Assembly (NCBI RefSeq): GCF_000177375.1
Contig: NZ_ADFR01000007.1
Coordinates: 1-64,000, forward strand
Length of the DNA: 64,000 nucleotides
Source of the DNA: Bulleidia extructa W1219
Lineage (GTDB): Bacteria; Bacillota_I; Bacilli_A; Erysipelotrichales; Erysipelotrichaceae
Direction of reading: 5' to 3'
Part shown: positions 1 to 64,000 of the stretch, piece by piece
Layout: each line of letters starts with the position of its first letter
Numbering within the stretch: the first letter of the stretch is position 1
Program-made: the position numbers and the translations under genes
The notes under the pieces: model-generated
Told to the model about the DNA's origin: nothing
Databases searched by the model: none
What the model saw: only the letters and a program-made list of their open reading frames with translations

Positions 1-1980
1 TTTAAATGTGTATTTCTTAGAATCAACAGGAGCACTTGGACTTCCACTTGGTATCTCTTCTCCATTTGGATTTTTGACAATCTTATACGTCACTTTATAT
101 TCCGCTTTTCGATTCGTCAATGTTAAATCCTTATTATTACTTGGAGCATTCTTATCTTGCTCGGTAAAACTGATCGCAAATTCTTTAGAAGTGGCAGGAT
201 TGGTCTGATCATATCCTTCCGGTGCCTTTGTCTCTAAAAGTCGATAGGTCTTTCCGTTGGCAAGACCACGGATATTTAAAATGCCTTTCTCATTTGTATA
301 AAATCGATGATTTTCCTTACTACCTGCATGACCGACCACTGTAATATTTTGAACATCCGAATCGATCCAATTCCCTGTTCCGTCTTTTTCCTGTAGCTTG
401 AATTCCGCTTTTTCAACCCCTTGTCCTGTTTTAACATCCGTCTTTAAAATGGCCATCCCATCTTTATACGTATGCAAGCTGATTTCTCCTACTACAAAAT
501 AGTTCTTCGCTGTCACTGTTTGACCTGATATGGTCGCTGTATTTTCTACCGAAGCTCCTGTTCTCATCACAGGTTTGACTAAATCGGCCGTCATGTATAA
601 AAGCACTTTACAAATCGGCCAATTTTTTATTTTTTCATAAATCTCATTGATTTTTTCCGGTGATGTATTGATTTGTTTCAATTCATGATTAGCATTTATT
701 GCATAACAAGGGAAGAAATTATTAATAATCGTTTCCTTCCCCAACTTATCACATAGAGCACCCCACGTATACATTTGGTTTGAGTCTTTCGAACCAAGCT
801 TTCCAAGACTTACCACCAGTCTTTTATCTCCATTAGGACTCTCATAAATCCCATACTCTCCCGGCTTTAAGGAAGCTTTGAATTGTTCATAGGACTGCCC
901 GGCAGTAGCTGTTTTCTTAGTGAAAAGATCGTCAAACTTTACTCCATTTCCTCGAGAAAGATGTTCAGCACCAACACTCTTTCCGTTAGCATATCTTTCC
1001 CTAAGAAGCGGAGTCTTCCCATCTTCGTATAAATACATACCCGTTAGCACAACAGAATCAAAAGTGATTTTCTTATACATATCAGCCGGAAATGTATCCT
1101 CCAAGTAAGAAGTTTCGGTGGCTGAATAAGAACCGTAAGCCTTATCATAGCCAAATAAGAACGCAGCTCCTGCAGGTGAGTCAAGAGTTGTTTCCTTTTT
1201 TTGGCCATTGCTTGGAGCTGTTACGGTATATTTGTAATATGAAAAATTCCAAACTATTGTCCATTTTGTACTAGTATTGGTGCCGGAAGTTCCCCCTGAT
1301 TTATCCTGCCGAATCAAAAAGAAAGCATTAGGATCTTTAATTTCCGGTGGAGCATAGTTGCCATAAATTTTCGTTCCTTCAGTTAACCAATAATTCGATT
1401 TAACATTGATATTGGCGTTTTTATCCAATATCTTTACTTTATCAATTCCTGTAGGATGTTTAGCTTTCGCTGCATCTACCTCTGCTTGTGTTGGAAAACC
1501 GCCATAATATGTACCAACATTCCTTAATGTTGTCGATATCGTTAACTTAGCCGATGTCTTAGTATTATTCTTTTTAGTAAATTTGATTCGAATCTTATCT
1601 CTAGTGATCGTGGCTTCTCCTAAAAGGGAACCATCTTCCGAATCCAAAACCGAAAGCCCAACGCTCTCAAATAATTCTCCCCGCTCCGCTTTGATGGGAA
1701 TTTCAATGACATCACCCGTTTGAATCGGTGTCCCCTTATTGACTGTTAAATCAATCTTATAATCTACACTTGCATTAAAATCCACCGATGAATGAAAATC
1801 ATTCACGTTCGTAGAATCATGGATCTCAGCATTTGGTGACGTGATAGAATCAATCGTTACCTTATCTGTAATATCCGTCTCTGTTTCTCTGGCATAAATA
1901 GGCACTGAAAACAACCCAACTATCATAGTCAGTGACATCAAAAATGTGAAAATTTTTGAAAGTGTTTTTTGGATTTTCAT
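1..1980 (-). CDS. Secreted SpaA/Cna-B-type surface protein, 3' end outside window
   Basis: The reverse-strand frame is open for 660 codons from an ATG at 1980 to the window edge, so the C-terminus and any sorting signal are not visible. GGGGAGAG lies just upstream of the ATG. Residues 1-27 form a signal peptide (basic start, hydrophobic core FTFLMSLTMIVGLF, then VPIYA). Residues of about 60-500 look like the large beta-rich adhesive region of Gram-positive surface proteins. At about 515-590 there is a SpaA/Cna-B-like domain: it opens with KAEFKLQEKDG and closes with LLETKAPEGYD, the expected positions for isopeptide-forming Lys and Glu. A further domain starts near residue 630 (YKIVKNPNGEEIPSG). 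Family knowledge suggests a wall-anchored adhesin or pilus-type protein; wall anchoring is inferred. No sortase is visible. Confidence 0.85.
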   Translation of the reverse strand, partial: MKIQKTLSKIFTFLMSLTMIVGLFSVPIYARETETDITDKVTIDSITSPNAEIHDSTNVNDFHSSVDFNASVDYKIDLTVNKGTPIQTGDVIEIPIKAERGELFESVGLSVLDSEDGSLLGEATITRDKIRIKFTKKNNTKTSAKLTISTTLRNVGTYYGGFPTQAEVDAAKAKHPTGIDKVKILDKNANINVKSNYWLTEGTKIYGNYAPPEIKDPNAFFLIRQDKSGGTSGTNTSTKWTIVWNFSYYKYTVTAPSNGQKKETTLDSPAGAAFLFGYDKAYGSYSATETSYLEDTFPADMYKKITFDSVVLTGMYLYEDGKTPLLRERYANGKSVGAEHLSRGNGVKFDDLFTKKTATAGQSYEQFKASLKPGEYGIYESPNGDKRLVVSLGKLGSKDSNQMYTWGALCDKLGKETIINNFFPCYAINANHELKQINTSPEKINEIYEKIKNWPICKVLLYMTADLVKPVMRTGASVENTATISGQTVTAKNYFVVGEISLHTYKDGMAILKTDVKTGQGVEKAEFKLQEKDGTGNWIDSDVQNITVVGHAGSKENHRFYTNEKGILNIRGLANGKTYRLLETKAPEGYDQTNPATSKEFAISFTEQDKNAPSNNKDLTLTNRKAEYKVTYKIVKNPNGEEIPSGSPSAPVDSKKYTFK

Positions 1981-2431
1981 ATTTCTCTCCCCTTCATTGC
2001 GATTTCATAATAAGTGTAATATTGTCACAAAAAGCAGACTTTAAATTCCAAAAATGATATTCTAAGCTCGTATAAGTGTAACTATGCCTAAAAAGAAAAA
2101 TAGATACAGAAGAAGGGTGTCACATTAAGTCTACCTATTTTTCCATTTTCATAGAAAATCATTCCATTTAGTCTCCTGCATTTCTACAGATTCTTGAGAA
2201 GAAACGAACAAAGATCTATATATCAAAATACGGAAAAATGATCGTAGTTTAATGGCATGAGATATTCAGCTTTTATACAAATACAAAGTTCAAACCGGCA
2301 AGAATCCTATCTAAAATCATGGCAAATAAAAAATGTCAATTCCCTTTTATGAATCAAGGTTTATGACATTTTTAATTTTTATAACTTTCAAAGATGAATC
2401 TCCATTTAATCAACTGCTTTCAACTAGGAAG
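1981..2431. other. Non-coding gap between surface protein gene and ptsI
   Basis: I see no supported gene. The gap holds the upstream region of the surface-protein gene and two imperfect inverted repeats. One pairs GAAAAATAGATA (2095-2106) with TCTACCTATTTTTC (2130-2143). The other pairs AAAAATGTCA near 2331 with TGACATTTTT near 2367-2376, followed by T-rich sequence. Either could be a weak terminator or the scar of a lost element. No transposase remnant is readable. Confidence 0.4.
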
Positions 2432-2462
2432 AAAAAAGACTGTTATCTTTCGATCACAATCT
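2432..2462 (-). terminator. Rho-independent terminator of ptsI
   Basis: Read on the reverse strand, AGATTGTGATC pairs with GATAACAGTCT around a GAAA loop, with one G-U pair and one mismatch, and runs into six T residues. It lies directly after the ptsI stop. Confidence 0.75.
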
Positions 2463-2471
2463 ATTTTTTTA

Positions 2472-4172
2472 TTATCCTAACACTTTTTCTACATGAGCTT
2501 TTACTTCTTCAGCCGTTGCTAATTGAACGCATTCATTGGCTAATTTTTTCATAGCTTCATAGTTTAAGCCATTGATCACTTTACGAGTTGCTAAAATCGA
2601 AACAGCTGACATCGAAAATTCATCCAAACCTAACCCTAATAAGACCGGAGCCGCTTGGGCATCGCCCGCCATTTCACCACACATACCACACCACTTCCCT
2701 TGCGAGTGGGCACCATCAATAGCCATCTTAATCAAACGAAGAACGGATGGATTGAATGGTTGATATAAATACGACACATTTTGGCTCATACGATCAGCCG
2801 CCATTGTATATTGAATCAAATCATTCGTACCAATGGAGAAAAAATCAGCTTCTTTTGCCAGCTGATCAGCGTTTACCGCTGCTGCCGGGATTTCAATCAT
2901 AATACCAACTTGAACATTTCCGACCTTTACACCTTCTTGTTCCAATTCAGCACGTATTTCATCATATAATTTCTTCGCTTCACGAAATTCATTCACTGTG
3001 GCAATCATCGGGAACATGATAGCCAACTTACCATAAACCGAAGCTCTTAATAAAGCCCGTAATTGTGTTCGGAAAATATCCTTTCTCATCAAACAAAAAC
3101 GAACAGCACGAACGCCTAAAAAAGGATTCATTTCCTCTTCAAATTGGTAGTAGTTCAACTTTTTATCCCCACCAATATCCAAAGTACGAATCACCACTTG
3201 GCGACCTTGCATTGCTTCTAGCACTTGCTTATATGCAGAAAATTGTACCTCTTCACTTGGGAAATCATCTTCACTCTTCATGTATAAGAATTCAGTCCGA
3301 AATAATCCGACTCCTTCACCACCATTATCCAAAACAGCTTGCACATCAGCCGGAGAACCGATGTTTCCCACTAAATCAACTTGATGACCATCTAATGTAA
3401 TGGAAGCTTGATCCTTCAAATTCTTTAATTCTTCTTTTTCCCTTTGAAAAATCGCTAACTTTTCTTGATAAGAAGCAATCTGTTCAGCCGTTGGATGTAA
3501 GATAATTTCACCGGTAATAGCATCTAAAATAATTTCATCCCCATTCTTCACCTGACTTAACAAATCCCCACAACCGACCACGGCTGGAATTTCTAAAGAA
3601 CGGGCCATAATAGCCGAATGAGAAGTACGTCCCCCCATTTCTGTAACAAATCCCTTGGCATATTCCTTGTTTAAAGAACCTGTATCTGAAGGAGTCAGAT
3701 CTTTCGCTACAATCACAACCGGTTCTTGAAGTGTCGCAAGATTGGGAATTTCTTTGCCCAAAATATTGCATAAAAGACGGAAAGAGACATCTCTAATATC
3801 CGCTGCACGAGCCTTCATGTATTCATCATCCATGCTTTCAAACATGCCAACCATCATATCTGATACATTCTTGGTTGCACCAGCAGCACTAACACCACCC
3901 TGTCGGATAGAAGCCTCAATAGAAGTTCGATATTCAGGATCATTCACCATCATTAAGTGAGCATCAAAAATCTCTAACTCTTCTTCTTTTAAACTCTTTG
4001 AAGCAACTGCTTTAATCATTTCAATATCAGAAACCGTCTTCACCATGGCTTTCTCTAAAATAGCCAATTCTTCCTCCACCGATTTCACTGCTAAACCAAT
4101 CTCAATTACCGGTTGCTCCAGTTTATACACTTTTGCAATAGCAATTCCTTGCGATGCTGCAATACCTTTCAT
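2472..4172 (-). CDS. ptsI: Phosphoenolpyruvate-protein phosphotransferase (PTS enzyme I)
   Basis: Enzyme I takes phosphate from PEP and passes it to HPr, the first step of all PTS sugar uptake; it is cytoplasmic. The protein is about 566 residues, normal for the family. The phospho-His swivelling domain is clear (GGRTSHSAIMARSLEIPAVVG, His about 185), followed by the PEP-binding barrel (FRTEFLYM, RTLDIGGDKK, IGTNDLIQYTMAADR) and the Cys of CGMCGE. I start at the ATG at 4172 because AGGAGG lies six bases upstream; a GTG three bases earlier is less well placed. No ptsH is adjacent, unlike the usual ptsHI pair, so HPr must be elsewhere. A partial cre-like match, TTGGAAACGCTTCACT, lies about 20 bases upstream, so CcpA control is possible but unproven. 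The PTS IIA/IIBC operon at 24.9-27.7 kb is a likely client. Confidence 0.97.
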   Translation of the reverse strand: MKGIAASQGIAIAKVYKLEQPVIEIGLAVKSVEEELAILEKAMVKTVSDIEMIKAVASKSLKEEELEIFDAHLMMVNDPEYRTSIEASIRQGGVSAAGATKNVSDMMVGMFESMDDEYMKARAADIRDVSFRLLCNILGKEIPNLATLQEPVVIVAKDLTPSDTGSLNKEYAKGFVTEMGGRTSHSAIMARSLEIPAVVGCGDLLSQVKNGDEIILDAITGEIILHPTAEQIASYQEKLAIFQREKEELKNLKDQASITLDGHQVDLVGNIGSPADVQAVLDNGGEGVGLFRTEFLYMKSEDDFPSEEVQFSAYKQVLEAMQGRQVVIRTLDIGGDKKLNYYQFEEEMNPFLGVRAVRFCLMRKDIFRTQLRALLRASVYGKLAIMFPMIATVNEFREAKKLYDEIRAELEQEGVKVGNVQVGIMIEIPAAAVNADQLAKEADFFSIGTNDLIQYTMAADRMSQNVSYLYQPFNPSVLRLIKMAIDGAHSQGKWCGMCGEMAGDAQAAPVLLGLGLDEFSMSAVSILATRKVINGLNYEAMKKLANECVQLATAEEVKAHVEKVLG

Positions 4173-4221
4173 CACTGTCCTCCTAATATTTCTCTTGGAA
4201 ACGCTTCACTAATTTTATCAT

Positions 4222-4509
4222 TCAAGAGACTTCAAGGCAATTTAAGAACTCGTTAATAGCCACTTTTTTCAAACGATAATAGGATGATTTTGCAAAATAT
4301 TCCATGTACCAATTATTTTTCTTTTTCTCTAAATAATCATGACGAATGATCCAATTTGTCGGCTCCGAACAAGTCATCAGTGTCGTTTCAATTAAATTTA
4401 AGAATTGTTCATCATATTCATTTCTCTGGGATTTCTTTTTACAACATTGATAAGCTTGTCCGACATACATCAAAATTATTTGTTGATCTCGGTAACAGTG
4501 GATATACAT
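4222..4509 (-). CDS. Small hypothetical protein (95 aa)
   Basis: I do not recognise the family. The protein is rich in Lys, Tyr and Cys, with no membrane segment and no signal peptide, and its composition suggests a compact helical cytoplasmic protein. AAAGGAA lies six bases before the ATG, supporting translation. It sits just upstream of ptsI on the same strand with a short gap, so the two may be co-transcribed, but this does not establish a PTS role. Confidence 0.7.
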   Translation of the reverse strand: MYIHCYRDQQIILMYVGQAYQCCKKKSQRNEYDEQFLNLIETTLMTCSEPTNWIIRHDYLEKKKNNWYMEYFAKSSYYRLKKVAINEFLNCLEVS

Positions 4510-4617
4510 CTTTTATTCCTTTCATCCTCTTATTACCAGTCTATTACAAAACCCTTTTAATTGTATCAATATTCTATATAGACTATTGATAAACCAATTA
4601 AACTTGAAAAACTCATA

Positions 4618-4642
4618 TTTAAAAAAAGGCATTTCTGCCTTT
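4618..4642 (-). terminator. Terminator overlapping the hpf stop codon
   Basis: On the reverse strand TAAAGGCA pairs with TGCCTTT around a short GAAA-type loop and runs into seven T residues. The stem begins inside the TAA stop of hpf, so terminator and stop codon share bases. Confidence 0.85.
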
Positions 4643-5168
4643 AATCTTGAACTTCCAGAAGACCATAACCACCTAGATCACGCTGATAAACAATTGCTTT
4701 CTTATTGGTTTCCTCATCTGTATAAACATAGAAACTATGACCCAACAATTCCATTTGAAGGATTGCTTCATCCAATGACATCTTATCTGCTTGCACAATT
4801 TTTGTTCGAACAGGAACTTCATTTTCTTCCTCATGAACGGTTTCATCAATAAAAGCTTTTGCTAAATGTTCCCGATGACGCTTTGATAAACGCGTTTTTT
4901 GACGACGAATCTGATCTTCTAACTTATCCATAGCCAAGTCCAAAGCCGCATAGAAATCATCTTGAATCACTTCCGCACGAACTGTTCCCACTTTAGTTGG
5001 AATAGTAATCTCAACCTTTTGAGAATTTGGATAAACTCTAGCCACCACACGAGCCACCGTATTTCCATCCACTAAGAGATACTTTTCTAAGCCGGTTAGC
5101 TTTTCTTCAATTTGACTACGCATAGCCTCTGTGATTTCCACATTTTTACCAACAATTTCAAAACGCAT
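4641..5168 (-). CDS. hpf: Ribosome hibernation promoting factor, long form
   Basis: The 175-residue protein has the two-part structure of long HPF. Residues 1-100 form the YfiA-like RNA-binding domain (MRFEIVGKNVEITEAMRSQIEEKL, shown here only as family start). The C-terminal dimerisation domain spans about 115-175 (VRTKIVQADKMSLDEAILQ, HSFYVYTDEETNKKAIVYQR). The long form pairs two 70S ribosomes into inactive 100S dimers in starved Bacillota. A well-spaced AGGAGG precedes the ATG, and the gene is monocistronic with its own terminator. Confidence 0.96.
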   Translation of the reverse strand: MRFEIVGKNVEITEAMRSQIEEKLTGLEKYLLVDGNTVARVVARVYPNSQKVEITIPTKVGTVRAEVIQDDFYAALDLAMDKLEDQIRRQKTRLSKRHREHLAKAFIDETVHEEENEVPVRTKIVQADKMSLDEAILQMELLGHSFYVYTDEETNKKAIVYQRDLGGYGLLEVQD

Positions 5169-5223
5169 TAGATACCTCCTGTTGAAAAAGATTTTCCCTT
5201 TTTCTATCTTTATTTTAACATCT

Positions 5224-6681
5224 TCACTTCGTTAGTTCCATCAACCAAGAAATAATTTTAATCAAAGCCATGGAGTCCATTAAACTATACTCTCGCAGGT
5301 TCTTTCTCAGTTGCATTTTCCGCTGAAAATTTTCCTCTTTTTCCCACTTACGCCAAGTATCCACCGCTTCCAATCCGTTATGCACTTTCAAACCGGAATA
5401 AGTCTCAGGTTCTAACACCGATAGAATAGACTTTAATGTCCAAGATCCTCTCATTTTTTGATGATACAAATATCCCGATTGAAAAGGCTCTTGAAGATCC
5501 ACCATTCGTTTTAAATATTTCTGCAAATTCTTTTGATAGTTAGGAAACTGTTCCATCCATTCTTCCAAGCGAAGTTTTTCTGCTCCTAACATATTAAAAG
5601 TCACAATCGTTCCTTTTTTTGGAATTTGACGGATCAAAGAAGCAATCATCTTTTCTCTTCCATCACCTTCAGAAATAAAACAACGGGAATGAACACAGCC
5701 ATCTTTTTCTAAAATGGTTAAACTATACGCAAAGGGCAAAACCATCATTGGCTTTAAACCCGAATAAGCCGGGATAGAAAAACGATCCCATTCCATATCA
5801 AACGCAATTAAAGGATATTGTAGATTACTTAACCATTGCTTCATCTTCATCTTATCGACATACAAAGGTGGATTTTGTATCGCCTTCCACTGGGCTATTT
5901 CCCGTAATTGTCCCGTTTTAAATCTTGGTGGTATTTCTAATAATTTCTTTCTTCCTTGATAGTACCATTGAAAACGGAGCGTTGTATTCTTTGCAAAAAG
6001 AATGGAATCATCCGGTTCTCTTTCATAACTTGGTTGACATTCTTTTAAAAAAGGACAATCCGTCGGTTGAAAACATTTTTTTGATAAACGCTTTTCTATC
6101 TTTCTTTGTTGATAACACCTTTTCATCCGTTTCAAATCCTCAAAAATCATCCTTTCATTAGGTTGAATGATTTTCAAGATTGTTTTTTCCGGATGATCTA
6201 AAAAACTATCGGTTTGTTTAAAAAGATCTTGGGGATTCAACCATTCTTTCCGTGTGTACTCCGGATTCAAATACAACAAATAGACTTTTTGAATAGCTAA
6301 ATGATTTCCCTTAAGAACAAACAAACTGTCTTGGTAATAGAGTAAATCAACACTTCTCGGTTGATTTCCCATGAAAATAAAATACACATCATATCCATTT
6401 TCCCCATGATGCAAAATAGGAATTTTGACTCGTAAACCATGAAATTCAAAACGAGCTTTAATCACCCACTCATGACTTTCTAAAAGTTCACAACTATGGC
6501 TGGGGGTATCTCCTTGTTGCCCAATTCCGTAACAAGTAATTCCTAAATAACTCATGGCCAATCGTGTTATTTCATCTTCTTTTCTAAGATATTGAAATTC
6601 TTCTATTGATTTTTCAAAGGTATATTGAAACAAACGAACGCAACGGCGATAACGACGATGATCTTCAATATGAAATATCAT
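5224..6681 (-). CDS. Cas4-like / DUF2779-type putative nuclease
   Basis: The protein is 485 residues. The C-terminal half (about 285-480) matches the DUF2779 pattern: FDMEWD at 294-299 followed by IPAYSGLKPMMVLPFAYS, then FNMLGAE, MVDLQEPF, GSWTLKSILSVLEPETYSGL and YSLMDSMA. The acidic residues D295, E297, E368, D392 and D469 fit an RNase H-like DEDD exonuclease fold, which is inference. The N-terminal half carries Cys14 near the start and a Cys203-Cys209-Cys215 cluster, the arrangement of the Fe-S Cys in Cas4/AddB-type nucleases, but I see no clean PD-(D/E)xK motif. No cas genes are near. It overlaps the ROK kinase gene by four bases (ATGA), so the two are translationally coupled. Biological role unknown. 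Confidence 0.75.
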   Translation of the reverse strand: MIFHIEDHRRYRRCVRLFQYTFEKSIEEFQYLRKEDEITRLAMSYLGITCYGIGQQGDTPSHSCELLESHEWVIKARFEFHGLRVKIPILHHGENGYDVYFIFMGNQPRSVDLLYYQDSLFVLKGNHLAIQKVYLLYLNPEYTRKEWLNPQDLFKQTDSFLDHPEKTILKIIQPNERMIFEDLKRMKRCYQQRKIEKRLSKKCFQPTDCPFLKECQPSYEREPDDSILFAKNTTLRFQWYYQGRKKLLEIPPRFKTGQLREIAQWKAIQNPPLYVDKMKMKQWLSNLQYPLIAFDMEWDRFSIPAYSGLKPMMVLPFAYSLTILEKDGCVHSRCFISEGDGREKMIASLIRQIPKKGTIVTFNMLGAEKLRLEEWMEQFPNYQKNLQKYLKRMVDLQEPFQSGYLYHQKMRGSWTLKSILSVLEPETYSGLKVHNGLEAVDTWRKWEKEENFQRKMQLRKNLREYSLMDSMALIKIISWLMELTK

Positions 6682-7580
6682 AGTCCTCGAGACATCGGTA
6701 ACATGGCTGCACCAATCACCCCTGGTTCTTCACATTCTGCCATTAAAAATTGTGTATCTCCCACCATGGTATGTGATTGTGCTTGGAAAGATTGAATCAC
6801 CTCGGTAAAAAACGAATCTGCCGACTTCATCACACCACCACCCAGTACAAAAGCTTCCGGATCCACTGCACAAGATAAGGTTGCTAATAATTGCCCTAAA
6901 TCTTGAATGATTTCTTTCTTAAGTTGAATGGCTTTTTTGTTTCCTTGATCTGCCAATTGAAAAATCTGTCCGGCATGTTGAATATCTTCTTGAGGAAATA
7001 AGGCTCTTCCCTTACGAACAATAGCGGTACCACTAGCTTCATTTTCTATGGCCCCTACATTTAAGTAATTGATCTTTTCTCGACTTCTATCAATAATGAT
7101 ATTCGCTATTTCACCACCAAAGCCATGGCTTCCTGAAATCACTTGTTTATGCCAAATAAAAGCCCCTCCAATTCCCGTAGAAATCGTTATATAATAGATG
7201 CTTTCAAAATCCTTGCCAGCACCAACCATCGCCTCTGCAAGACCAGCTACATTCGCATCATTGTCTAAAAATACCGGCATACCAAATTCTTTCTTCAATT
7301 CACTAGCCAAGGGATAGCCTTTAAAACCCGGTAAATTCGTATCTAAATTCATCACACCGATATTTGTATTCACAGGTCCGGGTACTCCAATACCCATTGC
7401 TTCACAATTTTTCCAATTTGGAATTTCTCGAATCAAAGATTTCAAGTTTTCCATCACTTTGCCTGTTCCTTCCTTTCCATAAGAAGGTCCCTTCACACTA
7501 GCTAATATCTCTCCTGCTTCACTTATCTTAGCTACCCGAACATTCGTACCACCTAAGTCAATTCCAATATATGTTTTCAT
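6678..7580 (-). CDS. ROK-family sugar kinase (glucokinase-like) lacking the zinc motif
   Basis: The 300-residue protein starts with the ATP-binding ROK signature YIGIDLGGTNVRVAKI. It has the catalytic Asp in FLDNDANVAGLAE and STGIGGAFIWHKQVISGSHGFGGEI. The usual CxCGxxGCxE zinc-binding segment is absent: the aligned stretch is YLNVGAIENEASGTAI, keeping only the Glu. The sequence supports an ATP-dependent sugar kinase, but the exact sugar cannot be read from it. AGGAGA precedes the ATG and a TATAAT box lies further upstream. The downstream DUF2779-type gene overlaps it by four bases. Confidence 0.88.
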   Translation of the reverse strand: MKTYIGIDLGGTNVRVAKISEAGEILASVKGPSYGKEGTGKVMENLKSLIREIPNWKNCEAMGIGVPGPVNTNIGVMNLDTNLPGFKGYPLASELKKEFGMPVFLDNDANVAGLAEAMVGAGKDFESIYYITISTGIGGAFIWHKQVISGSHGFGGEIANIIIDRSREKINYLNVGAIENEASGTAIVRKGRALFPQEDIQHAGQIFQLADQGNKKAIQLKKEIIQDLGQLLATLSCAVDPEAFVLGGGVMKSADSFFTEVIQSFQAQSHTMVGDTQFLMAECEEPGVIGAAMLPMSRGL

Positions 7581-7609
7581 ACTTTATCTCCTGACTCTAT
7601 TATACAAAG

Positions 7610-7632
7610 AAAAAGATGAGATTTCTCTCACC
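7610..7632 (-). terminator. Terminator of pepC
   Basis: On the reverse strand GGTGAGA and TCTCATC pair around a short AT loop and run into five T residues, directly after the pepC stop codon. Confidence 0.75.
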
Positions 7633-7633
7633 T

Positions 7634-8947
7634 TTACTTCATGATGGCCAGAGTTCCAAATGGATCCCATGGTTTTAAAACTTTAGATGATTTCTTTAAA
7701 GCTTTGGAAGCTTTCTTACTCAAGTGTTTTTTATGAACTGCCGCCACATAAACGTATTGATCAAACCAAGTATCTGAGGCAATGAAATAGCCCTTATGAG
7801 CAATCTTATCTCCCCAAGAGTTTTCGATCTTCCAACGAGTTGGCTGATCGTTTACTAAATTGACTCCCGTCAAAACCATTGCATGATTCATCATTGATTC
7901 ATGACTATCCAGCAATTCCGCCTTACTCATTTCTAATTTCATATCAAAGCTAGATGCATAAGCATATTGTTGATCATCCCAAGCCCCGGTCGTACGATTT
8001 GCGAATTGTGAGCAATCACAACCAAACCATGTTGGCATACCTTCTTTCATTTGTGAAATCACTGCAGATTTTAGTTCATCCATCGGTAAATTTAGCATAC
8101 AAATAGCTTCTCCATCGACGACATTACCCAATAAATCAACTGAATAGGTTTGATAAAATTTCTTATCCGCAGTAGGTCCATTGATCACATAGATATATTC
8201 TTCCAAAGCAACTCCTAAATCCTCATAGAATTTCACCGGATCAAGATGATCTAAGCGATGAAAATTCTTATCTTTATCCCGATATTCCCAAGTAAAACTC
8301 TTTGGTGGTACTCCAAAACAGGAGGCTAGTAAACCATAAATTTCCTCTAAAGCTTCTTTGTGCAATTTCACTATTTCAGCTTCCTTTTTCCCTTGAATAT
8401 CCAAGACAAAGCGACGCAAACGGCGATTTAATAATACATTTGAATTCGTATGTGATGACTGATAAGTTTCCGGCATAGCTGATTTGATGACAATCCCGTA
8501 CTTACGAATCAAACTGACCAACATATTCCATTGGCCACCATCACCAACCACTTCTTTTAATAAAAAACGCATTTTTTCAGAATCTAAACCGCCACCTATT
8601 TCTTGAATGGCACAAGTCATAAACCAATTGGCTTTTTCTAATTTATCGTAAAAAGCCACATAGTTTTGAGAAAATTCCAATTCTTCAACGTTATACTTCT
8701 TAGCAGCCACTTCTCTTAAAACATTCAAAGCCGAAAAAATCCAACAACGACCGGATTGAAGCTGATTGGTCACTGGCATGGTTTCCAAATCTAAGGAAAA
8801 TATATTTTGATTATCTCGATCCGCCATTTCGTTATGCACCACATCATTTAATGGGTGAGTACTCAAAGCATGGCGTAATACCGTTAATTTTTCATTCTTA
8901 ACATATTTCTTTTCTAGTTTTTCAATCTCTTTTAATTCAATTTTCAT
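7634..8947 (-). CDS. pepC: Aminopeptidase C (bleomycin hydrolase family, C1B)
   Basis: This cytoplasmic Cys aminopeptidase trims N-terminal residues from peptides. All catalytic parts are visible: the Gln and nucleophile in NQLQSGRCWIFSA (Cys68), the His in MNHAMVLTGV and the Asn in WKIENSWG. The length of about 437 residues is normal for the family. I place the start at 8947 because GAGG sits seven bases before that ATG; the ATG at 8953 would leave a single base between GAGG and start. The C-terminal tail that enters the active site in this family is present as a Lys-rich end. The gene stands alone with its own terminator. Confidence 0.95.
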   Translation of the reverse strand: MKIELKEIEKLEKKYVKNEKLTVLRHALSTHPLNDVVHNEMADRDNQNIFSLDLETMPVTNQLQSGRCWIFSALNVLREVAAKKYNVEELEFSQNYVAFYDKLEKANWFMTCAIQEIGGGLDSEKMRFLLKEVVGDGGQWNMLVSLIRKYGIVIKSAMPETYQSSHTNSNVLLNRRLRRFVLDIQGKKEAEIVKLHKEALEEIYGLLASCFGVPPKSFTWEYRDKDKNFHRLDHLDPVKFYEDLGVALEEYIYVINGPTADKKFYQTYSVDLLGNVVDGEAICMLNLPMDELKSAVISQMKEGMPTWFGCDCSQFANRTTGAWDDQQYAYASSFDMKLEMSKAELLDSHESMMNHAMVLTGVNLVNDQPTRWKIENSWGDKIAHKGYFIASDTWFDQYVYVAAVHKKHLSKKASKALKKSSKVLKPWDPFGTLAIMK

Positions 8948-9122
8948 ATCCATTCCTCACTTTCTATTTAGTATAGGTTAGTTATAACTAACTGTCTACC
9001 TTTTTGCCTGTTTATCCTTCTATAAAACAATGAATTCCAATTCCTAAACATCTCATTAATAAGCGTTTTGTCAGGGGATTTTTATTGTTGCTTGATGCTT
9101 TTATGTTGAAAATCACGTAATC

Positions 9123-9150
9123 AAAAACAGTAAACCTATTTGATTTACTG
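9123..9150 (-). terminator. Terminator of the small gene at 9.2-9.8 kb
   Basis: CAGTAAA and TTTACTG form a perfect seven-base stem; on the reverse strand the stem is followed by a run of five T residues. A near copy lies at 11004-11032. Confidence 0.8.
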
Positions 9151-9199
9151 CTTTCCAAATGGTTATATTCAAGTTATATTCAATTAGACAAACTGAATT

Positions 9200-9790
9200 T
9201 TATCTTAAGAGCATCATGTATTCATTTATTTTTTCCGACAGCTTTTCTTTATTATTTTCCAGATTTAAATAAAAGCCTGTAACTCCATAGCCGATCATAC
9301 TGTAAAGTGCTGTTAAGCGATAATGATTTTCTAATTTCTTATCATTAATGGCGGAGGCTTGTTCTATATTTGCTGTATGACATATAGATTCAAAAGTTTT
9401 TCTATTCATGATCTTTTGACAAAATCTCCAGGCGTCCTCTTCTGTTTCATCGTGATGCTTAGGTGTAGACCAAACCTTTTTCATTTGAGCCACTCTGAAA
9501 TTTTTATCATTTTTTCTTCCGGTTTCATGATAAATATGTGCTTCCAATCCCCAGATCCAGATAATAAAATCCCATACATTGTAGTTAATTTTCTCCGGAA
9601 TCTCGATATTTACATATTCGCAAACTTTCAATGCTTCTTCCTTGCAATCATCAATATATAGCCAATACGCAAGTTCACACAAAGAAGACATATCTGCATT
9701 TTTTGTAAAAGAACAACTTTTACCTAATTTTTTACAGAGTCTGACAATTTCTCGTTCTTCATGATTCATCATAATATCATCAAACAACAT
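9200..9790 (-). CDS. Hypothetical protein (196 aa), accessory region
   Basis: The sequence is predicted soluble and largely helical, rich in Trp, Glu and Lys, with helical stretches resembling tetratricopeptide-like folds (LCELAYWLYIDDCKEEALKV). I cannot name a family with confidence. GTGGAG stands eight bases before the ATG at 9790, and a terminator follows the stop. The neighbours are other small soluble accessory genes. An immunity-protein role is possible from context, but no toxin gene is visible here. Confidence 0.7.
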   Translation of the reverse strand: MLFDDIMMNHEEREIVRLCKKLGKSCSFTKNADMSSLCELAYWLYIDDCKEEALKVCEYVNIEIPEKINYNVWDFIIWIWGLEAHIYHETGRKNDKNFRVAQMKKVWSTPKHHDETEEDAWRFCQKIMNRKTFESICHTANIEQASAINDKKLENHYRLTALYSMIGYGVTGFYLNLENNKEKLSEKINEYMMLLR

Positions 9791-9857
9791 ATGTATTACT
9801 CCACAACTTCTAATCGCCCCATTTCTATAAATGAGAGTTATTCACTTTCTCATTTCA

Positions 9858-10363
9858 TTAACAAATCGTAACCAATACATTACCATTTGCTTCTACTATT
9901 TTTTTATAGAAGTCTTTCAGATTTTGAAAGCAGTCCATCAGTTCTTCTTTTATTTCATCAGCTTCTTCTTCATAATCCCAAATATCGGGATACAAGTCCG
10001 CTTTTTGGCATTCCTCCATGCTGAAATTTTCCATAGCCTTCTCTATATCAAAATGTTCCAGAGCCAAAACAATATCTTTCACCCTTGATTTTTCTGTGTA
10101 AGCTAGGTATTCTTCCACATCTTCAATAGGAACCAACCCCACAACCGCTTCACTGAGAGGATTATTTTTAATAGGTTCACTACTACCTACACCAGTCAAC
10201 ACAAAATGAAGTGCATCCCACATCTTGTCTAAATCAAGAAGTATCTTCACCCCTTCATTCTCATCTTCAACTTCTTCAAAAACCTTAGCTTTTTTCTCAT
10301 AAAAAGTTTTAAGTTTTTTAAATTTTTATCACTTAAATATTGATAATTAGCTATTATTCCCAT
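9858..10363 (-). pseudogene. DUF1877 (YfbM-like) protein, broken by a one-base shift at an A-run
   Basis: AGGAGG precedes an ATG at 10363, which encodes MGIIANYQYLSDKNLKN and then leaves the DUF1877 frame, stopping at a TGA at 10248-10250. The -1 frame continues with YEKKAKVFEEVEDENEGVKILLDLDKMWDALHFVLTG (quoted in two pieces: YEKKAKVFEE and KILLDLDKMWDALHFVLTG) to a stop at 9858. Joined, the product would be about 168 residues, the normal DUF1877 length. The switch point is A AAA AAC at 10313-10319, in the phase needed for -1 slippage; equally, one missing A in the run would explain it. The function of DUF1877 proteins is not settled. The gene is in a row of small accessory genes. Confidence 0.8.
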
Positions 10364-10381
10364 TTTTATTTCCTCCTAAAT

Positions 10382-10717
10382 TCAATCATAACTTAAATTT
10401 CTTAATTCATCAAAAGTTAATTCCGTATAATTCTTAGCTGAGTTCAAAACAGAATCCGTTGTATCAGGCAATCTATCCATCACTTTCTTAATATCTATAT
10501 CCTTAGGAAATGGGATAATATTCTCCTTCGCATCTTCACCATTATGTGCTAAAAATATAAACTCACCTGTCTTCCAATTTATATTGAAATGATGACTGAT
10601 ACCGACTTTTGTTTCTAAATCAAGCAGTTCTTCTTCCTGATTTATGAAATTTTCATATATAAATTCAAACAAGGCTTCCTGATTTATTTTGATGATTCTG
10701 CACACATTATCTTTCAC
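10382..10717 (-). CDS. Hypothetical protein (111 aa), accessory region
   Basis: The start is a GTG at 10717 with AGAGGAG six bases upstream. The protein is acidic and soluble, with no signal or membrane segment. It contains a short beta-type stretch (HHFNINWKTGEFIFLAHNG) and an Asp/Leu-rich C-terminus. I do not recognise the family. It lies 18 bases upstream of the DUF1877 start on the same strand, so the two are probably one transcript. Size and context resemble immunity-type accessory genes. Confidence 0.65.
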   Translation of the reverse strand: MKDNVCRIIKINQEALFEFIYENFINQEEELLDLETKVGISHHFNINWKTGEFIFLAHNGEDAKENIIPFPKDIDIKKVMDRLPDTTDSVLNSAKNYTELTFDELRNLSYD

Positions 10718-11003
10718 TTATTTCTCCTCTTACTGGTACCAAAAACACTCATTTATTATACCTAATATTATTAGGATTATACCATATTTTCCCTTAGTTT
10801 TATAAGTCTAACTCTTGCTTCTTTACCTGCGTTAATCCTTTGTTTTCTTACCGTCATTTCTCTATCCATCTTCTAACAATTTCAGATTGTTCAGCCTCTT
10901 TTCATAGGTCTATCATTTGAGAAGATAGACCATCTTTTTCATTCCTCAAAGTACCTATTTTGCTTTTGCTGAATAATGAGATTTTTTCTTGATTTTAAAC
11001 AAC
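10718..11003. other. Non-coding gap with a hairpin and short decayed frames
   Basis: No gene is supported. GGTCTATC (10907-10914) and GATAGACC (10924-10931) form a perfect eight-base stem followed on the forward strand by ATCTTTTTC, a forward-facing terminator shape with no forward gene in front of it. A 30-codon reverse-strand frame (10777-10869) rich in Arg and Lys lacks a ribosome site and is probably a remnant. Confidence 0.4.
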
Positions 11004-11032
11004 AAAAAACAGTAAACTTATTCGATTTACTG
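11004..11032 (-). terminator. Terminator of the membrane-protein gene at 11.2-11.6 kb
   Basis: CAGTAAA and TTTACTG form a perfect stem with a nine-base loop; on the reverse strand it runs into six T residues. It closely matches the hairpin at 9123-9150, including flanking bases. Confidence 0.78.
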
Positions 11033-11156
11033 CCTGACAAGGTTTTACTATATATTTCTTATTTGTTGGTTTTAACTCTTTCCACTGTCTTCTTCATAAA
11101 GTTATATGTGAAAATCAGATTGGGCAACATTATACTGATCTTCCATACCTTTATCT

Positions 11157-11636
11157 TTAAAATTTGGGCATATATTTAATAAAAATCATCAACAAGCTGA
11201 TGATCAGAATAGCATAAAATAAAGTTGCTAATATTAATCTCTGTTTACTCTGACCTATTTTTCTTATTGATTTTTGTTCCAATATAATGACTAAAAATAG
11301 AAGAGCTTCCACAAAATATATGGAACCTAATGTATAAAATGCTGTCTTTGGGTTGGTGTAGAGTGAAAGATACCAAAAGAAGTCTCCGATATTTGTAAAT
11401 CTTATAAAATACAATCCAACAACCATAGGAATCGGCACAAGAAAACTGACTATCCAAGCTAATTTTTTATTTTTAACTTTTATTAAAGGCTCCAACTCAC
11501 CAAAATGTTTTGTATAATAGTCATTCGGAAAAAATAGATAACTCAGCAATCGTGAAAATCTTACGATTAAAATACTGCCAAACACAAACATCAAGATATA
11601 GCATAAAAAGTAATAAAGTATTTTATAATCAAACAT
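11157..11636 (-). CDS. Small integral membrane protein (159 aa), unknown
   Basis: Four hydrophobic segments are evident, near residues 8-30, 60-80, 100-118 and 135-155, separated by short basic loops (RKIGQSKQR before the last). No family motif is recognised and there is no signal peptidase site. The gene stands alone and has a clear hairpin terminator downstream. It sits among small soluble accessory genes, so it could be a stray immunity-type or transport-accessory gene; I infer nothing stronger. Confidence 0.65.
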   Translation of the reverse strand: MFDYKILYYFLCYILMFVFGSILIVRFSRLLSYLFFPNDYYTKHFGELEPLIKVKNKKLAWIVSFLVPIPMVVGLYFIRFTNIGDFFWYLSLYTNPKTAFYTLGSIYFVEALLFLVIILEQKSIRKIGQSKQRLILATLFYAILIISLLMIFIKYMPKF

Positions 11637-11639
11637 ATT

Positions 11640-11760
11640 TTTTATCTCATTAACCTTCCGTAATATATCCTAACCCCAATAAAAGACATCATTATACTCA
11701 GCAGAAGAAATATAATCCCGACAAAAGTAGAAGATATTTCAATCTCAATTCACATAATCC
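11640..11760 (-). pseudogene. Possible C-terminal scrap of a membrane protein
   Basis: A short reverse-strand frame ending just upstream of the 11157-11636 gene reads SSTFVGIIFLLLSIMMSFIG and then a basic tail. It is preceded in frame by a stop and lacks a start with a ribosome site. It looks like the end of a lost one- or two-helix membrane protein. Confidence 0.3.
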
Positions 11761-11781
11761 ATTATAGCATTTTTTCTACTA

Positions 11782-12048
11782 TCAGATTTCCCACTCACTT
11801 GTAAATCTTACATAAGAACAGATAGAAAAGTTTGTCCGGAAAGGTGTCTTTGCTGTTTCGGTTAAACTATATCTCTTACAAAGGTCTTTTCTTTCATCTT
11901 TTTTTGTTAGACTGCCATCAGGTTTTCGAAGTTTGGCTCATTCTTCTTGAATCAATACTTTCTTTTGTTCATTCATACTCTCTAAACTTTTCAATATTTT
12001 TAGTTCAATATTCTTTGGAGTATGGACCATGATAGACTTCGGATTCAT
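11782..12048 (-). pseudogene. Decayed small reading frame with an in-frame TGA
   Basis: From an ATG at 12048 the frame reads MNPKSIMVHTPKNIELKI and onward to VLIQEE, stops at TGA (11938-11940), and then stays open for 51 more codons (AKLRKPDGSLTKKDERK and beyond) to a TGA at 11782. TGA is clearly a stop elsewhere in the window. No ribosome site precedes the ATG. I take it as a gene in decay; family unknown. Confidence 0.35.
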
Positions 12049-12065
12049 CGGTTCTAACCATCCGT

Positions 12066-12485
12066 TTATTTTTCATCATAAATTGGTGGAATCGTAAAAA
12101 ACCTATCGTTTATCTTTATTTGAGCGTAAAGTATTTCATCTTTATAATAGTACCCTTTAAATAACGGATGTGGATTCAAACTCTTGAATATCTCATCAGG
12201 CAAACCTCTAAAATCATAATCTCTTAGCGCTCCTGCACCAAGCAATCTTTTTGTTCTATCAGCTTTGATTTCGTTAGCGTATGTTTGATAAAATGCTTCT
12301 GGATCATCTTCATAAAGCGCTATATCCCTTTCGTCTATCGCATAATACCGATCATAACCGGCCACCCACGAAATATGAACACAAAGTAAATACCGTTCTA
12401 TTTCCGGACAAAATCCTACTATGAAAAAATGCTCTCTATTGATTTTTGGATTTTCTATGGTTATTTTCTTTATGAACAAATTCAT
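12066..12485 (-). CDS. Hypothetical protein (about 139 aa), accessory region
   Basis: The protein is soluble and rich in aromatic residues (GYDRYYAIDERDIALYEDD, HPLFKGYYYKDEILYAQIK), with no recognised motif. Three possible starts (GTG, ATG, ATG) lie in a row; GGAG is best spaced for the ATG at 12485. The stop of the helicase gene's upstream neighbour is not overlapped: a 25-base gap separates it from the helicase 3' end, so it may be the last gene of the helicase transcript. Its composition is typical of immunity-type accessory proteins, but that is inference. Confidence 0.65.
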   Translation of the reverse strand: MNLFIKKITIENPKINREHFFIVGFCPEIERYLLCVHISWVAGYDRYYAIDERDIALYEDDPEAFYQTYANEIKADRTKRLLGAGALRDYDFRGLPDEIFKSLNPHPLFKGYYYKDEILYAQIKINDRFFTIPPIYDEK

Positions 12486-12510
12486 CATCACTCCGACCCC
12501 ATTATTTTCC

Positions 12511-15186
12511 CTATTTGTATTTTTGTAAGTGATGATCTTCTTTCCTATCTGATTGCTCTAAACCTTTTACAAAATTAGCATAAGAACGCATTCTTGCTTT
12601 CAAAAGAACTCGTCTCCCCTTTATATTTCTGGTATAGATTAAATCACAAGATCCCAAATGACGTTTTACTTGATTCAAAAATAACATAGCATCTTCTTTT
12701 TTCTTCTCAAAATAAGTCGGTACCACATAAAAGCGAAACATCCTTCCTTTTAAACGAATCAGATATCTTTGATTATTGACTACTCCCAAAAACTCATCGA
12801 CGCATTGAACAAAAATTTCCTTTTCTCGCAAAGACGCATTCATCAAATAGATACTGTGATAAAACTGATTACCTTCAACCATCACTCTGGAAGTTTCTAA
12901 AATTTCGCCTTTATCCACCAAAGCATCCCGAATGGATTTTCCAACTTGCTTTAAATACTTTCCTGGCGAAAGATGTAAGTAAATACGAAATATCAGATAG
13001 CAGAATAAAGAAATACCGATACCAATAAGAGCCATCCAGAACATATTAGAGGCACGAGATGAAAACAAAGAACGGAAAAATCTGTCGATAGAAATACCAA
13101 CCACCCAAAAAACGATATTGAAAAGGATCATCCCCAATACATCGTCAAAGGACGTTTTTGATTTTATCACATCATTATCTTCTTTAAACATAAGAACCGT
13201 TTCGTGGTGTTGATAAAGGGCATGATCCCACTTTTCTTTAAGACCCTCTCGTGAAGCAGAAAGAGCCAGCATTTCCTCGTTGATCCGTTTAATATTGTCA
13301 AGAGTAAACGGTTCTTTGATGGCTGTTAATCTACCCAATCCATTTTCAATCGTCATTCCATCATAACTGACACCCAAAAAACCTTCAAACTTTCGTTTTA
13401 AATTCATGTAATCTTCATTAACCGCTTGTTCTGTAAAACCAAGAATTCGCATTTTATCAATTTCTTCAGCTTTATCAATACAAACAAGGTGCCATATATT
13501 CGCCACTTTTGTTGGATCTTGATCGTAGGTACGAATCGCTCTTCCACGCATTTGATTACCCAAAACATAGCTACCAACAAAACTGGCCATAATAAGAGAA
13601 TTGATACAAGGAGAATCATAGCCTTCACCCAAAAGTGATTTTGTACCAATCATGATCTGAAAATAACCTTCTTCAAACAGTTTTGAAAGAATGGCAACCA
13701 TATCACTATTGGAAGCTGCCATCACCACTTGATCATACTGATCATAAAAAGAAGAGACCGTATAACTCTTACCATCGGCTAATTCTTTCAATCTCTCCAA
13801 ACTACCCTTCGGCACAACCACAAGACTGCCACATACAATACCTAACAAACAAGCGGGATCCATTTCTTTTCTTAACGTCTCAAAAATAGGAATCACACCT
13901 AAATCATGAAAGGATTGCCCTGTCCCTAACATCGTGATATATTCCTTCTTAATATAATCCGTTAGAATCAACATTCGCAATGTGTCTTTGTTATGACGAT
14001 ATTCTGTTTTACAAATAGTCACAAGATTAGGTAATTTACTCATGCTGTTCACTAACAAAGATTGAATAACAGCATTATCTGTCAGAATGACTTTACACTT
14101 ATAAATCATATGATTTTTCTTTAAAAAAATGATTAATTGTTCTCGATAAGAAGGATCACATGAATAAGAATCTATATCATCGTATAAAAAACCTTGCAAA
14201 AGTTTTTCAAAGAAAGGTAACGTCATATTCGGAAACTGAATAATCCCCATTAATTTCTTCCATCTTTTATCATATTCGACAGAATGAGAATGATAATAAA
14301 ACAAAAGAGAAGATAAATACATCGGATCTTCCAGCATCTCATCGGCATAATGGTCATAATCATTGATTTTCTTATGATTTTTCAAAGCTGAAAGAAGATC
14401 CTGATGGTTCATCAAATAATGAAAAATATTGATTTTCGTCTGATGATGATCTTGAATTACTTTTCTTTCATTAGCGGTTGGATAACTAAACAGAACATAA
14501 TCTTGATGAGGACAAAGATTTTTTTCTTTCACCAATTCAGGAATACTGATTTCCTCATCCACCTCTCCACACATCTGAATATATCGATTCCATTCACTTT
14601 TTTGCGCATCATAAGGAGGTGTCGCTGTCAAAGAGATAATGGTCACATGATCTCTACCAATCGTAGAAATAAATTCTTCCAGTGCCTTCCACCACTCTTT
14701 ATGAAGATGGTGACATTCGTCTAAACAAATGACTTCAATCGGATTTTCTTTTATGTTTTTGATGAAATCAAATTGTGAATAATCCACCTCATTTTTTTCT
14801 ACTACATCATCCGTTTCTTGATCGTCACGCTCTTCTCCTTTAAATCGTGTCATAGCACTAAAAAGAGTCTGGTAAGTAATCGATGTAATATCACTATTTT
14901 CTACCAGAGAGGTTGATAATGTGATTGAATGATCTAATAAAAACGCTTCTTCAATTCGTTGTATCCATTGATTTCTAATCACCAGTCGTGGCGAAATAAT
15001 CAACGCTCTTTTTCCTAACCGTCTGATTAACTCAATGCCTAATGTTGTTTTTCCACTGCCGGGTGGTGCCACGATATGAATTTTCTTATCTTTTAGATAA
15101 GTCGTTGCTTGATCTAATATTTTTTTCTGATAATCTCGAAAAGCTCCTTTAAACTGAAGATGATTGTCATAAAGATTACTGGTCAT
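12511..15186 (-). CDS. SF2 DExH helicase with two membrane segments
   Basis: The 891-residue protein has a full superfamily 2 helicase core: Walker A APPGSGKTT (40-48), motif II DECHH (156-160), motif III SLTATPP (185-191), and C-terminal motifs V/VI (IGTKSLLGEGYDSP, NQMRGRAIRT). Unusually, two hydrophobic segments follow at about 683-700 (ILFNIVFWVVGIS) and 713-736 (ALIGIGISLFCYLIFRIYL). A basic, soluble tail of about 150 residues follows (LKGRMFRFYVVPTYFEKK, RNIKGRRVLLKARMR). Thus the helicase is probably tethered to the inner face of the membrane. GGAG is correctly spaced before the ATG. It lies next to the accessory patch. A defence or DNA-uptake role is conceivable, but nothing in the sequence proves it. 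Confidence 0.85.
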   Translation of the reverse strand: MTSNLYDNHLQFKGAFRDYQKKILDQATTYLKDKKIHIVAPPGSGKTTLGIELIRRLGKRALIISPRLVIRNQWIQRIEEAFLLDHSITLSTSLVENSDITSITYQTLFSAMTRFKGEERDDQETDDVVEKNEVDYSQFDFIKNIKENPIEVICLDECHHLHKEWWKALEEFISTIGRDHVTIISLTATPPYDAQKSEWNRYIQMCGEVDEEISIPELVKEKNLCPHQDYVLFSYPTANERKVIQDHHQTKINIFHYLMNHQDLLSALKNHKKINDYDHYADEMLEDPMYLSSLLFYYHSHSVEYDKRWKKLMGIIQFPNMTLPFFEKLLQGFLYDDIDSYSCDPSYREQLIIFLKKNHMIYKCKVILTDNAVIQSLLVNSMSKLPNLVTICKTEYRHNKDTLRMLILTDYIKKEYITMLGTGQSFHDLGVIPIFETLRKEMDPACLLGIVCGSLVVVPKGSLERLKELADGKSYTVSSFYDQYDQVVMAASNSDMVAILSKLFEEGYFQIMIGTKSLLGEGYDSPCINSLIMASFVGSYVLGNQMRGRAIRTYDQDPTKVANIWHLVCIDKAEEIDKMRILGFTEQAVNEDYMNLKRKFEGFLGVSYDGMTIENGLGRLTAIKEPFTLDNIKRINEEMLALSASREGLKEKWDHALYQHHETVLMFKEDNDVIKSKTSFDDVLGMILFNIVFWVVGISIDRFFRSLFSSRASNMFWMALIGIGISLFCYLIFRIYLHLSPGKYLKQVGKSIRDALVDKGEILETSRVMVEGNQFYHSIYLMNASLREKEIFVQCVDEFLGVVNNQRYLIRLKGRMFRFYVVPTYFEKKKEDAMLFLNQVKRHLGSCDLIYTRNIKGRRVLLKARMRSYANFVKGLEQSDRKEDHHLQKYK

Positions 15187-15295
15187 AAAATACTCCGTCC
15201 AAGGAAATTATAGAATAAAAGAAAAAAGATTCAATCATTTCCCCATAAGGCTATGGAATCTAAGTTGGAACTTTTTACATTTAATCATCCAAAAG

Positions 15296-15336
15296 AAAAA
15301 GGAGGATTTATCTTCTAATAAGATTTCTATCCCCCT
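15296..15336 (-). terminator. Terminator of lon
   Basis: On the reverse strand GGGGGAT pairs with ATCCTCC and an inner ATCTT pairs with AAGAT; five T residues follow. It lies about 50 bases beyond the lon stop. Confidence 0.85.
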
Positions 15337-15384
15337 CTTAGCGGTTTCTTGTTATGAGGAAATGTGTCTCATCTTGACCCTTTT

Positions 15385-17667
15385 TCATTTCTGAATTCCA
15401 GCTAAGGATAAAACTTCTTCAATTGTTGAAACAGTGAGGATCTTTAATTGATCTTTCACTTCTTGAGGAACATCTTTTAAGTTCTTTTCATTGTCCTTTG
15501 GAATCAAAACGGTTTTCACACCCGATCGAGCAGCCGCCATCAATTTTTCAGGTAAGCCCCCTATTGGCATCACTCCACCACGAAGTGAAATTTCTCCTGT
15601 CATGGCTAGATTTGGATTTACTTTCTGTTTTGTCAACAAAGACGCTAAAGCCGTTGTGACAGTAATACCGGCACTCGGTCCATCCTTTTTGACCGATCCG
15701 GATGGAAAATGAATGTGAATATCGTGATTTTCTAATTGTTTCGCTTCTTTAGGAAAAATTGATTTCACCAAAGACAAAGCAATTTGAACCGATTCTTGCA
15801 TCACCGACCCTAGTTGCCCTGTGACCTTGATGTTTCCTTTTCCCTCACTCACTAAGCTTTCAATAAAGAGAATTTCTCCACCGGAAGCTGTCCAAGCTAA
15901 TCCTGTTACAATACCAACTTTAGTATTTCTTTGAATTTTTTCATGTTCAATAGGATCCATATCCAACACTTCTGACAAATTCTTCTGACTCACATGAAAC
16001 TTTGTCTGACGACCACGGGCAATCAAAACAGCGGTATACCGACAAATTTGGTCCATTCTCTTTTTCAGGCCACGAACCCCGCTTTCCATCGTATAACTAG
16101 AAATAATCGTTCGTATACCCGCATCGCTCACTGCCAACATCGCCTTTTCTATGCCCATTTGTTTCATAGACTTAGGCAATAAATGGCGTTTGGCAATCTG
16201 GAATTTTTCACTGGCTGTATAGCCTTGAAACATAATGACTTCCATACGATTTAAAAGCGGTTCGGGAATCGTATCTAAGCTATTCGCTGTACAAATAAAT
16301 AGGACATTGGATAAATCATACGGTACATTCATATAGTGATCGGTGAATGTATGATTTTGTTCGGGATCCAAAACCTCTAATAAAGCTGAAGCCGGATCAC
16401 CATTATATGAAGAGGATAATTTATCAATTTCATCCAAAACCATCACCGGATTAGAAGAACCGGCTTTCTGAATCCCATCCATAATTCTCCCCGGCATGGC
16501 ACCGATATAAGTACGACGATGACCACGAATATCTGAACTATCTCGAACACCGCCTAAAGCCACTCGTACGTACTCTCGATTTAGTGCTCTAGCAATGGAT
16601 TTACCAACAGACGTCTTCCCGGTCCCGGGAGCCCCGACAAACAAGAGAATTGATCCCGACTGCTTATGATTCAAATCCATGACAGCGATTTGTTCTAAAA
16701 TTCGTTTTTTCACTTTCTGTAAACCATAATGGTCTTCATCCAAGATTTCCTCAGCCTTTTGAATATCTATCTTTTCCAATGGATTTGTTTGCCAAGATAG
16801 TGAAGTCAAAAAATCTAAATAGTTATACAAATTGCCATATTCAGGAGAATTTGAACCTTCTTGTTTCATACGAGAAAGAATTTTTTCCGCCTCTTTTAAA
16901 GCCGTTTCATTCATACTGGATTCTTGGATTCTTTTTTCTAATTTACGAATATCACTCACATTTTCCGGATGCATCTCATCCAGTTCTTTTTGTAAAAATT
17001 CAATTTGTTTCTTAATGGCCATTTCTCGATAAGCTTTTTGATTATCTTCTTCTTGAGCAGAACTGGCCGCCTTTGAGACATTACTCATTTCTGTGTATTC
17101 CAAGACATATTTTTCAATCATGGATAAACGCTTTTCTTGTGAATCTTCCGCTAATAAAGCGTATTTATCTTCCGCGGTAATACTGATTAATTGAGACATA
17201 CCCGTCATGATCTCTTCCGCTGTTGTCATTTGTTGGATATAACTTTTTGCCCCTAAAGCCCAACGATATTGAGATGTAAATTGGATCAGGCTATTCTTTA
17301 AGCCTTGGATGCGACTTTGGTAATTTTGTTCATCCACATCTTCCGTTTCCGGGTGATTGATCACACCAGTAACCCCCAACGTTCGATTTGAGTGTAAATA
17401 TAAATCTTCAAATTGAACACGATTATACGTCTTCACAATCAAAAAGCCATCTGTATGAACTTCTGTAATGATTCCGGAAACCCCTAAACCATAAAAATTC
17501 TCCGGAAGAAAGTTCTCTTCATTCAATGCCTTTTTCTCTAGTGCAAAATATATTTTTTCTCCTACTTTCGCTTCTTTTCCGGTGGCTTCTTTAAAAGACT
17601 CACTTGTCAAAAAAACGGTTGAATGAGGAAGGATCACAACATTATAAATAGGAACGATTTCTGCCAT
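15385..17667 (-). CDS. lon: ATP-dependent protease La (Lon)
   Basis: Lon unfolds and degrades damaged or regulatory proteins in the cytoplasm. The 760-residue protein has the N-terminal substrate-binding domain (VVILPHSTVFL at the start), an AAA+ core with Walker A GAPGTGKTS and MVLDEIDKL, and the C-terminal protease domain with Ser665 in KDGPSAGIT and Lys708 in LPEKLMAAA. AGAAAGG lies ten bases before the ATG, and TATAAT at 17685-17690 serves as the -10. A CIRCE element lies immediately upstream, so HrcA control is likely. A strong terminator follows, making it monocistronic. Confidence 0.97.
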   Translation of the reverse strand: MAEIVPIYNVVILPHSTVFLTSESFKEATGKEAKVGEKIYFALEKKALNEENFLPENFYGLGVSGIITEVHTDGFLIVKTYNRVQFEDLYLHSNRTLGVTGVINHPETEDVDEQNYQSRIQGLKNSLIQFTSQYRWALGAKSYIQQMTTAEEIMTGMSQLISITAEDKYALLAEDSQEKRLSMIEKYVLEYTEMSNVSKAASSAQEEDNQKAYREMAIKKQIEFLQKELDEMHPENVSDIRKLEKRIQESSMNETALKEAEKILSRMKQEGSNSPEYGNLYNYLDFLTSLSWQTNPLEKIDIQKAEEILDEDHYGLQKVKKRILEQIAVMDLNHKQSGSILLFVGAPGTGKTSVGKSIARALNREYVRVALGGVRDSSDIRGHRRTYIGAMPGRIMDGIQKAGSSNPVMVLDEIDKLSSSYNGDPASALLEVLDPEQNHTFTDHYMNVPYDLSNVLFICTANSLDTIPEPLLNRMEVIMFQGYTASEKFQIAKRHLLPKSMKQMGIEKAMLAVSDAGIRTIISSYTMESGVRGLKKRMDQICRYTAVLIARGRQTKFHVSQKNLSEVLDMDPIEHEKIQRNTKVGIVTGLAWTASGGEILFIESLVSEGKGNIKVTGQLGSVMQESVQIALSLVKSIFPKEAKQLENHDIHIHFPSGSVKKDGPSAGITVTTALASLLTKQKVNPNLAMTGEISLRGGVMPIGGLPEKLMAAARSGVKTVLIPKDNEKNLKDVPQEVKDQLKILTVSTIEEVLSLAGIQK

Positions 17668-17684
17668 ATTTTAGATACCTTTCT

Positions 17685-17690
17685 ATTATA
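17685..17690 (-). promoter_or_regulatory. -10 box of lon
   Basis: TATAAT on the reverse strand, 17 bases upstream of the lon ribosome binding region. The expected -35 region falls inside the CIRCE element and has no good TTGACA match. Confidence 0.6.
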
Positions 17691-17699
17691 AGAACTATA

Positions 17700-17726
17700 T
17701 TAGCACTTAAAATAAAAGAGTGCTAA
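17700..17726 (-). promoter_or_regulatory. CIRCE element (HrcA operator) upstream of lon
   Basis: The forward strand reads TTAGCACTT, nine bases, then GAGTGCTAA. This is the CIRCE consensus (TTAGCACTC-N9-GAGTGCTAA) with one mismatch. It overlaps the lon promoter just upstream of the -10, the position expected for repression by HrcA. The same element in perfect left-arm form lies before groES at 43786-43812. Confidence 0.9.
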
Positions 17727-17734
17727 TATTCTGT

Positions 17735-19060
17735 TCACTCTTTCCCTATTTTCTTTTTACCAATATATGCCAAATATTTCTTCAATTTAGCTTCATACGC
17801 ATTATCACTGAGCCGATAAAAGATTTCTTGTTGAAGAGCATCCGGTAGATACTGCTGTTCCACATAGTGATGTGGGTAATCATGGGCATATTGATATCCT
17901 TTTTCCTTACCGATAGCTTCTTCTCCTTCAACCACAATATTTTTAAGATAACCAGGTATCGGTAAATTACCATATTTCTTGACCGCCTCTTGCGCTTTGT
18001 GCAAAGCTAAATAGCTTGCATTGGACTTAGGAGCACAAGCCACATAAATACAAGCTTGAGCCAAAATAATAGAAGCCTCTGGCAAACCAACTCTTTCTAC
18101 TGCTAAAGCACAGCTAGTAGCGACCTCTATCGCTCTAGGATCCGCATTCCCAACATCCTCGCTAGCACAAATCATAATACGTCGAGCAATAAACCGTTCA
18201 TCTTCCCCCGCTTCCAACATTCTGGCCAGATAGTAAATAGTCGCATCCGGATCCGATCCACGCATACTTTTAATAAACGCCGAAATGGTATCGTAATGAT
18301 TATCTCCTTTTTTATCATAGTGAAGCACTTTTCTTTGAACACATTCACTGACAATTTCTAAAGTGATTTCCCGATAGCCTTCTTCATTAGCACCGGTTGT
18401 TAAAATGGCTAATTCTAAAGCGTTTAATGCCACTCTAGCGTCTCCACCACTCACTTCAGCTAAGAAGTCATAAACCTCTTCTGAAACCATAGGCATAAAA
18501 GAGGCCATCCCTTTCTTAGAATCACCACACGCTCTTTTTAACAATTGAACAATATCTTCTTTCAGTAACGGTTTTAACTGAAACACACTACTTCTCGACA
18601 ACAAAGCACGATTGACTTCAAAATAAGGATTTTCCGTAGTCGCTCCAATCAATACCAACAAACCCGCTTCCACAAAAGGTAATAAATAATCTTGTTGTCC
18701 TTTATTAAAACGATGAATCTCATCAATAAACAAAATGGTTTTTTCACCATACCGTTCTTTACGAACACTGGCATCTTCCACTATTTTTTCTAAATCTTTT
18801 TTTCCTGCAACTGTCGCATTCACCTGTTCAAAGTGGGATTTGGTACTTTGAGCAACCACCATTGCCAAACTCGTTTTTCCTGTTCCCGGTGGACCTGTTA
18901 AAATCAGTGAAGATAAGCGATCGGCTTGAATGGCTCGATACAACAATTTATCTTTCGCTAAAATATGAGTTTGTCCCACTACTTCATCTAAAGTTTTAGG
19001 ACGCATCCGAAGGGCTAAAGGTTCTTTTAGTTCATCACTTTCTTCTTGAAATAAATTCAT
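17735..19060 (-). CDS. rarA: Replication-associated recombination protein A (RarA/MgsA AAA+ ATPase)
   Basis: The 441-residue protein carries an AAA+ core with Walker A TGPPGTGKTSLA, Walker B LFIDEIHRFNK, sensor region GATTENPYFEVNRALLSRS, and the C-terminal MgsA tetramerisation domain (RIMICASEDVGNADPRA, GYKYAHDYPHHYVEQQYLP-like end). RarA acts on stalled replication forks and ssDNA gaps with SSB. No ribosome site precedes the ATG; instead TACAAT lies exactly six bases upstream, so the mRNA may be leaderless. It lies upstream of lon, whose own promoter sits in the short intergenic gap. Confidence 0.95.
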   Translation of the reverse strand: MNLFQEESDELKEPLALRMRPKTLDEVVGQTHILAKDKLLYRAIQADRLSSLILTGPPGTGKTSLAMVVAQSTKSHFEQVNATVAGKKDLEKIVEDASVRKERYGEKTILFIDEIHRFNKGQQDYLLPFVEAGLLVLIGATTENPYFEVNRALLSRSSVFQLKPLLKEDIVQLLKRACGDSKKGMASFMPMVSEEVYDFLAEVSGGDARVALNALELAILTTGANEEGYREITLEIVSECVQRKVLHYDKKGDNHYDTISAFIKSMRGSDPDATIYYLARMLEAGEDERFIARRIMICASEDVGNADPRAIEVATSCALAVERVGLPEASIILAQACIYVACAPKSNASYLALHKAQEAVKKYGNLPIPGYLKNIVVEGEEAIGKEKGYQYAHDYPHHYVEQQYLPDALQQEIFYRLSDNAYEAKLKKYLAYIGKKKIGKE

Positions 19061-19066
19061 AACTCT

Positions 19067-19072
19067 ATTGTA
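19067..19072 (-). promoter_or_regulatory. -10 box of rarA, six bases before the ATG
   Basis: TACAAT on the reverse strand is followed by AGAGTT and then the ATG. With normal spacing, transcription would begin at the A of the start codon. Confidence 0.45.
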
Positions 19073-19098
19073 TAAAAAAAGAAGGCTTTCGTCTTCTT

Positions 19099-19473
19099 TT
19101 ATTTATCTAGATGTTCCAACGATTCTGCCCAGCTTCCAATCAAAGACGAAATCGACATTCCCCGAATGGCGGCCGCTCTTTTCAGGTGCGCTTTCTGTTC
19201 TTTCGTAATATAAGCTGAAATCAAAATTTTTTCATGATTTGTGGCAATCTGACCAAAAAATTGATCTTGAATTTCTTTGGTTCCCTGATCCATCACATAT
19301 TGCTGAGCATCCTTAAAACGAAGTGGGCGCATTCTTTCTGAATTTTTATCATATAGAAAAAACTCTCCTGTTGATTTTTGATAAAGATCTCGTTTTAGCC
19401 CATCCAGATTCAACGACATCACAAATACAGAAGTCTTTGTGTCATAAACTTTTCCATTATGAATTTTTCTCAT
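19099..19473 (-). CDS. Conserved hypothetical protein, ribbon-helix-helix-like C-terminus
   Basis: The 124-residue protein opens with MRKIHNGKVYDTKTS and has LYQKSTGEFFLYDKNSERM, a pattern seen in many small Bacillota accessory proteins whose N-terminal part resembles a short beta-sheet. The C-terminal third (ISAYITKEQKAHLKRAAAIRG, MSISSLIGSWAESL) resembles a ribbon-helix-helix segment: a strand followed by two helices. That suggests DNA binding or antitoxin-like dimerisation, which is inference. GGGAGGG is well spaced before the ATG. No partner toxin is adjacent. Confidence 0.7.
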   Translation of the reverse strand: MRKIHNGKVYDTKTSVFVMSLNLDGLKRDLYQKSTGEFFLYDKNSERMRPLRFKDAQQYVMDQGTKEIQDQFFGQIATNHEKILISAYITKEQKAHLKRAAAIRGMSISSLIGSWAESLEHLDK

Positions 19474-19620
19474 AACACCCTCCCTGTCTCTATTCCATAG
19501 AGTTCCTTATATTTACCTTTATTTTACATGAATATATACAAAAAATACCAATCATTTTTACTGGATTTTAATTTTCTTTAAAAATTTTTATAAAAAGTCA
19601 AAAAGTTTCATGAGTTTTAC

Positions 19621-19647
19621 ATAAAAAAGAAAGCTTTATGCTTTCTT
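19621..19647 (-). terminator. Terminator of tRNA-Leu
   Basis: AAGAAAGC and GCTTTCTT pair perfectly around a five-base loop; on the reverse strand a T-run follows, directly after the tRNA 3' end. Confidence 0.85.
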
Positions 19648-19648
19648 A

Positions 19649-19729
19649 TGCGGCCAACAGGACTTGAACCTGCATGAGTTTCCTCACTGACGTCTGAGAT
19701 CAGCGTGTCTACCATTCCACCATGACCGC
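19649..19729 (-). tRNA. tRNA-Leu (anticodon CAG)
   Basis: The reverse strand folds into a class II tRNA. The acceptor pairs GCGGTCA with TGGCCGC; the anticodon stem CTGAT/GTCAG holds loop CTCAGAC with CAG; a long variable arm and the T-arm GGTTCAAGTCC follow. The 3' CCA is not encoded. The gene stands alone. Confidence 0.92.
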
Positions 19730-19966
19730 CTTCACGTTACCTTTCATAGGCAAGATCGACCTTTTATTTCAAGTTTTTCTAATGCTCTATCGGAGGTAAA
19801 ATTTCTTGTTTTTTAGAGATAAGCAAATCTGTTCTTTTCAAATTATGAAATCATTCATGTTCAAACCAAATAAAGTATCTCTAACTCTAGAACTTCTTTT
19901 CCAAGAAATCCAATACCATTTTACTCCACGATATCGCTAAGTACCAGTCCAAATAATCAACTGTTT

Positions 19967-22126
19967 TTAAGTTATCTTTATTTTTTTCATTTGAAGAATG
20001 AAACCGCATAAAATTTGAATTCCTATCATACTTCCAAAGACAACCCAATCATTCATAGTCTGAAGACTTGGCACATCCAACGAGTGATGAAGATTCAACC
20101 ATAAAAAGACTAAACCATACGCCATCAGCATCAAAAGAATGACTATCTTTCTCATCTTGGTTTTTGGCGGATAAATGGTTACTAATGCCACAATATAACT
20201 CATAGCAGTCCAAACTAAAATCCATCTTGGTAGTTGCAAATGACGAAGTACCAAAATCCCCATTAACAAATAAAGAGCACAAGGAACAGCTTTTAAAACA
20301 GCCTTTTTAAAATAACCTTTTTGAATCGGATCAGGATGACTTTCCCATTGCAATAAGAAAGTAGGAATACCTACCCCAAAAGCTGATAATACGGTTAAAT
20401 GAATCGGTAAAAAAGGATAACTATAATTTAATGTCAATAATAAAACAGTGAAAGCTAAAGAATAAATCGTCTTTATGAAGTATAAAGAAGCACTATTTGA
20501 AATATTAAAAATAATCCTTCTTCCCTCTTCAATCGCCCTAGGAACCTCCGCAAAGTCATTGTGAACAAGCACAATATCGCTCACATTTTTAGCCGCCGCA
20601 TGTGCACTTTCAAAACTAATGGATACGTCTGCTTGTTTCAAAGCAGATACATCATTCACACCATCTCCCACCATAGCGACTATATGTCCTTCTTTCTGAA
20701 GATGCGCAATAATATCCTTTTTTTGTTCTGGTAATACACGCCCAAATACCTGTAAAGAATAATCCAATGTCTTACCCACATTTCCACTTCTTATTAAATT
20801 TTGATACCCTGCTTTACGTGCAATTGAAGAAACGGTTCTTTCATGATCCCCTGAAATAATTCGTAATTGAACGTGTTCTTGTTGAAGATAAGCCAATGTT
20901 TCTTGAATGTGATCTTTTAATTCATCTTCTAACACCGCATAACCAACCGCTTTCACATTCTTAACCTGATCTAAATCTCCTGTTCCACACGCCAATGTAA
21001 TCACTCGATTGCCATTTTTTTGTTCAGAAATCAATTTTTCCGGCAATTCACCACTACCAAAAGATTCTGCCGAACCAACTAGAAAGATAAAGCCATTTTC
21101 CATTTTAGAAGCACTGTATTTCCGTTTTGAAGAAAAAGGCAAGTAACCTTCTACCGATCTTTCATCTTTCCCGAGATATTTTTGTAAAGCCAATTGAGTT
21201 GGATTATTGGTTAATTCTTGACTCATATGTATTCTTAGCTGATTCTCATAAGATGCCTCTAGCCAGTCCACTTCTTTTACTTTTAATTGACCTGTCGTTA
21301 GTGTTCCCGTTTTATCCAAACAAATGGTATCGACCCTAGCTAAATTTTCTAAAGCACTTAAGTTTTGCGTCAAGACATAACGTTTGCTTAAGCGAAGTGC
21401 CCCTATCATCGTAGACATACTTGTCAATACCAAAAGACCTTCCGGTATCATGCCAATCAAAGCCGCTACTGTACTTAAAACTGTACGTTCATAACCAATG
21501 TTATTAATTTGAACAACATATAAAGCCACTCCAAGAGGAATCAATACGATCGAAATCAGTCGCAAAAAATGATCCAATTCTTTCACCAAACCAATCTTTC
21601 CCTTTTTAACCTTTCGAGCATCTTGAATCATTTTCTCGGCTTTCGAATCTTGAGCGGTTGTCATCGCTTCCAAAATACCCCTTCCCGAAAGAACATAGCT
21701 GCCGGCAATTAAAGAACTACCCGGATTTTTGATAATTTCTTGTTCTTCGCCTGTCAATAAGGATTCATTGACTTCTAAGTTTCCTTCTATCAAAATGGCA
21801 TCTACCGGGATTTGTTGACCAACGGTTATTTCCACTTGATCACCTATTTGAATTTCATCCCGTAATAACAAAAGATTCGGTTTTAGCGGAGAATGGTATT
21901 TTTCTTGGACAAACAGTTCCATTTTTTTAAGCTGATATCTTGCTTTGATAGAATGATACACACTACTTGCCACAGCAAATAAACACGCTCCCATGAAAAG
22001 CCCATTTTCCCATCGACCAATACTAGAAACCCATATAAAAAGAAGAACATTGATGAAATTAAAATAAGTCAAAATATGTTCAAAAAAGAGATCTCTCCAA
22101 AAAGTGTCTGTTGAGTTATGCTGCAT
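19967..22126 (-). CDS. P-type cation-transporting ATPase
   Basis: The 719-residue integral membrane protein has the actuator motif LLTGEEQ, the phosphorylation motif DKTGTLT (about 269-275), an N-domain, and hinge MVGDGVNDVSALKQADVSISF. The transmembrane ion site carries PEGLLVL near residue 225, as in CtpE/MgtA-like pumps rather than the CPx motif of copper pumps. About eight to ten hydrophobic segments occur, including a C-terminal bundle. It lacks an N-terminal metal-binding domain. The cation is probably Ca or Mg, an inference from PEGL only. AAGGAATG precedes the ATG. Its start overlaps the end of the PfkB-like gene by 11 bases, so they form an operon. Confidence 0.92.
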   Translation of the reverse strand: MQHNSTDTFWRDLFFEHILTYFNFINVLLFIWVSSIGRWENGLFMGACLFAVASSVYHSIKARYQLKKMELFVQEKYHSPLKPNLLLLRDEIQIGDQVEITVGQQIPVDAILIEGNLEVNESLLTGEEQEIIKNPGSSLIAGSYVLSGRGILEAMTTAQDSKAEKMIQDARKVKKGKIGLVKELDHFLRLISIVLIPLGVALYVVQINNIGYERTVLSTVAALIGMIPEGLLVLTSMSTMIGALRLSKRYVLTQNLSALENLARVDTICLDKTGTLTTGQLKVKEVDWLEASYENQLRIHMSQELTNNPTQLALQKYLGKDERSVEGYLPFSSKRKYSASKMENGFIFLVGSAESFGSGELPEKLISEQKNGNRVITLACGTGDLDQVKNVKAVGYAVLEDELKDHIQETLAYLQQEHVQLRIISGDHERTVSSIARKAGYQNLIRSGNVGKTLDYSLQVFGRVLPEQKKDIIAHLQKEGHIVAMVGDGVNDVSALKQADVSISFESAHAAAKNVSDIVLVHNDFAEVPRAIEEGRRIIFNISNSASLYFIKTIYSLAFTVLLLTLNYSYPFLPIHLTVLSAFGVGIPTFLLQWESHPDPIQKGYFKKAVLKAVPCALYLLMGILVLRHLQLPRWILVWTAMSYIVALVTIYPPKTKMRKIVILLMLMAYGLVFLWLNLHHSLDVPSLQTMNDWVVFGSMIGIQILCGFILQMKKIKIT

Positions 22127-23006
22127 GTAAAATCATTCCTTTTAATCGTTGTTTAAATAATTCCATTTGTTGAAAAGATAGGGTTTGATGATGAATGGCG
22201 GCTATGCCCATTTCTTGAGCTAATAATAAGGCATTCTTAGAATCAACATTGGCTAATCTTGCTAGAGAATAGGCAATTGCAATATATTCAGCATCTTCAA
22301 AAGAAGTATTTTTTAATAAAAACTTTTGTGTTAATTCAAAACCGTATAAACCCTGAAATTGTGCTAAAAATAAGATGGTATTATGACTGTCTTCCTGTAA
22401 ACCGGAAATCATCGTTTCCAAATACTCAAAATTTTCCAATAATAAATCAGTATCTTCTAAAATCATGATTGGGTGAAAGTCTAACATGGCATCTAAGATC
22501 GAATCTTCAATGGATTGAAAATAAGATCCCGGTGCAAAGTAAACTTCCTGTTGAATTTCCTGCAATAAATCAATCACATCTTTAGCGTTCTCACTAATCA
22601 AAGCATCTCCAAACACCAAAACACGATCAATATTTTCCGGATCAATTGTCAAAAATAAGTTATTAGAAATATCAAACTCAACCCCTGGCGCATAAATACG
22701 ATTCGAGCGATCTTTACTATCGACCAATAAAGTAGATGAACCGTGTATGCCCTCAACGTGTTGTACATCAATTTGTTTTTCTTCTAAATAAGCACTAAGC
22801 ATCTCTCCAGCACTTCCCCTTCCTACCGGAGCAATCACTTCATAAGGAAAGCCGAATTGTTGATAAAGGCTTGCTGCTTTCAAAGCCGATCCACTTAGTT
22901 GTAAACGAGAGGAAAGAACTTCATAATCTTCATTTCCCTTAGGCAATTCTTTCACATACTCAAGCCATTCAGTTTGCATCGTACCAATAATCAGTGTCTT
23001 TTTCAT
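22116..23006 (-). CDS. PfkB-fold protein with degenerate active site
   Basis: The 296-residue protein follows the ribokinase/PfkB plan: N-terminal GTMQTEWLEYVKELP, the Gly motif replaced by LQLSGSALKAASLYQQFGF, and APVGRGSAGEMLSAYLEEKQI. The C-terminal catalytic motif, normally DTTGAGD, reads NTSFEDAEYIAIAYSLARL, so the anion hole and catalytic Asp context are lost. It may be a non-catalytic relative. I start at the ATG at 23006: an earlier ATG would read back through the tRNA terminator and tRNA-Phe. TATAAT is exactly six bases before the ATG and no ribosome site exists, so the mRNA is probably leaderless. It is coupled to the P-type ATPase. Confidence 0.82.
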   Translation of the reverse strand: MKKTLIIGTMQTEWLEYVKELPKGNEDYEVLSSRLQLSGSALKAASLYQQFGFPYEVIAPVGRGSAGEMLSAYLEEKQIDVQHVEGIHGSSTLLVDSKDRSNRIYAPGVEFDISNNLFLTIDPENIDRVLVFGDALISENAKDVIDLLQEIQQEVYFAPGSYFQSIEDSILDAMLDFHPIMILEDTDLLLENFEYLETMISGLQEDSHNTILFLAQFQGLYGFELTQKFLLKNTSFEDAEYIAIAYSLARLANVDSKNALLLAQEMGIAAIHHQTLSFQQMELFKQRLKGMILHAA

Positions 23007-23012
23007 GATTCT

Positions 23013-23018
23013 ATTATA
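23013..23018 (-). promoter_or_regulatory. -10 box of the PfkB-like gene, six bases before the ATG
   Basis: Perfect TATAAT followed by AGAATC and the start codon, just after the tRNA-operon terminator. Transcription would start at the A of ATG. Confidence 0.55.
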
Positions 23019-23020
23019 AC

Positions 23021-23048
23021 AAATAAAAACCCCAATTAAGGGGCTTTT
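23021..23048 (-). terminator. Terminator of the seven-tRNA operon
   Basis: On the reverse strand AAGCCCC pairs with GGGGTTT (one G-U) around TTAATT and continues into T residues, just beyond tRNA-Phe. Confidence 0.8.
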
Positions 23049-23054
23049 ACAAGG

Positions 23055-23127
23055 TGGCTCCAGGCGGAATCGAACCGCCGACACAAGGATTTTCAGTCCT
23101 TTGCTCTACCGACTGAGCTACAGAGCC
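23055..23127 (-). tRNA. tRNA-Phe (anticodon GAA)
   Basis: Acceptor GGCTCTG/TGGAGCC, anticodon loop with GAA in GGACTGAAAATCC, T-arm GGTTCGATTCC. CCA is not encoded in full. Last gene of the tRNA operon. Confidence 0.95.
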
Positions 23128-23129
23128 AA

Positions 23130-23207
23130 TGGTTGCGAGGGAAGGATTTGAACCAACGACCTCCGGGTTATGGGCCCGACGAGCTAACCAGACTGCTCTA
23201 CCTCGCG
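23130..23207 (-). tRNA. Initiator tRNA-fMet (anticodon CAT)
   Basis: Two initiator hallmarks are visible: an unpaired first base pair (C1 against A72 in the CGCGAGG/CCTCGCA acceptor) and three consecutive G-C pairs flanking the anticodon loop (GGGCCCATAACCC). The CCA end is encoded. Confidence 0.93.
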
Positions 23208-23226
23208 ATGTGTGAGTGCTAGATAA

Positions 23227-23317
23227 TGGCGGAGGAACTGGGATTCGAACCCAGGCGCCGATTTCTCGACCTACCGGTTTTCAAGACCGGACCCTTCAAC
23301 CACTTGGGTATTCCTCC
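23227..23317 (-). tRNA. tRNA-Ser (anticodon TGA)
   Basis: Class II tRNA of 91 bases with acceptor GGAGGAA/TTCCTCC, anticodon TGA in GGTCTTGAAAACC, a long variable arm and an encoded CCA. Confidence 0.93.
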
Positions 23318-23322
23318 AATAG

Positions 23323-23396
23323 TGGACCCTGAAGGACTCGAACCTTCGACCGATCGGTTATGAGCCGATAGCTCTAACCAACTGAGCTAAGGGTCC
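23323..23396 (-). tRNA. tRNA with CAT anticodon, probably tRNA-Ile2 (lysidine type)
   Basis: Acceptor GGACCCT/AGGGTCC and anticodon loop CTCATAA. The body (GGACC...TTAGCTCAGTTGGTTAGAGC) matches the CAT-anticodon tRNA that TilS converts to an AUA-reading isoleucine tRNA in Bacillota, and differs from both the initiator and the elongator next to it. Assignment as Ile2 rather than Met is from that resemblance. CCA is not encoded. Confidence 0.85.
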
Positions 23397-23427
23397 TCCT
23401 GTGGTAACACTCTTATCTAAAAAACAA

Positions 23428-23504
23428 TGGTAGCGAGGATGAGATTCGAACTCATGACCTACCGGGTATGAACCGATTGCTCTAGCCAACTGAGCTACCT
23501 CGCC
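23428..23504 (-). tRNA. Elongator tRNA-Met (anticodon CAT)
   Basis: Acceptor GGCGAGG/CCTCGCT (G1-U72 pair), anticodon loop TTCATAC within CGG/CCG, like the Bacillus elongator. CCA is encoded. Confidence 0.9.
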
Positions 23505-23507
23505 ACA

Positions 23508-23584
23508 TGGTCGGGATGGCAGGATTCGAACCTGTGACCCCTTGATCCCAAATCAAGTGCACTACCAAGCTGTGCTACATCCCG
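23508..23584 (-). tRNA. tRNA-Pro (anticodon TGG)
   Basis: Acceptor CGGGATG/CATCCCG, anticodon loop with TGG in TTGATTTGGGATCAA, T-arm GGTTCGAATCC, CCA encoded. Confidence 0.95.
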
Positions 23585-23588
23585 AAAG

Positions 23589-23662
23589 CGCGCCGAGCAG
23601 GAGTCGAACCCGCAACCTTTTGATTCGTAGTCAAATGCTCTATCCAGTTGAGCTATCGGCGC
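23589..23662 (-). tRNA. tRNA-Arg (anticodon ACG)
   Basis: Acceptor GCGCCGA/TCGGCGC, anticodon ACG in TTGACTACGAATCAA, T-arm GGTTCGACTCC. CCA not encoded. It is the promoter-proximal gene of the operon; the wobble A is normally edited to inosine by TadA. Confidence 0.95.
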
Positions 23663-23686
23663 ATATTTATTTTTTAGTGCCTATTC

Positions 23687-23715
23687 ATAGTACCATCGCC
23701 CATTATTTTTGGCAA
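23687..23715 (-). promoter_or_regulatory. Promoter of the tRNA operon
   Basis: TTGCCA (23710-23715), 17 bases, TACTAT (23687-23692) on the reverse strand, about 25 bases upstream of tRNA-Arg. Confidence 0.8.
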
Positions 23716-23934
23716 GGGCTTTTTCACTGTTTTTTCAATTGCGACGAAAGCAAGTGATCTATATACAAATGATTTCTCTCATCAAATTTCTTCCCTGAAA
23801 TATCCAAAACAAATATTAAACTAAACCGTCACTTCTATATCTGTAAGAAAGTTATTAGAATCTCGAACTTATTTCCATTTATAAAATGAAAGCGGAATTC
23901 ATGGCTAGATACCACAAGTCAAAAATAAAGTTCA

Positions 23935-24714
23935 TTATTTCAGATAAAGTTCCGGTTTATCGATTAATAGTCCATATTTCAAATTAGATAATTGAATCAT
24001 CTCATCATATAGTTTCTTAACTTCTTTGCATGGACGTAGTGTTAAATGTTCTATATTTTTCAAACTTAAAACAGGTGTGTAATCCTTACTTTTTAAACGG
24101 GCTGTTAAAAATCTAAAAAATCTCAACTGCTTCATTTGACACAAAAAATCCAAAGATTTTACGTGAATGTATTGTGGGCCAAACGAATCTCCCTCTATCG
24201 AAAGGCTTTCTAATTTTTTAAGTTTGATCAGTGAATCATAATCCTCTATTTTTTGAAAATTCTCTACCGATAAAGCAAGCAGTTTTTCAAGATGCGCAAT
24301 AGGTTCTATACTTTGAACACTTGCACCGGAACCTAAGTGTAAATATTCTAATTCTGTAAGATTAACCATTTTAGAAATATCTGAATACACACCCCATTTT
24401 ATGTATAATTTTTTCAGCTTTTTCTGTGCACAAACAGCCTCAAATAATTCTTGTGGCATTCTTGTACCAAATGACAACTCAGTAAAAGTTTCTTTATTCT
24501 TTAATAAAAAATCACACCATTCTTGTAAAACTCGTTTTTTTTCTTTTCTTGTTTGGTATTGTGGCGTAAAAGAATCTCCCAACTGAGTACAATTGATCAT
24601 TAATTGCTTTTCGCCGTGATACTCTGATACTTCTACGACACTTTTCAATTGCGATTCATCTTTATGATAATAATCAAATCCATATTTTATTTGTTTTTCA
24701 TCTAAAAACGACAT
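23935..24714 (-). CDS. Cytoplasmic leucine-rich-repeat protein
   Basis: The 259-residue protein has about six irregular LRR units from residue 85 onward (for example LTELEYLHLGSG, LEKLLALSVENF, LKKLESLSIEGD, LKNIEHLTLRP). There is no signal peptide or anchor, unlike classical internalins. I start at the ATG at 24714, directly after a strong AAGGAGAGG; an upstream ATG would add 12 residues without a good site. LRRs usually mediate protein binding; the partner is unknown. The gene stands alone between the tRNA operon and the PTS genes. Confidence 0.78.
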   Translation of the reverse strand: MSFLDEKQIKYGFDYYHKDESQLKSVVEVSEYHGEKQLMINCTQLGDSFTPQYQTRKEKKRVLQEWCDFLLKNKETFTELSFGTRMPQELFEAVCAQKKLKKLYIKWGVYSDISKMVNLTELEYLHLGSGASVQSIEPIAHLEKLLALSVENFQKIEDYDSLIKLKKLESLSIEGDSFGPQYIHVKSLDFLCQMKQLRFFRFLTARLKSKDYTPVLSLKNIEHLTLRPCKEVKKLYDEMIQLSNLKYGLLIDKPELYLK

Positions 24715-24879
24715 GATCCCTCTCCTTTTCAATTTAAAAAATCCATCCATGGATACATGACATCATTATACCTGTTATTCCTTTATCAGGTTTCTAAAAA
24801 CTCATTTTACTAAGCTGATTATTTTAGTGGCGAATTTATCCCTTATTTTCAGTTTTCATGTCATGATTCAATGACAGTT

Positions 24880-24908
24880 AAAAATAGCCCTGAGCTTTCA
24901 GGGCTATT
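24880..24908 (-). terminator. Terminator of the glucose-type PTS operon
   Basis: AATAGCCCTGA and TCAGGGCTATT pair perfectly around a four-base loop; on the reverse strand T residues follow. It lies at the stop of the IIBC gene. Confidence 0.92.
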
Positions 24909-24910
24909 CT

Positions 24911-26407
24911 TTATTCATCTAAATTCAGAATTTCAACAATATTATTTTTATAGAGAACCGCTTTTGCACCATAAATAGCTTGAATACCACCATCTACATC
25001 CAACACATCGGTTGCTCCAATCTTCTTTAATTTCGCTTTATCCACTTTTGATGAATCCTTAACATTCACTCTTAAACGAGTAATACAAGCATCTACCTCT
25101 TCAATATTTGTAGCACCACCTAAAGCTTCAATCACTTCCATGGATTCTTCTTTCAACGAAGACTTCGAATCTACTTTGATTTCTTCTCCTTCTTCTTCAC
25201 CTCTTCCTGGTGTCATGACATTGAACTTAGTAATGTAGAATCTGAAGAAAAAGTAGTAAAGGGCAGCCCATGCCGCTCCAAACGGGATTTGAAGAAGCCA
25301 ATTTGTACGAGCATTTCCTTGTAAAATACCAAATAATGTAAAGTCAATGACACCACCTGAGAATGTATTACCGATAGAAATATTAAGCACATCCGCAATG
25401 AAAAAACTAACGCCATCAAAGAACGCATGAATCACATATAATAACGGATTAACAAACAAGAACATAAATTCAATCGGTTCTGTAATACCTGTGATAAAGG
25501 AAGTTAAAGCCACTCCAATAAATAAACCTTTATATTTTGAACGACGTTCTTTTGGTACACAATGGTACATAGCCAAACAAGCGGCCGGCAAACCAAACAT
25601 CATAGTTGAAAAACGTCCAGCAAAGAAACGAGTTCCTTCTGTAAACAAACCGACATGATTCGGATCAGCTAATTGAGCAAAGAATATCTTCTGTGCACCG
25701 GCAACAGAAATACCGGCAACCGTTTCAACACCACCCAATTCAGTATACCAAAACATTGGATAAATCATGTGATGAAGACCAACCGCCCCACATAGACGCA
25801 TCAAGAAGCCATATAAGAAAGTACCAATTGGACCGGCCTTTGAAATGTATTGACCAGAAGTCACCAGCAGGTTTTGAAATGGAGGCCAAATCACAAAGAA
25901 AATAGCACCAATACCAATTGCCGCAAAGCTAGTGGCAATAGGCACAAAACGAGATCCGCCAAAGAAACCCAATACTTGAGGTAATTGGATATTTTGATAT
26001 TTATTGTGCAATGTTACCGTAATCATACCAATCACAATAGCTCCAATCACACCCGTATCAATGGCGCTTCCTTTTGGATTGAAAATAGCTAATAAAGCTG
26101 CAATCGTAGCTGTCATTACTAAGTATCCAACAACCCCGGCTAAAGCTGCCGTTCCTTTGTCTCTTTTAGCTAAGCCCACACATAATCCAACGCATAACAA
26201 TAACGCTAAATTAGCAAAGACCACATTTCCGGCAGCCGACATAACTTTGAAAATACCTTGTAATGCCGGATTGGCTAAAACAGGATAAGTCGCTACCGTT
26301 GTTGGATTGGAAAGAGCTCCACCAATCCCTAGAAGTAAACCAGCTGCTGGCAAAATAGCAATTGGCAGCATGAATGATTTACCAATTTTTTGCAATGTCT
26401 TAAACAT
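24911..26407 (-). CDS. PTS glucose/N-acetylglucosamine-type permease IIBC
   Basis: The 498-residue protein has an N-terminal IIC membrane domain (starting FKTLQKIGKSFMLPIAILP, about ten hydrophobic segments, GITEPIEFMFLFVNPLLY signature) and a C-terminal IIB domain with the phosphorylated Cys441 in EVDACITRLRVNVKD. It transports and phosphorylates a sugar using phosphate from IIA. The IIA domain is supplied by the separate gene at 27272-27739. The start at 26407 has AAGGAGAG in front; an earlier in-frame ATG lacks one. Glucose or GlcNAc is the probable substrate by family; the sequence alone does not decide. It is the last gene of the RAT-controlled operon. Confidence 0.93.
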   Translation of the reverse strand: MFKTLQKIGKSFMLPIAILPAAGLLLGIGGALSNPTTVATYPVLANPALQGIFKVMSAAGNVVFANLALLLCVGLCVGLAKRDKGTAALAGVVGYLVMTATIAALLAIFNPKGSAIDTGVIGAIVIGMITVTLHNKYQNIQLPQVLGFFGGSRFVPIATSFAAIGIGAIFFVIWPPFQNLLVTSGQYISKAGPIGTFLYGFLMRLCGAVGLHHMIYPMFWYTELGGVETVAGISVAGAQKIFFAQLADPNHVGLFTEGTRFFAGRFSTMMFGLPAACLAMYHCVPKERRSKYKGLFIGVALTSFITGITEPIEFMFLFVNPLLYVIHAFFDGVSFFIADVLNISIGNTFSGGVIDFTLFGILQGNARTNWLLQIPFGAAWAALYYFFFRFYITKFNVMTPGRGEEEGEEIKVDSKSSLKEESMEVIEALGGATNIEEVDACITRLRVNVKDSSKVDKAKLKKIGATDVLDVDGGIQAIYGAKAVLYKNNIVEILNLDE

Positions 26408-26451
26408 ACATTCTCTCCTTTCTTTCTGTATTGACATAAGAATACTTATGT

Positions 26452-27279
26452 TTAGACCAATGGAATACTACGAATAATATTTTCCAAATGAATGCTCAAA
26501 TAAGCTAGCTCAGCCTCATTTAAGGATAAATCATATTTTTCTTGAACTACTGTAGAAATCTTTTTTGCTAAAGCAAAAGCCCTCACATAACGCTCCTGAA
26601 TCACTTCTTGCAAATCATTTTGAATCTCACTATGTTCCAAAGACCGTTTAATCGCAAAACGGATATGAGTCATCAAACGTTGGCGAGCATCTTCATATTG
26701 TTTCAAATCAATACCTAAATCAGTTTCAATCAAACCTAAAATATCTTGCATCACTTGAAAGCTAAAATTAGTAAAACTTAAATCCTCATGATGCAAAGCC
26801 GCATGAATATGCATGCAAAGAAAACCGGCCTCAGATAAAGGAAGATTGATTTTTAAACTTTCATTCACCATCGCCAATGCTTGTTTGGCAAAAGCAAATT
26901 CCTTTGGATAAAAATAAGCCGTTTCATCCAAAAAAACATTTTGGACGATCATATTTTCTCGATATCGCTTTACACTAAATTGCAAATGATCCAGTAAGGA
27001 TACATGAATATTTCGATCAAAATCTTGTGAAAAACATTCTTCCAATTCACGAATAATTTGTTCTGATAGGGATACAATCTGATCTTCGGTTTCACTAATC
27101 AATTTTTCATAGCGAGCTAAGTTCTTTAAACCATACAAATTAACAATCCTAGCTTCATCCAAACTATCTCCAGATTTCTTATTAAAACCAATACCGGTTC
27201 CGAAGGCAATTAGGTTTCTTTGACTTTCATCCCTACACAAAACCACATTGTGATTTAATATCTTTTCAACCTTAAGCAT
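26452..27279 (-). CDS. BglG/LicT-family transcriptional antiterminator
   Basis: The 275-residue protein has the RNA-binding CAT domain (about 1-55: EKILNHNVVLCRD, FGTGIGFNKKSGD) and two PRDs with their phospho-His residues (HLQFSVKRYRE and CMHIHAALH in PRD1; THIRFAIKRSLEH and YLSIHLENII in PRD2). When dephosphorylated by PTS proteins in the presence of sugar it binds RAT RNA and prevents termination. A RAT overlapping a terminator lies just upstream of the operon. The start overlaps the end of the IIA gene by eight bases. The target is therefore very probably its own operon. Confidence 0.93.
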   Translation of the reverse strand: MLKVEKILNHNVVLCRDESQRNLIAFGTGIGFNKKSGDSLDEARIVNLYGLKNLARYEKLISETEDQIVSLSEQIIRELEECFSQDFDRNIHVSLLDHLQFSVKRYRENMIVQNVFLDETAYFYPKEFAFAKQALAMVNESLKINLPLSEAGFLCMHIHAALHHEDLSFTNFSFQVMQDILGLIETDLGIDLKQYEDARQRLMTHIRFAIKRSLEHSEIQNDLQEVIQERYVRAFALAKKISTVVQEKYDLSLNEAELAYLSIHLENIIRSIPLV

Positions 27280-27739
27280 GATTCACTTCCGCAACAATTT
27301 GCCCCTTTTCTACATCCCCATATGGTTGTTTTATAGTCACAGTTGCTGGATTGGTAACTAATACCAAAACATCACTTTCTAACCCTTTTTCTTTTAAAAG
27401 AGCAAGATCCATCCGAGAAACCGGTTCCCCCTTTTGAAGCCATTGTCCAACTGAGACTTTTGTTTCAAAGCCTTCTCCCTTTAGATTCACCGTATCAATA
27501 CCCAAATGAATCAAATATTCCCAACCTTTTTTATCCTTTACGCCAAAAGCATGACCGGTTGGAAAGACCATCGTGACTTCCCCTTCTACTGGTGAAACGA
27601 CTTCTCCATCATTTGGCAAAACAGCAAAACCTTGACCAACTAACCCTTTTGAAAATACCGGATCGTTTACTTCTTGTAATGGTTTTAAAACACCTGTACA
27701 AGGAGCTTCTATTGTCATCTTTTTTGAAAATAAACCCAT
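27272..27739 (-). CDS. PTS glucose-type EIIA protein
   Basis: The 155-residue single-domain IIA has His63 (FPTGHAFGVKD) and the phosphorylated His78 (YLIHLGIDTVNLKGEGF), with the typical GEVVSPVEGEV and PYGDVEKGQIVAEV stretches. It carries phosphate from HPr to the IIB domain of the permease at 24.9 kb. I start at the ATG at 27739, which has GGAGG in front; an upstream TTG would add four residues that contain that site. First gene of the operon, directly after the RAT/terminator leader. Confidence 0.94.
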   Translation of the reverse strand: MGLFSKKMTIEAPCTGVLKPLQEVNDPVFSKGLVGQGFAVLPNDGEVVSPVEGEVTMVFPTGHAFGVKDKKGWEYLIHLGIDTVNLKGEGFETKVSVGQWLQKGEPVSRMDLALLKEKGLESDVLVLVTNPATVTIKQPYGDVEKGQIVAEVNHA

Positions 27740-27749
27740 ACTTTCCTCC

Positions 27750-27786
27750 AAAAATATAAAAGCTCACTAGAAAAATCTAATGAGCT
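27750..27786 (-). terminator. Leader terminator controlled by antitermination
   Basis: On the reverse strand AGCTCATTAGA pairs with TCTAGTGAGCT around TTTT and runs into a T-rich tract just before the IIA ribosome site. It lies upstream of its operon, so it works as an attenuator; the 5' arm abuts the RAT. Confidence 0.88.
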
Positions 27787-27814
27787 AATGCCTGTTAACC
27801 GACAGTAACACGCT
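27787..27814 (-). promoter_or_regulatory. Ribonucleic antiterminator (RAT) of the PTS operon
   Basis: The reverse strand contains GTGTTACTGT and ACAGGCAT, the two conserved halves of the LicT/GlcT/SacY-type RAT hairpin, running directly into the terminator's first arm. Folding of the RAT would block the terminator. The antiterminator encoded two genes downstream is the obvious ligand. Confidence 0.82.
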
Positions 27815-27882
27815 TCTTATAGCTTTATAATAACATAAACTTTTTCAAATGAAATAGTTTTTTATATTATTTTTTAGCGGTT

Positions 27883-28036
27883 TCAACCACACACCTTTGT
27901 TATTTTATTTTCACTAATTTCAAAGACAGCATCCGCAAAGTCTTCAGACTTCTCTTCATGACTTGTATAAATTAACAACGCTTCTTGATGTTCTTGTAAA
28001 TCATCTTTTAAGACATTTTCTTTTTGATTGACACAT
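27883..28036 (-). pseudogene. C-terminal remnant of an ABC-type ATPase
   Basis: About 50 codons just downstream of the HD-domain gene read KDDLQEHQEALLIYTSHEEK and then FADAVFEISENKITKV before a TGA at 27883. This resembles the H-loop and D-helix end of an ABC ATPase (normally VSHDxxEVxxLADR). No start or Walker motifs are left. Probably the tail of a lost transporter gene. Confidence 0.45.
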
Positions 28037-28624
28037 CTAATTATTGATTACCTCTCTAGTTTGTGCTGCTTCTTTGATTTTTAATAAACTTTCTTGGCGA
28101 ATAGCTTCTCGTAAGGCTTGTAGATGGTTAGAAAAGGAGGATTCTTGAATACCATAAGTCAATTGCAATTCATATTCTAAAGGGAGCCAAGTTTGAATAT
28201 CTGAACGATTATGTTGAAAAACAGCCTCTATTTTATCTAAAGCTTTATAAATTTTCGCTTCCATGGTTTTTTGTTCTTCCATTTCTGCATACAAAGATTT
28301 CATTCTTTCTTGTGTCGGTGTTGATAGTTGATTCACCCAATCCAATAAAATTGTTTTTTCCTTGATTTGGTCCTTTTCTTTTTTCAAAAAAGTAGGAATA
28401 TCACCGGTAAAGACTTCTCCTAAATCATGAATAATACACATTTCTATCACTTTTTCCATATCCACATCCGGATAATCTTCTTTTAAAAGAAACGCCATCA
28501 TTGTCAACATCCAACTATGTTCTGCAACGCTTTCATGTCTTCCTTCTTGCGTATAGCAATGCCTCGTTCTATCTTTTAAACGGATGCTCACATCCATGGC
28601 TTGTATCAGTTCATCTATTGTCAT
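28037..28624 (-). CDS. HD-domain phosphohydrolase (YfbR/HDDC2-like)
   Basis: The 195-residue protein carries the HD metal site in order: RHCYTQEGRHESVAEHSWMLT (shown as RHES..AEHSW), then CIIHDLGEVFTGDIPTF with the HD pair, and a distal Asp in LDKIEAVFQHN. The family includes 5'-deoxynucleotidases that clear dNMPs, so nucleotide salvage is the likely role; substrate is inferred. No ribosome site precedes the ATG. TATAAT lies exactly six bases upstream, right after the potD terminator, so the message is probably leaderless. Confidence 0.88.
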   Translation of the reverse strand: MTIDELIQAMDVSIRLKDRTRHCYTQEGRHESVAEHSWMLTMMAFLLKEDYPDVDMEKVIEMCIIHDLGEVFTGDIPTFLKKEKDQIKEKTILLDWVNQLSTPTQERMKSLYAEMEEQKTMEAKIYKALDKIEAVFQHNRSDIQTWLPLEYELQLTYGIQESSFSNHLQALREAIRQESLLKIKEAAQTREVINN

Positions 28625-28630
28625 AGTCCA

Positions 28631-28636
28631 ATTATA
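28631..28636 (-). promoter_or_regulatory. -10 box of the HD-domain gene, six bases before the ATG
   Basis: Perfect TATAAT followed by TGGACT and the start codon. Normal spacing puts the first transcribed base at the A of ATG. Confidence 0.55.
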
Positions 28637-28663
28637 ACAAAAAGCGAAGGGATTTCCTTCGCT
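28637..28663 (-). terminator. Terminator of the polyamine operon
   Basis: AGCGAAGG and CCTTCGCT pair perfectly around AAAT and run into T residues on the reverse strand; the stem starts at the potD stop. Confidence 0.9.
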
Positions 28664-29753
28664 AATTTTGAACTTTGACTTTCGTCCAAAGATCCGATAA
28701 TTTTTCTTTCACACCCGGATTATAATGGAATATCTCATCCTTCACATAGCCGGTTCTAGGCTTGTATGCCGTTACGCCTTGATAGTCTCTTTCAGCAATA
28801 TCATCTTCCACCGATTGAATGACAGGTGTATAACCGACTGCTTCAGAATTGTTTTTTTGAACTTCCTTGGAAGTCATTTCATTAATAAACGCATTCGCCA
28901 AAGCCGGGCAACTGGCATTTTTAGGAATAACCATCGCATCTACCCAAATATTCGTTCCTTCTTTCGGTTGAAAATACGCTAAATCTTTATTTTCCGACAA
29001 TACATAAGCCGCATCTCCAGAATACATTAACGCAATGTCTTTCTTTCGATTAATCATATCATCAATGACTTCATCCGTTACATAAGAAGGCTCCATCGTT
29101 TTATTCATTTTTCGTAACCAAGTATAAGCTTTTTGAATCTCTTCATCATTCTTTGTATTCATAGAGTACCCTAAAGCCTTTAAAGCTACCATAAAACCAT
29201 CTCTTTGGCTATCATAGAAAAAAATCTTTCCCTTATATTTCGTATGATGGAAAATATTCCAACCGAGCTTTTCAACCTCAACAGGATCTACTTTTTTCTT
29301 ATTGTAGACAATACCAACATTACCCCAAAAATAAGGAACCGCATATTCCAATTTGGGGTCAAACATTTTTTGTTTTTCTAAAAGATTGGAGTTCACATGA
29401 GATAAATTCGGGATCAAAGACTTATTTAGCTTTTGAAGTTGATTTTCTTGAATCAATTGTTCGATCATATAATCTGAAGGCACAATCACATCGTATGAAT
29501 TACCACCCAAAAGTTTGGTATACAACATTTCATTAGAATCAAAAACAGAATATTGCACATGGGCTTTATACTTTTTTTCAAAATTTTTGATGGTATCATC
29601 CGCTATATATTCCGATGCATTATACACATTGATTTTATTACAACCATACTTTTGTTTGGCGTCTATTTCTCCTGTTTCTTGTTTTTCATTTCCACAAGCG
29701 GTCAATATAGATAAAACCAAAGCAACACTAATCAATTGAACTGTTTTTTTCAT
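28662..29753 (-). CDS. potD: Spermidine/putrescine ABC transporter substrate-binding lipoprotein
   Basis: The 363-residue protein has a lipoprotein signal (hydrophobic VQLISVALVLS followed by lipobox LTACG, Cys20). The PotD-type binding fold follows: INVYNASEYIADDTIKNFEK, YDVIVPSDYMIEQLI, PYFWGNVGIVYNKKKV and LMYSGDAAYVLSE. It captures polyamines outside the membrane and delivers them to PotB and PotC. Its start overlaps the 3' end of potC by 26 bases. Last gene of the operon. Confidence 0.94.
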   Translation of the reverse strand: MKKTVQLISVALVLSILTACGNEKQETGEIDAKQKYGCNKINVYNASEYIADDTIKNFEKKYKAHVQYSVFDSNEMLYTKLLGGNSYDVIVPSDYMIEQLIQENQLQKLNKSLIPNLSHVNSNLLEKQKMFDPKLEYAVPYFWGNVGIVYNKKKVDPVEVEKLGWNIFHHTKYKGKIFFYDSQRDGFMVALKALGYSMNTKNDEEIQKAYTWLRKMNKTMEPSYVTDEVIDDMINRKKDIALMYSGDAAYVLSENKDLAYFQPKEGTNIWVDAMVIPKNASCPALANAFINEMTSKEVQKNNSEAVGYTPVIQSVEDDIAERDYQGVTAYKPRTGYVKDEIFHYNPGVKEKLSDLWTKVKVQN

Positions 29754-30540
29754 TTTTCTTTCCCCTATAATTTCGAATCATTGGTACCACATTAATTAAA
29801 ATCAATACAATCGTAATGACATAAACAATCAAACTTGATAAAGCATTGATGGTTGGATTCACTCGCTTCACGTTGGAATAAACATAAATCGAAATATTGG
29901 AAACTCCAGGCCCCGTCGTAAACAAGGAAATCACAAAATCATCAAAAGACATCGAAAAAGCCACTAAAGCTCCTGCTATAATTCCCCCACTGATTTGTGG
30001 CACAATCACTTTCCACATGGCTTGAATGGGCGTACACCCCAAATCTAAAGCCGCATCCGCTAAATTAGGATCTAGTCTTCTCAAACGTGGCGTAATGGAT
30101 AAAATCACATACGGTATGCAAAAAGCAATATGAGCCAATAACATCGTCATAAAACCGGTTGATAGATTTAAACTTGTAAAAAACAACATGAGTCCAATCG
30201 CTGTCACAATTTCCGGATTCAACATCGGTAAGTTATTCACCTGATGAACCATTTCCTTTAAAACTCGATTGGATTTACTTAAACCAATAGCTGTAATCGT
30301 TCCTACAATAGTTGAAATAAGTGTCGCCAATAAAGCGATGATCACGGTATACCAAATGGCTTCCATAATGGTTCGATTCGCAAACATTTTGGCATACCAT
30401 CTTGTCGAAAATCCTGTGAAATTAGACAACGATTTAGAAGAGTTAAAACTAAAAATTAATACATATACGATTGGTGCATAGAAAAAGATCAGTACCAACC
30501 ACAAATAAATCTTGGAGAAAATTGATGATTTTTCCGGCAT
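29728..30540 (-). CDS. potC: Spermidine/putrescine ABC transporter permease
   Basis: The 270-residue permease has six hydrophobic segments and the EAA loop contacting the ATPase (AALDLGCTPIQAMWKVIVPQI). The start overlaps the potB stop by one base at 30540, so the two are coupled. Order after potA and potB fits a standard potABCD transporter. Confidence 0.94.
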   Translation of the reverse strand: MPEKSSIFSKIYLWLVLIFFYAPIVYVLIFSFNSSKSLSNFTGFSTRWYAKMFANRTIMEAIWYTVIIALLATLISTIVGTITAIGLSKSNRVLKEMVHQVNNLPMLNPEIVTAIGLMLFFTSLNLSTGFMTMLLAHIAFCIPYVILSITPRLRRLDPNLADAALDLGCTPIQAMWKVIVPQISGGIIAGALVAFSMSFDDFVISLFTTGPGVSNISIYVYSNVKRVNPTINALSSLIVYVITIVLILINVVPMIRNYRGKKNEKNSSID

Positions 30541-31319
30541 TATTCTCCCTCCGTTTCCTTGTCTAAACGACGTGTGATATACATGGAAATTAAAATGATG
30601 ATCGCCATAATCAAACTAATGGCCGAACCAAAATTCCAATCTCCTGTACTAATGAAATAATCTTCAATCAAGTTACCAATCAAGACATACTGTCCACCGC
30701 CCAATAACTTCGGTATAAAAAAACTGGATACCGCCGGTAAAAAAACCAATGTAATTCCTGAAATCACACCGGAAAAGGATAACGGCAAAACAACCCGATA
30801 AAATGTTTGTGTTTCATTTGCTCCCAAATCTCTAGCTGCCACCAATAAACTAGGATCAATCTTGGATAAAGAAGTATAGATTTGAAGAATCATGAAAGGT
30901 AGAAAATTATATACCATACCCACATACACCTTCAACTCCGGACTCATTCCAATCATAGTCAAAATACCTCGCCAAGCATAGGTACGAACCAACATATTGA
31001 TCCACATAGGCAACGTCACCAATAACAAAACCAGGGCTTGTGAATTCCCCTTCAACTTAGCCATCGCATAAGCCATCGGATAACCCACCATAATACAAAT
31101 GATCGTTGTCACAAAAGCCATTTTCAAACTACGCCACATCACTATCGGAAAAATCGGATCTTGAAAAAAACGAATAAAGTGATGCAAAGTAAACTGAAGC
31201 GTTAAAACAGAATTTCCTTTTTTTGTGATGGCATAGAACACAATCATTAACATCGGAATGACAATCATAACCGCCATCCAGACTACATATGGATACACCA
31301 ATCGTCTAAAACTTTTCAT
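30540..31319 (-). CDS. potB: Spermidine/putrescine ABC transporter permease
   Basis: This permease of about 259 residues has six membrane segments and the EAA loop (AARDLGANETQTFYRVVLPLS). The correct start is the ATG at 31319, which shares one base with the potA stop (TAATG). An upstream reading of 15 extra residues lies inside potA and lacks a ribosome site. No strong ribosome site is seen, so translation is likely by re-initiation after potA. Confidence 0.94.
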   Translation of the reverse strand: MKSFRRLVYPYVVWMAVMIVIPMLMIVFYAITKKGNSVLTLQFTLHHFIRFFQDPIFPIVMWRSLKMAFVTTIICIMVGYPMAYAMAKLKGNSQALVLLLVTLPMWINMLVRTYAWRGILTMIGMSPELKVYVGMVYNFLPFMILQIYTSLSKIDPSLLVAARDLGANETQTFYRVVLPLSFSGVISGITLVFLPAVSSFFIPKLLGGGQYVLIGNLIEDYFISTGDWNFGSAISLIMAIIILISMYITRRLDKETEGE

Positions 31320-32893
31320 TAGTACACCATCTTTTCCATGACATGAATGTCTTCCGGCTGCCACGATAAACCAATTCGTTGCCCTACTTCAATCGCATCG
31401 GTCGTTTCTAATTTTAATTCACGACCTTGTGTCGCAAAAGTAATCTTATAATCGCCTTCCTTGATTTCATCCACATCAAAATCATATTTGACGTCCCAAA
31501 TTTCTACTTTAGAATTATCTTCCATATCCCACGCATAGGCATCCGCCCAACGTACCAAATCTGTATCTAAAGCAACTGATTCTTGTAATTCTTGAACGGT
31601 CGTATAAAAATCAAAAGCTTGGATGCCTTCTTGATTGAGTTGATTTTCAGTCGTCTTTGGCTCTACCACTTGAATTTGAATGGTAATACGAGTTCCGTTG
31701 CTTGTGCCAAAGGTACAATCATAACTACCTACCTTTTCTTCTACTTGATATTGAACTTCCGTCAAAGAAATATTTTCTTCTTCTCCCTCACGCCAAGCTT
31801 GGGCATTGGCACGAGCAATGACTTCTTTATCATTTAAACCGGCGACGTCTTCTAAGTCCATTGAAAAATTAGAAGCGGAAATACGTTCTCCATATTCTTC
31901 GTTGATCACATCTCTTTCTTTTGTGACGTGCATAGTGATTGTTTTAGCTGTTCCACTAGCCGTTTCAACAATTACTTCATAATGAACTCCTTTAAATAAT
32001 ACCGACTTAACTTCTCCATTTAATAAGCCTTTATTTCTTGCTACGATATCAATATCTTCCGGACGAATCACAATATCTACTTCTTGATTTGATTCAAAAC
32101 CATAGTCCGTACAAACATATTTCTTTTCATCAAAACTGACGAGACGATCTTCAATCATCACTCCATCAATGATATTGGAATCCCCAATAAAACGAGCACA
32201 GTATTCATTAATTGGCTCATTATACACCGATAAAGGACTACCAACCTGTTCTATTTCTCCTTCACGCATAATCACAATCTTATCAGACATGGTTAGCGCT
32301 TCTTCTTGATCATGTGTCACAAAAACAAATGTAATTCCTACTTCTCGTTGAATTTCTTTCAACTCCAATTGCATTTCTTTTCTTAGATTTTTATCTAAAG
32401 CGCTTAAAGATTCATCCAGCAATAAAACTTTTGGTTCATTAATTAAAGCTCTGGCAATCGCAATCCGTTGTTGCTGACCACCGGACAAGCGAGTCACATG
32501 ACGCTTTTCATAACCTTCCAATCCCACCAGACTTAACATACGCATTACTTTTTGATCAATGATATCCTTCGGTTCTTTCTTGATTTTCAAACCAAAAGCA
32601 ATATTATCGTATACATTCAAATGAGGAAATAACGCATAGTGTTGAAAAACTGTATTAACATCCCGCTTATAAGCCGGCAAAGTCGCAATATCCTCACCAT
32701 TCATCAAAACCGATCCTCCATCCGGCTCTAAAAAACCTGCAATAATGCGTAATAAAGTCGTCTTTCCACACCCGGAAGGTCCTAATAAAGTAACAAATTC
32801 GTTTTCATAAATATCTAAATTAATGCCTTTTAAAACCACTTGTTGTCCAAAGGTTTTGACCACATTTTTAATTTCAATTAATCTTTTTGCCAT
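31319..32893 (-). CDS. potA: Polyamine ABC transporter ATPase PotA with tandem domain insertion
   Basis: Residues 1-235 form a complete ABC ATPase: Walker A GPSGCGKTT, signature RLSGGQQQRIAIARAL, Walker B KVLLLDESLSAL, H-loop VTHDQEEAL. The TOBE region starts normally (IRPEDIDIV, 276-284; VLFKGVHYEVIVE, 298-310) but its end (IGLSWQPEDIHVM) is displaced to 507-519. Between lie two related units of about 70 residues, 341-411 and 426-498. Both follow the pattern A-AW, V-Y, V--G-Y--TF-T--G. Total length is 524 against about 350-380 for ordinary PotA. The function of the inserts is unknown; a regulatory or ligand-binding role is inference. GGGAGAG precedes the ATG. Confidence 0.95.
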   Translation of the reverse strand: MAKRLIEIKNVVKTFGQQVVLKGINLDIYENEFVTLLGPSGCGKTTLLRIIAGFLEPDGGSVLMNGEDIATLPAYKRDVNTVFQHYALFPHLNVYDNIAFGLKIKKEPKDIIDQKVMRMLSLVGLEGYEKRHVTRLSGGQQQRIAIARALINEPKVLLLDESLSALDKNLRKEMQLELKEIQREVGITFVFVTHDQEEALTMSDKIVIMREGEIEQVGSPLSVYNEPINEYCARFIGDSNIIDGVMIEDRLVSFDEKKYVCTDYGFESNQEVDIVIRPEDIDIVARNKGLLNGEVKSVLFKGVHYEVIVETASGTAKTITMHVTKERDVINEEYGERISASNFSMDLEDVAGLNDKEVIARANAQAWREGEEENISLTEVQYQVEEKVGSYDCTFGTSNGTRITIQIQVVEPKTTENQLNQEGIQAFDFYTTVQELQESVALDTDLVRWADAYAWDMEDNSKVEIWDVKYDFDVDEIKEGDYKITFATQGRELKLETTDAIEVGQRIGLSWQPEDIHVMEKMVY

Positions 32894-32902
32894 ATTCTCT
32901 CC

Positions 32903-33445
32903 CTAAAATTTCGGTGGCGTTGAAACCCACAATACTTCCGCTGTTTTTTTAGATCTATTTTCAATCCAATGTGCTTCTTTCCCGGTTAAATAAAAACTAT
33001 CCCCCTTGCGAACCACATATCCCTTTGGATGAGATTGGGTCACCACATGAATTCTCCCATTCAAGACATAGCCTAATTCCTCCCCTTCATGGGGTTCTAA
33101 AACCTTTGATTGATAACCCGATTCGATAACCAGACGAATTGGTTCCATCACATTCTTTTGAGCGTTGGGAACAATCCAAAATATTTTCATTCCTTCTTGT
33201 TCATCCACAAACGCATCTTCTTCTTGAAAGACAATTTGTTCTTCCACATCTTCTTGAAAAAAGCCACTTAAATTGACCCCTAAAGCCTCTGCTACATCCG
33301 CTAAACTTTGAATAGATGGAGAAGTTCTATTTCTCTCTAGTTGTGATAAAAAACCTTTCGTCAATTCCGTTCGTGAGGCTAATTCCTCTAACGTAAGATC
33401 ATTTTTTAATCGTAACTGTTTTATTCTTGCACCAATATTAATCAT
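32903..33445 (-). CDS. XRE-family regulator with cupin domain (PuuR-like)
   Basis: The 180-residue protein has an N-terminal helix-turn-helix (GARIKQLRLKNDLTLEELAS, TKGFLSQLERNRTSPSIQSL) and a C-terminal cupin (VLEPHEGEELGYVLNGRIHV, GDSFYLTGKEAHWIENRS). This is the architecture of PuuR-type polyamine regulators. The ATG at 33445 has AAAGGA upstream; an upstream ATG would start inside the operator. It is the first gene of the pot operon, ten bases before potA. A palindromic operator just upstream implies self-regulation by polyamine level, which is inference. Confidence 0.92.
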   Translation of the reverse strand: MINIGARIKQLRLKNDLTLEELASRTELTKGFLSQLERNRTSPSIQSLADVAEALGVNLSGFFQEDVEEQIVFQEEDAFVDEQEGMKIFWIVPNAQKNVMEPIRLVIESGYQSKVLEPHEGEELGYVLNGRIHVVTQSHPKGYVVRKGDSFYLTGKEAHWIENRSKKTAEVLWVSTPPKF

Positions 33446-33459
33446 ATTTTTTCCTTTGT

Positions 33460-33510
33460 TTGATATTACCAAACAAAAAGATTGGTAATATCAAAAAAGA
33501 TAATACCAAT
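33460..33510 (-). promoter_or_regulatory. Operator with three half-sites upstream of the pot operon
   Basis: A perfect 13-base inverted repeat is formed by TTGATATTACCAA (33460-33472) and TTGGTAATATCAA (33482-33494) with a nine-base spacer. A third half-site, GATAATACCAAT (33499-33510), repeats the first arm with one change and forms a second, tighter palindrome with the middle one. It lies about 15 bases upstream of the regulator gene, the expected place for an autoregulatory operator. Confidence 0.82.
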
Positions 33511-33562
33511 CTTTCCTTTATTATTCAATGTTTTATCATAAAAAATGATAAATGATCAACAA

Positions 33563-33588
33563 CAAAAAAATCAGGTATTACACCTGAT
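33563..33588 (-). terminator. Terminator of trxA
   Basis: ATCAGGT and ACCTGAT pair around a five-base loop and lead into seven T residues on the reverse strand. Confidence 0.9.
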
Positions 33589-33590
33589 TC

Positions 33591-33899
33591 CTATAAAGAT
33601 TGAATCATTTCTTCCAACGCTTCTTTTGGTTTAAATCCTACCGTTGTTTTAACAGCTTGACCATTCTTAAACGCAATCATTGTTGGAATGGACATCACGC
33701 CATAGCGCTGAGCAATCTGTGGATGTTCATCTACATTGACTTTCACAAAAGCCACATCACTGATTTCATTGGATAGCTGTTCCACTACCGGACCAACCAT
33801 CTTACATGGACCACACCAATCGGCATAAAAGTCCACAAATACTTTCTCATTGTCCTTTAAGATTGCATCATATTCAGTTGCATTTTTGATCACATTCAT
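33591..33899 (-). CDS. trxA: Thioredoxin
   Basis: The 102-residue protein has the redox site WCGPCK (Cys29 and Cys32), the cis-Pro in YGVMSIPTMIAFKNG and a normal length. It reduces protein disulfides in the cytoplasm. GGAG precedes the ATG and a terminator follows, so it is monocistronic. Confidence 0.97.
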   Translation of the reverse strand: MNVIKNATEYDAILKDNEKVFVDFYADWCGPCKMVGPVVEQLSNEISDVAFVKVNVDEHPQIAQRYGVMSIPTMIAFKNGQAVKTTVGFKPKEALEEMIQSL

Positions 33900-33958
33900 T
33901 TCTAGTTCTCCTTTTTGATTTCTATCTTTAGTATGACATAAATCATTTTTCTGACAAT

Positions 33959-34690
33959 TTATTTGCTCAAAAGAGAAGCGGCCGCTTCATCTAAAATAAC
34001 CGTCACGTCAGCATGATCTTGCAAAACAGAAGCCGGACAAGCCTCACTCTTTTCTCCTTTCAGCATATCCTTAACTGCTTGAGCTTTATTTTCTCCTGTC
34101 GCAATTAAAATAATTTTCTTAGCTCTCATAATGGAAGCCAACCCTTGAGTGATCGCCAACGTAGGCACTTGCGTGATATCTCCATCAAAGAAACGAGCGT
34201 TATCTTGACGTGTCTGTTCTGTCAATTCCATAACATGGGTTTCACTTTCAAAAGAAGTACCCGGTTCATTAAACGCAATATGACCATCAGAGCCAATTCC
34301 TAAAATTTGAACATCTACAGATACCTTCTTTAAAGCTTCTTCATAATCCTGACATTCTTGTTCAGGCGCACTTGTTTCACCATTTGGAACATGGGTATTT
34401 TCTTCCTTGATATCAATATGATTGAATAAATTTTCATGCATGAAGGTATAGTAACTTTCCTTATGATTTCTTGGTAAGCCAACATATTCATCTAAATTAA
34501 AGCTGATGGCTTTGGCATAAGAAGTACCATTCTTTTGATGATCTTCAATTATTTTCTTATATAAACCTACCGGGCTTGATCCTGTAGCCAACCCTAACAC
34601 GGGATTTTCCAGATCCATCACCGGACGAAAAACCTCAAAAGCCACTTCTGAAACTGCTTCATAATTTTTTTCAATAATGATTTTAAACAT
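33959..34690 (-). CDS. nagB: Glucosamine-6-phosphate deaminase
   Basis: The 243-residue protein converts GlcN6P to fructose 6-phosphate and ammonia, feeding amino sugars to glycolysis. Signature pieces: LGLATGSSPVGLYKKI, FNLDEYVGL and GIGSDGHIAFNEPGTSF. Length suits the short Gram-positive NagB. GGAGAAAA precedes the ATG. It lies 11 bases after the epimerase-like gene, forming a two-gene unit. No nagA is visible here. Confidence 0.96.
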   Translation of the reverse strand: MFKIIIEKNYEAVSEVAFEVFRPVMDLENPVLGLATGSSPVGLYKKIIEDHQKNGTSYAKAISFNLDEYVGLPRNHKESYYTFMHENLFNHIDIKEENTHVPNGETSAPEQECQDYEEALKKVSVDVQILGIGSDGHIAFNEPGTSFESETHVMELTEQTRQDNARFFDGDITQVPTLAITQGLASIMRAKKIILIATGENKAQAVKDMLKGEKSEACPASVLQDHADVTVILDEAAASLLSK

Positions 34691-34701
34691 ACTTTTTCTC
34701 C

Positions 34702-35514
34702 TTAATCAATTTCAATGGAATAGGAACAATGCCACACACTGTTCTCTTCTAGTTTAATACAACCTTCTCTTTCCTCATAGTCCAAATGTATTTCTGTAAA
34801 ATCCGTATGTGAATACCAAGGCTCTATACAAACAAAAGGAGCCTCTTTTGACCAATAGGCAATCCATGGATATCCTTCATGACCAACTTTTACAAAGTGC
34901 TTACCGTTCGTCAATTTCGACCAAGTACTCTTTGGATTTTCTAAAATAATCGTCTTGCGTAATTCTAATGGGTCTAAAGTAATGTGAGAACTCAAATTCC
35001 CGTGAATTTTTTCCGGACATTCTAATTCAATACGATATTCCTGTTGATTTTCTCCTTCTTGAAGCGGACAATTGAAAGCTGGATGTAGGCCAAAATGAAA
35101 TGGCATGGTTCCTTTGTTTTTATTTTCAATCGTGTAATTAATTTCTAATTTTTTACCCGTTAAAGTATATTCAATCATCAAGCGAAAATGATAGGGATAT
35201 TGTTTCCAAGTTTCTTCACTGTCTTCCAAAACCATCACAATCCTTTTTTCATCATGGTGCACGCAATGAAAAAGGCTGTTTCTAGCAAAACCATGGTTTC
35301 CCATCGTATATGGTTTTTTCTGAATGGTTAAAACACCGCTCCAACTCTTTCCAACCATTGGAAATAATGTTGGATTTCTCCCTGACCAATACTTTGGATC
35401 TCCTTGCCACATATACTCCAACCCCGTTTCTTTCGATTGAAAATGATGGATTTCCGATGCTTGTTCACTGATTTGAACTAAAACTGATTGATTTTCAATT
35501 GTATATATACTCAT
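34702..35514 (-). CDS. Aldose 1-epimerase-family protein
   Basis: The 270-residue galactose-mutarotase-fold protein has GNHGFARNSLF, HFGLHPAFNCPL and the acidic C-terminal stretch CIEPWYSHTDF. It resembles LacX-type sugar mutarotases, which interconvert sugar anomers; the substrate cannot be read. I start at the ATG at 35514 with AGAGGTG upstream, in preference to a GTG six bases earlier. Coupled to nagB downstream. Confidence 0.87.
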   Translation of the reverse strand: MSIYTIENQSVLVQISEQASEIHHFQSKETGLEYMWQGDPKYWSGRNPTLFPMVGKSWSGVLTIQKKPYTMGNHGFARNSLFHCVHHDEKRIVMVLEDSEETWKQYPYHFRLMIEYTLTGKKLEINYTIENKNKGTMPFHFGLHPAFNCPLQEGENQQEYRIELECPEKIHGNLSSHITLDPLELRKTIILENPKSTWSKLTNGKHFVKVGHEGYPWIAYWSKEAPFVCIEPWYSHTDFTEIHLDYEEREGCIKLEENSVWHCSYSIEID

Positions 35515-35604
35515 AGTCACCTCTTTGTTAGTATACCTTGTTCACCACTAAGCATAAAGAGCAAAGTTGGTTTATAATAACATTACAAAAGGAGATGAAA
35601 AATT

Positions 35605-36606
35605 ATGGCATTTATTGATTCCATTAAGGAAAAAGCAAAGGCCGATAAAAAGACCATTGTTTTGCCGGAGGCAGAAGATGAAAGAACGATCCGGGCAGCT
35701 GCTAAAATCTTAGAAGAAAATTTAGCTGATTTAATTTTATTAGGGAATGTTGAAACAGTAAAAGAAGACGCCAAAAAGTTAGGTGTGAATATTGATCAAG
35801 CAACCATCATTGATCCTAAAACAAGCGATCAATTAGAGAACTATGTGACTATTTTAACGGAACTTCGTAAAGCAAAAGGGATGACAAAAGAATTGGCTCA
35901 CAAAGCTCTAACAGAAGATAACGCTACCTTTGGTATCATGATGGTCAAAAACAATGAAGCCGATGGGCTGGTTTCTGGTGCTTGTCATTCAACCGCCAAT
36001 ACTTTACGCCCTGCTTTACAAATCTTAAAGACGGCCCCAAATGCTAAATTGGTTTCCGGCTTCTTTGTCATGAGTACTGCGAATAAAGAATTGGGTGAAA
36101 ATGGTACTTTCATTTTCGCTGACTGTGGATTAAATCAAGATCCAACGGCTGAGCAGCTTGCTTCCATTGGAGCGGATTCTGCCAAAAGTTTTGAATACCT
36201 TGTTGGTGGTGAAGCCAAGGTGGCTTTCTTGAGTCATTCCACAAAAGGTAGTGCTAAACATACTTTGGTCGATAAAGTTAGAAAAGCAGCTGAAATTGCG
36301 GCTCGGGAATATCGCGATGTGAAATCTGATGGTGAACTACAATTAGATGCCGCCATCATTCCGGAAGTGGCAGCCTTAAAAGCTCCAAATTCCAGCGTAG
36401 CAGGTCATGCAAATGTCTTGGTGTTTCCTAACTTAGACGCCGGAAATATCGGTTATAAACTGGTACAACGCTTGGGAAATGCTGAAGCCTATGGACCAAT
36501 GTTACAAGGAATCGCCAAACCAGTAAACGATTTATCTCGCGGTTGTTCATGGGAAGATATCGTAGGAGTGGTTGCTTTAACGGCCGTTCAAGCTCAACAA
36601 CACTAA
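35605..36606 (+). CDS. pta: Phosphate acetyltransferase
   Basis: The 333-residue short-form Pta converts acetyl-CoA and phosphate to acetyl phosphate, the first step of ATP-yielding acetate formation. It has the family signatures VLPEAEDERTIRAA, DGLVSGACHSTANTLRPALQ, VAFLSHSTKGSA and VFPNLDAGNIGYKLVQR. AAAGGAGATG is well spaced before the ATG, and TATAAT lies 22 bases further upstream. No ackA lies next to it. It converges with the HAD gene on a shared terminator. Confidence 0.97.
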   Translation: MAFIDSIKEKAKADKKTIVLPEAEDERTIRAAAKILEENLADLILLGNVETVKEDAKKLGVNIDQATIIDPKTSDQLENYVTILTELRKAKGMTKELAHKALTEDNATFGIMMVKNNEADGLVSGACHSTANTLRPALQILKTAPNAKLVSGFFVMSTANKELGENGTFIFADCGLNQDPTAEQLASIGADSAKSFEYLVGGEAKVAFLSHSTKGSAKHTLVDKVRKAAEIAAREYRDVKSDGELQLDAAIIPEVAALKAPNSSVAGHANVLVFPNLDAGNIGYKLVQRLGNAEAYGPMLQGIAKPVNDLSRGCSWEDIVGVVALTAVQAQQH

Positions 36607-36615
36607 TTAAAACCG

Positions 36616-36657
36616 AAAAAGGAAGAACAAGACTATTTTCTTGCTCCTCCTTTTTTA
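36616..36657 (+). terminator. Terminator of pta
   Basis: AAAAAGGAAGAACAAG pairs with CTTGCTCCTCCTTTTTT with small mismatches, and the forward strand continues in T residues. The facing A-run makes it plausible for the converging HAD gene too. Confidence 0.85.
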
Positions 36658-36683
36658 TTCCTTTATACCGGAACATAACTTTT

Positions 36684-37238
36684 TCACTTTGGCCATGAAA
36701 CTAATTGGTCTTTTTTTACTAAAAAGGCTTTTTTTGCTAACTTTGCTAAAGGATCATCGCTTAAAGAGTCAGAATAAAACTCTTCTATTTCCCCTTTCGG
36801 AAAACACTCATAGAAGCGTCGTACCTTCTCTTTCCCATGACAATTGAGTCCTTCATAGCGACCTGTTTTTTGATGAACGGGAGAAGCCATCGTGTATTGA
36901 ATATGCAACAAACGCCCAAACTCTTTCACCAAGAATTCAGGGGAAGCCGATATAACCACATCATCTTCTTTTTGTTGATAAAACCCTTTTACATGATCTA
37001 AATGACTAATACAAAACTCTCTAGTTGCTTTCATCATATCCGGAACATACACAAATAAATGAAATACCTGTTCTTTAAAGGTTTGTTTTGGAACCATGTG
37101 CAAAACAAACCCAAGACCGAACACAAGAATTCTAGGTACATTCAATAAGGTCTTTGGATAATGCCAAAATAAGTAACGAATAAAATCAGCGGTAGAATCT
37201 CCAGCATAAATGGTATTATCCCAATCGTAAACGTTCAT
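36684..37238 (-). CDS. HAD-superfamily phosphatase-like protein
   Basis: The 184-residue protein begins MNVYDWDNTIYAGDSTADF, the HAD motif I (DxDxT with Asp5 and Asp7), has VVISASPEFLVKEF as motif II and a late acidic YSDSLSDDPLAKLA as motif IV. This is the pattern of SerB-like class IB HADs; the substrate is unknown. The correct start is the ATG at 37238 after GGAGGTGG. It overlaps the stop of the membrane-protein gene (ATGA), so the pair is coupled. Confidence 0.87.
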   Translation of the reverse strand: MNVYDWDNTIYAGDSTADFIRYLFWHYPKTLLNVPRILVFGLGFVLHMVPKQTFKEQVFHLFVYVPDMMKATREFCISHLDHVKGFYQQKEDDVVISASPEFLVKEFGRLLHIQYTMASPVHQKTGRYEGLNCHGKEKVRRFYECFPKGEIEEFYSDSLSDDPLAKLAKKAFLVKKDQLVSWPK

Positions 37239-38767
37239 TTTCCCACCTCCATCGTGCCATCGATCAAATCCGTATACAATCCAGCCGGTACGTGTAAATA
37301 AGAAAGAGTATGACCAAATAAAGTAGCGAACACCAAAACCAACTCCAAAACCCATTGACCGATCACCGTCCATTGAAACAATCGATAAATAGCAATAAAT
37401 GATAATAAATCCGTTAGAGGATTAAAAAGAATTTCAAACCCTAAGGTCAAGGCATTCAATCCACAAATTTTTACCAATAAACCCATAGTCAACGGATTCA
37501 CAAACCAAATCACCATTAAAATCAACAAAGTCCGAATCCATTTATCTTCTTCTCTTTTATGCGATTGCCACACAAAGATGATAACACCAATCCAACGAAT
37601 AGCACTTAAAATAATTTCCAGCCAATTGCTATGAATAAAGAAATAATAGTTGACTGGTTTCGCTGTCAAATAATTTAAAAAAGAACGATATAAAGAAGCA
37701 TTCTCCGGAACTATAAAACGAAGGAACAATGTTCCTAACATCAACAGAATGGGACCAATTAAAAAGAAAATTTTCCGATAGTGATCTAAAAAAAATGTCT
37801 CCACATCAATAAGGCAAGCATAAATTTTTTCATGATCTCTCATCTTTAAAACAAACCAATACAACATCATGACCAAAATAAACCCGATGATATTTTTTTG
37901 TCCTAGATAACTAGCCAGATACAAAATGAGTGGGAAAATCCAAAAAATCAAATGGTATAAAATTTTTACTTCTTTTCGATACAGACAAAAAATGAAATAA
38001 GCTAACAAAAGTTCTCCACTCATTAAAACAAAACCATCTGACACAAACAATCCCGCCAGAATAGTCATTGGTATAAAAAACGGATGCACTACTTCTTCCT
38101 GATTGGAAAAAAGTCTATAGAATACAAACAACAAATGAGATACCAATAAGATACGCCAATAATTCATGGATCCAAGTTGTATCAATTGGTGGCTACGAAA
38201 AGTGCTAAAAAAGATACCCGCCAACAACACACAGAAACAAAACCATGGATTTTTCAAATGAAAACTATCCACAATATTAAAAATCAACGATCCTAAAAAC
38301 CAAAGGCTAATCAAAATAATCCATAGTCCAAAAGAAATTTGAACATAACGCAAACTATATTGAAGCGTCTGTTGCCAAAGAGGAAATCCTTGTAATAAAG
38401 AAGTATGAATGAAGCTAACTTCTAAACTGGCATACCGCTTCATTAACACCAGTCCTAAGACACAACTGGTTAACACAACCAAAGTCTGCCAACGGAAAAG
38501 AAAGTAAACTGTCTTTTTCCATTGCGACCAAAGGGCAAAAATCATAAAACCAATTAAAATAATGCTCCAAAAAAGAAACCAACCAGTCCCAAAGTGAAGA
38601 CCAATACCAATCAAGAACAGAAACTCTAATATCCCAAAGCTGGCCACAACACCTAATGGAAAGCCATATTCTTTATTTTTACTAAAGTGAAGTACATGTT
38701 GAACCCAATGTCCCAAAGCTTCACATAAGATTACTGATACCATACTCACTAATATCCCCAGCGCCAT
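37235..38767 (-). CDS. Polytopic membrane protein (510 aa), unknown
   Basis: About 13-14 hydrophobic segments span nearly the whole length, with a short basic cytoplasmic break near the middle (LKMRDHEKIYACLIDVETFFLDHYRK). No transporter signature is recognised; the layout resembles large polytopic glycan or polymer-handling proteins, but this is only shape. GGAG stands before the ATG. Translationally coupled to the HAD phosphatase, which may act on the same lipid-linked or sugar-phosphate substrate. Confidence 0.72.
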   Translation of the reverse strand: MALGILVSMVSVILCEALGHWVQHVLHFSKNKEYGFPLGVVASFGILEFLFLIGIGLHFGTGWFLFWSIILIGFMIFALWSQWKKTVYFLFRWQTLVVLTSCVLGLVLMKRYASLEVSFIHTSLLQGFPLWQQTLQYSLRYVQISFGLWIILISLWFLGSLIFNIVDSFHLKNPWFCFCVLLAGIFFSTFRSHQLIQLGSMNYWRILLVSHLLFVFYRLFSNQEEVVHPFFIPMTILAGLFVSDGFVLMSGELLLAYFIFCLYRKEVKILYHLIFWIFPLILYLASYLGQKNIIGFILVMMLYWFVLKMRDHEKIYACLIDVETFFLDHYRKIFFLIGPILLMLGTLFLRFIVPENASLYRSFLNYLTAKPVNYYFFIHSNWLEIILSAIRWIGVIIFVWQSHKREEDKWIRTLLILMVIWFVNPLTMGLLVKICGLNALTLGFEILFNPLTDLLSFIAIYRLFQWTVIGQWVLELVLVFATLFGHTLSYLHVPAGLYTDLIDGTMEVGK

Positions 38768-38866
38768 GTTAGTCTCCTTTTTACCTTCCTATTTTAATGG
38801 ACTTTTTTTGACTTGTCCAAAAAGAGTGAGATTAACTCAGTCTTAAAAACCGAATGGTGATTTCTT

Positions 38867-39052
38867 CTAAACAGCCAATACGATGAATTGGTTTTCTATT
38901 TCTGGATAATTCAGAATTTCTCTGATGAAATCCCCATCTTATAGATAAGCAAAGACTGCATGATACACCCGATAAATTCTTTCTGGTTTTATACTTCCTT
39001 TGATATAACTCAATTTTTTATCCGAACTTTGAAACTGTTTGTTTTTAGGCAT
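38867..39052 (-). pseudogene. Small decayed reading frame with an in-frame TAA
   Basis: AAAGGTGGGTG precedes an ATG at 39052 that encodes 37 residues (MPKNKQFQSSDKKLSYIKGS first) and stops at TAA 38939-38941. The same frame then continues for 24 codons (DGDFIREILNYPEIENQF) to a TAG at 38867. It could be a real 37-residue peptide or a gene interrupted by a point mutation. Family unknown. The rest of the 38768-39093 gap shows nothing else. Confidence 0.4.
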
Positions 39053-39093
39053 TAAAAACACCCACCTTTAGTAGTAGAAGCTTATCTATAGCT

Positions 39094-39941
39094 CTAACCT
39101 TTACTACTTAAATATGATTCATTTGCCTTTAGCAATTTTTGATAGTAGTCATCATAGCTTTTACTAAACTTTCTAATCAGGGGAATGGCTATTTCATAAT
39201 ATTTGTTGTCTTTCATAAACTTTTGTAGCTTATCTTGAATTTGTTTCATTAAGCTGTTTTGATATTCTTCACTATTTTTATATTCCTCATATTGTGAAAT
39301 ACTATCACCATTTTCTTTTATCCAATCTTCAACATGTTCAATAGCATTCACCTTAGATTGATTAACTTTTTTTAGCGTTTTCATATCAAAAGTTGAGCTA
39401 ATGTTATCTACATACTCTTGCTCGTCCTTACTCAATTCAAATGACGGTAGATTATCTAAATAATCCACAAACTTTTCATAGGCTTCTTTTCCATCTTTAT
39501 CTAACGGTTCATTCAAAAATGGTTGGTATGCCGCAAACAACATCTGCCCAAAATATCCGGGAAATGACCTCTCCAATCTTTCGTAGATGATTTCTTCTGC
39601 TTCAATCCATTTGATTTTTTCGTTTATTAATTCCTGACTTTCTCCTTTTACTATTAGTTCAAAAATTTCTTCTTTTTTTCTTCAATATCTAATTGGTGTT
39701 GTTTTCTTCTTAAAATGGAAGATAATGAATTTCGATCAGAAAATAAGTACTGTTCTATTTCAGCTATACTCATTCCGATTTTTTTAAATAAGGCTACTTT
39801 AGTTAAAATCTCTAAATCTTTCTTGCTATAATCCCTATACCCGTTTTCAAATTTCCGAGGATTGATCAGTCCTTTTTCCTCATAATATTCAAGTGCTTTC
39901 CTGGTTAAACCTGTTTTATTTTGAATTTCATTTCTTAACAT
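39094..39941 (-). pseudogene. MerR-family regulator, broken by a one-base shift at an A-run
   Basis: The ATG at 39941 has GGAGG upstream and encodes a MerR helix-turn-helix (IQNKTGLTRKALEYYEEKGL, NGYRDYSKKDLEIL). After 95 residues it stops at a TAA just past a run of seven A. The -1 frame from that run continues (EEIFELIVKGESQELINEK, then ERSFPGYFGQMLFAAYQPFL) to a stop at 39094, giving one 282-residue regulator with a helical effector domain. The junction is A AAA AAG (39672-39678), in phase for -1 slippage as in dnaX. A missing A in the run would look the same. Regulated genes unknown. Confidence 0.82.
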
Positions 39942-40045
39942 GGTCTGCCACCTCCTTTATTTAAAAAATAGCACTGTCCCCAATGGGAAAGTCAAGTTTT
40001 ATATGTACTATAAATCACCATTATCCAACAAAGAAAAATTGCCCT

Positions 40046-40195
40046 CTACCATTCATCAAGAAATATAGGGTAACCAATTTGAGCTTCTATGCTCATCTTT
40101 TCCTGTTGATAGCCCAGCGTATGCAGTAACTCCTGCTTTCCTAACTTTATCAATTTCAGAAACTTTAATTCAAGTTTAATTACTTCTTTTTTCAT
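40046..40195 (-). CDS. Small protein (49 aa), unknown
   Basis: GGAGG lies seven bases before an ATG that opens 49 codons: a basic, Leu-rich start (KKEVIKLELKFLKLIKLGKQ) and an end LDEW. It is predicted to be one amphipathic helix plus a short tail, soluble, without a signal. It precedes the MerR gene on the same strand by about 100 bases. The well-formed ribosome site is the main support. Confidence 0.5.
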   Translation of the reverse strand: MKKEVIKLELKFLKLIKLGKQELLHTLGYQQEKMSIEAQIGYPIFLDEW

Positions 40196-40357
40196 ATACC
40201 ACCTCCAACATTAGTATTGGGGAATCCATATAGTCCATCTCATCTTTTATTATTGATTCTCCTTAGCTAACATGTATCATTCTTTAAGTTAATTAATAAC
40301 AAGACACATAGCGTGTCATTTTGTTGACATCTTTGCATTTGAAATAAGTCCCTTCAA

Positions 40358-40390
40358 ATAAAAAATCTAGCTTTTTTAGCTAGATTATTT
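40358..40390 (-). terminator. Terminator after the 40.5-41.3 kb gene
   Basis: AATCTAGCT and AGCTAGATT pair perfectly around a short loop; on the reverse strand six T residues follow. The forward strand also has T-rich sequence, so it could serve both directions. Confidence 0.85.
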
Positions 40391-40456
40391 TTCAATTTTT
40401 AAAAAACTTTATTTTAAGCACTTTTGAGCATTTTAAGTGTGTATTCATATATCCAT

Positions 40457-41317
40457 TTAAACATGAATATATCTATATTTCTTTTGAAAATCATCCAAAT
40501 ACTTTACGTTTTTCCCGTAGACAAAGATTCTATAAGCGGTTCTTCCTTTAATATCAAAGCAGGGGATATCGTTTCGCTTGAAAGGAATAAATCGTTCTTG
40601 TAACTCTTTTTCTGCCTGTTCAATCTCTTCTTTAGTCCAAGTCCACGCCACCAAATGGTCGTTACTTACTTTGCCCTCAGAAATTTGTTTCATAACATAT
40701 TGAACAGCCTCTTCTTCCCTGCTAAACGTCTTTTCTATCTCTCTGTTTCCTCTTTCAGAATATCCATAGATATAATTCTTCCCATCCCACTCTAAAAATA
40801 AGCCTTCCTTCGCCCTATATTTTCCGATTGAAAAGGAATCAAAAGAGTAATACTCTTTTTCCATAAATTCCACCAAATCATCTATTTTTTTAATTTGATC
40901 TGCAATGTTATTTGTCAGAATCCAGCTGATATAATTACCTCTATTTCGGTTGATGCAAGCTGTCGCAAAAGTCATAGGGGCAATGTATACCTCACCTCGA
41001 TAAGAAGGATCCGTCAAAGTGGGCATCGAGTAATAAGCATTTTTCTTATTTTTCAAATCAATGACCCATTTCCCACCAATGTATTTTCTAAAGGTCTGTC
41101 CAATGTAGATTGTCAAACGATCCAAAGTATCTCTATCTTCAATCAAAGCTTGAATGTTAGAATAGTGATTCAGAATCCATCTTTCCAAATCGTCCAATGA
41201 AGCTCGTGTATAGTCAAGAATCAAGTGATTATCTTTCGCAAATTCATTTGTAAATTGATCCATCTTATCTGATATATAAAATATCCATTCTTGAAAATCT
41301 TCTTGCGTATAAGCCAT
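40457..41317 (-). CDS. Hypothetical protein (286 aa), accessory region
   Basis: The protein is soluble, with no signal or membrane segment. The N-terminal half contains LDDLERWILNHYSNIQALI and YIGQTFRKYIGGKWVID, a layout seen in some toxin-immunity-type proteins; the C-terminal half (YRIFVYGKNVKYLDDF) looks like a small alpha/beta domain. I cannot name a family. GGAG precedes the ATG and a strong terminator follows. It lies in the second accessory patch. Confidence 0.68.
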   Translation of the reverse strand: MAYTQEDFQEWIFYISDKMDQFTNEFAKDNHLILDYTRASLDDLERWILNHYSNIQALIEDRDTLDRLTIYIGQTFRKYIGGKWVIDLKNKKNAYYSMPTLTDPSYRGEVYIAPMTFATACINRNRGNYISWILTNNIADQIKKIDDLVEFMEKEYYSFDSFSIGKYRAKEGLFLEWDGKNYIYGYSERGNREIEKTFSREEEAVQYVMKQISEGKVSNDHLVAWTWTKEEIEQAEKELQERFIPFKRNDIPCFDIKGRTAYRIFVYGKNVKYLDDFQKKYRYIHV

Positions 41318-41716
41318 TTTTTACTCCTTTCATGACTCTTATAACAGCTTGTCCAATACATATACATGCCTATATAGTTTACTTTTTCTATCTCTAGGTT
41401 CTATCACAAACATTCATTTTTAACATTTCATTAGTTGTCCACCATAAAGGGATAGATTAGTAAAAAATATCCTGATCCCTTTTAATAGATTTTCTAAGAT
41501 ACACACCACTTGCATATATCACCCGGAAATGGAGGAAAACACATTATTTAGTATACCGCTAAGTGCTATGCCTATTTTTCTTTTTAAGTCCACATCTGTA
41601 AAGTCCAATAAACTTTAAAAATCAATCGAAAGATATCCATAAACACATCTAACTGTTTCTATTTTAATCTGAAAAAATAAACATGACCACTCTATTTCTT
41701 CCTTTTCTTCTATAGA
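41318..41716. other. Non-coding gap upstream of the large palindrome
   Basis: No gene is supported on either strand. One inverted repeat pairs AAAGGGAT (41446-41453) with ATCCCTTT (41475-41482), without a clear T-run after it. Confidence 0.4.
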
Positions 41717-41812
41717 AAAACACCTCCTATCTCTCTCCAAGTTGACCTCTTTAAGTTAGATGATTCATCTAGCTTTTAAGATCACCTTACTTGTATAGAA
41801 GGTGTTTATTCA
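41717..41812. repeat. Large imperfect palindrome downstream of groEL
   Basis: About 95 bases fold on themselves. The outer arms are AAACACCTCCTAT and ATAGAAGGTGTTT, and the centre is TTAGATGA against TCATCTAG; the intermediate arms pair imperfectly (TGACCTCTTTAAG with CTTTTAAGATCA). On the reverse strand the outer stem runs into TTTTT, so it could end the groEL transcript. The size and terminal inverted repeats also resemble a small MITE-like element. Confidence 0.5.
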
Positions 41813-41869
41813 TCTTCAAATCACTATCCTTTTGTAACAGAACAGTTTATTTCATTTTTCCATCATTTT

Positions 41870-43489
<1,620 letters not shown>

Positions 43490-43774
43490 CTATTCTACAA
43501 TGGCCAAAATATCTTCAGCCTTAATTAATAAGTAATCTTCATTTTTATCTTTCACTTCGGTACCACTATATTTTTTATAAATAACGTGTTGACCCTTTTT
43601 TAAATCAATCGGAATTAGTTTTCCGTTTTCAGTCACACCCGGACCAACTGCCAACACCAAACCATGACTCGGTTCATCACCAGCCTCTTTTGTCTGCAAA
43701 ACAATTCCAGATGCCGTCATCGTTTCTTCTTTTACTTTTTCTAAAACAACATAGTCTCGCAATGGTTTTAACAT
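43490..43774 (-). CDS. groES: Co-chaperonin GroES
   Basis: The 94-residue protein has the family pattern (LKPLRDYVVLEKVKEE, ASGIVLQTKEAG, GQHVIYKKYSGTEVK, ILAIVE). I start at the ATG at 43774, which has AAAGGAGG five bases upstream. A longer frame to 43792 would begin inside the CIRCE operator and include that ribosome site. It caps the GroEL chamber. Confidence 0.97.
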   Translation of the reverse strand: MLKPLRDYVVLEKVKEETMTASGIVLQTKEAGDEPSHGLVLAVGPGVTENGKLIPIDLKKGQHVIYKKYSGTEVKDKNEDYLLIKAEDILAIVE

Positions 43775-43785
43775 AATAGCCTCCT

Positions 43786-43812
43786 TTAGCACTCTTGCTG
43801 CTTATGTGCTAA
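43786..43812 (-). promoter_or_regulatory. CIRCE element (HrcA operator) of groESL
   Basis: TTAGCACTC, nine bases, then ATGTGCTAA: an exact left arm and a right arm with two changes from GAGTGCTAA. It lies between the promoter and the groES ribosome site. Confidence 0.93.
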
Positions 43813-43817
43813 TTAGT

Positions 43818-43845
43818 AGTTTAACACGATTTTTATCACTGTCAA
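43818..43845 (-). promoter_or_regulatory. Promoter of groESL
   Basis: TTGACA (43840-43845), 16 bases, TAAACT (43818-43823) on the reverse strand; transcription would start at or just before CIRCE. Confidence 0.75.
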
Positions 43846-43868
43846 TTCCTTCCCTCTACTTTCTCACC

Positions 43869-43895
43869 AAAAAAGGATTGAATCATCTCAATCCC
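43869..43895 (-). terminator. Terminator of the M3 peptidase gene
   Basis: On the reverse strand GGATTGA and TCAATCC pair around GATGAT and run into six T residues. Confidence 0.9.
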
Positions 43896-43914
43896 TCTTT
43901 TTCCTTATTTAAAA

Positions 43915-45612
43915 TTAAAGTTTTGTATCATCAATCTTGGATAAGTAACCATCAATGGCTTTGATAACAGTATCCAAAGTTCCTTCTTTAAATGGTGAAA
44001 CCAGTCCTCCCGTTTCAACAATTTCCAAGAAGCTTTGTGTACCACCTACCTGACAAATCTTTAAATAATCCTTCCATGTTTTTGGATCGTGATCAATGAA
44101 CTGACGTTTCCAGAATTGGAAAGCACAAACCTGTGCCAAGGTATAATCAATGTAGTAAAAAGGTGATTGGAATATATGCCCTTGACAATACCACCAGACT
44201 CCTCTAGCTAAGAAATCATTTTCTTCATAGTCCATATCTGGTCGATACATTTCATCCAATTTCTTCCATAAGGCTTTTCTTTCTTCCTTACTCATTTCCG
44301 GATGGTTATACACTTCGTGTTGAAAATGATCTACCAAAACCCCATAAGGTAAAAATTTCACGGCAGAAGATAAGTGATTATAGCGATATCGATCTGCCTT
44401 ATCACCAAAGAATTTATCCATATACGGCCACGTCAAAAATTCCATTGACATAGAGTGAATTTCACAACTCTCATACGTTGGCATTACCAAACTGAATGGA
44501 ACAATATTTCTGGATTGATAACCTTGGAAAGCATGTCCTGCTTCATGAGTCAGCACATCCACATCTCCAAACGTTCCATTAAAATTCGAAAAAATGAAAG
44601 GAACCTTATATTCTGGAATAAATTCCATATAACCACCAGCACTCTTCCCCGGCTTTGCTAAAACATCCAATAATTCATTTTCTAACATCATGTCAATGAA
44701 TTCAGCCGTTTCAGAAGATAACTCATGGTACATTTCTCTTCCCTTTTCCAAAATTTCTTCGGCACTACCCTTCGGATTCGCATTCCCATCTTTAAAAGAT
44801 AATGACCAATCATAATAATACATATGATCCAATCCCAACCTCTTTTGTTGAGCAAGAGCTAACCGATGGACGAATGGAACAACGGAATGAAGAATCTGTT
44901 TTCGATAGCCTTCCACCATTACTTGATTATAATCCAACCGATTCATACGAACATACGCTAATTCTGTAAAACTGGCGTATCCTAATTTCTTCGCAATCGT
45001 TGTACGAACCTTGACCATTTTATCAAAAATATCATCAAACTCTTCTTCATGTTCACGAAACCAATTCCAAAAAGCTTCACTAGCTTTTTTTCGAGTAGAC
45101 CGATCCACCGATTGAGTCATTGGGGTTAATTGAGCAAGAGTATACTTCTTTCCTTCAAACTCAATTTGAGCCGAAGCAATTAAACTGGCGTACTGACTGG
45201 ATAATTGATTTTCTTGAACCAAATCATCCATCACTTCTTTCGAGAAAGTCTTCAAATTATTTTCCGCCATTAAGAAATAAGGTTTTTTGAACTCTTCTTC
45301 TAATTGTTTTAAATAAGGACTTTTTAGTACTTCCCGTTCAAAAGAAACAGTCATTTCTTGCATTAAAGGACTATTTTCATCCCAAAAATCATTTTGAGTT
45401 TTATAATACTCATCTTGTGTATTAATAGTAAAACGTGTGTTACAAATAATGGCTAGAGTTTGAAGATGCTTGTTAATATCATCAAATTCTATGAAAGCTT
45501 CCCGTGCTTCTTCATAGCTCTTTGCGTTTTTTATTTTCTCAATACAAGCGTTCACGGATTGTTGAGCTTGTTTTAAATCCGGTTGTTCATATTTGAATTC
45601 ACTAAACTTCAT
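43915..45612 (-). CDS. M3-family oligoendopeptidase (PepF-like)
   Basis: The 565-residue cytoplasmic metallopeptidase has the zinc site HEAGH in DVLTHEAGHAFQGYQS (about residues 353-357) and the distal Glu in YESCEIHSMSMEFL. It cleaves short peptides. The length fits the M3 oligoendopeptidase F group. AGGAGG precedes the ATG; its own terminator follows. Confidence 0.94.
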   Translation of the reverse strand: MKFSEFKYEQPDLKQAQQSVNACIEKIKNAKSYEEAREAFIEFDDINKHLQTLAIICNTRFTINTQDEYYKTQNDFWDENSPLMQEMTVSFEREVLKSPYLKQLEEEFKKPYFLMAENNLKTFSKEVMDDLVQENQLSSQYASLIASAQIEFEGKKYTLAQLTPMTQSVDRSTRKKASEAFWNWFREHEEEFDDIFDKMVKVRTTIAKKLGYASFTELAYVRMNRLDYNQVMVEGYRKQILHSVVPFVHRLALAQQKRLGLDHMYYYDWSLSFKDGNANPKGSAEEILEKGREMYHELSSETAEFIDMMLENELLDVLAKPGKSAGGYMEFIPEYKVPFIFSNFNGTFGDVDVLTHEAGHAFQGYQSRNIVPFSLVMPTYESCEIHSMSMEFLTWPYMDKFFGDKADRYRYNHLSSAVKFLPYGVLVDHFQHEVYNHPEMSKEERKALWKKLDEMYRPDMDYEENDFLARGVWWYCQGHIFQSPFYYIDYTLAQVCAFQFWKRQFIDHDPKTWKDYLKICQVGGTQSFLEIVETGGLVSPFKEGTLDTVIKAIDGYLSKIDDTKL

Positions 45613-45724
45613 AAAATCCTCCTAATGCCTATTATACATAGGTTTACCAAACAGTTCATTAAAATATTCCTTTCCCTGAATCACTATTTTTATGCATCAA
45701 CTTTCTTAGATAGAAACAACATTT

Positions 45725-45766
45725 AAAAAGATCTTTAAAATCAAATGACTCTAAAGACCTTTTTTA
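45725..45766 (-). terminator. Terminator of the maltodextrin operon
   Basis: On the reverse strand AAGGTCTTTA pairs with TTAAAGATCTT (one G-U) around an AT-rich loop and runs into T residues. Confidence 0.72.
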
Positions 45767-45783
45767 TCACTTATACCATTTAT

Positions 45784-46947
45784 TTATTGTTTTACTTCTA
45801 AATTCATTTTTGTTTCTTTATCAAAAACATGGATAGCATTATTACTAAAATCAAAATACATCGTATCACCAATCTTCATATCATGAGATCCATTTGCATT
45901 CATTGTAGGCATGATCACAATCATTTCATTCCCCTCAAAATTCGCATGCAAATGGATTGAACTACCCATCATTTCACTTACTTCAATATTCGCTTGCAAA
46001 GCATTTTTATCATCTGTCAATTGAATATTTTCCGGTCTGATACCGATAACGACTTCTTTGTCGGTTATATGATTTGCTCTTAAATTAGCTTGTTTCTGAT
46101 CAGATAATACAATATCCTTACCACCAATCACAACACTATACTGACCTTGTTCATTTAATTTAAGATGGCCATCAAAATAGTTCATTTGCGGAACACCGAT
46201 GAATCCGGCCACAAATAAATTAGCTGGAGAATGATAGACCTCTTGTGGCGTTCCGATTTGTTGAATAATGCCATCTTTCATAATGACAATACGATCACCC
46301 AATGTCATCGCTTCCGTCTGATCGTGTGTAACATATACGAAAGTTGTGTTAATTCTCTGACGTAATTTAATGATTTCCGCTCTCATTTGATTACGCAATT
46401 TTGCATCTAAGTTAGATAAAGGTTCGTCCATAAGCAATACTTTAGGCTCCCGGACAATAGCACGTCCAATAGCCACGCGCTGACGTTGACCCCCAGATAA
46501 AGCCTTTGGTTTACGATCCAAATATTCTGTAATACCCAAGATTTCCGCTGCTTCATTGACCCGTCGATCAATTTCATCTTTTGCAACCCTTTGCATCTTA
46601 AGTGGAAAACCGATATTTTGGCGTACCGTCATATGTGGATACAGAGCATAATTTTGGAATACCATCGCAATATCACGATCCTTAGGAGCTAAATCATTCA
46701 CTACCTTTCCATCAATTTCCAACTGCCCCTTTGAAATTTCTTCAAGTCCTGCAATCATACGCAATGTGGTTGATTTACCACAACCGGATGGACCAACCAA
46801 CACCACAAATTCTTTATCCGCAATCTCCAAATTAAAATCTTGGACAGCTAATACTCCCTCTTCAGTTATTTTAAGATTATTGTTTTTCCTTTTTTTATCC
46901 TGATTCGGATAAATTTTAACAATGTTTTTTAATGTGACTGTTGACAT
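45784..46947 (-). CDS. Sugar ABC transporter ATPase (MsmK/UgpC type)
   Basis: The 387-residue ATPase has Walker A GPSGCGKST, signature LSGGQRQRVAIGRAI, Walker B KVLLMDEPLSNLDAKL and H-loop VTHDQTEAMTLGD, with a C-terminal TOBE region (IGIRPENIQL). MsmK-type ATPases energise several sugar importers, here most likely the adjacent maltodextrin permeases. I start at the ATG at 46947 after AAAGGAA; an earlier ATG overlaps the malQ stop. Last gene of the mal operon. Confidence 0.93.
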   Translation of the reverse strand: MSTVTLKNIVKIYPNQDKKRKNNNLKITEEGVLAVQDFNLEIADKEFVVLVGPSGCGKSTTLRMIAGLEEISKGQLEIDGKVVNDLAPKDRDIAMVFQNYALYPHMTVRQNIGFPLKMQRVAKDEIDRRVNEAAEILGITEYLDRKPKALSGGQRQRVAIGRAIVREPKVLLMDEPLSNLDAKLRNQMRAEIIKLRQRINTTFVYVTHDQTEAMTLGDRIVIMKDGIIQQIGTPQEVYHSPANLFVAGFIGVPQMNYFDGHLKLNEQGQYSVVIGGKDIVLSDQKQANLRANHITDKEVVIGIRPENIQLTDDKNALQANIEVSEMMGSSIHLHANFEGNEMIVIMPTMNANGSHDMKIGDTMYFDFSNNAIHVFDKETKMNLEVKQ

Positions 46948-46951
46948 ACAT

Positions 46952-48454
46952 TTATTTCCTTTCATCCCCGTGAATATAACGTCCGTAAACTTCAGCTAAT
47001 CGACCCAATCGAATCGCCAAATCCGATCTGAAATCTTCTTTATTGCACCGATACACCCAATTATTTCCAAGAGTCGATGGTATATTAATGCGTGCTTTAC
47101 TACCTAGACCCAATAAGTCTTGAAACTGAGTAATAGCCAGATTTGCGACACTGGCATATTGAGCTCGTATCACACCCCAATGATATCCTTCTTCTTTTGT
47201 TAAGTGGAAGTATTCCTTTGCCCGTTTTACATCCTGTTTGTTAGCTGTTTTCAACCACCCTTGAATCGTGTCATTATCATGCGTACCGGCATATACAACA
47301 CAATTATAGTTGTACGTATGTGGTAAATACACCGAGTTTGTTTCTCGTGAATCAAAAGCAAATTGTAATACCTTCATTCCAGGATATCCCGTTTGATTTA
47401 ATAACTCATGAACATCTTCACTTAAAAAGCCTAAGTCTTCCGCCATAATAGAAACATCCCCCAACTTTTCTTTTATAGCTTTAAATAAGTCATATCCGGG
47501 GCCTTTACACCATCTACCATCTGAAGCCGTTGAATTTCCAAATGGAATTGCATAGTAGGAAGAAAAGCCGCGGAAATGATCGATGCGTAAAATATCATAA
47601 AAACGCAATTGATGTTTCACTCTTAAAATCCACCATTCATACTTGTTTTTCTTCAGATATTCCCAATCAAACAAAGGATTTCCCCATAATTGTCCATCGA
47701 CCGAAAAACCATCAGGTGGGCAACCTGCCACTTCTATAGGAACATATTCTTTATTGAGCTGAAACAACTTCGGATGACACCATACATCTGCACTATCACC
47801 AGAAACATAAATCGGTAAATCTCCAATAATATAAATCCCATGATCCTGCGCATAATTTTTCAGTTTACGCCATTGATCGTAGAATAAAAATTGAATTTTT
47901 TTCCAAAATAGCACTTCTTCTTTCAAATCTATCCGTAGTGCTTGTATAGTTGAATCATCCCGTGTACGAATATTTTTTGGCCACTCTTGCAAGGCGATTC
48001 CGCCAAGCGATTCTTTAGTAGCCATGTACAATGCGTAGTCCTCTAACCAATAAGCTTCATCCATCACAAATTGATTAAATTCATTCAATTTCTTTTGCGA
48101 TATACGGTTACATGCTTTTCTTAAAACCTTAAAGCGGTTCTGATAAATAGCTTCGTAATCAATTCTATTTTTTCTCTTTCCCCAGTTGATAGAAGCGTAT
48201 TCATTTGTCTTCAATAAGCCCTCTTTTTTTAAATCATCCAAGTCAATAAAGTAGGGATTACCGGCAAATGTCGAAAAAGATTGATAAGGAGAGTCTCCAT
48301 ATCCCGTAGGTCCAATTGGTAAAATTTGCCAATACGTTTGTTTAGCTTTCTTTAAAAACTTTATGAATTTACGAGCTTGTTCTCCCATTGTTCCGATACC
48401 ATAATCTGATGGTAAAGAAGCAATCGGCAATAATACTCCTGCGCTTCGTTTCAT
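46952..48454 (-). CDS. malQ: 4-alpha-glucanotransferase
   Basis: This GH77 enzyme of about 500 residues transfers maltosyl units between dextrins, making chains that phosphorylase can shorten. Its catalytic residues are visible in LRIDHFRGFSSYYAIPF (nucleophile Asp), SIMAEDLGFLSEDV (acid Glu) and AGTHDNDTIQGW (stabilising Asp). It starts MKRSAGVLLPIASLPSDYGI after GGGAG; five extra residues upstream lack support. It lies between the LacI regulator and the ATPase in the mal operon. Confidence 0.96.
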   Translation of the reverse strand: MKRSAGVLLPIASLPSDYGIGTMGEQARKFIKFLKKAKQTYWQILPIGPTGYGDSPYQSFSTFAGNPYFIDLDDLKKEGLLKTNEYASINWGKRKNRIDYEAIYQNRFKVLRKACNRISQKKLNEFNQFVMDEAYWLEDYALYMATKESLGGIALQEWPKNIRTRDDSTIQALRIDLKEEVLFWKKIQFLFYDQWRKLKNYAQDHGIYIIGDLPIYVSGDSADVWCHPKLFQLNKEYVPIEVAGCPPDGFSVDGQLWGNPLFDWEYLKKNKYEWWILRVKHQLRFYDILRIDHFRGFSSYYAIPFGNSTASDGRWCKGPGYDLFKAIKEKLGDVSIMAEDLGFLSEDVHELLNQTGYPGMKVLQFAFDSRETNSVYLPHTYNYNCVVYAGTHDNDTIQGWLKTANKQDVKRAKEYFHLTKEEGYHWGVIRAQYASVANLAITQFQDLLGLGSKARINIPSTLGNNWVYRCNKEDFRSDLAIRLGRLAEVYGRYIHGDERK

Positions 48455-48474
48455 GATCAAATCTCCCACTAAAT

Positions 48475-49485
48475 TTATATCTTTTTTATACTTGCACCCT
48501 TTATCAATTGATATGGTATTTCTTCATGAATCCCATAACCGTGATAGGCAATTCGTAAAAGTAAATCGTCCACCCCTCGTTTTGCAAGTTCTTGTGTATC
48601 CTGATGAATAGTCGCCAGCCTTGGATAGATAAAATGCCCAACACAAATACCATCAAATCCTATGATAGAAATATCCTCCGGAACTCTTTTACCACTATCC
48701 CGAATGGCTGCAATGGCACCAACTGCAATGGTATCTGATACAGCAAATATAGCTGAAATATCAGAATGTCTTTTTAATAACTTAATAGTGCTGGCATAAC
48801 CACCTTCCATTGAAAATCGACTATCTTCATAATAATCATCCTCGAATCGTATGCGATGACTCTTCAATACACCAATACAACTTTTCACCCGATTCTGAGT
48901 AATTTGAGAATCCTCTGTACCACCCACAATGCCAATCCTTCGGTGATTGTTTTCCAATAAATATTGTATAGCACTTGCTGCTCCACTGACATCATTCGTC
49001 GTAAAACTAGATAAATTATCAAAAGAAAGTTCACTGGCATCACTAGTTAATAAAACACATGGAACCGAAATTCTTTTAAAGTCAGCTCTAAAGTTTTCTA
49101 AGTTTCCTCCCAAGAATATAAATCCCTTTGGTTTTTTTTCTAACAACATTTGATATGCCCTCATCACTTCATTCTGATTTTCATCAATAAAAATAACTGA
49201 GGCCTCTTCTCTTTTTTTCGATAAATTCCCTTGCACTTGCTCCAGTAAATCCGCAAATAAAATATTTCCATATCCTTTCACAATAATAACGATATTCGAA
49301 CTTATTGTTTTTTTTAATTGCTTTGCATTAACATTCGGTTGGTAATTATGATCTTCAATAATTTTCTCTATTTTTTCTTTTGTTTCCGGGCTTAAATCCG
49401 GATGATTATTTAATACACGAGAAACAGTACCTGTACTAAATCCCGATAGTTTTGCAATATCTTTGATTGTTAATGCCTTACTCAT
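48475..49485 (-). CDS. LacI-family regulator, probably of maltodextrin genes
   Basis: The 336-residue repressor has the N-terminal HTH (IKDIAKLSGFSTGTVSRVLN, then the hinge region) and a periplasmic-binding-type effector domain (DISIIGFDGICVGHFIYPRL, EELAKRGVDDLLLRIAYHG-like end). It lies inside the mal operon between the permeases and malQ, so MalR-type control by maltose or maltodextrin is likely. A near-palindromic site before the operon is its best target. Confidence 0.92.
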   Translation of the reverse strand: MSKALTIKDIAKLSGFSTGTVSRVLNNHPDLSPETKEKIEKIIEDHNYQPNVNAKQLKKTISSNIVIIVKGYGNILFADLLEQVQGNLSKKREEASVIFIDENQNEVMRAYQMLLEKKPKGFIFLGGNLENFRADFKRISVPCVLLTSDASELSFDNLSSFTTNDVSGAASAIQYLLENNHRRIGIVGGTEDSQITQNRVKSCIGVLKSHRIRFEDDYYEDSRFSMEGGYASTIKLLKRHSDISAIFAVSDTIAVGAIAAIRDSGKRVPEDISIIGFDGICVGHFIYPRLATIHQDTQELAKRGVDDLLLRIAYHGYGIHEEIPYQLIKGASIKKI

Positions 49486-49494
49486 GGTATATCT

Positions 49495-50331
49495 TTATCC
49501 TTTCACCGCCCCTGCGGCAACGCCTTTTATAATATACTTTTGGCAACTCAAATAAAACACAATCACAGGAATCACCGCCATAACCAGGGCAGCCATAATG
49601 GCTCCCATATCCACACGGCCATAACTACCTTTCATATACTGAATCACAATAGAGATCGTCTTGTATTTCTTAACATCCAATACAAGATATGGTAACAGGA
49701 AGTCATTCCAAATCCACATCGTCTCTAAAATCCCCACTGAAATATAAGTAGGCTTCATAATAGGAAGCACCACTAAAAAGAACGTTTGAACGGGGGAACA
49801 ACCATCAATCATGGCAGCTTCTTCAATTTCAATCGGAATTGACTTAACAAAGCCGCAGAACATAAATACAGCTAACCCGGCACCAAATCCCAAATAAATA
49901 ATCACGATTCCCCAAGGCGTTACTAAGCCAAGACGATTGGCCACTAAGCTTAATGTAAACATAACCATTTGAAATGGAACAACCATTGAGAAAATACACA
50001 ACAAATAAATCAATTTTGTCACTCTATTCTTAACTCTTGTCACATACCATGCACACATAGACGTACAAACAAGAATCAAAATAACACTAACCACCGTAAT
50101 AAATACAGTCCATCCTACCGCTTCTAAAAATCCATATTTCTTCATGGCCATAACATAATTTAAGAAGCCACTAAATGTTTCTGCATTTGGAAGTTTAAAA
50201 GGCTCATCATTGATCCAAATTTTATTTTTAAAAGAATTAACTAAAACAATCAATATAGGTAAAATCCAACTGATGGACAACACTGATAAAATCGCACCCA
50301 GTCCAACATGATTTTTCTTTTCATTTGCCAT
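49495..50331 (-). CDS. Carbohydrate ABC transporter permease, MalG type
   Basis: The 278-residue protein has six membrane segments and the EAA loop EEAAMIDGCSPVQTFFLVVLP. It is the second permease of the dextrin importer, following the MalF-type gene by one base, so translation is coupled. Substrate is inferred from malQ and phosphorylase neighbours. Confidence 0.92.
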   Translation of the reverse strand: MANEKKNHVGLGAILSVLSISWILPILIVLVNSFKNKIWINDEPFKLPNAETFSGFLNYVMAMKKYGFLEAVGWTVFITVVSVILILVCTSMCAWYVTRVKNRVTKLIYLLCIFSMVVPFQMVMFTLSLVANRLGLVTPWGIVIIYLGFGAGLAVFMFCGFVKSIPIEIEEAAMIDGCSPVQTFFLVVLPIMKPTYISVGILETMWIWNDFLLPYLVLDVKKYKTISIVIQYMKGSYGRVDMGAIMAALVMAVIPVIVFYLSCQKYIIKGVAAGAVKG

Positions 50332-50332
50332 A

Positions 50333-51175
50333 TTATTGTTGAACCTCCTTTTCTCTAGTTGCTCGTAATTGAATCAAACCGATGCCCACAACCATGATAA
50401 AGAATAGAACCGCTTTAGCTTGACCGACACCTTCCCAACCAACACGGCCATAAAATGTATTATAAATATTCAAAGCCATCATTTCCGACATTTTAGCCGG
50501 TTCTCCGGCTGTTAAAGCCAAGTTTTGATCGAATAATTTAAATCCATTTGTGACTGATAAAAAAGTACAAATGGTAATAGAAGGCATCATCATTGGTAAA
50601 GTCACATGAATCAACTTATCCCAAGCACTTGCCCCATCGATTTCCACCGCTTCCATCACTTCTTGAGGAATGGATTGCAATCCGGCAATATAAATAATCA
50701 TCATGTACCCAATTTGTTGCCAACAAACTAGAATAACCAATCCAACAAAGCCTATCCTTGCATTTAAATTTAAGGCTGTATTGAATTGGGATAAAATACC
50801 CGAAAAAATCAGTTGCCAAATATACCCTAAAACAATGCCTCCTATCAAATTTGGCATAAAGAAAATGGTACGGAATAAATTCGTGCCTCTCAACTTCTTT
50901 GTCAGTGCCATGGCTAATGCAAATGCTGCAACATTAATCACAATCACTGTCACAAAAGCAAACGCAGCTGTGTAAAAAAAGGAGTGCTGAAATATAGTAT
51001 CAGAAAGGGCTTTTATATAATTGCTCAATCCAACGAATTGACTGTCCGTTACTGTTCTAAACTCACAGAATGATAAATAGATTCCCAACAAAAACGGAAT
51101 TAGAAATCCAATTGCGAAAGCAGCTATTGTCGGAACCACAAATAAAGGCCAATATTTTTTTATGTTTTTTTCCAT
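50333..51175 (-). CDS. Carbohydrate ABC transporter permease, MalF type
   Basis: The 280-residue permease has six membrane segments and the EAA loop MEAVEIDGASAWDKLIHVTLP. It lacks the large periplasmic P2 loop of E. coli MalF, as usual in Gram-positives. It is separated from the binding-protein gene by a strong hairpin, which probably lowers permease expression relative to the binding protein. Confidence 0.92.
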   Translation of the reverse strand: MEKNIKKYWPLFVVPTIAAFAIGFLIPFLLGIYLSFCEFRTVTDSQFVGLSNYIKALSDTIFQHSFFYTAAFAFVTVIVINVAAFALAMALTKKLRGTNLFRTIFFMPNLIGGIVLGYIWQLIFSGILSQFNTALNLNARIGFVGLVILVCWQQIGYMMIIYIAGLQSIPQEVMEAVEIDGASAWDKLIHVTLPMMMPSITICTFLSVTNGFKLFDQNLALTAGEPAKMSEMMALNIYNTFYGRVGWEGVGQAKAVLFFIMVVGIGLIQLRATREKEVQQ

Positions 51176-51195
51176 ATCTCACCTCTAAAAATATA

Positions 51196-51229
51196 TTGGC
51201 AGCAAGCCTGTAAACTCGCCTGCTGCCAA
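51196..51229 (-). other. Intercistronic hairpin between binding-protein and permease genes
   Basis: TTGGCAGCA and TGCTGCCAA are perfect arms with additional pairing inside. On the reverse strand the stem is followed by ATATATTTTT, a partial terminator or 3'-end stabiliser. Its placement matches the malE-malF gap, where differential expression is known in other bacteria. Confidence 0.8.
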
Positions 51230-51247
51230 GCACTAATCATTTTGTAT

Positions 51248-52570
51248 TTATTTTTTGGTAGCTTTTGCTTCAGCAGCCCAGCCATCTACAAATGCTTTCT
51301 TAACGGCTGCCCAATTGGCATCGGTTTGTTTTGCTGCATAGGTTGTCAATGCAGAACCAACACCATTCTTCCATGCTTCAGAAGGCATTGTTGTAAAATT
51401 CCATGAAACAGGAGTCAATCCCTTTTTAACATATTCTTCTGCAATCGTTGCCAAATAATTCTTAGATTTCAAGTTCTTCTTGAAAGGAGTCACAAGTCCC
51501 ATACCGGCTTCACCGCTAGGCATAGCACCTTCTCCACCACACAAGGCCTTAATGCCTTCTTCAGAAGTAACACACCAATTCATGAAATCCAATGTAGCTT
51601 GAATATCTTCTTTACTTGCCTTCTTATTCACACTCCAATAGTTTTCTGTACCTGTACATAAACCTTGCTTTTCTTCCCCTTGAACACCAGTATAAATTGG
51701 TAACATTCCTAAGTTTTCATCACCGACTGCCGCAATGTCATTATATGCCCATGTACCATTTTGATAGAAAACAGCCGAGCCCTTCACAAATTCAGCAACC
51801 GCATCATCACCCTTTTTAACCGATAATTGACTAGGAGCAACGGTAGAGTTATTGATATATAAGTCCCAAATCTTCTTGTAATTATCTAAATAAGTTCCTT
51901 TAATAGCCTTAGTGGTGGTAATCCCATCTGCCTTATATTCATAGTAAATTGGCAAGTTCGCTAAATGCGTTTTGAAACGCCAATCTGAGGAACCTTCCAT
52001 ACCGGAAGAGGTAAATGCTGAGAAACCTAAAGATTTCTTGCGAGCTGTAATATCTTCAACAACCCTCTTCAAATCATTAAATGATTTAATATCTTCTGGT
52101 TTGTATCCTGCTTTAGCTAATAGTTTCTTATTATAAATTAAACCATATGTTTCCAAAGCATAAGCCACACCCAATGTTTGCTTACCATCCTTCAAAGCAA
52201 AATCTTCTGAAGTTAATTGTCCGACAACACCCGATCCTGATAAATCATAACAATAGTCTTTCCAACCGGCTAATCCTACAGGGCCGTTTACCTGGAATAA
52301 AGTTGGCGCATCTTTTTTAGCCATTTCCGCTTTTAAGGTTGGTTCATATTGACCAGATGCAGCTGTCAATACTGTTACAGGAACACCTGTTTTCTTCGTA
52401 TACAACTTAGCTAATTCTTGCCATTGTGCATCTGCTTCCGGCTTGAAGTTTAAGTAATACACTTTACCTTTTGGTTTTTCATTTGAACTTTTAGAGGATG
52501 GTGTCCCACATCCTACAAGCATCGTGGTAGCCATCAATGCTGTAATACCTGCTTTGAATAAGCGTTTCAT
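51248..52570 (-). CDS. Maltodextrin-type solute-binding lipoprotein
   Basis: The 440-residue protein has a lipoprotein signal with lipobox LVGC (Cys21) followed by a Ser-rich linker (GTPSSKSSNEKPKGK). The mature part is a type-1 sugar-binding fold (KPEADAQWQELAKLYTKKTG, TLFQVNGPVGLAGWKDY, TENYWSVNKKASKEDIQATL). It captures oligosaccharides outside the membrane. First gene of the mal operon, with cre and a LacI-type operator upstream. GGGAGGG precedes the ATG. Confidence 0.93.
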   Translation of the reverse strand: MKRLFKAGITALMATTMLVGCGTPSSKSSNEKPKGKVYYLNFKPEADAQWQELAKLYTKKTGVPVTVLTAASGQYEPTLKAEMAKKDAPTLFQVNGPVGLAGWKDYCYDLSGSGVVGQLTSEDFALKDGKQTLGVAYALETYGLIYNKKLLAKAGYKPEDIKSFNDLKRVVEDITARKKSLGFSAFTSSGMEGSSDWRFKTHLANLPIYYEYKADGITTTKAIKGTYLDNYKKIWDLYINNSTVAPSQLSVKKGDDAVAEFVKGSAVFYQNGTWAYNDIAAVGDENLGMLPIYTGVQGEEKQGLCTGTENYWSVNKKASKEDIQATLDFMNWCVTSEEGIKALCGGEGAMPSGEAGMGLVTPFKKNLKSKNYLATIAEEYVKKGLTPVSWNFTTMPSEAWKNGVGSALTTYAAKQTDANWAAVKKAFVDGWAAEAKATKK

Positions 52571-52600
52571 ATTTTCCCTCCCGCTTCATTATTCATTCTG

Positions 52601-52622
52601 TAACCGTTCCCGTTAACGATTA
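52601..52622 (-). promoter_or_regulatory. LacI-type operator of the mal operon
   Basis: TAACCGTT and AACGATTA are inverted arms (one mismatch) around six bases, with a CGTTAACG core palindrome. It lies a few bases downstream of the expected transcription start, a good place for a repressor such as the LacI protein at 48.5 kb. Confidence 0.65.
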
Positions 52623-52634
52623 CGGTATACTTAT

Positions 52635-52663
52635 ATATTATTGAAAACGCTATCATTCGTCAA
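52635..52663 (-). promoter_or_regulatory. Promoter of the mal operon with cre in the spacer
   Basis: TTGACG (52658-52663), 17 bases, TAATAT (52635-52640) on the reverse strand. The spacer contains TTGAAAACGCTATCAT (52641-52656 on the forward strand), which fits every position of the cre consensus WTGNAANCGNWNNCWW. CcpA bound there would block the promoter when preferred sugars are present. Confidence 0.85.
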
Positions 52664-52699
52664 TTGTTTTTGAGCAATTTTATAAAATTATTTTTTATT

Positions 52700-52880
52700 C
52701 CATATTTAGTGCCCTATTATTTAGTTCAATTTGCCTGATACGCTTTACTTGCTTGATTGTTTTTCGCTAAAATAAGCAGTGGAATTTATATTCCACAGAC
52801 AAAAAGTAAATAAATATAAAGATTTCCCGTAGACTGTATAACATTCCTTACAGTTTGTCTTTCCATATCTATTTTAACTT
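52700..52880. other. Upstream region of the phosphorylase gene
   Basis: Non-coding. It contains a perfect inverted repeat GTGGAAT-TTAT-ATTCCAC (about 52791-52808), shaped like an operator, and a possible -10 TATAAC near 52838 without a convincing -35. Confidence 0.4.
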
Positions 52881-52907
52881 TTGAATTGTCTGTATGAAGG
52901 AGTAAGT

Positions 52908-55166
52908 ATGGAACTAGAAACACTTTTAAATTCTCGACTAAACAAATCCATTAAAGAAGCATCAAATACCGAATTATTTTATGCTATCACACAAATTGTG
53001 AATCAAAAGAAACTCGAATTGCCTTTCATCAAGGGTGAAAAAAAATTATATTACATCAGTGCTGAATTTTTAATCGGCAAACAATTGGGTAAAAATTTAA
53101 TTAATCTTGGCTTGTACCATGAGTTAGATCAAGTGTTAACTAAAAACAATAAAAGCCTCAAACAAATCGAGCAAATTGAAAAAGAACCATCTCTTGGTAA
53201 TGGCGGACTTGGACGACTAGCCGCCTGCTTCTTGGATTCTATTGCGACACTCAACCTACAAGGAGATGGTATCGGATTGAATTATCATTTAGGGTTATTT
53301 CATCAAGAATTCAAAGACAGAAAACAATTTGAAGTGGCTGATGAATGGTTACAAGATAATACCATTCTCCATCCAACAGATGTTCATTTTCCTATTGAGT
53401 TAGCAGGAAAAACTTATGTTTCACATATGTATGATGTGGATATCGTTGGTTATAATGGTCAAAAAAACACATTGCATTTATTTGATCTAGATACAATTGA
53501 TGAATCGATTGTTCATGATGGTATAGAATTTGATAAAACAGATATCGCTAGGAATCTTACCCTATTTCTATATCCAGATGATCGAAATAAAGATGGACAA
53601 TTACTACGCATCTATCAGCAGTATTTTATGGTAAGCAATGCTGCTCAATTGATCATTCAAGAAGAAAAAGAAAAAGGACACTGTTTAGATGATTTAGATA
53701 AACACGTATCCATTCAAATTAATGATACTCACCCTTCCATGATCATTCCGGAATTGATTCGCTTGCTTATTCAAGAAGGAATCCCATTTGAAAAAGCCGT
53801 GTCCATTGTAACCAATACTTGTGCCTATACAAATCACACCATTTTAGCAGAAGCATTAGAAAAATGGCCTTTAGACTATTTACAAGAAGTGGTGCCACAA
53901 TTGATTCCAATCATCCATGATCTAAACCATTCCATTCATACTGCATTTCATGGCCAGCCTGATTTAGCAATCATCGATGAACAAAACCGTGTCCATATGG
54001 CTCGTATTGATATGCACTACAGTTCCTCCATTAACGGTGTTGCCGCCCTTCATACAGAAATTCTAAAAAATCAGGAATTAAAGGCTTTCTATACGATTTA
54101 CCCTAATAAATTTAACAATAAAACCAATGGCATTACTTTCCGTCGCTGGATCATGCATTGTAATCCTGATTTAGCGAATTTAATTGATCGTTTAATTGGG
54201 AATTCATGGCATAAAAACGCAAATCAACTGGAGAAATTATTGGCATTCAGCGAAGATGAGCATGTACTAAATCAACTGGATGAAATTAAGTATAAAAATA
54301 AAACATTCCTTGCTCAACAAATTAAAGAACAGGAAGGAATTGAGGTCGATCCAAATTCCATCTTTGACATCCAAGTCAAACGTCTACATGAATACAAACG
54401 TCAACAGCTAAATGCCTTATGGATTATCCATAAATATTTACAAATCAAAGCAGGACAATTTCCGAAAAGACCAATCACCGTTATCTTTGGAGCTAAAGCA
54501 GCTCCTGCTTATGACATGGCTAAAAACATCATTCATCTGATCATTTGTCTACAAGATCTAATTCAACACGACCCGGTTGTCAACCAACATTTAAAAGTGG
54601 TTATGTTAAACAACTATAACGTGGCGAAATCTGAAATGGTTGTTCCAGCCTGTGACATTTCCGAACAAATTTCTCTTGCTTCAAAGGAAGCATCCGGTAC
54701 CGGAAATATGAAATTCATGCTGAATGGAGCTATTACTTTAGGAACAAATGATGGTGCCAATGTAGAAATTCGCCAATTGGTTGGTGATGAAAATATCTAC
54801 ACATTCGGAAAATCTTCTGATGAAGTGATTCATTTATACGAAACAGAAGGTTATCATGCCATGGACTATTATCAAAATAATGCTATCATTCATGATTGTA
54901 TTGATTTCATTACTTCTCCAGAACTTTTAGCTCTTGGTGATGAAAAAATGCTATCTTCTTTAAAAAATAATTTGATCCATGCAGATTGGTTTATGACCCT
55001 TTTGGATGTGAATTCATATTTCACCGTCAAAGAATCATTACTGGCTTGTTATGAAAATCGAAATGTCTGGAAGAAAAAAGTCCTGATCAATATTGCTAAA
55101 GCCGGATTCTTCTCAAGTGATCGAACAATCGAAGAATATAATCGGGATATTTGGCATTTAAAGTAA
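52908..55166 (+). CDS. Glycogen/maltodextrin phosphorylase
   Basis: The 752-residue GT35 enzyme releases glucose 1-phosphate from alpha-1,4-glucans. Signatures: [21 protein letters not shown] (shown as [16 protein letters not shown]), [16 protein letters not shown] and the pyridoxal-phosphate Lys region [19 protein letters not shown]. The start is the ATG at 52908, with AAGGAG five bases before it; a longer frame adds nine residues without support. It is transcribed divergently from the mal operon and completes dextrin breakdown with malQ. Whether it is glgP or malP by substrate cannot be told. Confidence 0.95.
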
Positions 55167-55189
55167 AGTTGCTGGAAATCTTGATCAAA

Positions 55190-55230
55190 AAATAAAGGAA
55201 ATGTTTACGAACATTTCCTTTATTTATTTT
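55190..55230 (+). terminator. Bidirectional terminator between phosphorylase and pheT
   Basis: AAAGGAAATGTT and AACATTTCCTTT are perfect arms around TACG, with T-rich sequence on the forward side and A-rich sequence on the other, so it can serve both converging genes. Confidence 0.88.
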
Positions 55231-57614
55231 ACGATCTTAGTATCGCTTGACATTGTTTTTCCAATTCATGAAGAATGACCTCATGAACTTCACTTACTTC
55301 CGCGTCTTGTAAAGTATGATCTGCATCTTGGTAACGAATTCTTAACGCAACAGACTTATACCCTTTTTCCACATGTTCCCCTTCATAAATATCAAAAATA
55401 TCGACTTGGCGAACAATTTTCTTACCATATTGACGGATCGTATCCACCATTTTTTTGTGCCGGAACATCTTTTTTAACCACTAAGGCAATATCACGATCA
55501 ATTGATGGATAACGATCTAATTCTTTGAAGTGAAGGCGATCTATTTTAGCTTGATAGAACACTTCTAAATCTATTTCAGCATATAAGGCTTCTTTTAAAG
55601 AATATTCTTTCTGAAGTTTTGGATGCACTTCACCAAAAACACCTAAGAATTGACCATCCAGATTCACCAAGGCCGATCGATAAGGGTGAAAATGATCGTC
55701 ATACCGATTATTTTCATTGATTTCAATCCGCTCTTGAGGCAAACCAAACTTCTCTAACCAGCTCATTATAATGCCCTTTAGAGTATAGAAGTCACTCTTC
55801 TCTTCTAATCCAAACAGTTTATCTTCTTGGTAATTTCCTTCTAAGAAAATCGCTAGACGTTCCTGTTCAGATCCTTTCGCATATACCTTTGAAATTTCAT
55901 AAAAAGCTAATGGATAATTCTTATGAGCAATATTGTATTGAGCACTCGCTAAAACAGATCTCATTAAAGATGTTCGAATATGGCTTCTTGCTTCCGACAT
56001 CGGCATGGATAAAACAATGGCTTCACCCAAAGGCCATAGGGACTTTTCACTTTCTTCTTTTGATTGCAAAGTATAAGTTACTATTTCTTGTAAGCCTAAA
56101 GAAATCAATGTTTCTCGAGTCTTTCGCTTCGCTACCTGACGTTCATTTCTTTCACCAACATTAGCTTCCATGCGTGGCAAAGTTGTTTCTAAATCATCGT
56201 ATCCTAATAAACGAATCACTTCTTCTTGTACGTCCGCAGCCAACTCCATATCCCTTCTATAGCTTGGAATATGACAAACCACTTCATCGCCTTGAACTAA
56301 CGGCGCAAAATTCAATCTTTCCAGCACTGAAGTCACTTGATTCATAGTGAATTTTGTTCCTAAAACCTGATTTAAACGGGTCAAAGATTCCTTAATTTTA
56401 ATTGGTGTATAGCCATCATGACCCACTTCAACCGTTTCTTCAATTTCTCCGCCATCAGCCCATTCCACTAATAAATCCGTCGCTCTTTGAATAGCTTGTT
56501 GAGCCGCTAAAGGGTCAATACCCTTAATAAAACGAGAAGCAGCTTCGGTCACCAAATTTAAACGAATAGAAGTATGACGAATTTGAACAGGAGAGAAATG
56601 AGCCGCTTCCATAAAAATAGCCACCGTTTCATCATCAATCATGGATTCTTCTCCACCCATGATGCCGGCAATTCCGGCAAAAGTACCATTCGTTTCAATC
56701 ACAATATCTTCCGATTCTAATTGAAATTCCATTCCATCAAGAGCTTTAATCTTCTCCCGACGACCATCTACCACCTCAATAGAATGGTTTTTTAATTTAT
56801 TCAATTGATAGAAATGAAGCGGTTGTCCCGTTTCCAACATCACATAATTTGAGATATCGACCACATTATTGATACTGTTGATTCCCGAAGAAATCAATAC
56901 TTCTTTTAACCATTTCGGACTAGGTCCTACCTTGATATGACCAATCACTTTTCCTAAATAATAAGGAGCTTTTTCACTCTTTAATACAACTTGAAAAGAA
57001 GAAGGTTTTTCAACATGCTTTTGAAGTTCAGGCAGTGTCACTTTACGACCAACAATAGCGGCCACTTCTCTTGCCATTGCCCAAATAGATAAACAATCTG
57101 ATCGATTAGCGGTTAAAGAAACATCTAAAATCGTATCGTCTAGGCCAAGATAAGCCAACACATCTGTTTCCCCAACTGGTGCTTCTTGAGGCAATTCTTC
57201 TATCCCATTGATTTGTGCTTCATTGAGAAGTTTCAAATCCACCCCTAATTCTTTTAAACTGCATAACATGCCATAAGATTCCAACCCATGAAGAGATTTA
57301 GCACTAATTTCACCAATCGGTAATTTTGCACCAGGCAAAGCCACAATAACCTTTAAACCAGATCGGCAATTTGGTGCTCCACAAATAATTTGTTTCACAT
57401 CATGATTAGAAATACGAACTTGTGCTTTATGCAAATGCGTTTCCGGAATCAAGTCTGATTCAATAATTTCACCAATCACCAAACCACTGGCATTCGCCAA
57501 AGTATTCAACCCTTCCACCTCATGACCAGAACGGGTTAATGATTGTGCCAATTCAGTCGGAGAAATTCCCTTTAAATCCACATATTGAGATAACCAGTTA
57601 TAACTTAATTTCAT
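55229..57614 (-). CDS. pheT: Phenylalanyl-tRNA synthetase beta subunit, frame broken near the 3' end
   Basis: The 730-residue frame from 57614 contains the tRNA-binding EMAP-type domain (about 40-150), B3/B4 editing region, B5 domain and the catalytic-like core. It then reads into a wrong frame at a run of seven A (55450-55456) and stops at 55422 after NGGYDPSIW. The C-terminal anticodon-binding FDX-ACB domain (MVDTIRQYGKKIVRQVDIFD, VALRIRYQDADHTLQ) continues in the +1 frame to 55229. With six A the join is seamless (PAQK-MVDTIR). The enzyme is essential, so a sequencing or assembly error, or slippage, is more likely than true loss. It follows pheS by 13 bases. Confidence 0.92.
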
Positions 57615-57627
57615 CTTTTCTTTCCCC

Positions 57628-58665
57628 CTAGTCTAATTCCCGAAACTGATCCAAGAATCGAGTATCATTGGTATAGAAATGGCGGATATCATCAATGCCA
57701 TATTTCAACATGGCTACCCTTTCTAAGCCGACTCCAAACGCAAAACCATTATATTTTTTAGAATCAAAACCATTCATTTCTAACACTTTTGGATGAACCA
57801 TTCCTGCTCCCAAAATTTCAATCCAACCGGATTGTTTACAAACATGGCATCCCTTGCTTTCACAAAACGGACAAGACACATCCACTTCAACCGATGGTTC
57901 TGTAAAAGGAAAATAAGAAGGGCGGAAACGAATTTGTCTACCCTTACCAAACATGGTATTGGCTAAAGCTAATAAAGTGCCTTTTAAATCCGATAAACGA
58001 ATATCTTCTCCTACAACCAAGCCTTCACATTGCATAAATTGATGAGAATGAGTCGCATCATCATCATCACGACGATAAACCTTTCCAGGACAAATCAATT
58101 TAATTGGCCCCTTCCCTTTCGCTTTTTCCAATTCTCTCATTTGCATGGCTGTAGTATGTGTTCTTAATAACGTATTAGGATCAATGTAAAAAGTATCTTG
58201 CATATCTCTGGCCGGATGATCTTTAGGAATGTTTGCTAATTCAAAATTATAATGATCCAATTCCACCTCCGGTCCATCTGCAATGGTATATCCCATCCCT
58301 AAAAATAACTCTTCAATACCATCTTGAATCGCTAATAAAGGATGTTTACTACCCATTTTTCTTTGATGACCTCTTAAACTAATATCAATTTTTTCTTTTT
58401 CTAAGCGAGCACTCAACTGTTTTTCTTCCAATATCTGTTGTGCCTGTTCTATCGCTTTAGAAACACTTTGTTTTAAAGTATTCACTTCTTGTCCAAAAAC
58501 GGGTTTTTCTTCCTTTGGCAATTCCTTCATTTGGCTCATCAAAGCCTGCACAGAGCCTTTTTTTCCTAAGTAATCAATTCTTAATTGATTTAAAGCATTT
58601 AAATCTTTAGCTTCTTGAATCTTTTTTAAAGCTACTTCTTGTAATTGTTGGATTGATTTGTTCAT
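57628..58665 (-). CDS. pheS: Phenylalanyl-tRNA synthetase alpha subunit
   Basis: The 345-residue catalytic subunit has motif 2 ([20 protein letters not shown], followed by [10 protein letters not shown]) and motif 3 ([20 protein letters not shown]), an N-terminal coiled-coil, and a Cys-rich stretch [17 protein letters not shown] that appears to be a zinc-knuckle insertion. I start at the ATG at 58665 after AAAGGAA; 12 more residues upstream overlap the T-box terminator. It charges tRNA-Phe with PheT and is regulated by the T-box leader. Confidence 0.96.
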
Positions 58666-58679
58666 CGTATTCCTTTCTC

Positions 58680-58905
58680 CATAAAAAAACATTCCTGACA
58701 TTCAGGAACGTAAGTATACGCGGTACCATCCTGTTTCGTATGCTTTTCATACGCAACTTGATTACGCTTAACGGGCGTTAGCGGAGAGGATTAGTCTCAC
58801 TCCAAAAGTGAATTCACTTTCTCAACTAGAATCCCTTTTCAGCTACCGGAATCTCTCTAACTAATTGACTTGAAAGTTACTACTCTTTTATCGCTGTATT
58901 ACTTA
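58680..58905 (-). promoter_or_regulatory. T-box leader of pheST
   Basis: The reverse strand carries the T-box sequence GGATGGTACCGCG, near 58720, followed by a terminator: ACGTTCCTGA pairs with TCAGGAATGT and runs into seven T (58683-58709). Upstream lie the Stem I region with AGTAGTAAC-type and GGAGTGAGAC elements and a probable UUC (Phe) specifier in GTGAATTCACTTT. Uncharged tRNA-Phe would stabilise the antiterminator. Confidence 0.9.
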
Positions 58906-58906
58906 G

Positions 58907-58935
58907 ATTATAGAAATAAATCAGCTCATTTTCAA
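58907..58935 (-). promoter_or_regulatory. Promoter of pheST
   Basis: TTGAAA (58930-58935), 17 bases, TATAAT (58907-58912) on the reverse strand, just before the T-box leader. Confidence 0.85.
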
Positions 58936-58946
58936 TATTTTTTAGT

Positions 58947-59612
58947 CTAACTTTCTTGATACGTGTGATAAGCTTCATAAAGTTCATCTATCTGAGTTGG
59001 TTGAAATAGATAAGCATCACCTAAAGGGAACAATTCTCCTTCTTCATCAATAAAACCGGCATTTTCTCCTAAAGCAATCACTAACCGATCTTTATCTTCT
59101 AATACATTCAAGATACTTCGTAAACTTTCTAGGCTTTCAATATAATGAAGAAATACATCAAAGTTTGTTAGACTTTTCAAATCACTTTCAATAGGACAAA
59201 GTTGGCTATCTTCCAAAAATAGATAAATCATGGATCCAATCAATATTTTTGTTTTCTCATAATGTTTAACAGCAGAAATCAGATGAAAATCCACCAAACG
59301 ATGATGGGCTAAATGAGCATCATTTCCAACAAAAATAAAGACATCACAATTCTCCAATGCCCTCTTGATTTTAGAAACGTTGTGTTCTACTAACCGACAA
59401 AAAGTGATTTGAGTTTTCAAAACTCCATAACGCAAAAGAGAGCGGGCAATTTCTTTTTGACTTAAGACTTCTACGCTTTCTCCAATCATTTGAAATTCCT
59501 CTCGAATGCAAGTCAGAACAAAAACACGTTTTTCTTGATTCAAAACATCTAAAAGATCCTCAACTAACCAAGATTGCGCTAAAGAAACAGTGGATAAAAT
59601 GATTTGTTTCAT
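58947..59612 (-). CDS. Uncharacterised alpha/beta protein, possibly peptidase S51-like
   Basis: The 221-residue protein has a Rossmann-like start (IILSTVSLAQSWLVEDLLDV, then VFVLTC) and NCDVFIFVGNDAHLAHHR. The C-terminal ALGENAGFIDEEGELFPLGDAYL resembles the end of peptidase E/S51 proteins, but the Ser-containing nucleophile elbow is not clear (ILIGSMIYLF). Soluble and cytoplasmic. AAGGAG precedes the ATG. It is divergent from acyP. Assignment is tentative. Confidence 0.6.
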   Translation of the reverse strand: MKQIILSTVSLAQSWLVEDLLDVLNQEKRVFVLTCIREEFQMIGESVEVLSQKEIARSLLRYGVLKTQITFCRLVEHNVSKIKRALENCDVFIFVGNDAHLAHHRLVDFHLISAVKHYEKTKILIGSMIYLFLEDSQLCPIESDLKSLTNFDVFLHYIESLESLRSILNVLEDKDRLVIALGENAGFIDEEGELFPLGDAYLFQPTQIDELYEAYHTYQES

Positions 59613-59660
59613 AAAGACTCCTTGTCTTTAGTATAGCTTTTCATCCATAATATTTATAGT

Positions 59661-59933
59661 ATGAAGCGTTATTATGGGATAGTAAGTGGCCGTGTGCAAG
59701 GGGTTGGTTTTCGTTATTTTTGTCAATACAATGCTTTGCGACTTGATTTAACCGGGTCAGTCAAAAATTTGAGCAATGGAAATGTTGAATTTTACATACA
59801 AGGAGATGAATCTAAAATCTTAATCTTTTTAGACCGGATTCAACGAGGTGATGGTCGTTTTATTCAAGTAGAAGATTATCAAATTAAAGAAATGGATCCC
59901 GTTCTTAATGAAAAAGGATTTGGCTATTATTGA
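59661..59933 (+). CDS. acyP: Acylphosphatase
   Basis: The 90-residue protein has the family signature YGIVSGRVQGVGFRYF with catalytic Arg and LTGSVKNLSNGNVEFYIQG with catalytic Asn. It hydrolyses acyl phosphates. No ribosome site precedes the ATG. TAATAT lies seven bases upstream, so the mRNA may be leaderless or nearly so. It is transcribed toward adhE. Confidence 0.93.
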   Translation: MKRYYGIVSGRVQGVGFRYFCQYNALRLDLTGSVKNLSNGNVEFYIQGDESKILIFLDRIQRGDGRFIQVEDYQIKEMDPVLNEKGFGYY

Positions 59934-60036
59934 TTTTGGTTGATAGAAATATCAACCTTTTTTCTAGGTAACTGGAAACGATTAGATGAAATGAGGAATT
60001 GGAATCGCTTACATGTGAAAAAAATAATAAATGCTA

Positions 60037-60064
60037 TTGCAATCCTTTTCCGACCATGTAAAAT
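60037..60064 (+). promoter_or_regulatory. Promoter of adhE with a possible Rex half-site
   Basis: TTGCAA (60037-60042), 16 bases, TAAAAT (60059-60064). Just downstream, TTGTGAAAACAATAA (about 60070-60084) begins with a good Rex half-site; the second half is weak, so redox control by Rex is possible only. Confidence 0.6.
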
Positions 60065-60098
60065 AGTATTTGTGAAAACAATAACGAAGGAGAAAGTT

Positions 60099-62729
60099 AT
60101 GTCAGAGAAAATGTTAAGTCCTCAAGAAGAAGTCAACGAATTGGTCACTAAAGCATTAGTTGCACTAGATGATTACGCTGACTATGATCAGAAAAAAATC
60201 GACTATATCGTGGCTAAAGCCACGGTCGCCGCTCTTGATCAACATGGTACCCTAGCTCGTTTAGCAGTAGAAGAAACCGGTCGTGGTGTCTTTGAAGATA
60301 AGGCCACTAAAAACCTATTCGCTTGTGAATACATGGTGAACTATATGCGCCATTTAAAAACCGTTGGTGTCATCAGTGAAGATCCTGTCACAGGCATTAC
60401 TGAAGTAGCTGAACCGGTGGGTGTTATTGCCGGTTTAACCCCTGTTACTAACCCCACTTCAACGGCTATTTTTAAAAGTCTGATTTCCTTAAAAACAAGA
60501 AATCCCATTATCTTTGCGTTCCATCCTAATGCTCAAAAATCTTCTGCTGAAGCAGCTCGTATCGTTTACGAAGCCGCAGTCAATGCTGGTGCCCCTAAGA
60601 ATTGTATTCAATGGATTGAACATCCTTCCATGGATGCGACTTCCGCTTTGATGAATCATAGTGGTGTTTCCACCATTTTAGCAACCGGTGGTAATGCGAT
60701 GGTTAAGGCGGCGTATAGTTGTGGCAAACCTGCCTTAGGTGTTGGAGCCGGTAATGCCCCTGCTTACATTGAAGCAACTGCCCACATCAAACAAGCTGTC
60801 AACGATATTGCCATGTCAAAAGCTTTCGATAACGGTATGATTTGTGCTTCTGAACAAACCGTCATTGTCGATAAAGAAATTTATGATGATGTCAAAGAAG
60901 AATTCAAACATTATAATGTGCACTTCTGCAATGCAAAGGAAAAGAAATTATTAGAGAAATATATGTTTGGTTTTGAAGCCAATTCAAAAGATGTTGAACA
61001 AGCCAAATTAAATAGTGCTGTAGCGGGTAAAGCAGCTGCTTGGATTGCCGAACAAGCCGGATTCACAGTGGATCCTAAAACTTCTATCTTGATTGCCGAA
61101 ATCAAAGAACCGGGTGTCAAAGAACCTTTATCTCGTGAAAAATTATCTCCTGTTCTAGCCATGGAAAAAGCAGATAACATCGTTGATGGTTTCAATAAAG
61201 CTGAAGCAACTGTTATGTTAAATGGAATAGGTCATACCGCTGCTATCCATACCAGAAATGAAGAATTAGCGAAAGAATTTGGAAAACGTATGAAAGCTTG
61301 CCGCCTTATTTGGAATTCTCCTACAACCTTTGGTGGTATTGGTAATATCTATAACTCCTTCATCCCATCCTTAACCCTAGGTTGTGGATCATATGGACAT
61401 AACTCAGTATCTGGCAATGTTGGTCCAATCAACTTAATCAATGTCAAAAAGATAGGAAAGAGAAGAAATACAATGCAATGGTTCAAAATTCCAAGCAAGA
61501 TTTATATCGAACAAAATTCCATCACTTACTTACGCGATATGCGTGAAATCTCACGTGCCTTCATCGTGACAGATCGCACCATGGTTGACTTAGGTTATGT
61601 GCAACGCATTCGTGAACAATTAGCCTCTCGTGACAATCAAGTTCAAGTTCAATTGTTCTGTGATGTTGAACCGGATCCAAGCTTACAAACCGTTAAGAAA
61701 GGATGGGAATTGATGCAATCCTTTAAACCGGATACCATTATTGCTTTAGGTGGTGGATCCGCTATGGATGCAGCTAAGGGTATGTGGCTTTTCTATGAAC
61801 ATCCGGAAGTCGATTTCGCCGATTTGAAACAAAAATTCATGGACGTTCGTAAGCGTGCTTTCCAATACCCTGAATTAGGAAAGAAATCAAACCTAGTCTG
61901 TATCCCAACAACTTCCGGTACCGGTTCTGAAGTTTCTCCATTTGCGGTCATTACTGATAAAGAAAAGAACTTGAAGTATCCATTAGCAGACTATTCCTTA
62001 ACACCAACCGTAGCCATCGTGGATCCTGCTTTAGTGATGAACTTACCTTCTAAAGTAACAGCTGATTCCGGTATGGATGTTCTAACTCATGCTTGTGAAG
62101 CTTATGTTTCCGTTATGGCAACTGACTATACCGATGCCTTAGCTCTTAAAGCTGTCACTATGGTCTTCCAATACTTATCTCGTGCTGTTCATAACGGAGC
62201 TAAAGATGAAGAAGCTCGTGAAAAGATGCATAACGCTTCCACTATGGCAGGTATGGCTTTTGCGAATGCTTACTTAGGGATGTGCCACTCTCTCTCTCAT
62301 AAAATAGGAGCTGAATTCCACACCGTTCATGGAAGAACATGTGCAACCTTCTTACCTTATGTGATCCGCTATAATGGTACGAAACCTGAAAAACCGGGTT
62401 TATGGCCTAAGTACCAATATTACAATGCTGATGAACGTTATTGTGAATTGGCGCATGCCATCGGATTGAAGTTTAAAACGATTCAAGAAGGAGTTGAAAA
62501 GTTTGCACAAGCCGTCCATGACTTAGGCGTTGATGTTGGGATGGAAATGAATTTCAAATCGCAAGGTATTGATGAAAAAACTTGGGATGAAAAGAGAGAA
62601 AAAATCGCTTACTTAGCGTATGAAGATCAATGTTCCCCAGCAAACCCTCGGGTGCCAATGATTCAAGATATGATGGATATCTTAAAAGCCGCTTATACAG
62701 GTGAAATCATCACTTACGATCACCACTAA
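60099..62729 (+). CDS. adhE: Bifunctional acetaldehyde-CoA/alcohol dehydrogenase
   Basis: The 876-residue enzyme reduces acetyl-CoA to acetaldehyde to ethanol with two NADH. Residues about 1-450 form the CoA-acylating aldehyde dehydrogenase with the active Cys in [14 protein letters not shown] and nucleotide region [12 protein letters not shown]. Residues about 465-876 form the Fe-dependent alcohol dehydrogenase ([13 protein letters not shown], metal residues in [13 protein letters not shown] and [17 protein letters not shown]). The correct start is the ATG at 60099 after AAGGAG; the frame opens earlier but lacks a ribosome site. Adjacent to no other ethanol genes. Confidence 0.97.
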
Positions 62730-62734
62730 AAAGT

Positions 62735-62768
62735 TAAAAGGCAGTATGATCAAATACTGCCTTTTTCT
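62735..62768 (+). terminator. Terminator of adhE
   Basis: AAAGGCAGTAT and ATACTGCCTTT pair perfectly around GATCAA, followed by T residues; it also suits the converging dps-like gene. Confidence 0.92.
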
Positions 62769-62791
62769 TTGCCGAAAAATAAACACTAAGC

Positions 62792-63226
62792 TTACTTGTA
62801 TAAAAATTGTTTCAACATCCAGATTTGTTTGCTGTAAGAAGAAATATAGTCATCCATTTTGGCAGAAACTAAATAATTATCCTCCTCATCTGCTGCTTTC
62901 TTAATTGCTTTAACTTCCATCAAAAGACTTTCAAAATCATTCTTCACTTCTTTTAATACTAAGTCTACTTCCCCATGGAATTCATTCTTAGATTCTTGAA
63001 TATTGGATAACGATTTAAAATCAGTTAATAAAGAAACCGGCTTCCCTTCATTCATTAAAATCATTTCAGCTACTTCATCCACCTGTTCAGATACCATGTC
63101 GTAATATTCTTCTAACTTAGCGTGTATTTGAAAGAACATTTCTCCTGCAACATACCAGTGAAAACTTTGTAGTTTGTGATAAAAAACTTCTAAATCAGCC
63201 AATAATACATTTAATTGATCGTTCAT
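62792..63226 (-). CDS. Dps/ferritin-like DNA-protection protein
   Basis: The 144-residue four-helix protein has the Dps ferroxidase pattern: LQSFHWYVAGEMFFQIHAKLEE (quoted FHWYVAGEMFFQIHAKLEE) with His and Glu ligands, then YDMVSEQVDEVAEMIL. Dps proteins store iron and protect DNA from peroxide. I start at the ATG at 63226 after AGGAGG; eight upstream residues lack a site. Converges with adhE. Confidence 0.93.
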   Translation of the reverse strand: MNDQLNVLLADLEVFYHKLQSFHWYVAGEMFFQIHAKLEEYYDMVSEQVDEVAEMILMNEGKPVSLLTDFKSLSNIQESKNEFHGEVDLVLKEVKNDFESLLMEVKAIKKAADEEDNYLVSAKMDDYISSYSKQIWMLKQFLYK

Positions 63227-63317
63227 ATTTTTCCTCCTTGGATATTTCATCCTTATGTTTAAATATTATAGCCAAAATCAAAGTAATAATAGTATTTAAT
63301 AGTCAATTAATTGTATA

Positions 63318-63323
63318 ATATTT
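63318..63323 (+). promoter_or_regulatory. Extended -10 of the AraC-type gene
   Basis: TG followed by TATAAT in TTAATTGTATAATATT, about 17 bases before the ribosome site. The dps-like gene reads away on the other strand. Confidence 0.55.
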
Positions 63324-63339
63324 CCAAGGAGTTATTTTT

Positions 63340-64000
63340 ATGACAAAACAGAACTTCATTATTCCCTTTTTAATTGAAAAAAATGAAATAGAAGAAATTG
63401 ATGAATTAGCCCATTGGCACCATTCTTTTGAATTCATTGAGATCCTAGAAGGAGAATACCAGTGTCACGTTTCAGGCAAAACTTTTCTAGCTCATCCTGG
63501 TGATCTATGTATCATCAATCGTTCTCGGATTCATCGTATTTTAAACCAAAAAAAGGAGCGATGTCGAAAAAAAGTACTTATTTTTGATCCGGATTACTTT
63601 ATTCATAATCCGGAAATCTATCAAAAGTACGTCAAACCGCTCCAAGAAGAGACCGCCTTTTCACACATGCAATTAAAATTCAAGTCAGGAATGGGAGCTG
63701 AACTAATCCATTTAATCGACGAAATTGACCGATTAAATAGTGAAAAACCGGTCGGCTATGAAATGGAAACCATCGGTTTGATTTATCTTCTTTTAAGAAG
63801 ATTATACTTAGCCCATCACCAACAAGAAAAACTGCTTCAAGAAAACTATGACCTGAACAGTACCATTCAAAGAAAGATGACTCTTTATATTTATGAACAC
63901 TACGCAGAGCATCTAACATTAGAAAAAATTGCTCAAGCAGGTCTTGTATCTAAAAGTACCTGTATTCGTTTATTCAAAGAGTATACAGGAAAATCTCCGA
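63340..64000 (+). CDS. AraC-family regulator with cupin sensor domain, 3' end outside window
   Basis: The frame is open for 220 codons to the window edge. The N-terminal cupin-type arm has HWHHSFEFIEILEGEYQCHV and HPGDLCIINRSRIHRIL, the ligand-sensing layout of AraC regulators of sugar or stress genes. The first HTH of the AraC DNA-binding domain starts near residue 180 (IYEHYAEHLTLEKIAQAGLV, then SKSTCIRLFKEYTGKSP). The second HTH is cut off. CAAGGAG precedes the ATG. Targets unknown. Confidence 0.9.
   Translation, partial: MTKQNFIIPFLIEKNEIEEIDELAHWHHSFEFIEILEGEYQCHVSGKTFLAHPGDLCIINRSRIHRILNQKKERCRKKVLIFDPDYFIHNPEIYQKYVKPLQEETAFSHMQLKFKSGMGAELIHLIDEIDRLNSEKPVGYEMETIGLIYLLLRRLYLAHHQQEKLLQENYDLNSTIQRKMTLYIYEHYAEHLTLEKIAQAGLVSKSTCIRLFKEYTGKSP

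Follow-up and report, generated by a model that had tools for sequence, protein, structure and literature searches.

The SF2 motors whose cores lie closest to the protein described here, XPB, RIG-I, FANCM and RadD, all act on nucleic acid, mostly in duplex form, and their folds do not separate DNA-acting from RNA-acting enzymes. RadD, a stand-alone bacterial SF2 enzyme of the ResIII type, is soluble. FANCM/Hef and the RIG-I-like helicases (RIG-I, MDA5 and LGP2) have a helical insertion between their RecA domains, and the R subunits of type I and type III restriction systems and Cas3 are built on a ResIII-type ATPase core. In the open-licence literature we found no paper on a membrane-anchored helicase of the kind described below.

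Here, we report the analysis of a gene at 12511-15186 (minus strand) of the window, the stretch of 64,000 nucleotides of Bulleidia extructa W1219 that was examined. The open reading frame is intact, starts with ATG and encodes a product of 891 aa; the gene was assigned as a membrane-anchored SF2 helicase from the open reading frame, Pfam, an AlphaFold model and a survey of homologues. A sequence-only reading had proposed it as the best candidate in the window for an undescribed system. That proposal stands in so far as we find an unnamed family of membrane-anchored helicases that is accessory and moves horizontally; it does not stand as a defence system recognizable from this window. The account that we favour, and hold with somewhat more belief than doubt, is that of a family of stand-alone, membrane-tethered SF2 translocases with an accessory function, predicted from sequence and model to act on nucleic acid near the membrane. 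In gut and oral bacteria the family provides a widespread and, by its motifs, catalytically intact motor, predicted to be fixed at the membrane and ending in a C-terminal domain without a recognized fold. A helicase of this kind that works on incoming DNA would add a new barrier, made by a single gene, against phages, plasmids or transformation; one that works on the cell's own DNA would be a rare case of a repair-type helicase anchored in the membrane.

Helicase core, membrane hairpin and C-terminal domain

As established from sequence and model, the predicted chain combines an ATPase core of the XPB/FANCM/RIG-I type, including a helical insertion, with a membrane hairpin and a family-specific C-terminal domain. 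In the whole-chain AlphaFold model (mean pLDDT 84.5; input alignment of 52 sequences), two RecA domains with the insertion are followed by two 29-residue helices and then by a folded domain that ends in a short disordered tail. The core (residues 1-640; 13267-15186, minus strand, as for all features of the gene below) matches Pfam ResIII (E=6e-19) and DEAD (E=3e-9), with Helicase_C under its cut-off. The features of SF2 membership are present: Walker A, DExH, motif III and a motif VI with arginine fingers. Across the 52 sequences, the Walker A motif PPGSGKTT (residues 41-48; 15043-15066) has P42, G43, G45, K46 and T47 invariant, motif II DECHH (156-160; 14707-14721) has D156, E157, H159 and H160, motif III SLTATPP (185-191; 14614-14634) has L186-P191, and motif VI QMRGRAIR (545-552; 13531-13554) has Q545-A550 and R552. 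The full helicase core claimed from the sequence is thus confirmed, its four motifs being invariant or nearly so.

Among solved sequences, the matches were to XPB helicases and confined to the first hundred residues, with one marginal match besides. By structural comparison with VIA, the nearest fold is XPB in TFIIH (Z 23.7, rmsd 3.8, 381 aligned), followed by RIG-I (Z 21), FANCM (Z 21) and RadD (Z 19.7). Foldseek places MDA5, LGP2 and RIG-I first (E about 1e-14), with low TM-scores of about 0.3-0.4. Since these top Foldseek matches are RNA helicases, RNA has to be considered as a substrate, and a membrane-tethered RNA helicase or dsRNA sensor would also accord with the helical insertion (residues 238-402; 13981-14475, from the secondary structure of the model), which presumably, judging from its position, occupies the same place as the Hel2i of RIG-I and the insertion of FANCM/Hef. 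Against this stand the low TM-scores, the higher VIA rank of the DNA-acting XPB and the failure of SF2 folds to discriminate between the two substrates. These structural ranks lie near one another and do not discriminate DNA from RNA; we regard the RNA helicase or sensor as unlikely, and an RNA role as less probable than either control of incoming DNA or a role in repair or chromosome handling.

The two helices that follow the core (residues 677-705, 13072-13158; residues 711-739, 12970-13056) were located by the AlphaFold model and by hydropathy, with Kyte-Doolittle maxima of 2.13 and 2.22. At a threshold of KD>=1.0, both segments occur at the same distance from the C terminus in 82 of the 86 distinct long Bacillota homologues, which bears out the two C-terminal hydrophobic segments noted in the sequence; at least one segment reaches KD>=1.6 in 85 of the 86, and all 86 have at least one at the lenient KD>=1.0. 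Because it is kept across the Bacillota homologues, the hairpin is a conserved property rather than a chance one. By sequence and model, the two conserved hydrophobic helices are long enough to span a membrane, as expected of an integral membrane protein. Both soluble parts would be cytoplasmic, since the core needs ATP and the two membrane helices return the chain to the same side.

The hairpin is missing from alphaproteobacterial relatives. Homologues without the hydrophobic segments, named beforehand as an argument against the proposal, thus exist in part of the family only: Bacillota proteins keep the segments and alphaproteobacterial ones do not. A homologue on a Tritonibacter plasmid aligns over the helicase and the C-terminal domain, with a short linker in place of the hairpin, and one on a Rhodovulum plasmid aligns over the helicase, this copy being broken by stops or frameshifts (locus L117, 8848-11183). 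From these hairpin-free forms it follows that the hairpin was either gained in the Gram-positive lineage or lost in the other, and that the basic activity does not depend on anchoring. At the alphaproteobacterial loci (L115, 9392-11977; L117, 8486-8851), the start of the helicase gene is overlapped by an upstream gene of 121-145 aa with no Pfam match; no relative of this gene adjoins the Bacillota copies. In Tritonibacter, two DUF4178 proteins are encoded just upstream on the opposite strand.

The C-terminal part had been read as a basic tail. Most of it is instead a folded alpha/beta domain (residues 740-875; 12562-12969), confidently predicted when residues 740-891 were modelled alone (pLDDT 90.7), and only the last 16 or so residues (876-891; 12514-12561; pLDDT <50) form a disordered charged tail. 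Comparison of the domain with solved structures gave nothing convincing (Foldseek best E 0.37, VIA best Z 3.7), which does not prove a new fold. Its invariant residues are R807, Y808, P823, Y851, T852, G857, L861 and R865, and K, R, N and Q are conserved at further positions; as no acidic residue or histidine is invariant, a metal nuclease is disfavoured, and the conserved residues suggest that the domain binds an anionic ligand. Throughout 198 Bacilli genomes the domain was seen solely at the end of these helicases and never apart from them; it is kept even where the hairpin is missing, as in Tritonibacter.

Distribution and gene neighbours

The helicase is distributed as an accessory gene. 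Among 100 relatives searched, a full-length copy was found in none of the 59 other genomes of the same genus and the gene occurs in 11 of the 40 genomes of the sister family, some of these copies being fragmentary. It is present in 18 of 296 sampled Bacilli, in 65 of 284 streptococci and in many Lachnospiraceae, and several copies in relatives are broken by stops or frameshifts. In a tree of 38 sequences, the window protein and its homologue from Eggerthia catenaformis (59% identical) lie inside an otherwise Lachnospiraceae/Oscillospiraceae clade (support 100/99) and do not group with the other Erysipelotrichales copies; those of streptococci fall into a single clade. The placement inside the Lachnospiraceae clade argues for horizontal transfer of this accessory gene from family to family. 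Carriage as phage cargo was considered and rejected: IMG/VR contigs held no full-length relative, only 17 partial matches to the core. The helicase is also encoded on two unannotated faecal scaffolds labelled 'Bacteriophage sp.', which may be bacterial contigs.

No partner gene recurs across genera in the clustered neighbours of about 95-100 loci. The comparison of neighbours proposed with the sequence-only reading thus yielded homologues and no common partner. Synteny is restricted to the genus level, with der-plsY-gpsA-spoIVA in Mediterraneibacter, DegV in Massilimicrobiota and a VTT-domain gene in streptococci. As for a conserved housekeeping gene with constant non-defence neighbours, the surroundings are constant inside a genus, for example beside spoIVA in Mediterraneibacter, but not across genera, and the gene is accessory. 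Near neighbours outside streptococci are, by Pfam, response regulators, two-component proteins, DegV, phosphorylases, and sporulation and metabolic enzymes. PADLOC assigned one type II RM pair and generic matches to 120 proteins encoded near the helicase at about 40 non-streptococcal loci, and a similar generic level to 117 control genes six to seven places away, a rough comparison as the output lists families and not proteins. Outside streptococci, the near neighbours show no clear enrichment in defence genes.

These data bear on a lineage-specific helicase for DNA repair or chromosome handling at the membrane, doing RadD- or XPB-like work without a defence role. The core is nearest XPB, with RadD close, the neighbours are mostly metabolic, sporulation and regulatory genes, and the position is stable within genera; yet the gene is absent from most relatives with no evident replacement, has been transferred horizontally and has no repair gene recurring beside it. 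We give this explanation a little over one chance in three.

The defence hint drawn from the neighbours in the window was not upheld. A 141-aa gene lies 20 bp downstream of the helicase. On the strength of that short gap, the helicase and the downstream small genes could work together in this genome as a single system for defence or toxin immunity. The sole relative of the 141-aa gene in 100 genomes, however, is separated from the helicase of its genome by about 17 kb, the gene is missing from every other helicase locus examined, and the genes that follow are decayed or of the DUF1877/DUF6707 type. An operon of the helicase with the 141-aa gene was therefore rejected, and such a joint system, disfavoured already by the neighbour comparison, is very improbable. 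Upstream of the helicase start, a promoter scan found TTGAAT-N16-TATAAT at 21 nt, which carries little weight because 19 such sites were seen against 16 expected.

At 9200-12491 (minus strand), the window contains small genes on one strand, encoding DUF6707, DUF1877, a 111-aa protein, a 159-aa membrane protein and the 141-aa orphan. The stretches between them look like decayed frames, in agreement with the decay suspected earlier: the region at 9.2-12.5 kb is partly decayed, as in the DUF1877 gene (9858-10370, minus strand), which is frameshifted near its N terminus. With its first 38 or so residues (MGIIANYQYLSD...) read in a different frame, this gene is either a pseudogene or contains a sequencing error. 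On the other side of the helicase, 15385-17667 (minus strand) encodes a second, divergent Lon protease, 37% identical to the other Lon of the genome (contig C1), with close orthologues in only some Erysipelotrichales. Its synteny in relatives is not conserved, and the boundaries of an insertion in the window could therefore not be set.

The streptococcal hotspot and a possible role in defence

In the Mitis-group streptococci examined, a divergent VTT-domain gene precedes the helicase, which stands at one edge of a hotspot extending to a DUF1722/ybgA gene and metE. The cargo varies and includes at least two kinds of type I RM, a type IIG-like enzyme, AbiH, a ThsA-like SIR2 protein and others; the loci L174-L213 also contain large genes without a PADLOC match, such as those of 645 aa (L180:9304-11238) and 747 aa (L190:6046-8286). 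The hotspot marked by the helicase is worth mining. Cargo was present in nearly all of twenty sites with the helicase and of twenty chosen for lacking it. As cargo is found with or without it, the helicase borders this defence hotspot as an optional element, untied to any given cargo. Competence control of the streptococcal copies was rejected, as no CIN-box-like element (TACGAATA) was found upstream of 15 of them.

This position is the main contextual support for a single-gene defence against phages or plasmids, in which a membrane-held helicase would meet incoming DNA at its entry site and block or remodel it. The helicase is accessory, horizontally moving and sometimes broken, and sister genomes lack it at the same hotspot site, beside type I RM, AbiH and ThsA-like SIR2 genes. 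The hotspot counts as one evolutionary case, however, since the streptococcal copies are relatives at one site; the helicase is always at the edge, with cargo present either way, and may belong to the flank rather than to the cargo. Further points against defence are the neighbours outside streptococci, the weak and partial PADLOC matches to Cas3 and the fixed place next to spoIVA in Mediterraneibacter. The link to defence genes, seen independently in the Mitis group, keeps the defence idea possible, and we rate single-gene defence as tentative, at roughly one chance in three.

Proposed action and comparison with known motors

Returning to the favoured account of a membrane-tethered translocase, the core would grip duplex nucleic acid and be driven along it by ATP. 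The conserved basic C-terminal domain, positioned at the membrane, would bind or sense either that nucleic acid or a ligand on the membrane side and so may give substrate or site specificity there. The outcome would be displacement, unwinding or stalling of DNA near the membrane, an accessory function that would need no dedicated partner gene. Such a protein might handle incoming foreign DNA, a role that we put somewhat short of even, or, with about the same likelihood, the cell's own DNA at the membrane in stress, repair or segregation. A more specific version, in which a RIG-I/FANCM-like motor at the inner surface would serve as a single-protein immune sensor, recognizing foreign duplex via its C-terminal domain and blocking it or disturbing the membrane via the hairpin, seems improbable.

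There are distinguishable differences between this family and each of its nearest counterparts. XPB, whether in TFIIH or as archaeal XPBII in XPB-Bax1, shares the SF2 core and gives both the best structural score and the main matches among solved sequences; the NCBIfam XPB model NF045503, however, scores 33.3 bits against a curated cut-off of 610, over residues 15-110 only, and the helicase has no constant partner gene adjoining it, a membrane hairpin and a C-terminal domain of its own. XPB is further marked by damage-recognition and thumb domains; the structural searches here covered the model as one piece. With FANCM/Hef and the RIG-I-like helicases it shares the placing of the insertion (Z about 21), but it differs in having no domain before the core (no CARD), a low overall TM-score and a hairpin. 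RIG-I-like receptors carry a zinc-binding, RNA-sensing C-terminal domain, and among the matches listed the C-terminal domain of the helicase gave none to that of RIG-I (best VIA Z 3.7).

The R subunits of type I and III restriction systems and Cas3 resemble it in the core, whereas the helicase has no constant methylase, specificity or Cas partner, and no metal nuclease site is apparent in its C-terminal domain. In the neighbour comparison, methylase and specificity partners were not conserved beside it, and the RM genes adjoining streptococcal copies include their own R subunits. Cas3 is defined by an HD nuclease domain and a cas operon; no HD family was matched by Pfam, no cas genes appeared among the neighbour families shown, and PADLOC 2023 gave no full-length match to any system-specific model, the best being Cas3 (22 bits over the core, weak and partial). 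RadD is the counterpart that shares its stand-alone bacterial form, and the two differ in the hairpin, which RadD lacks and the helicase described here is predicted to use as its membrane anchor.
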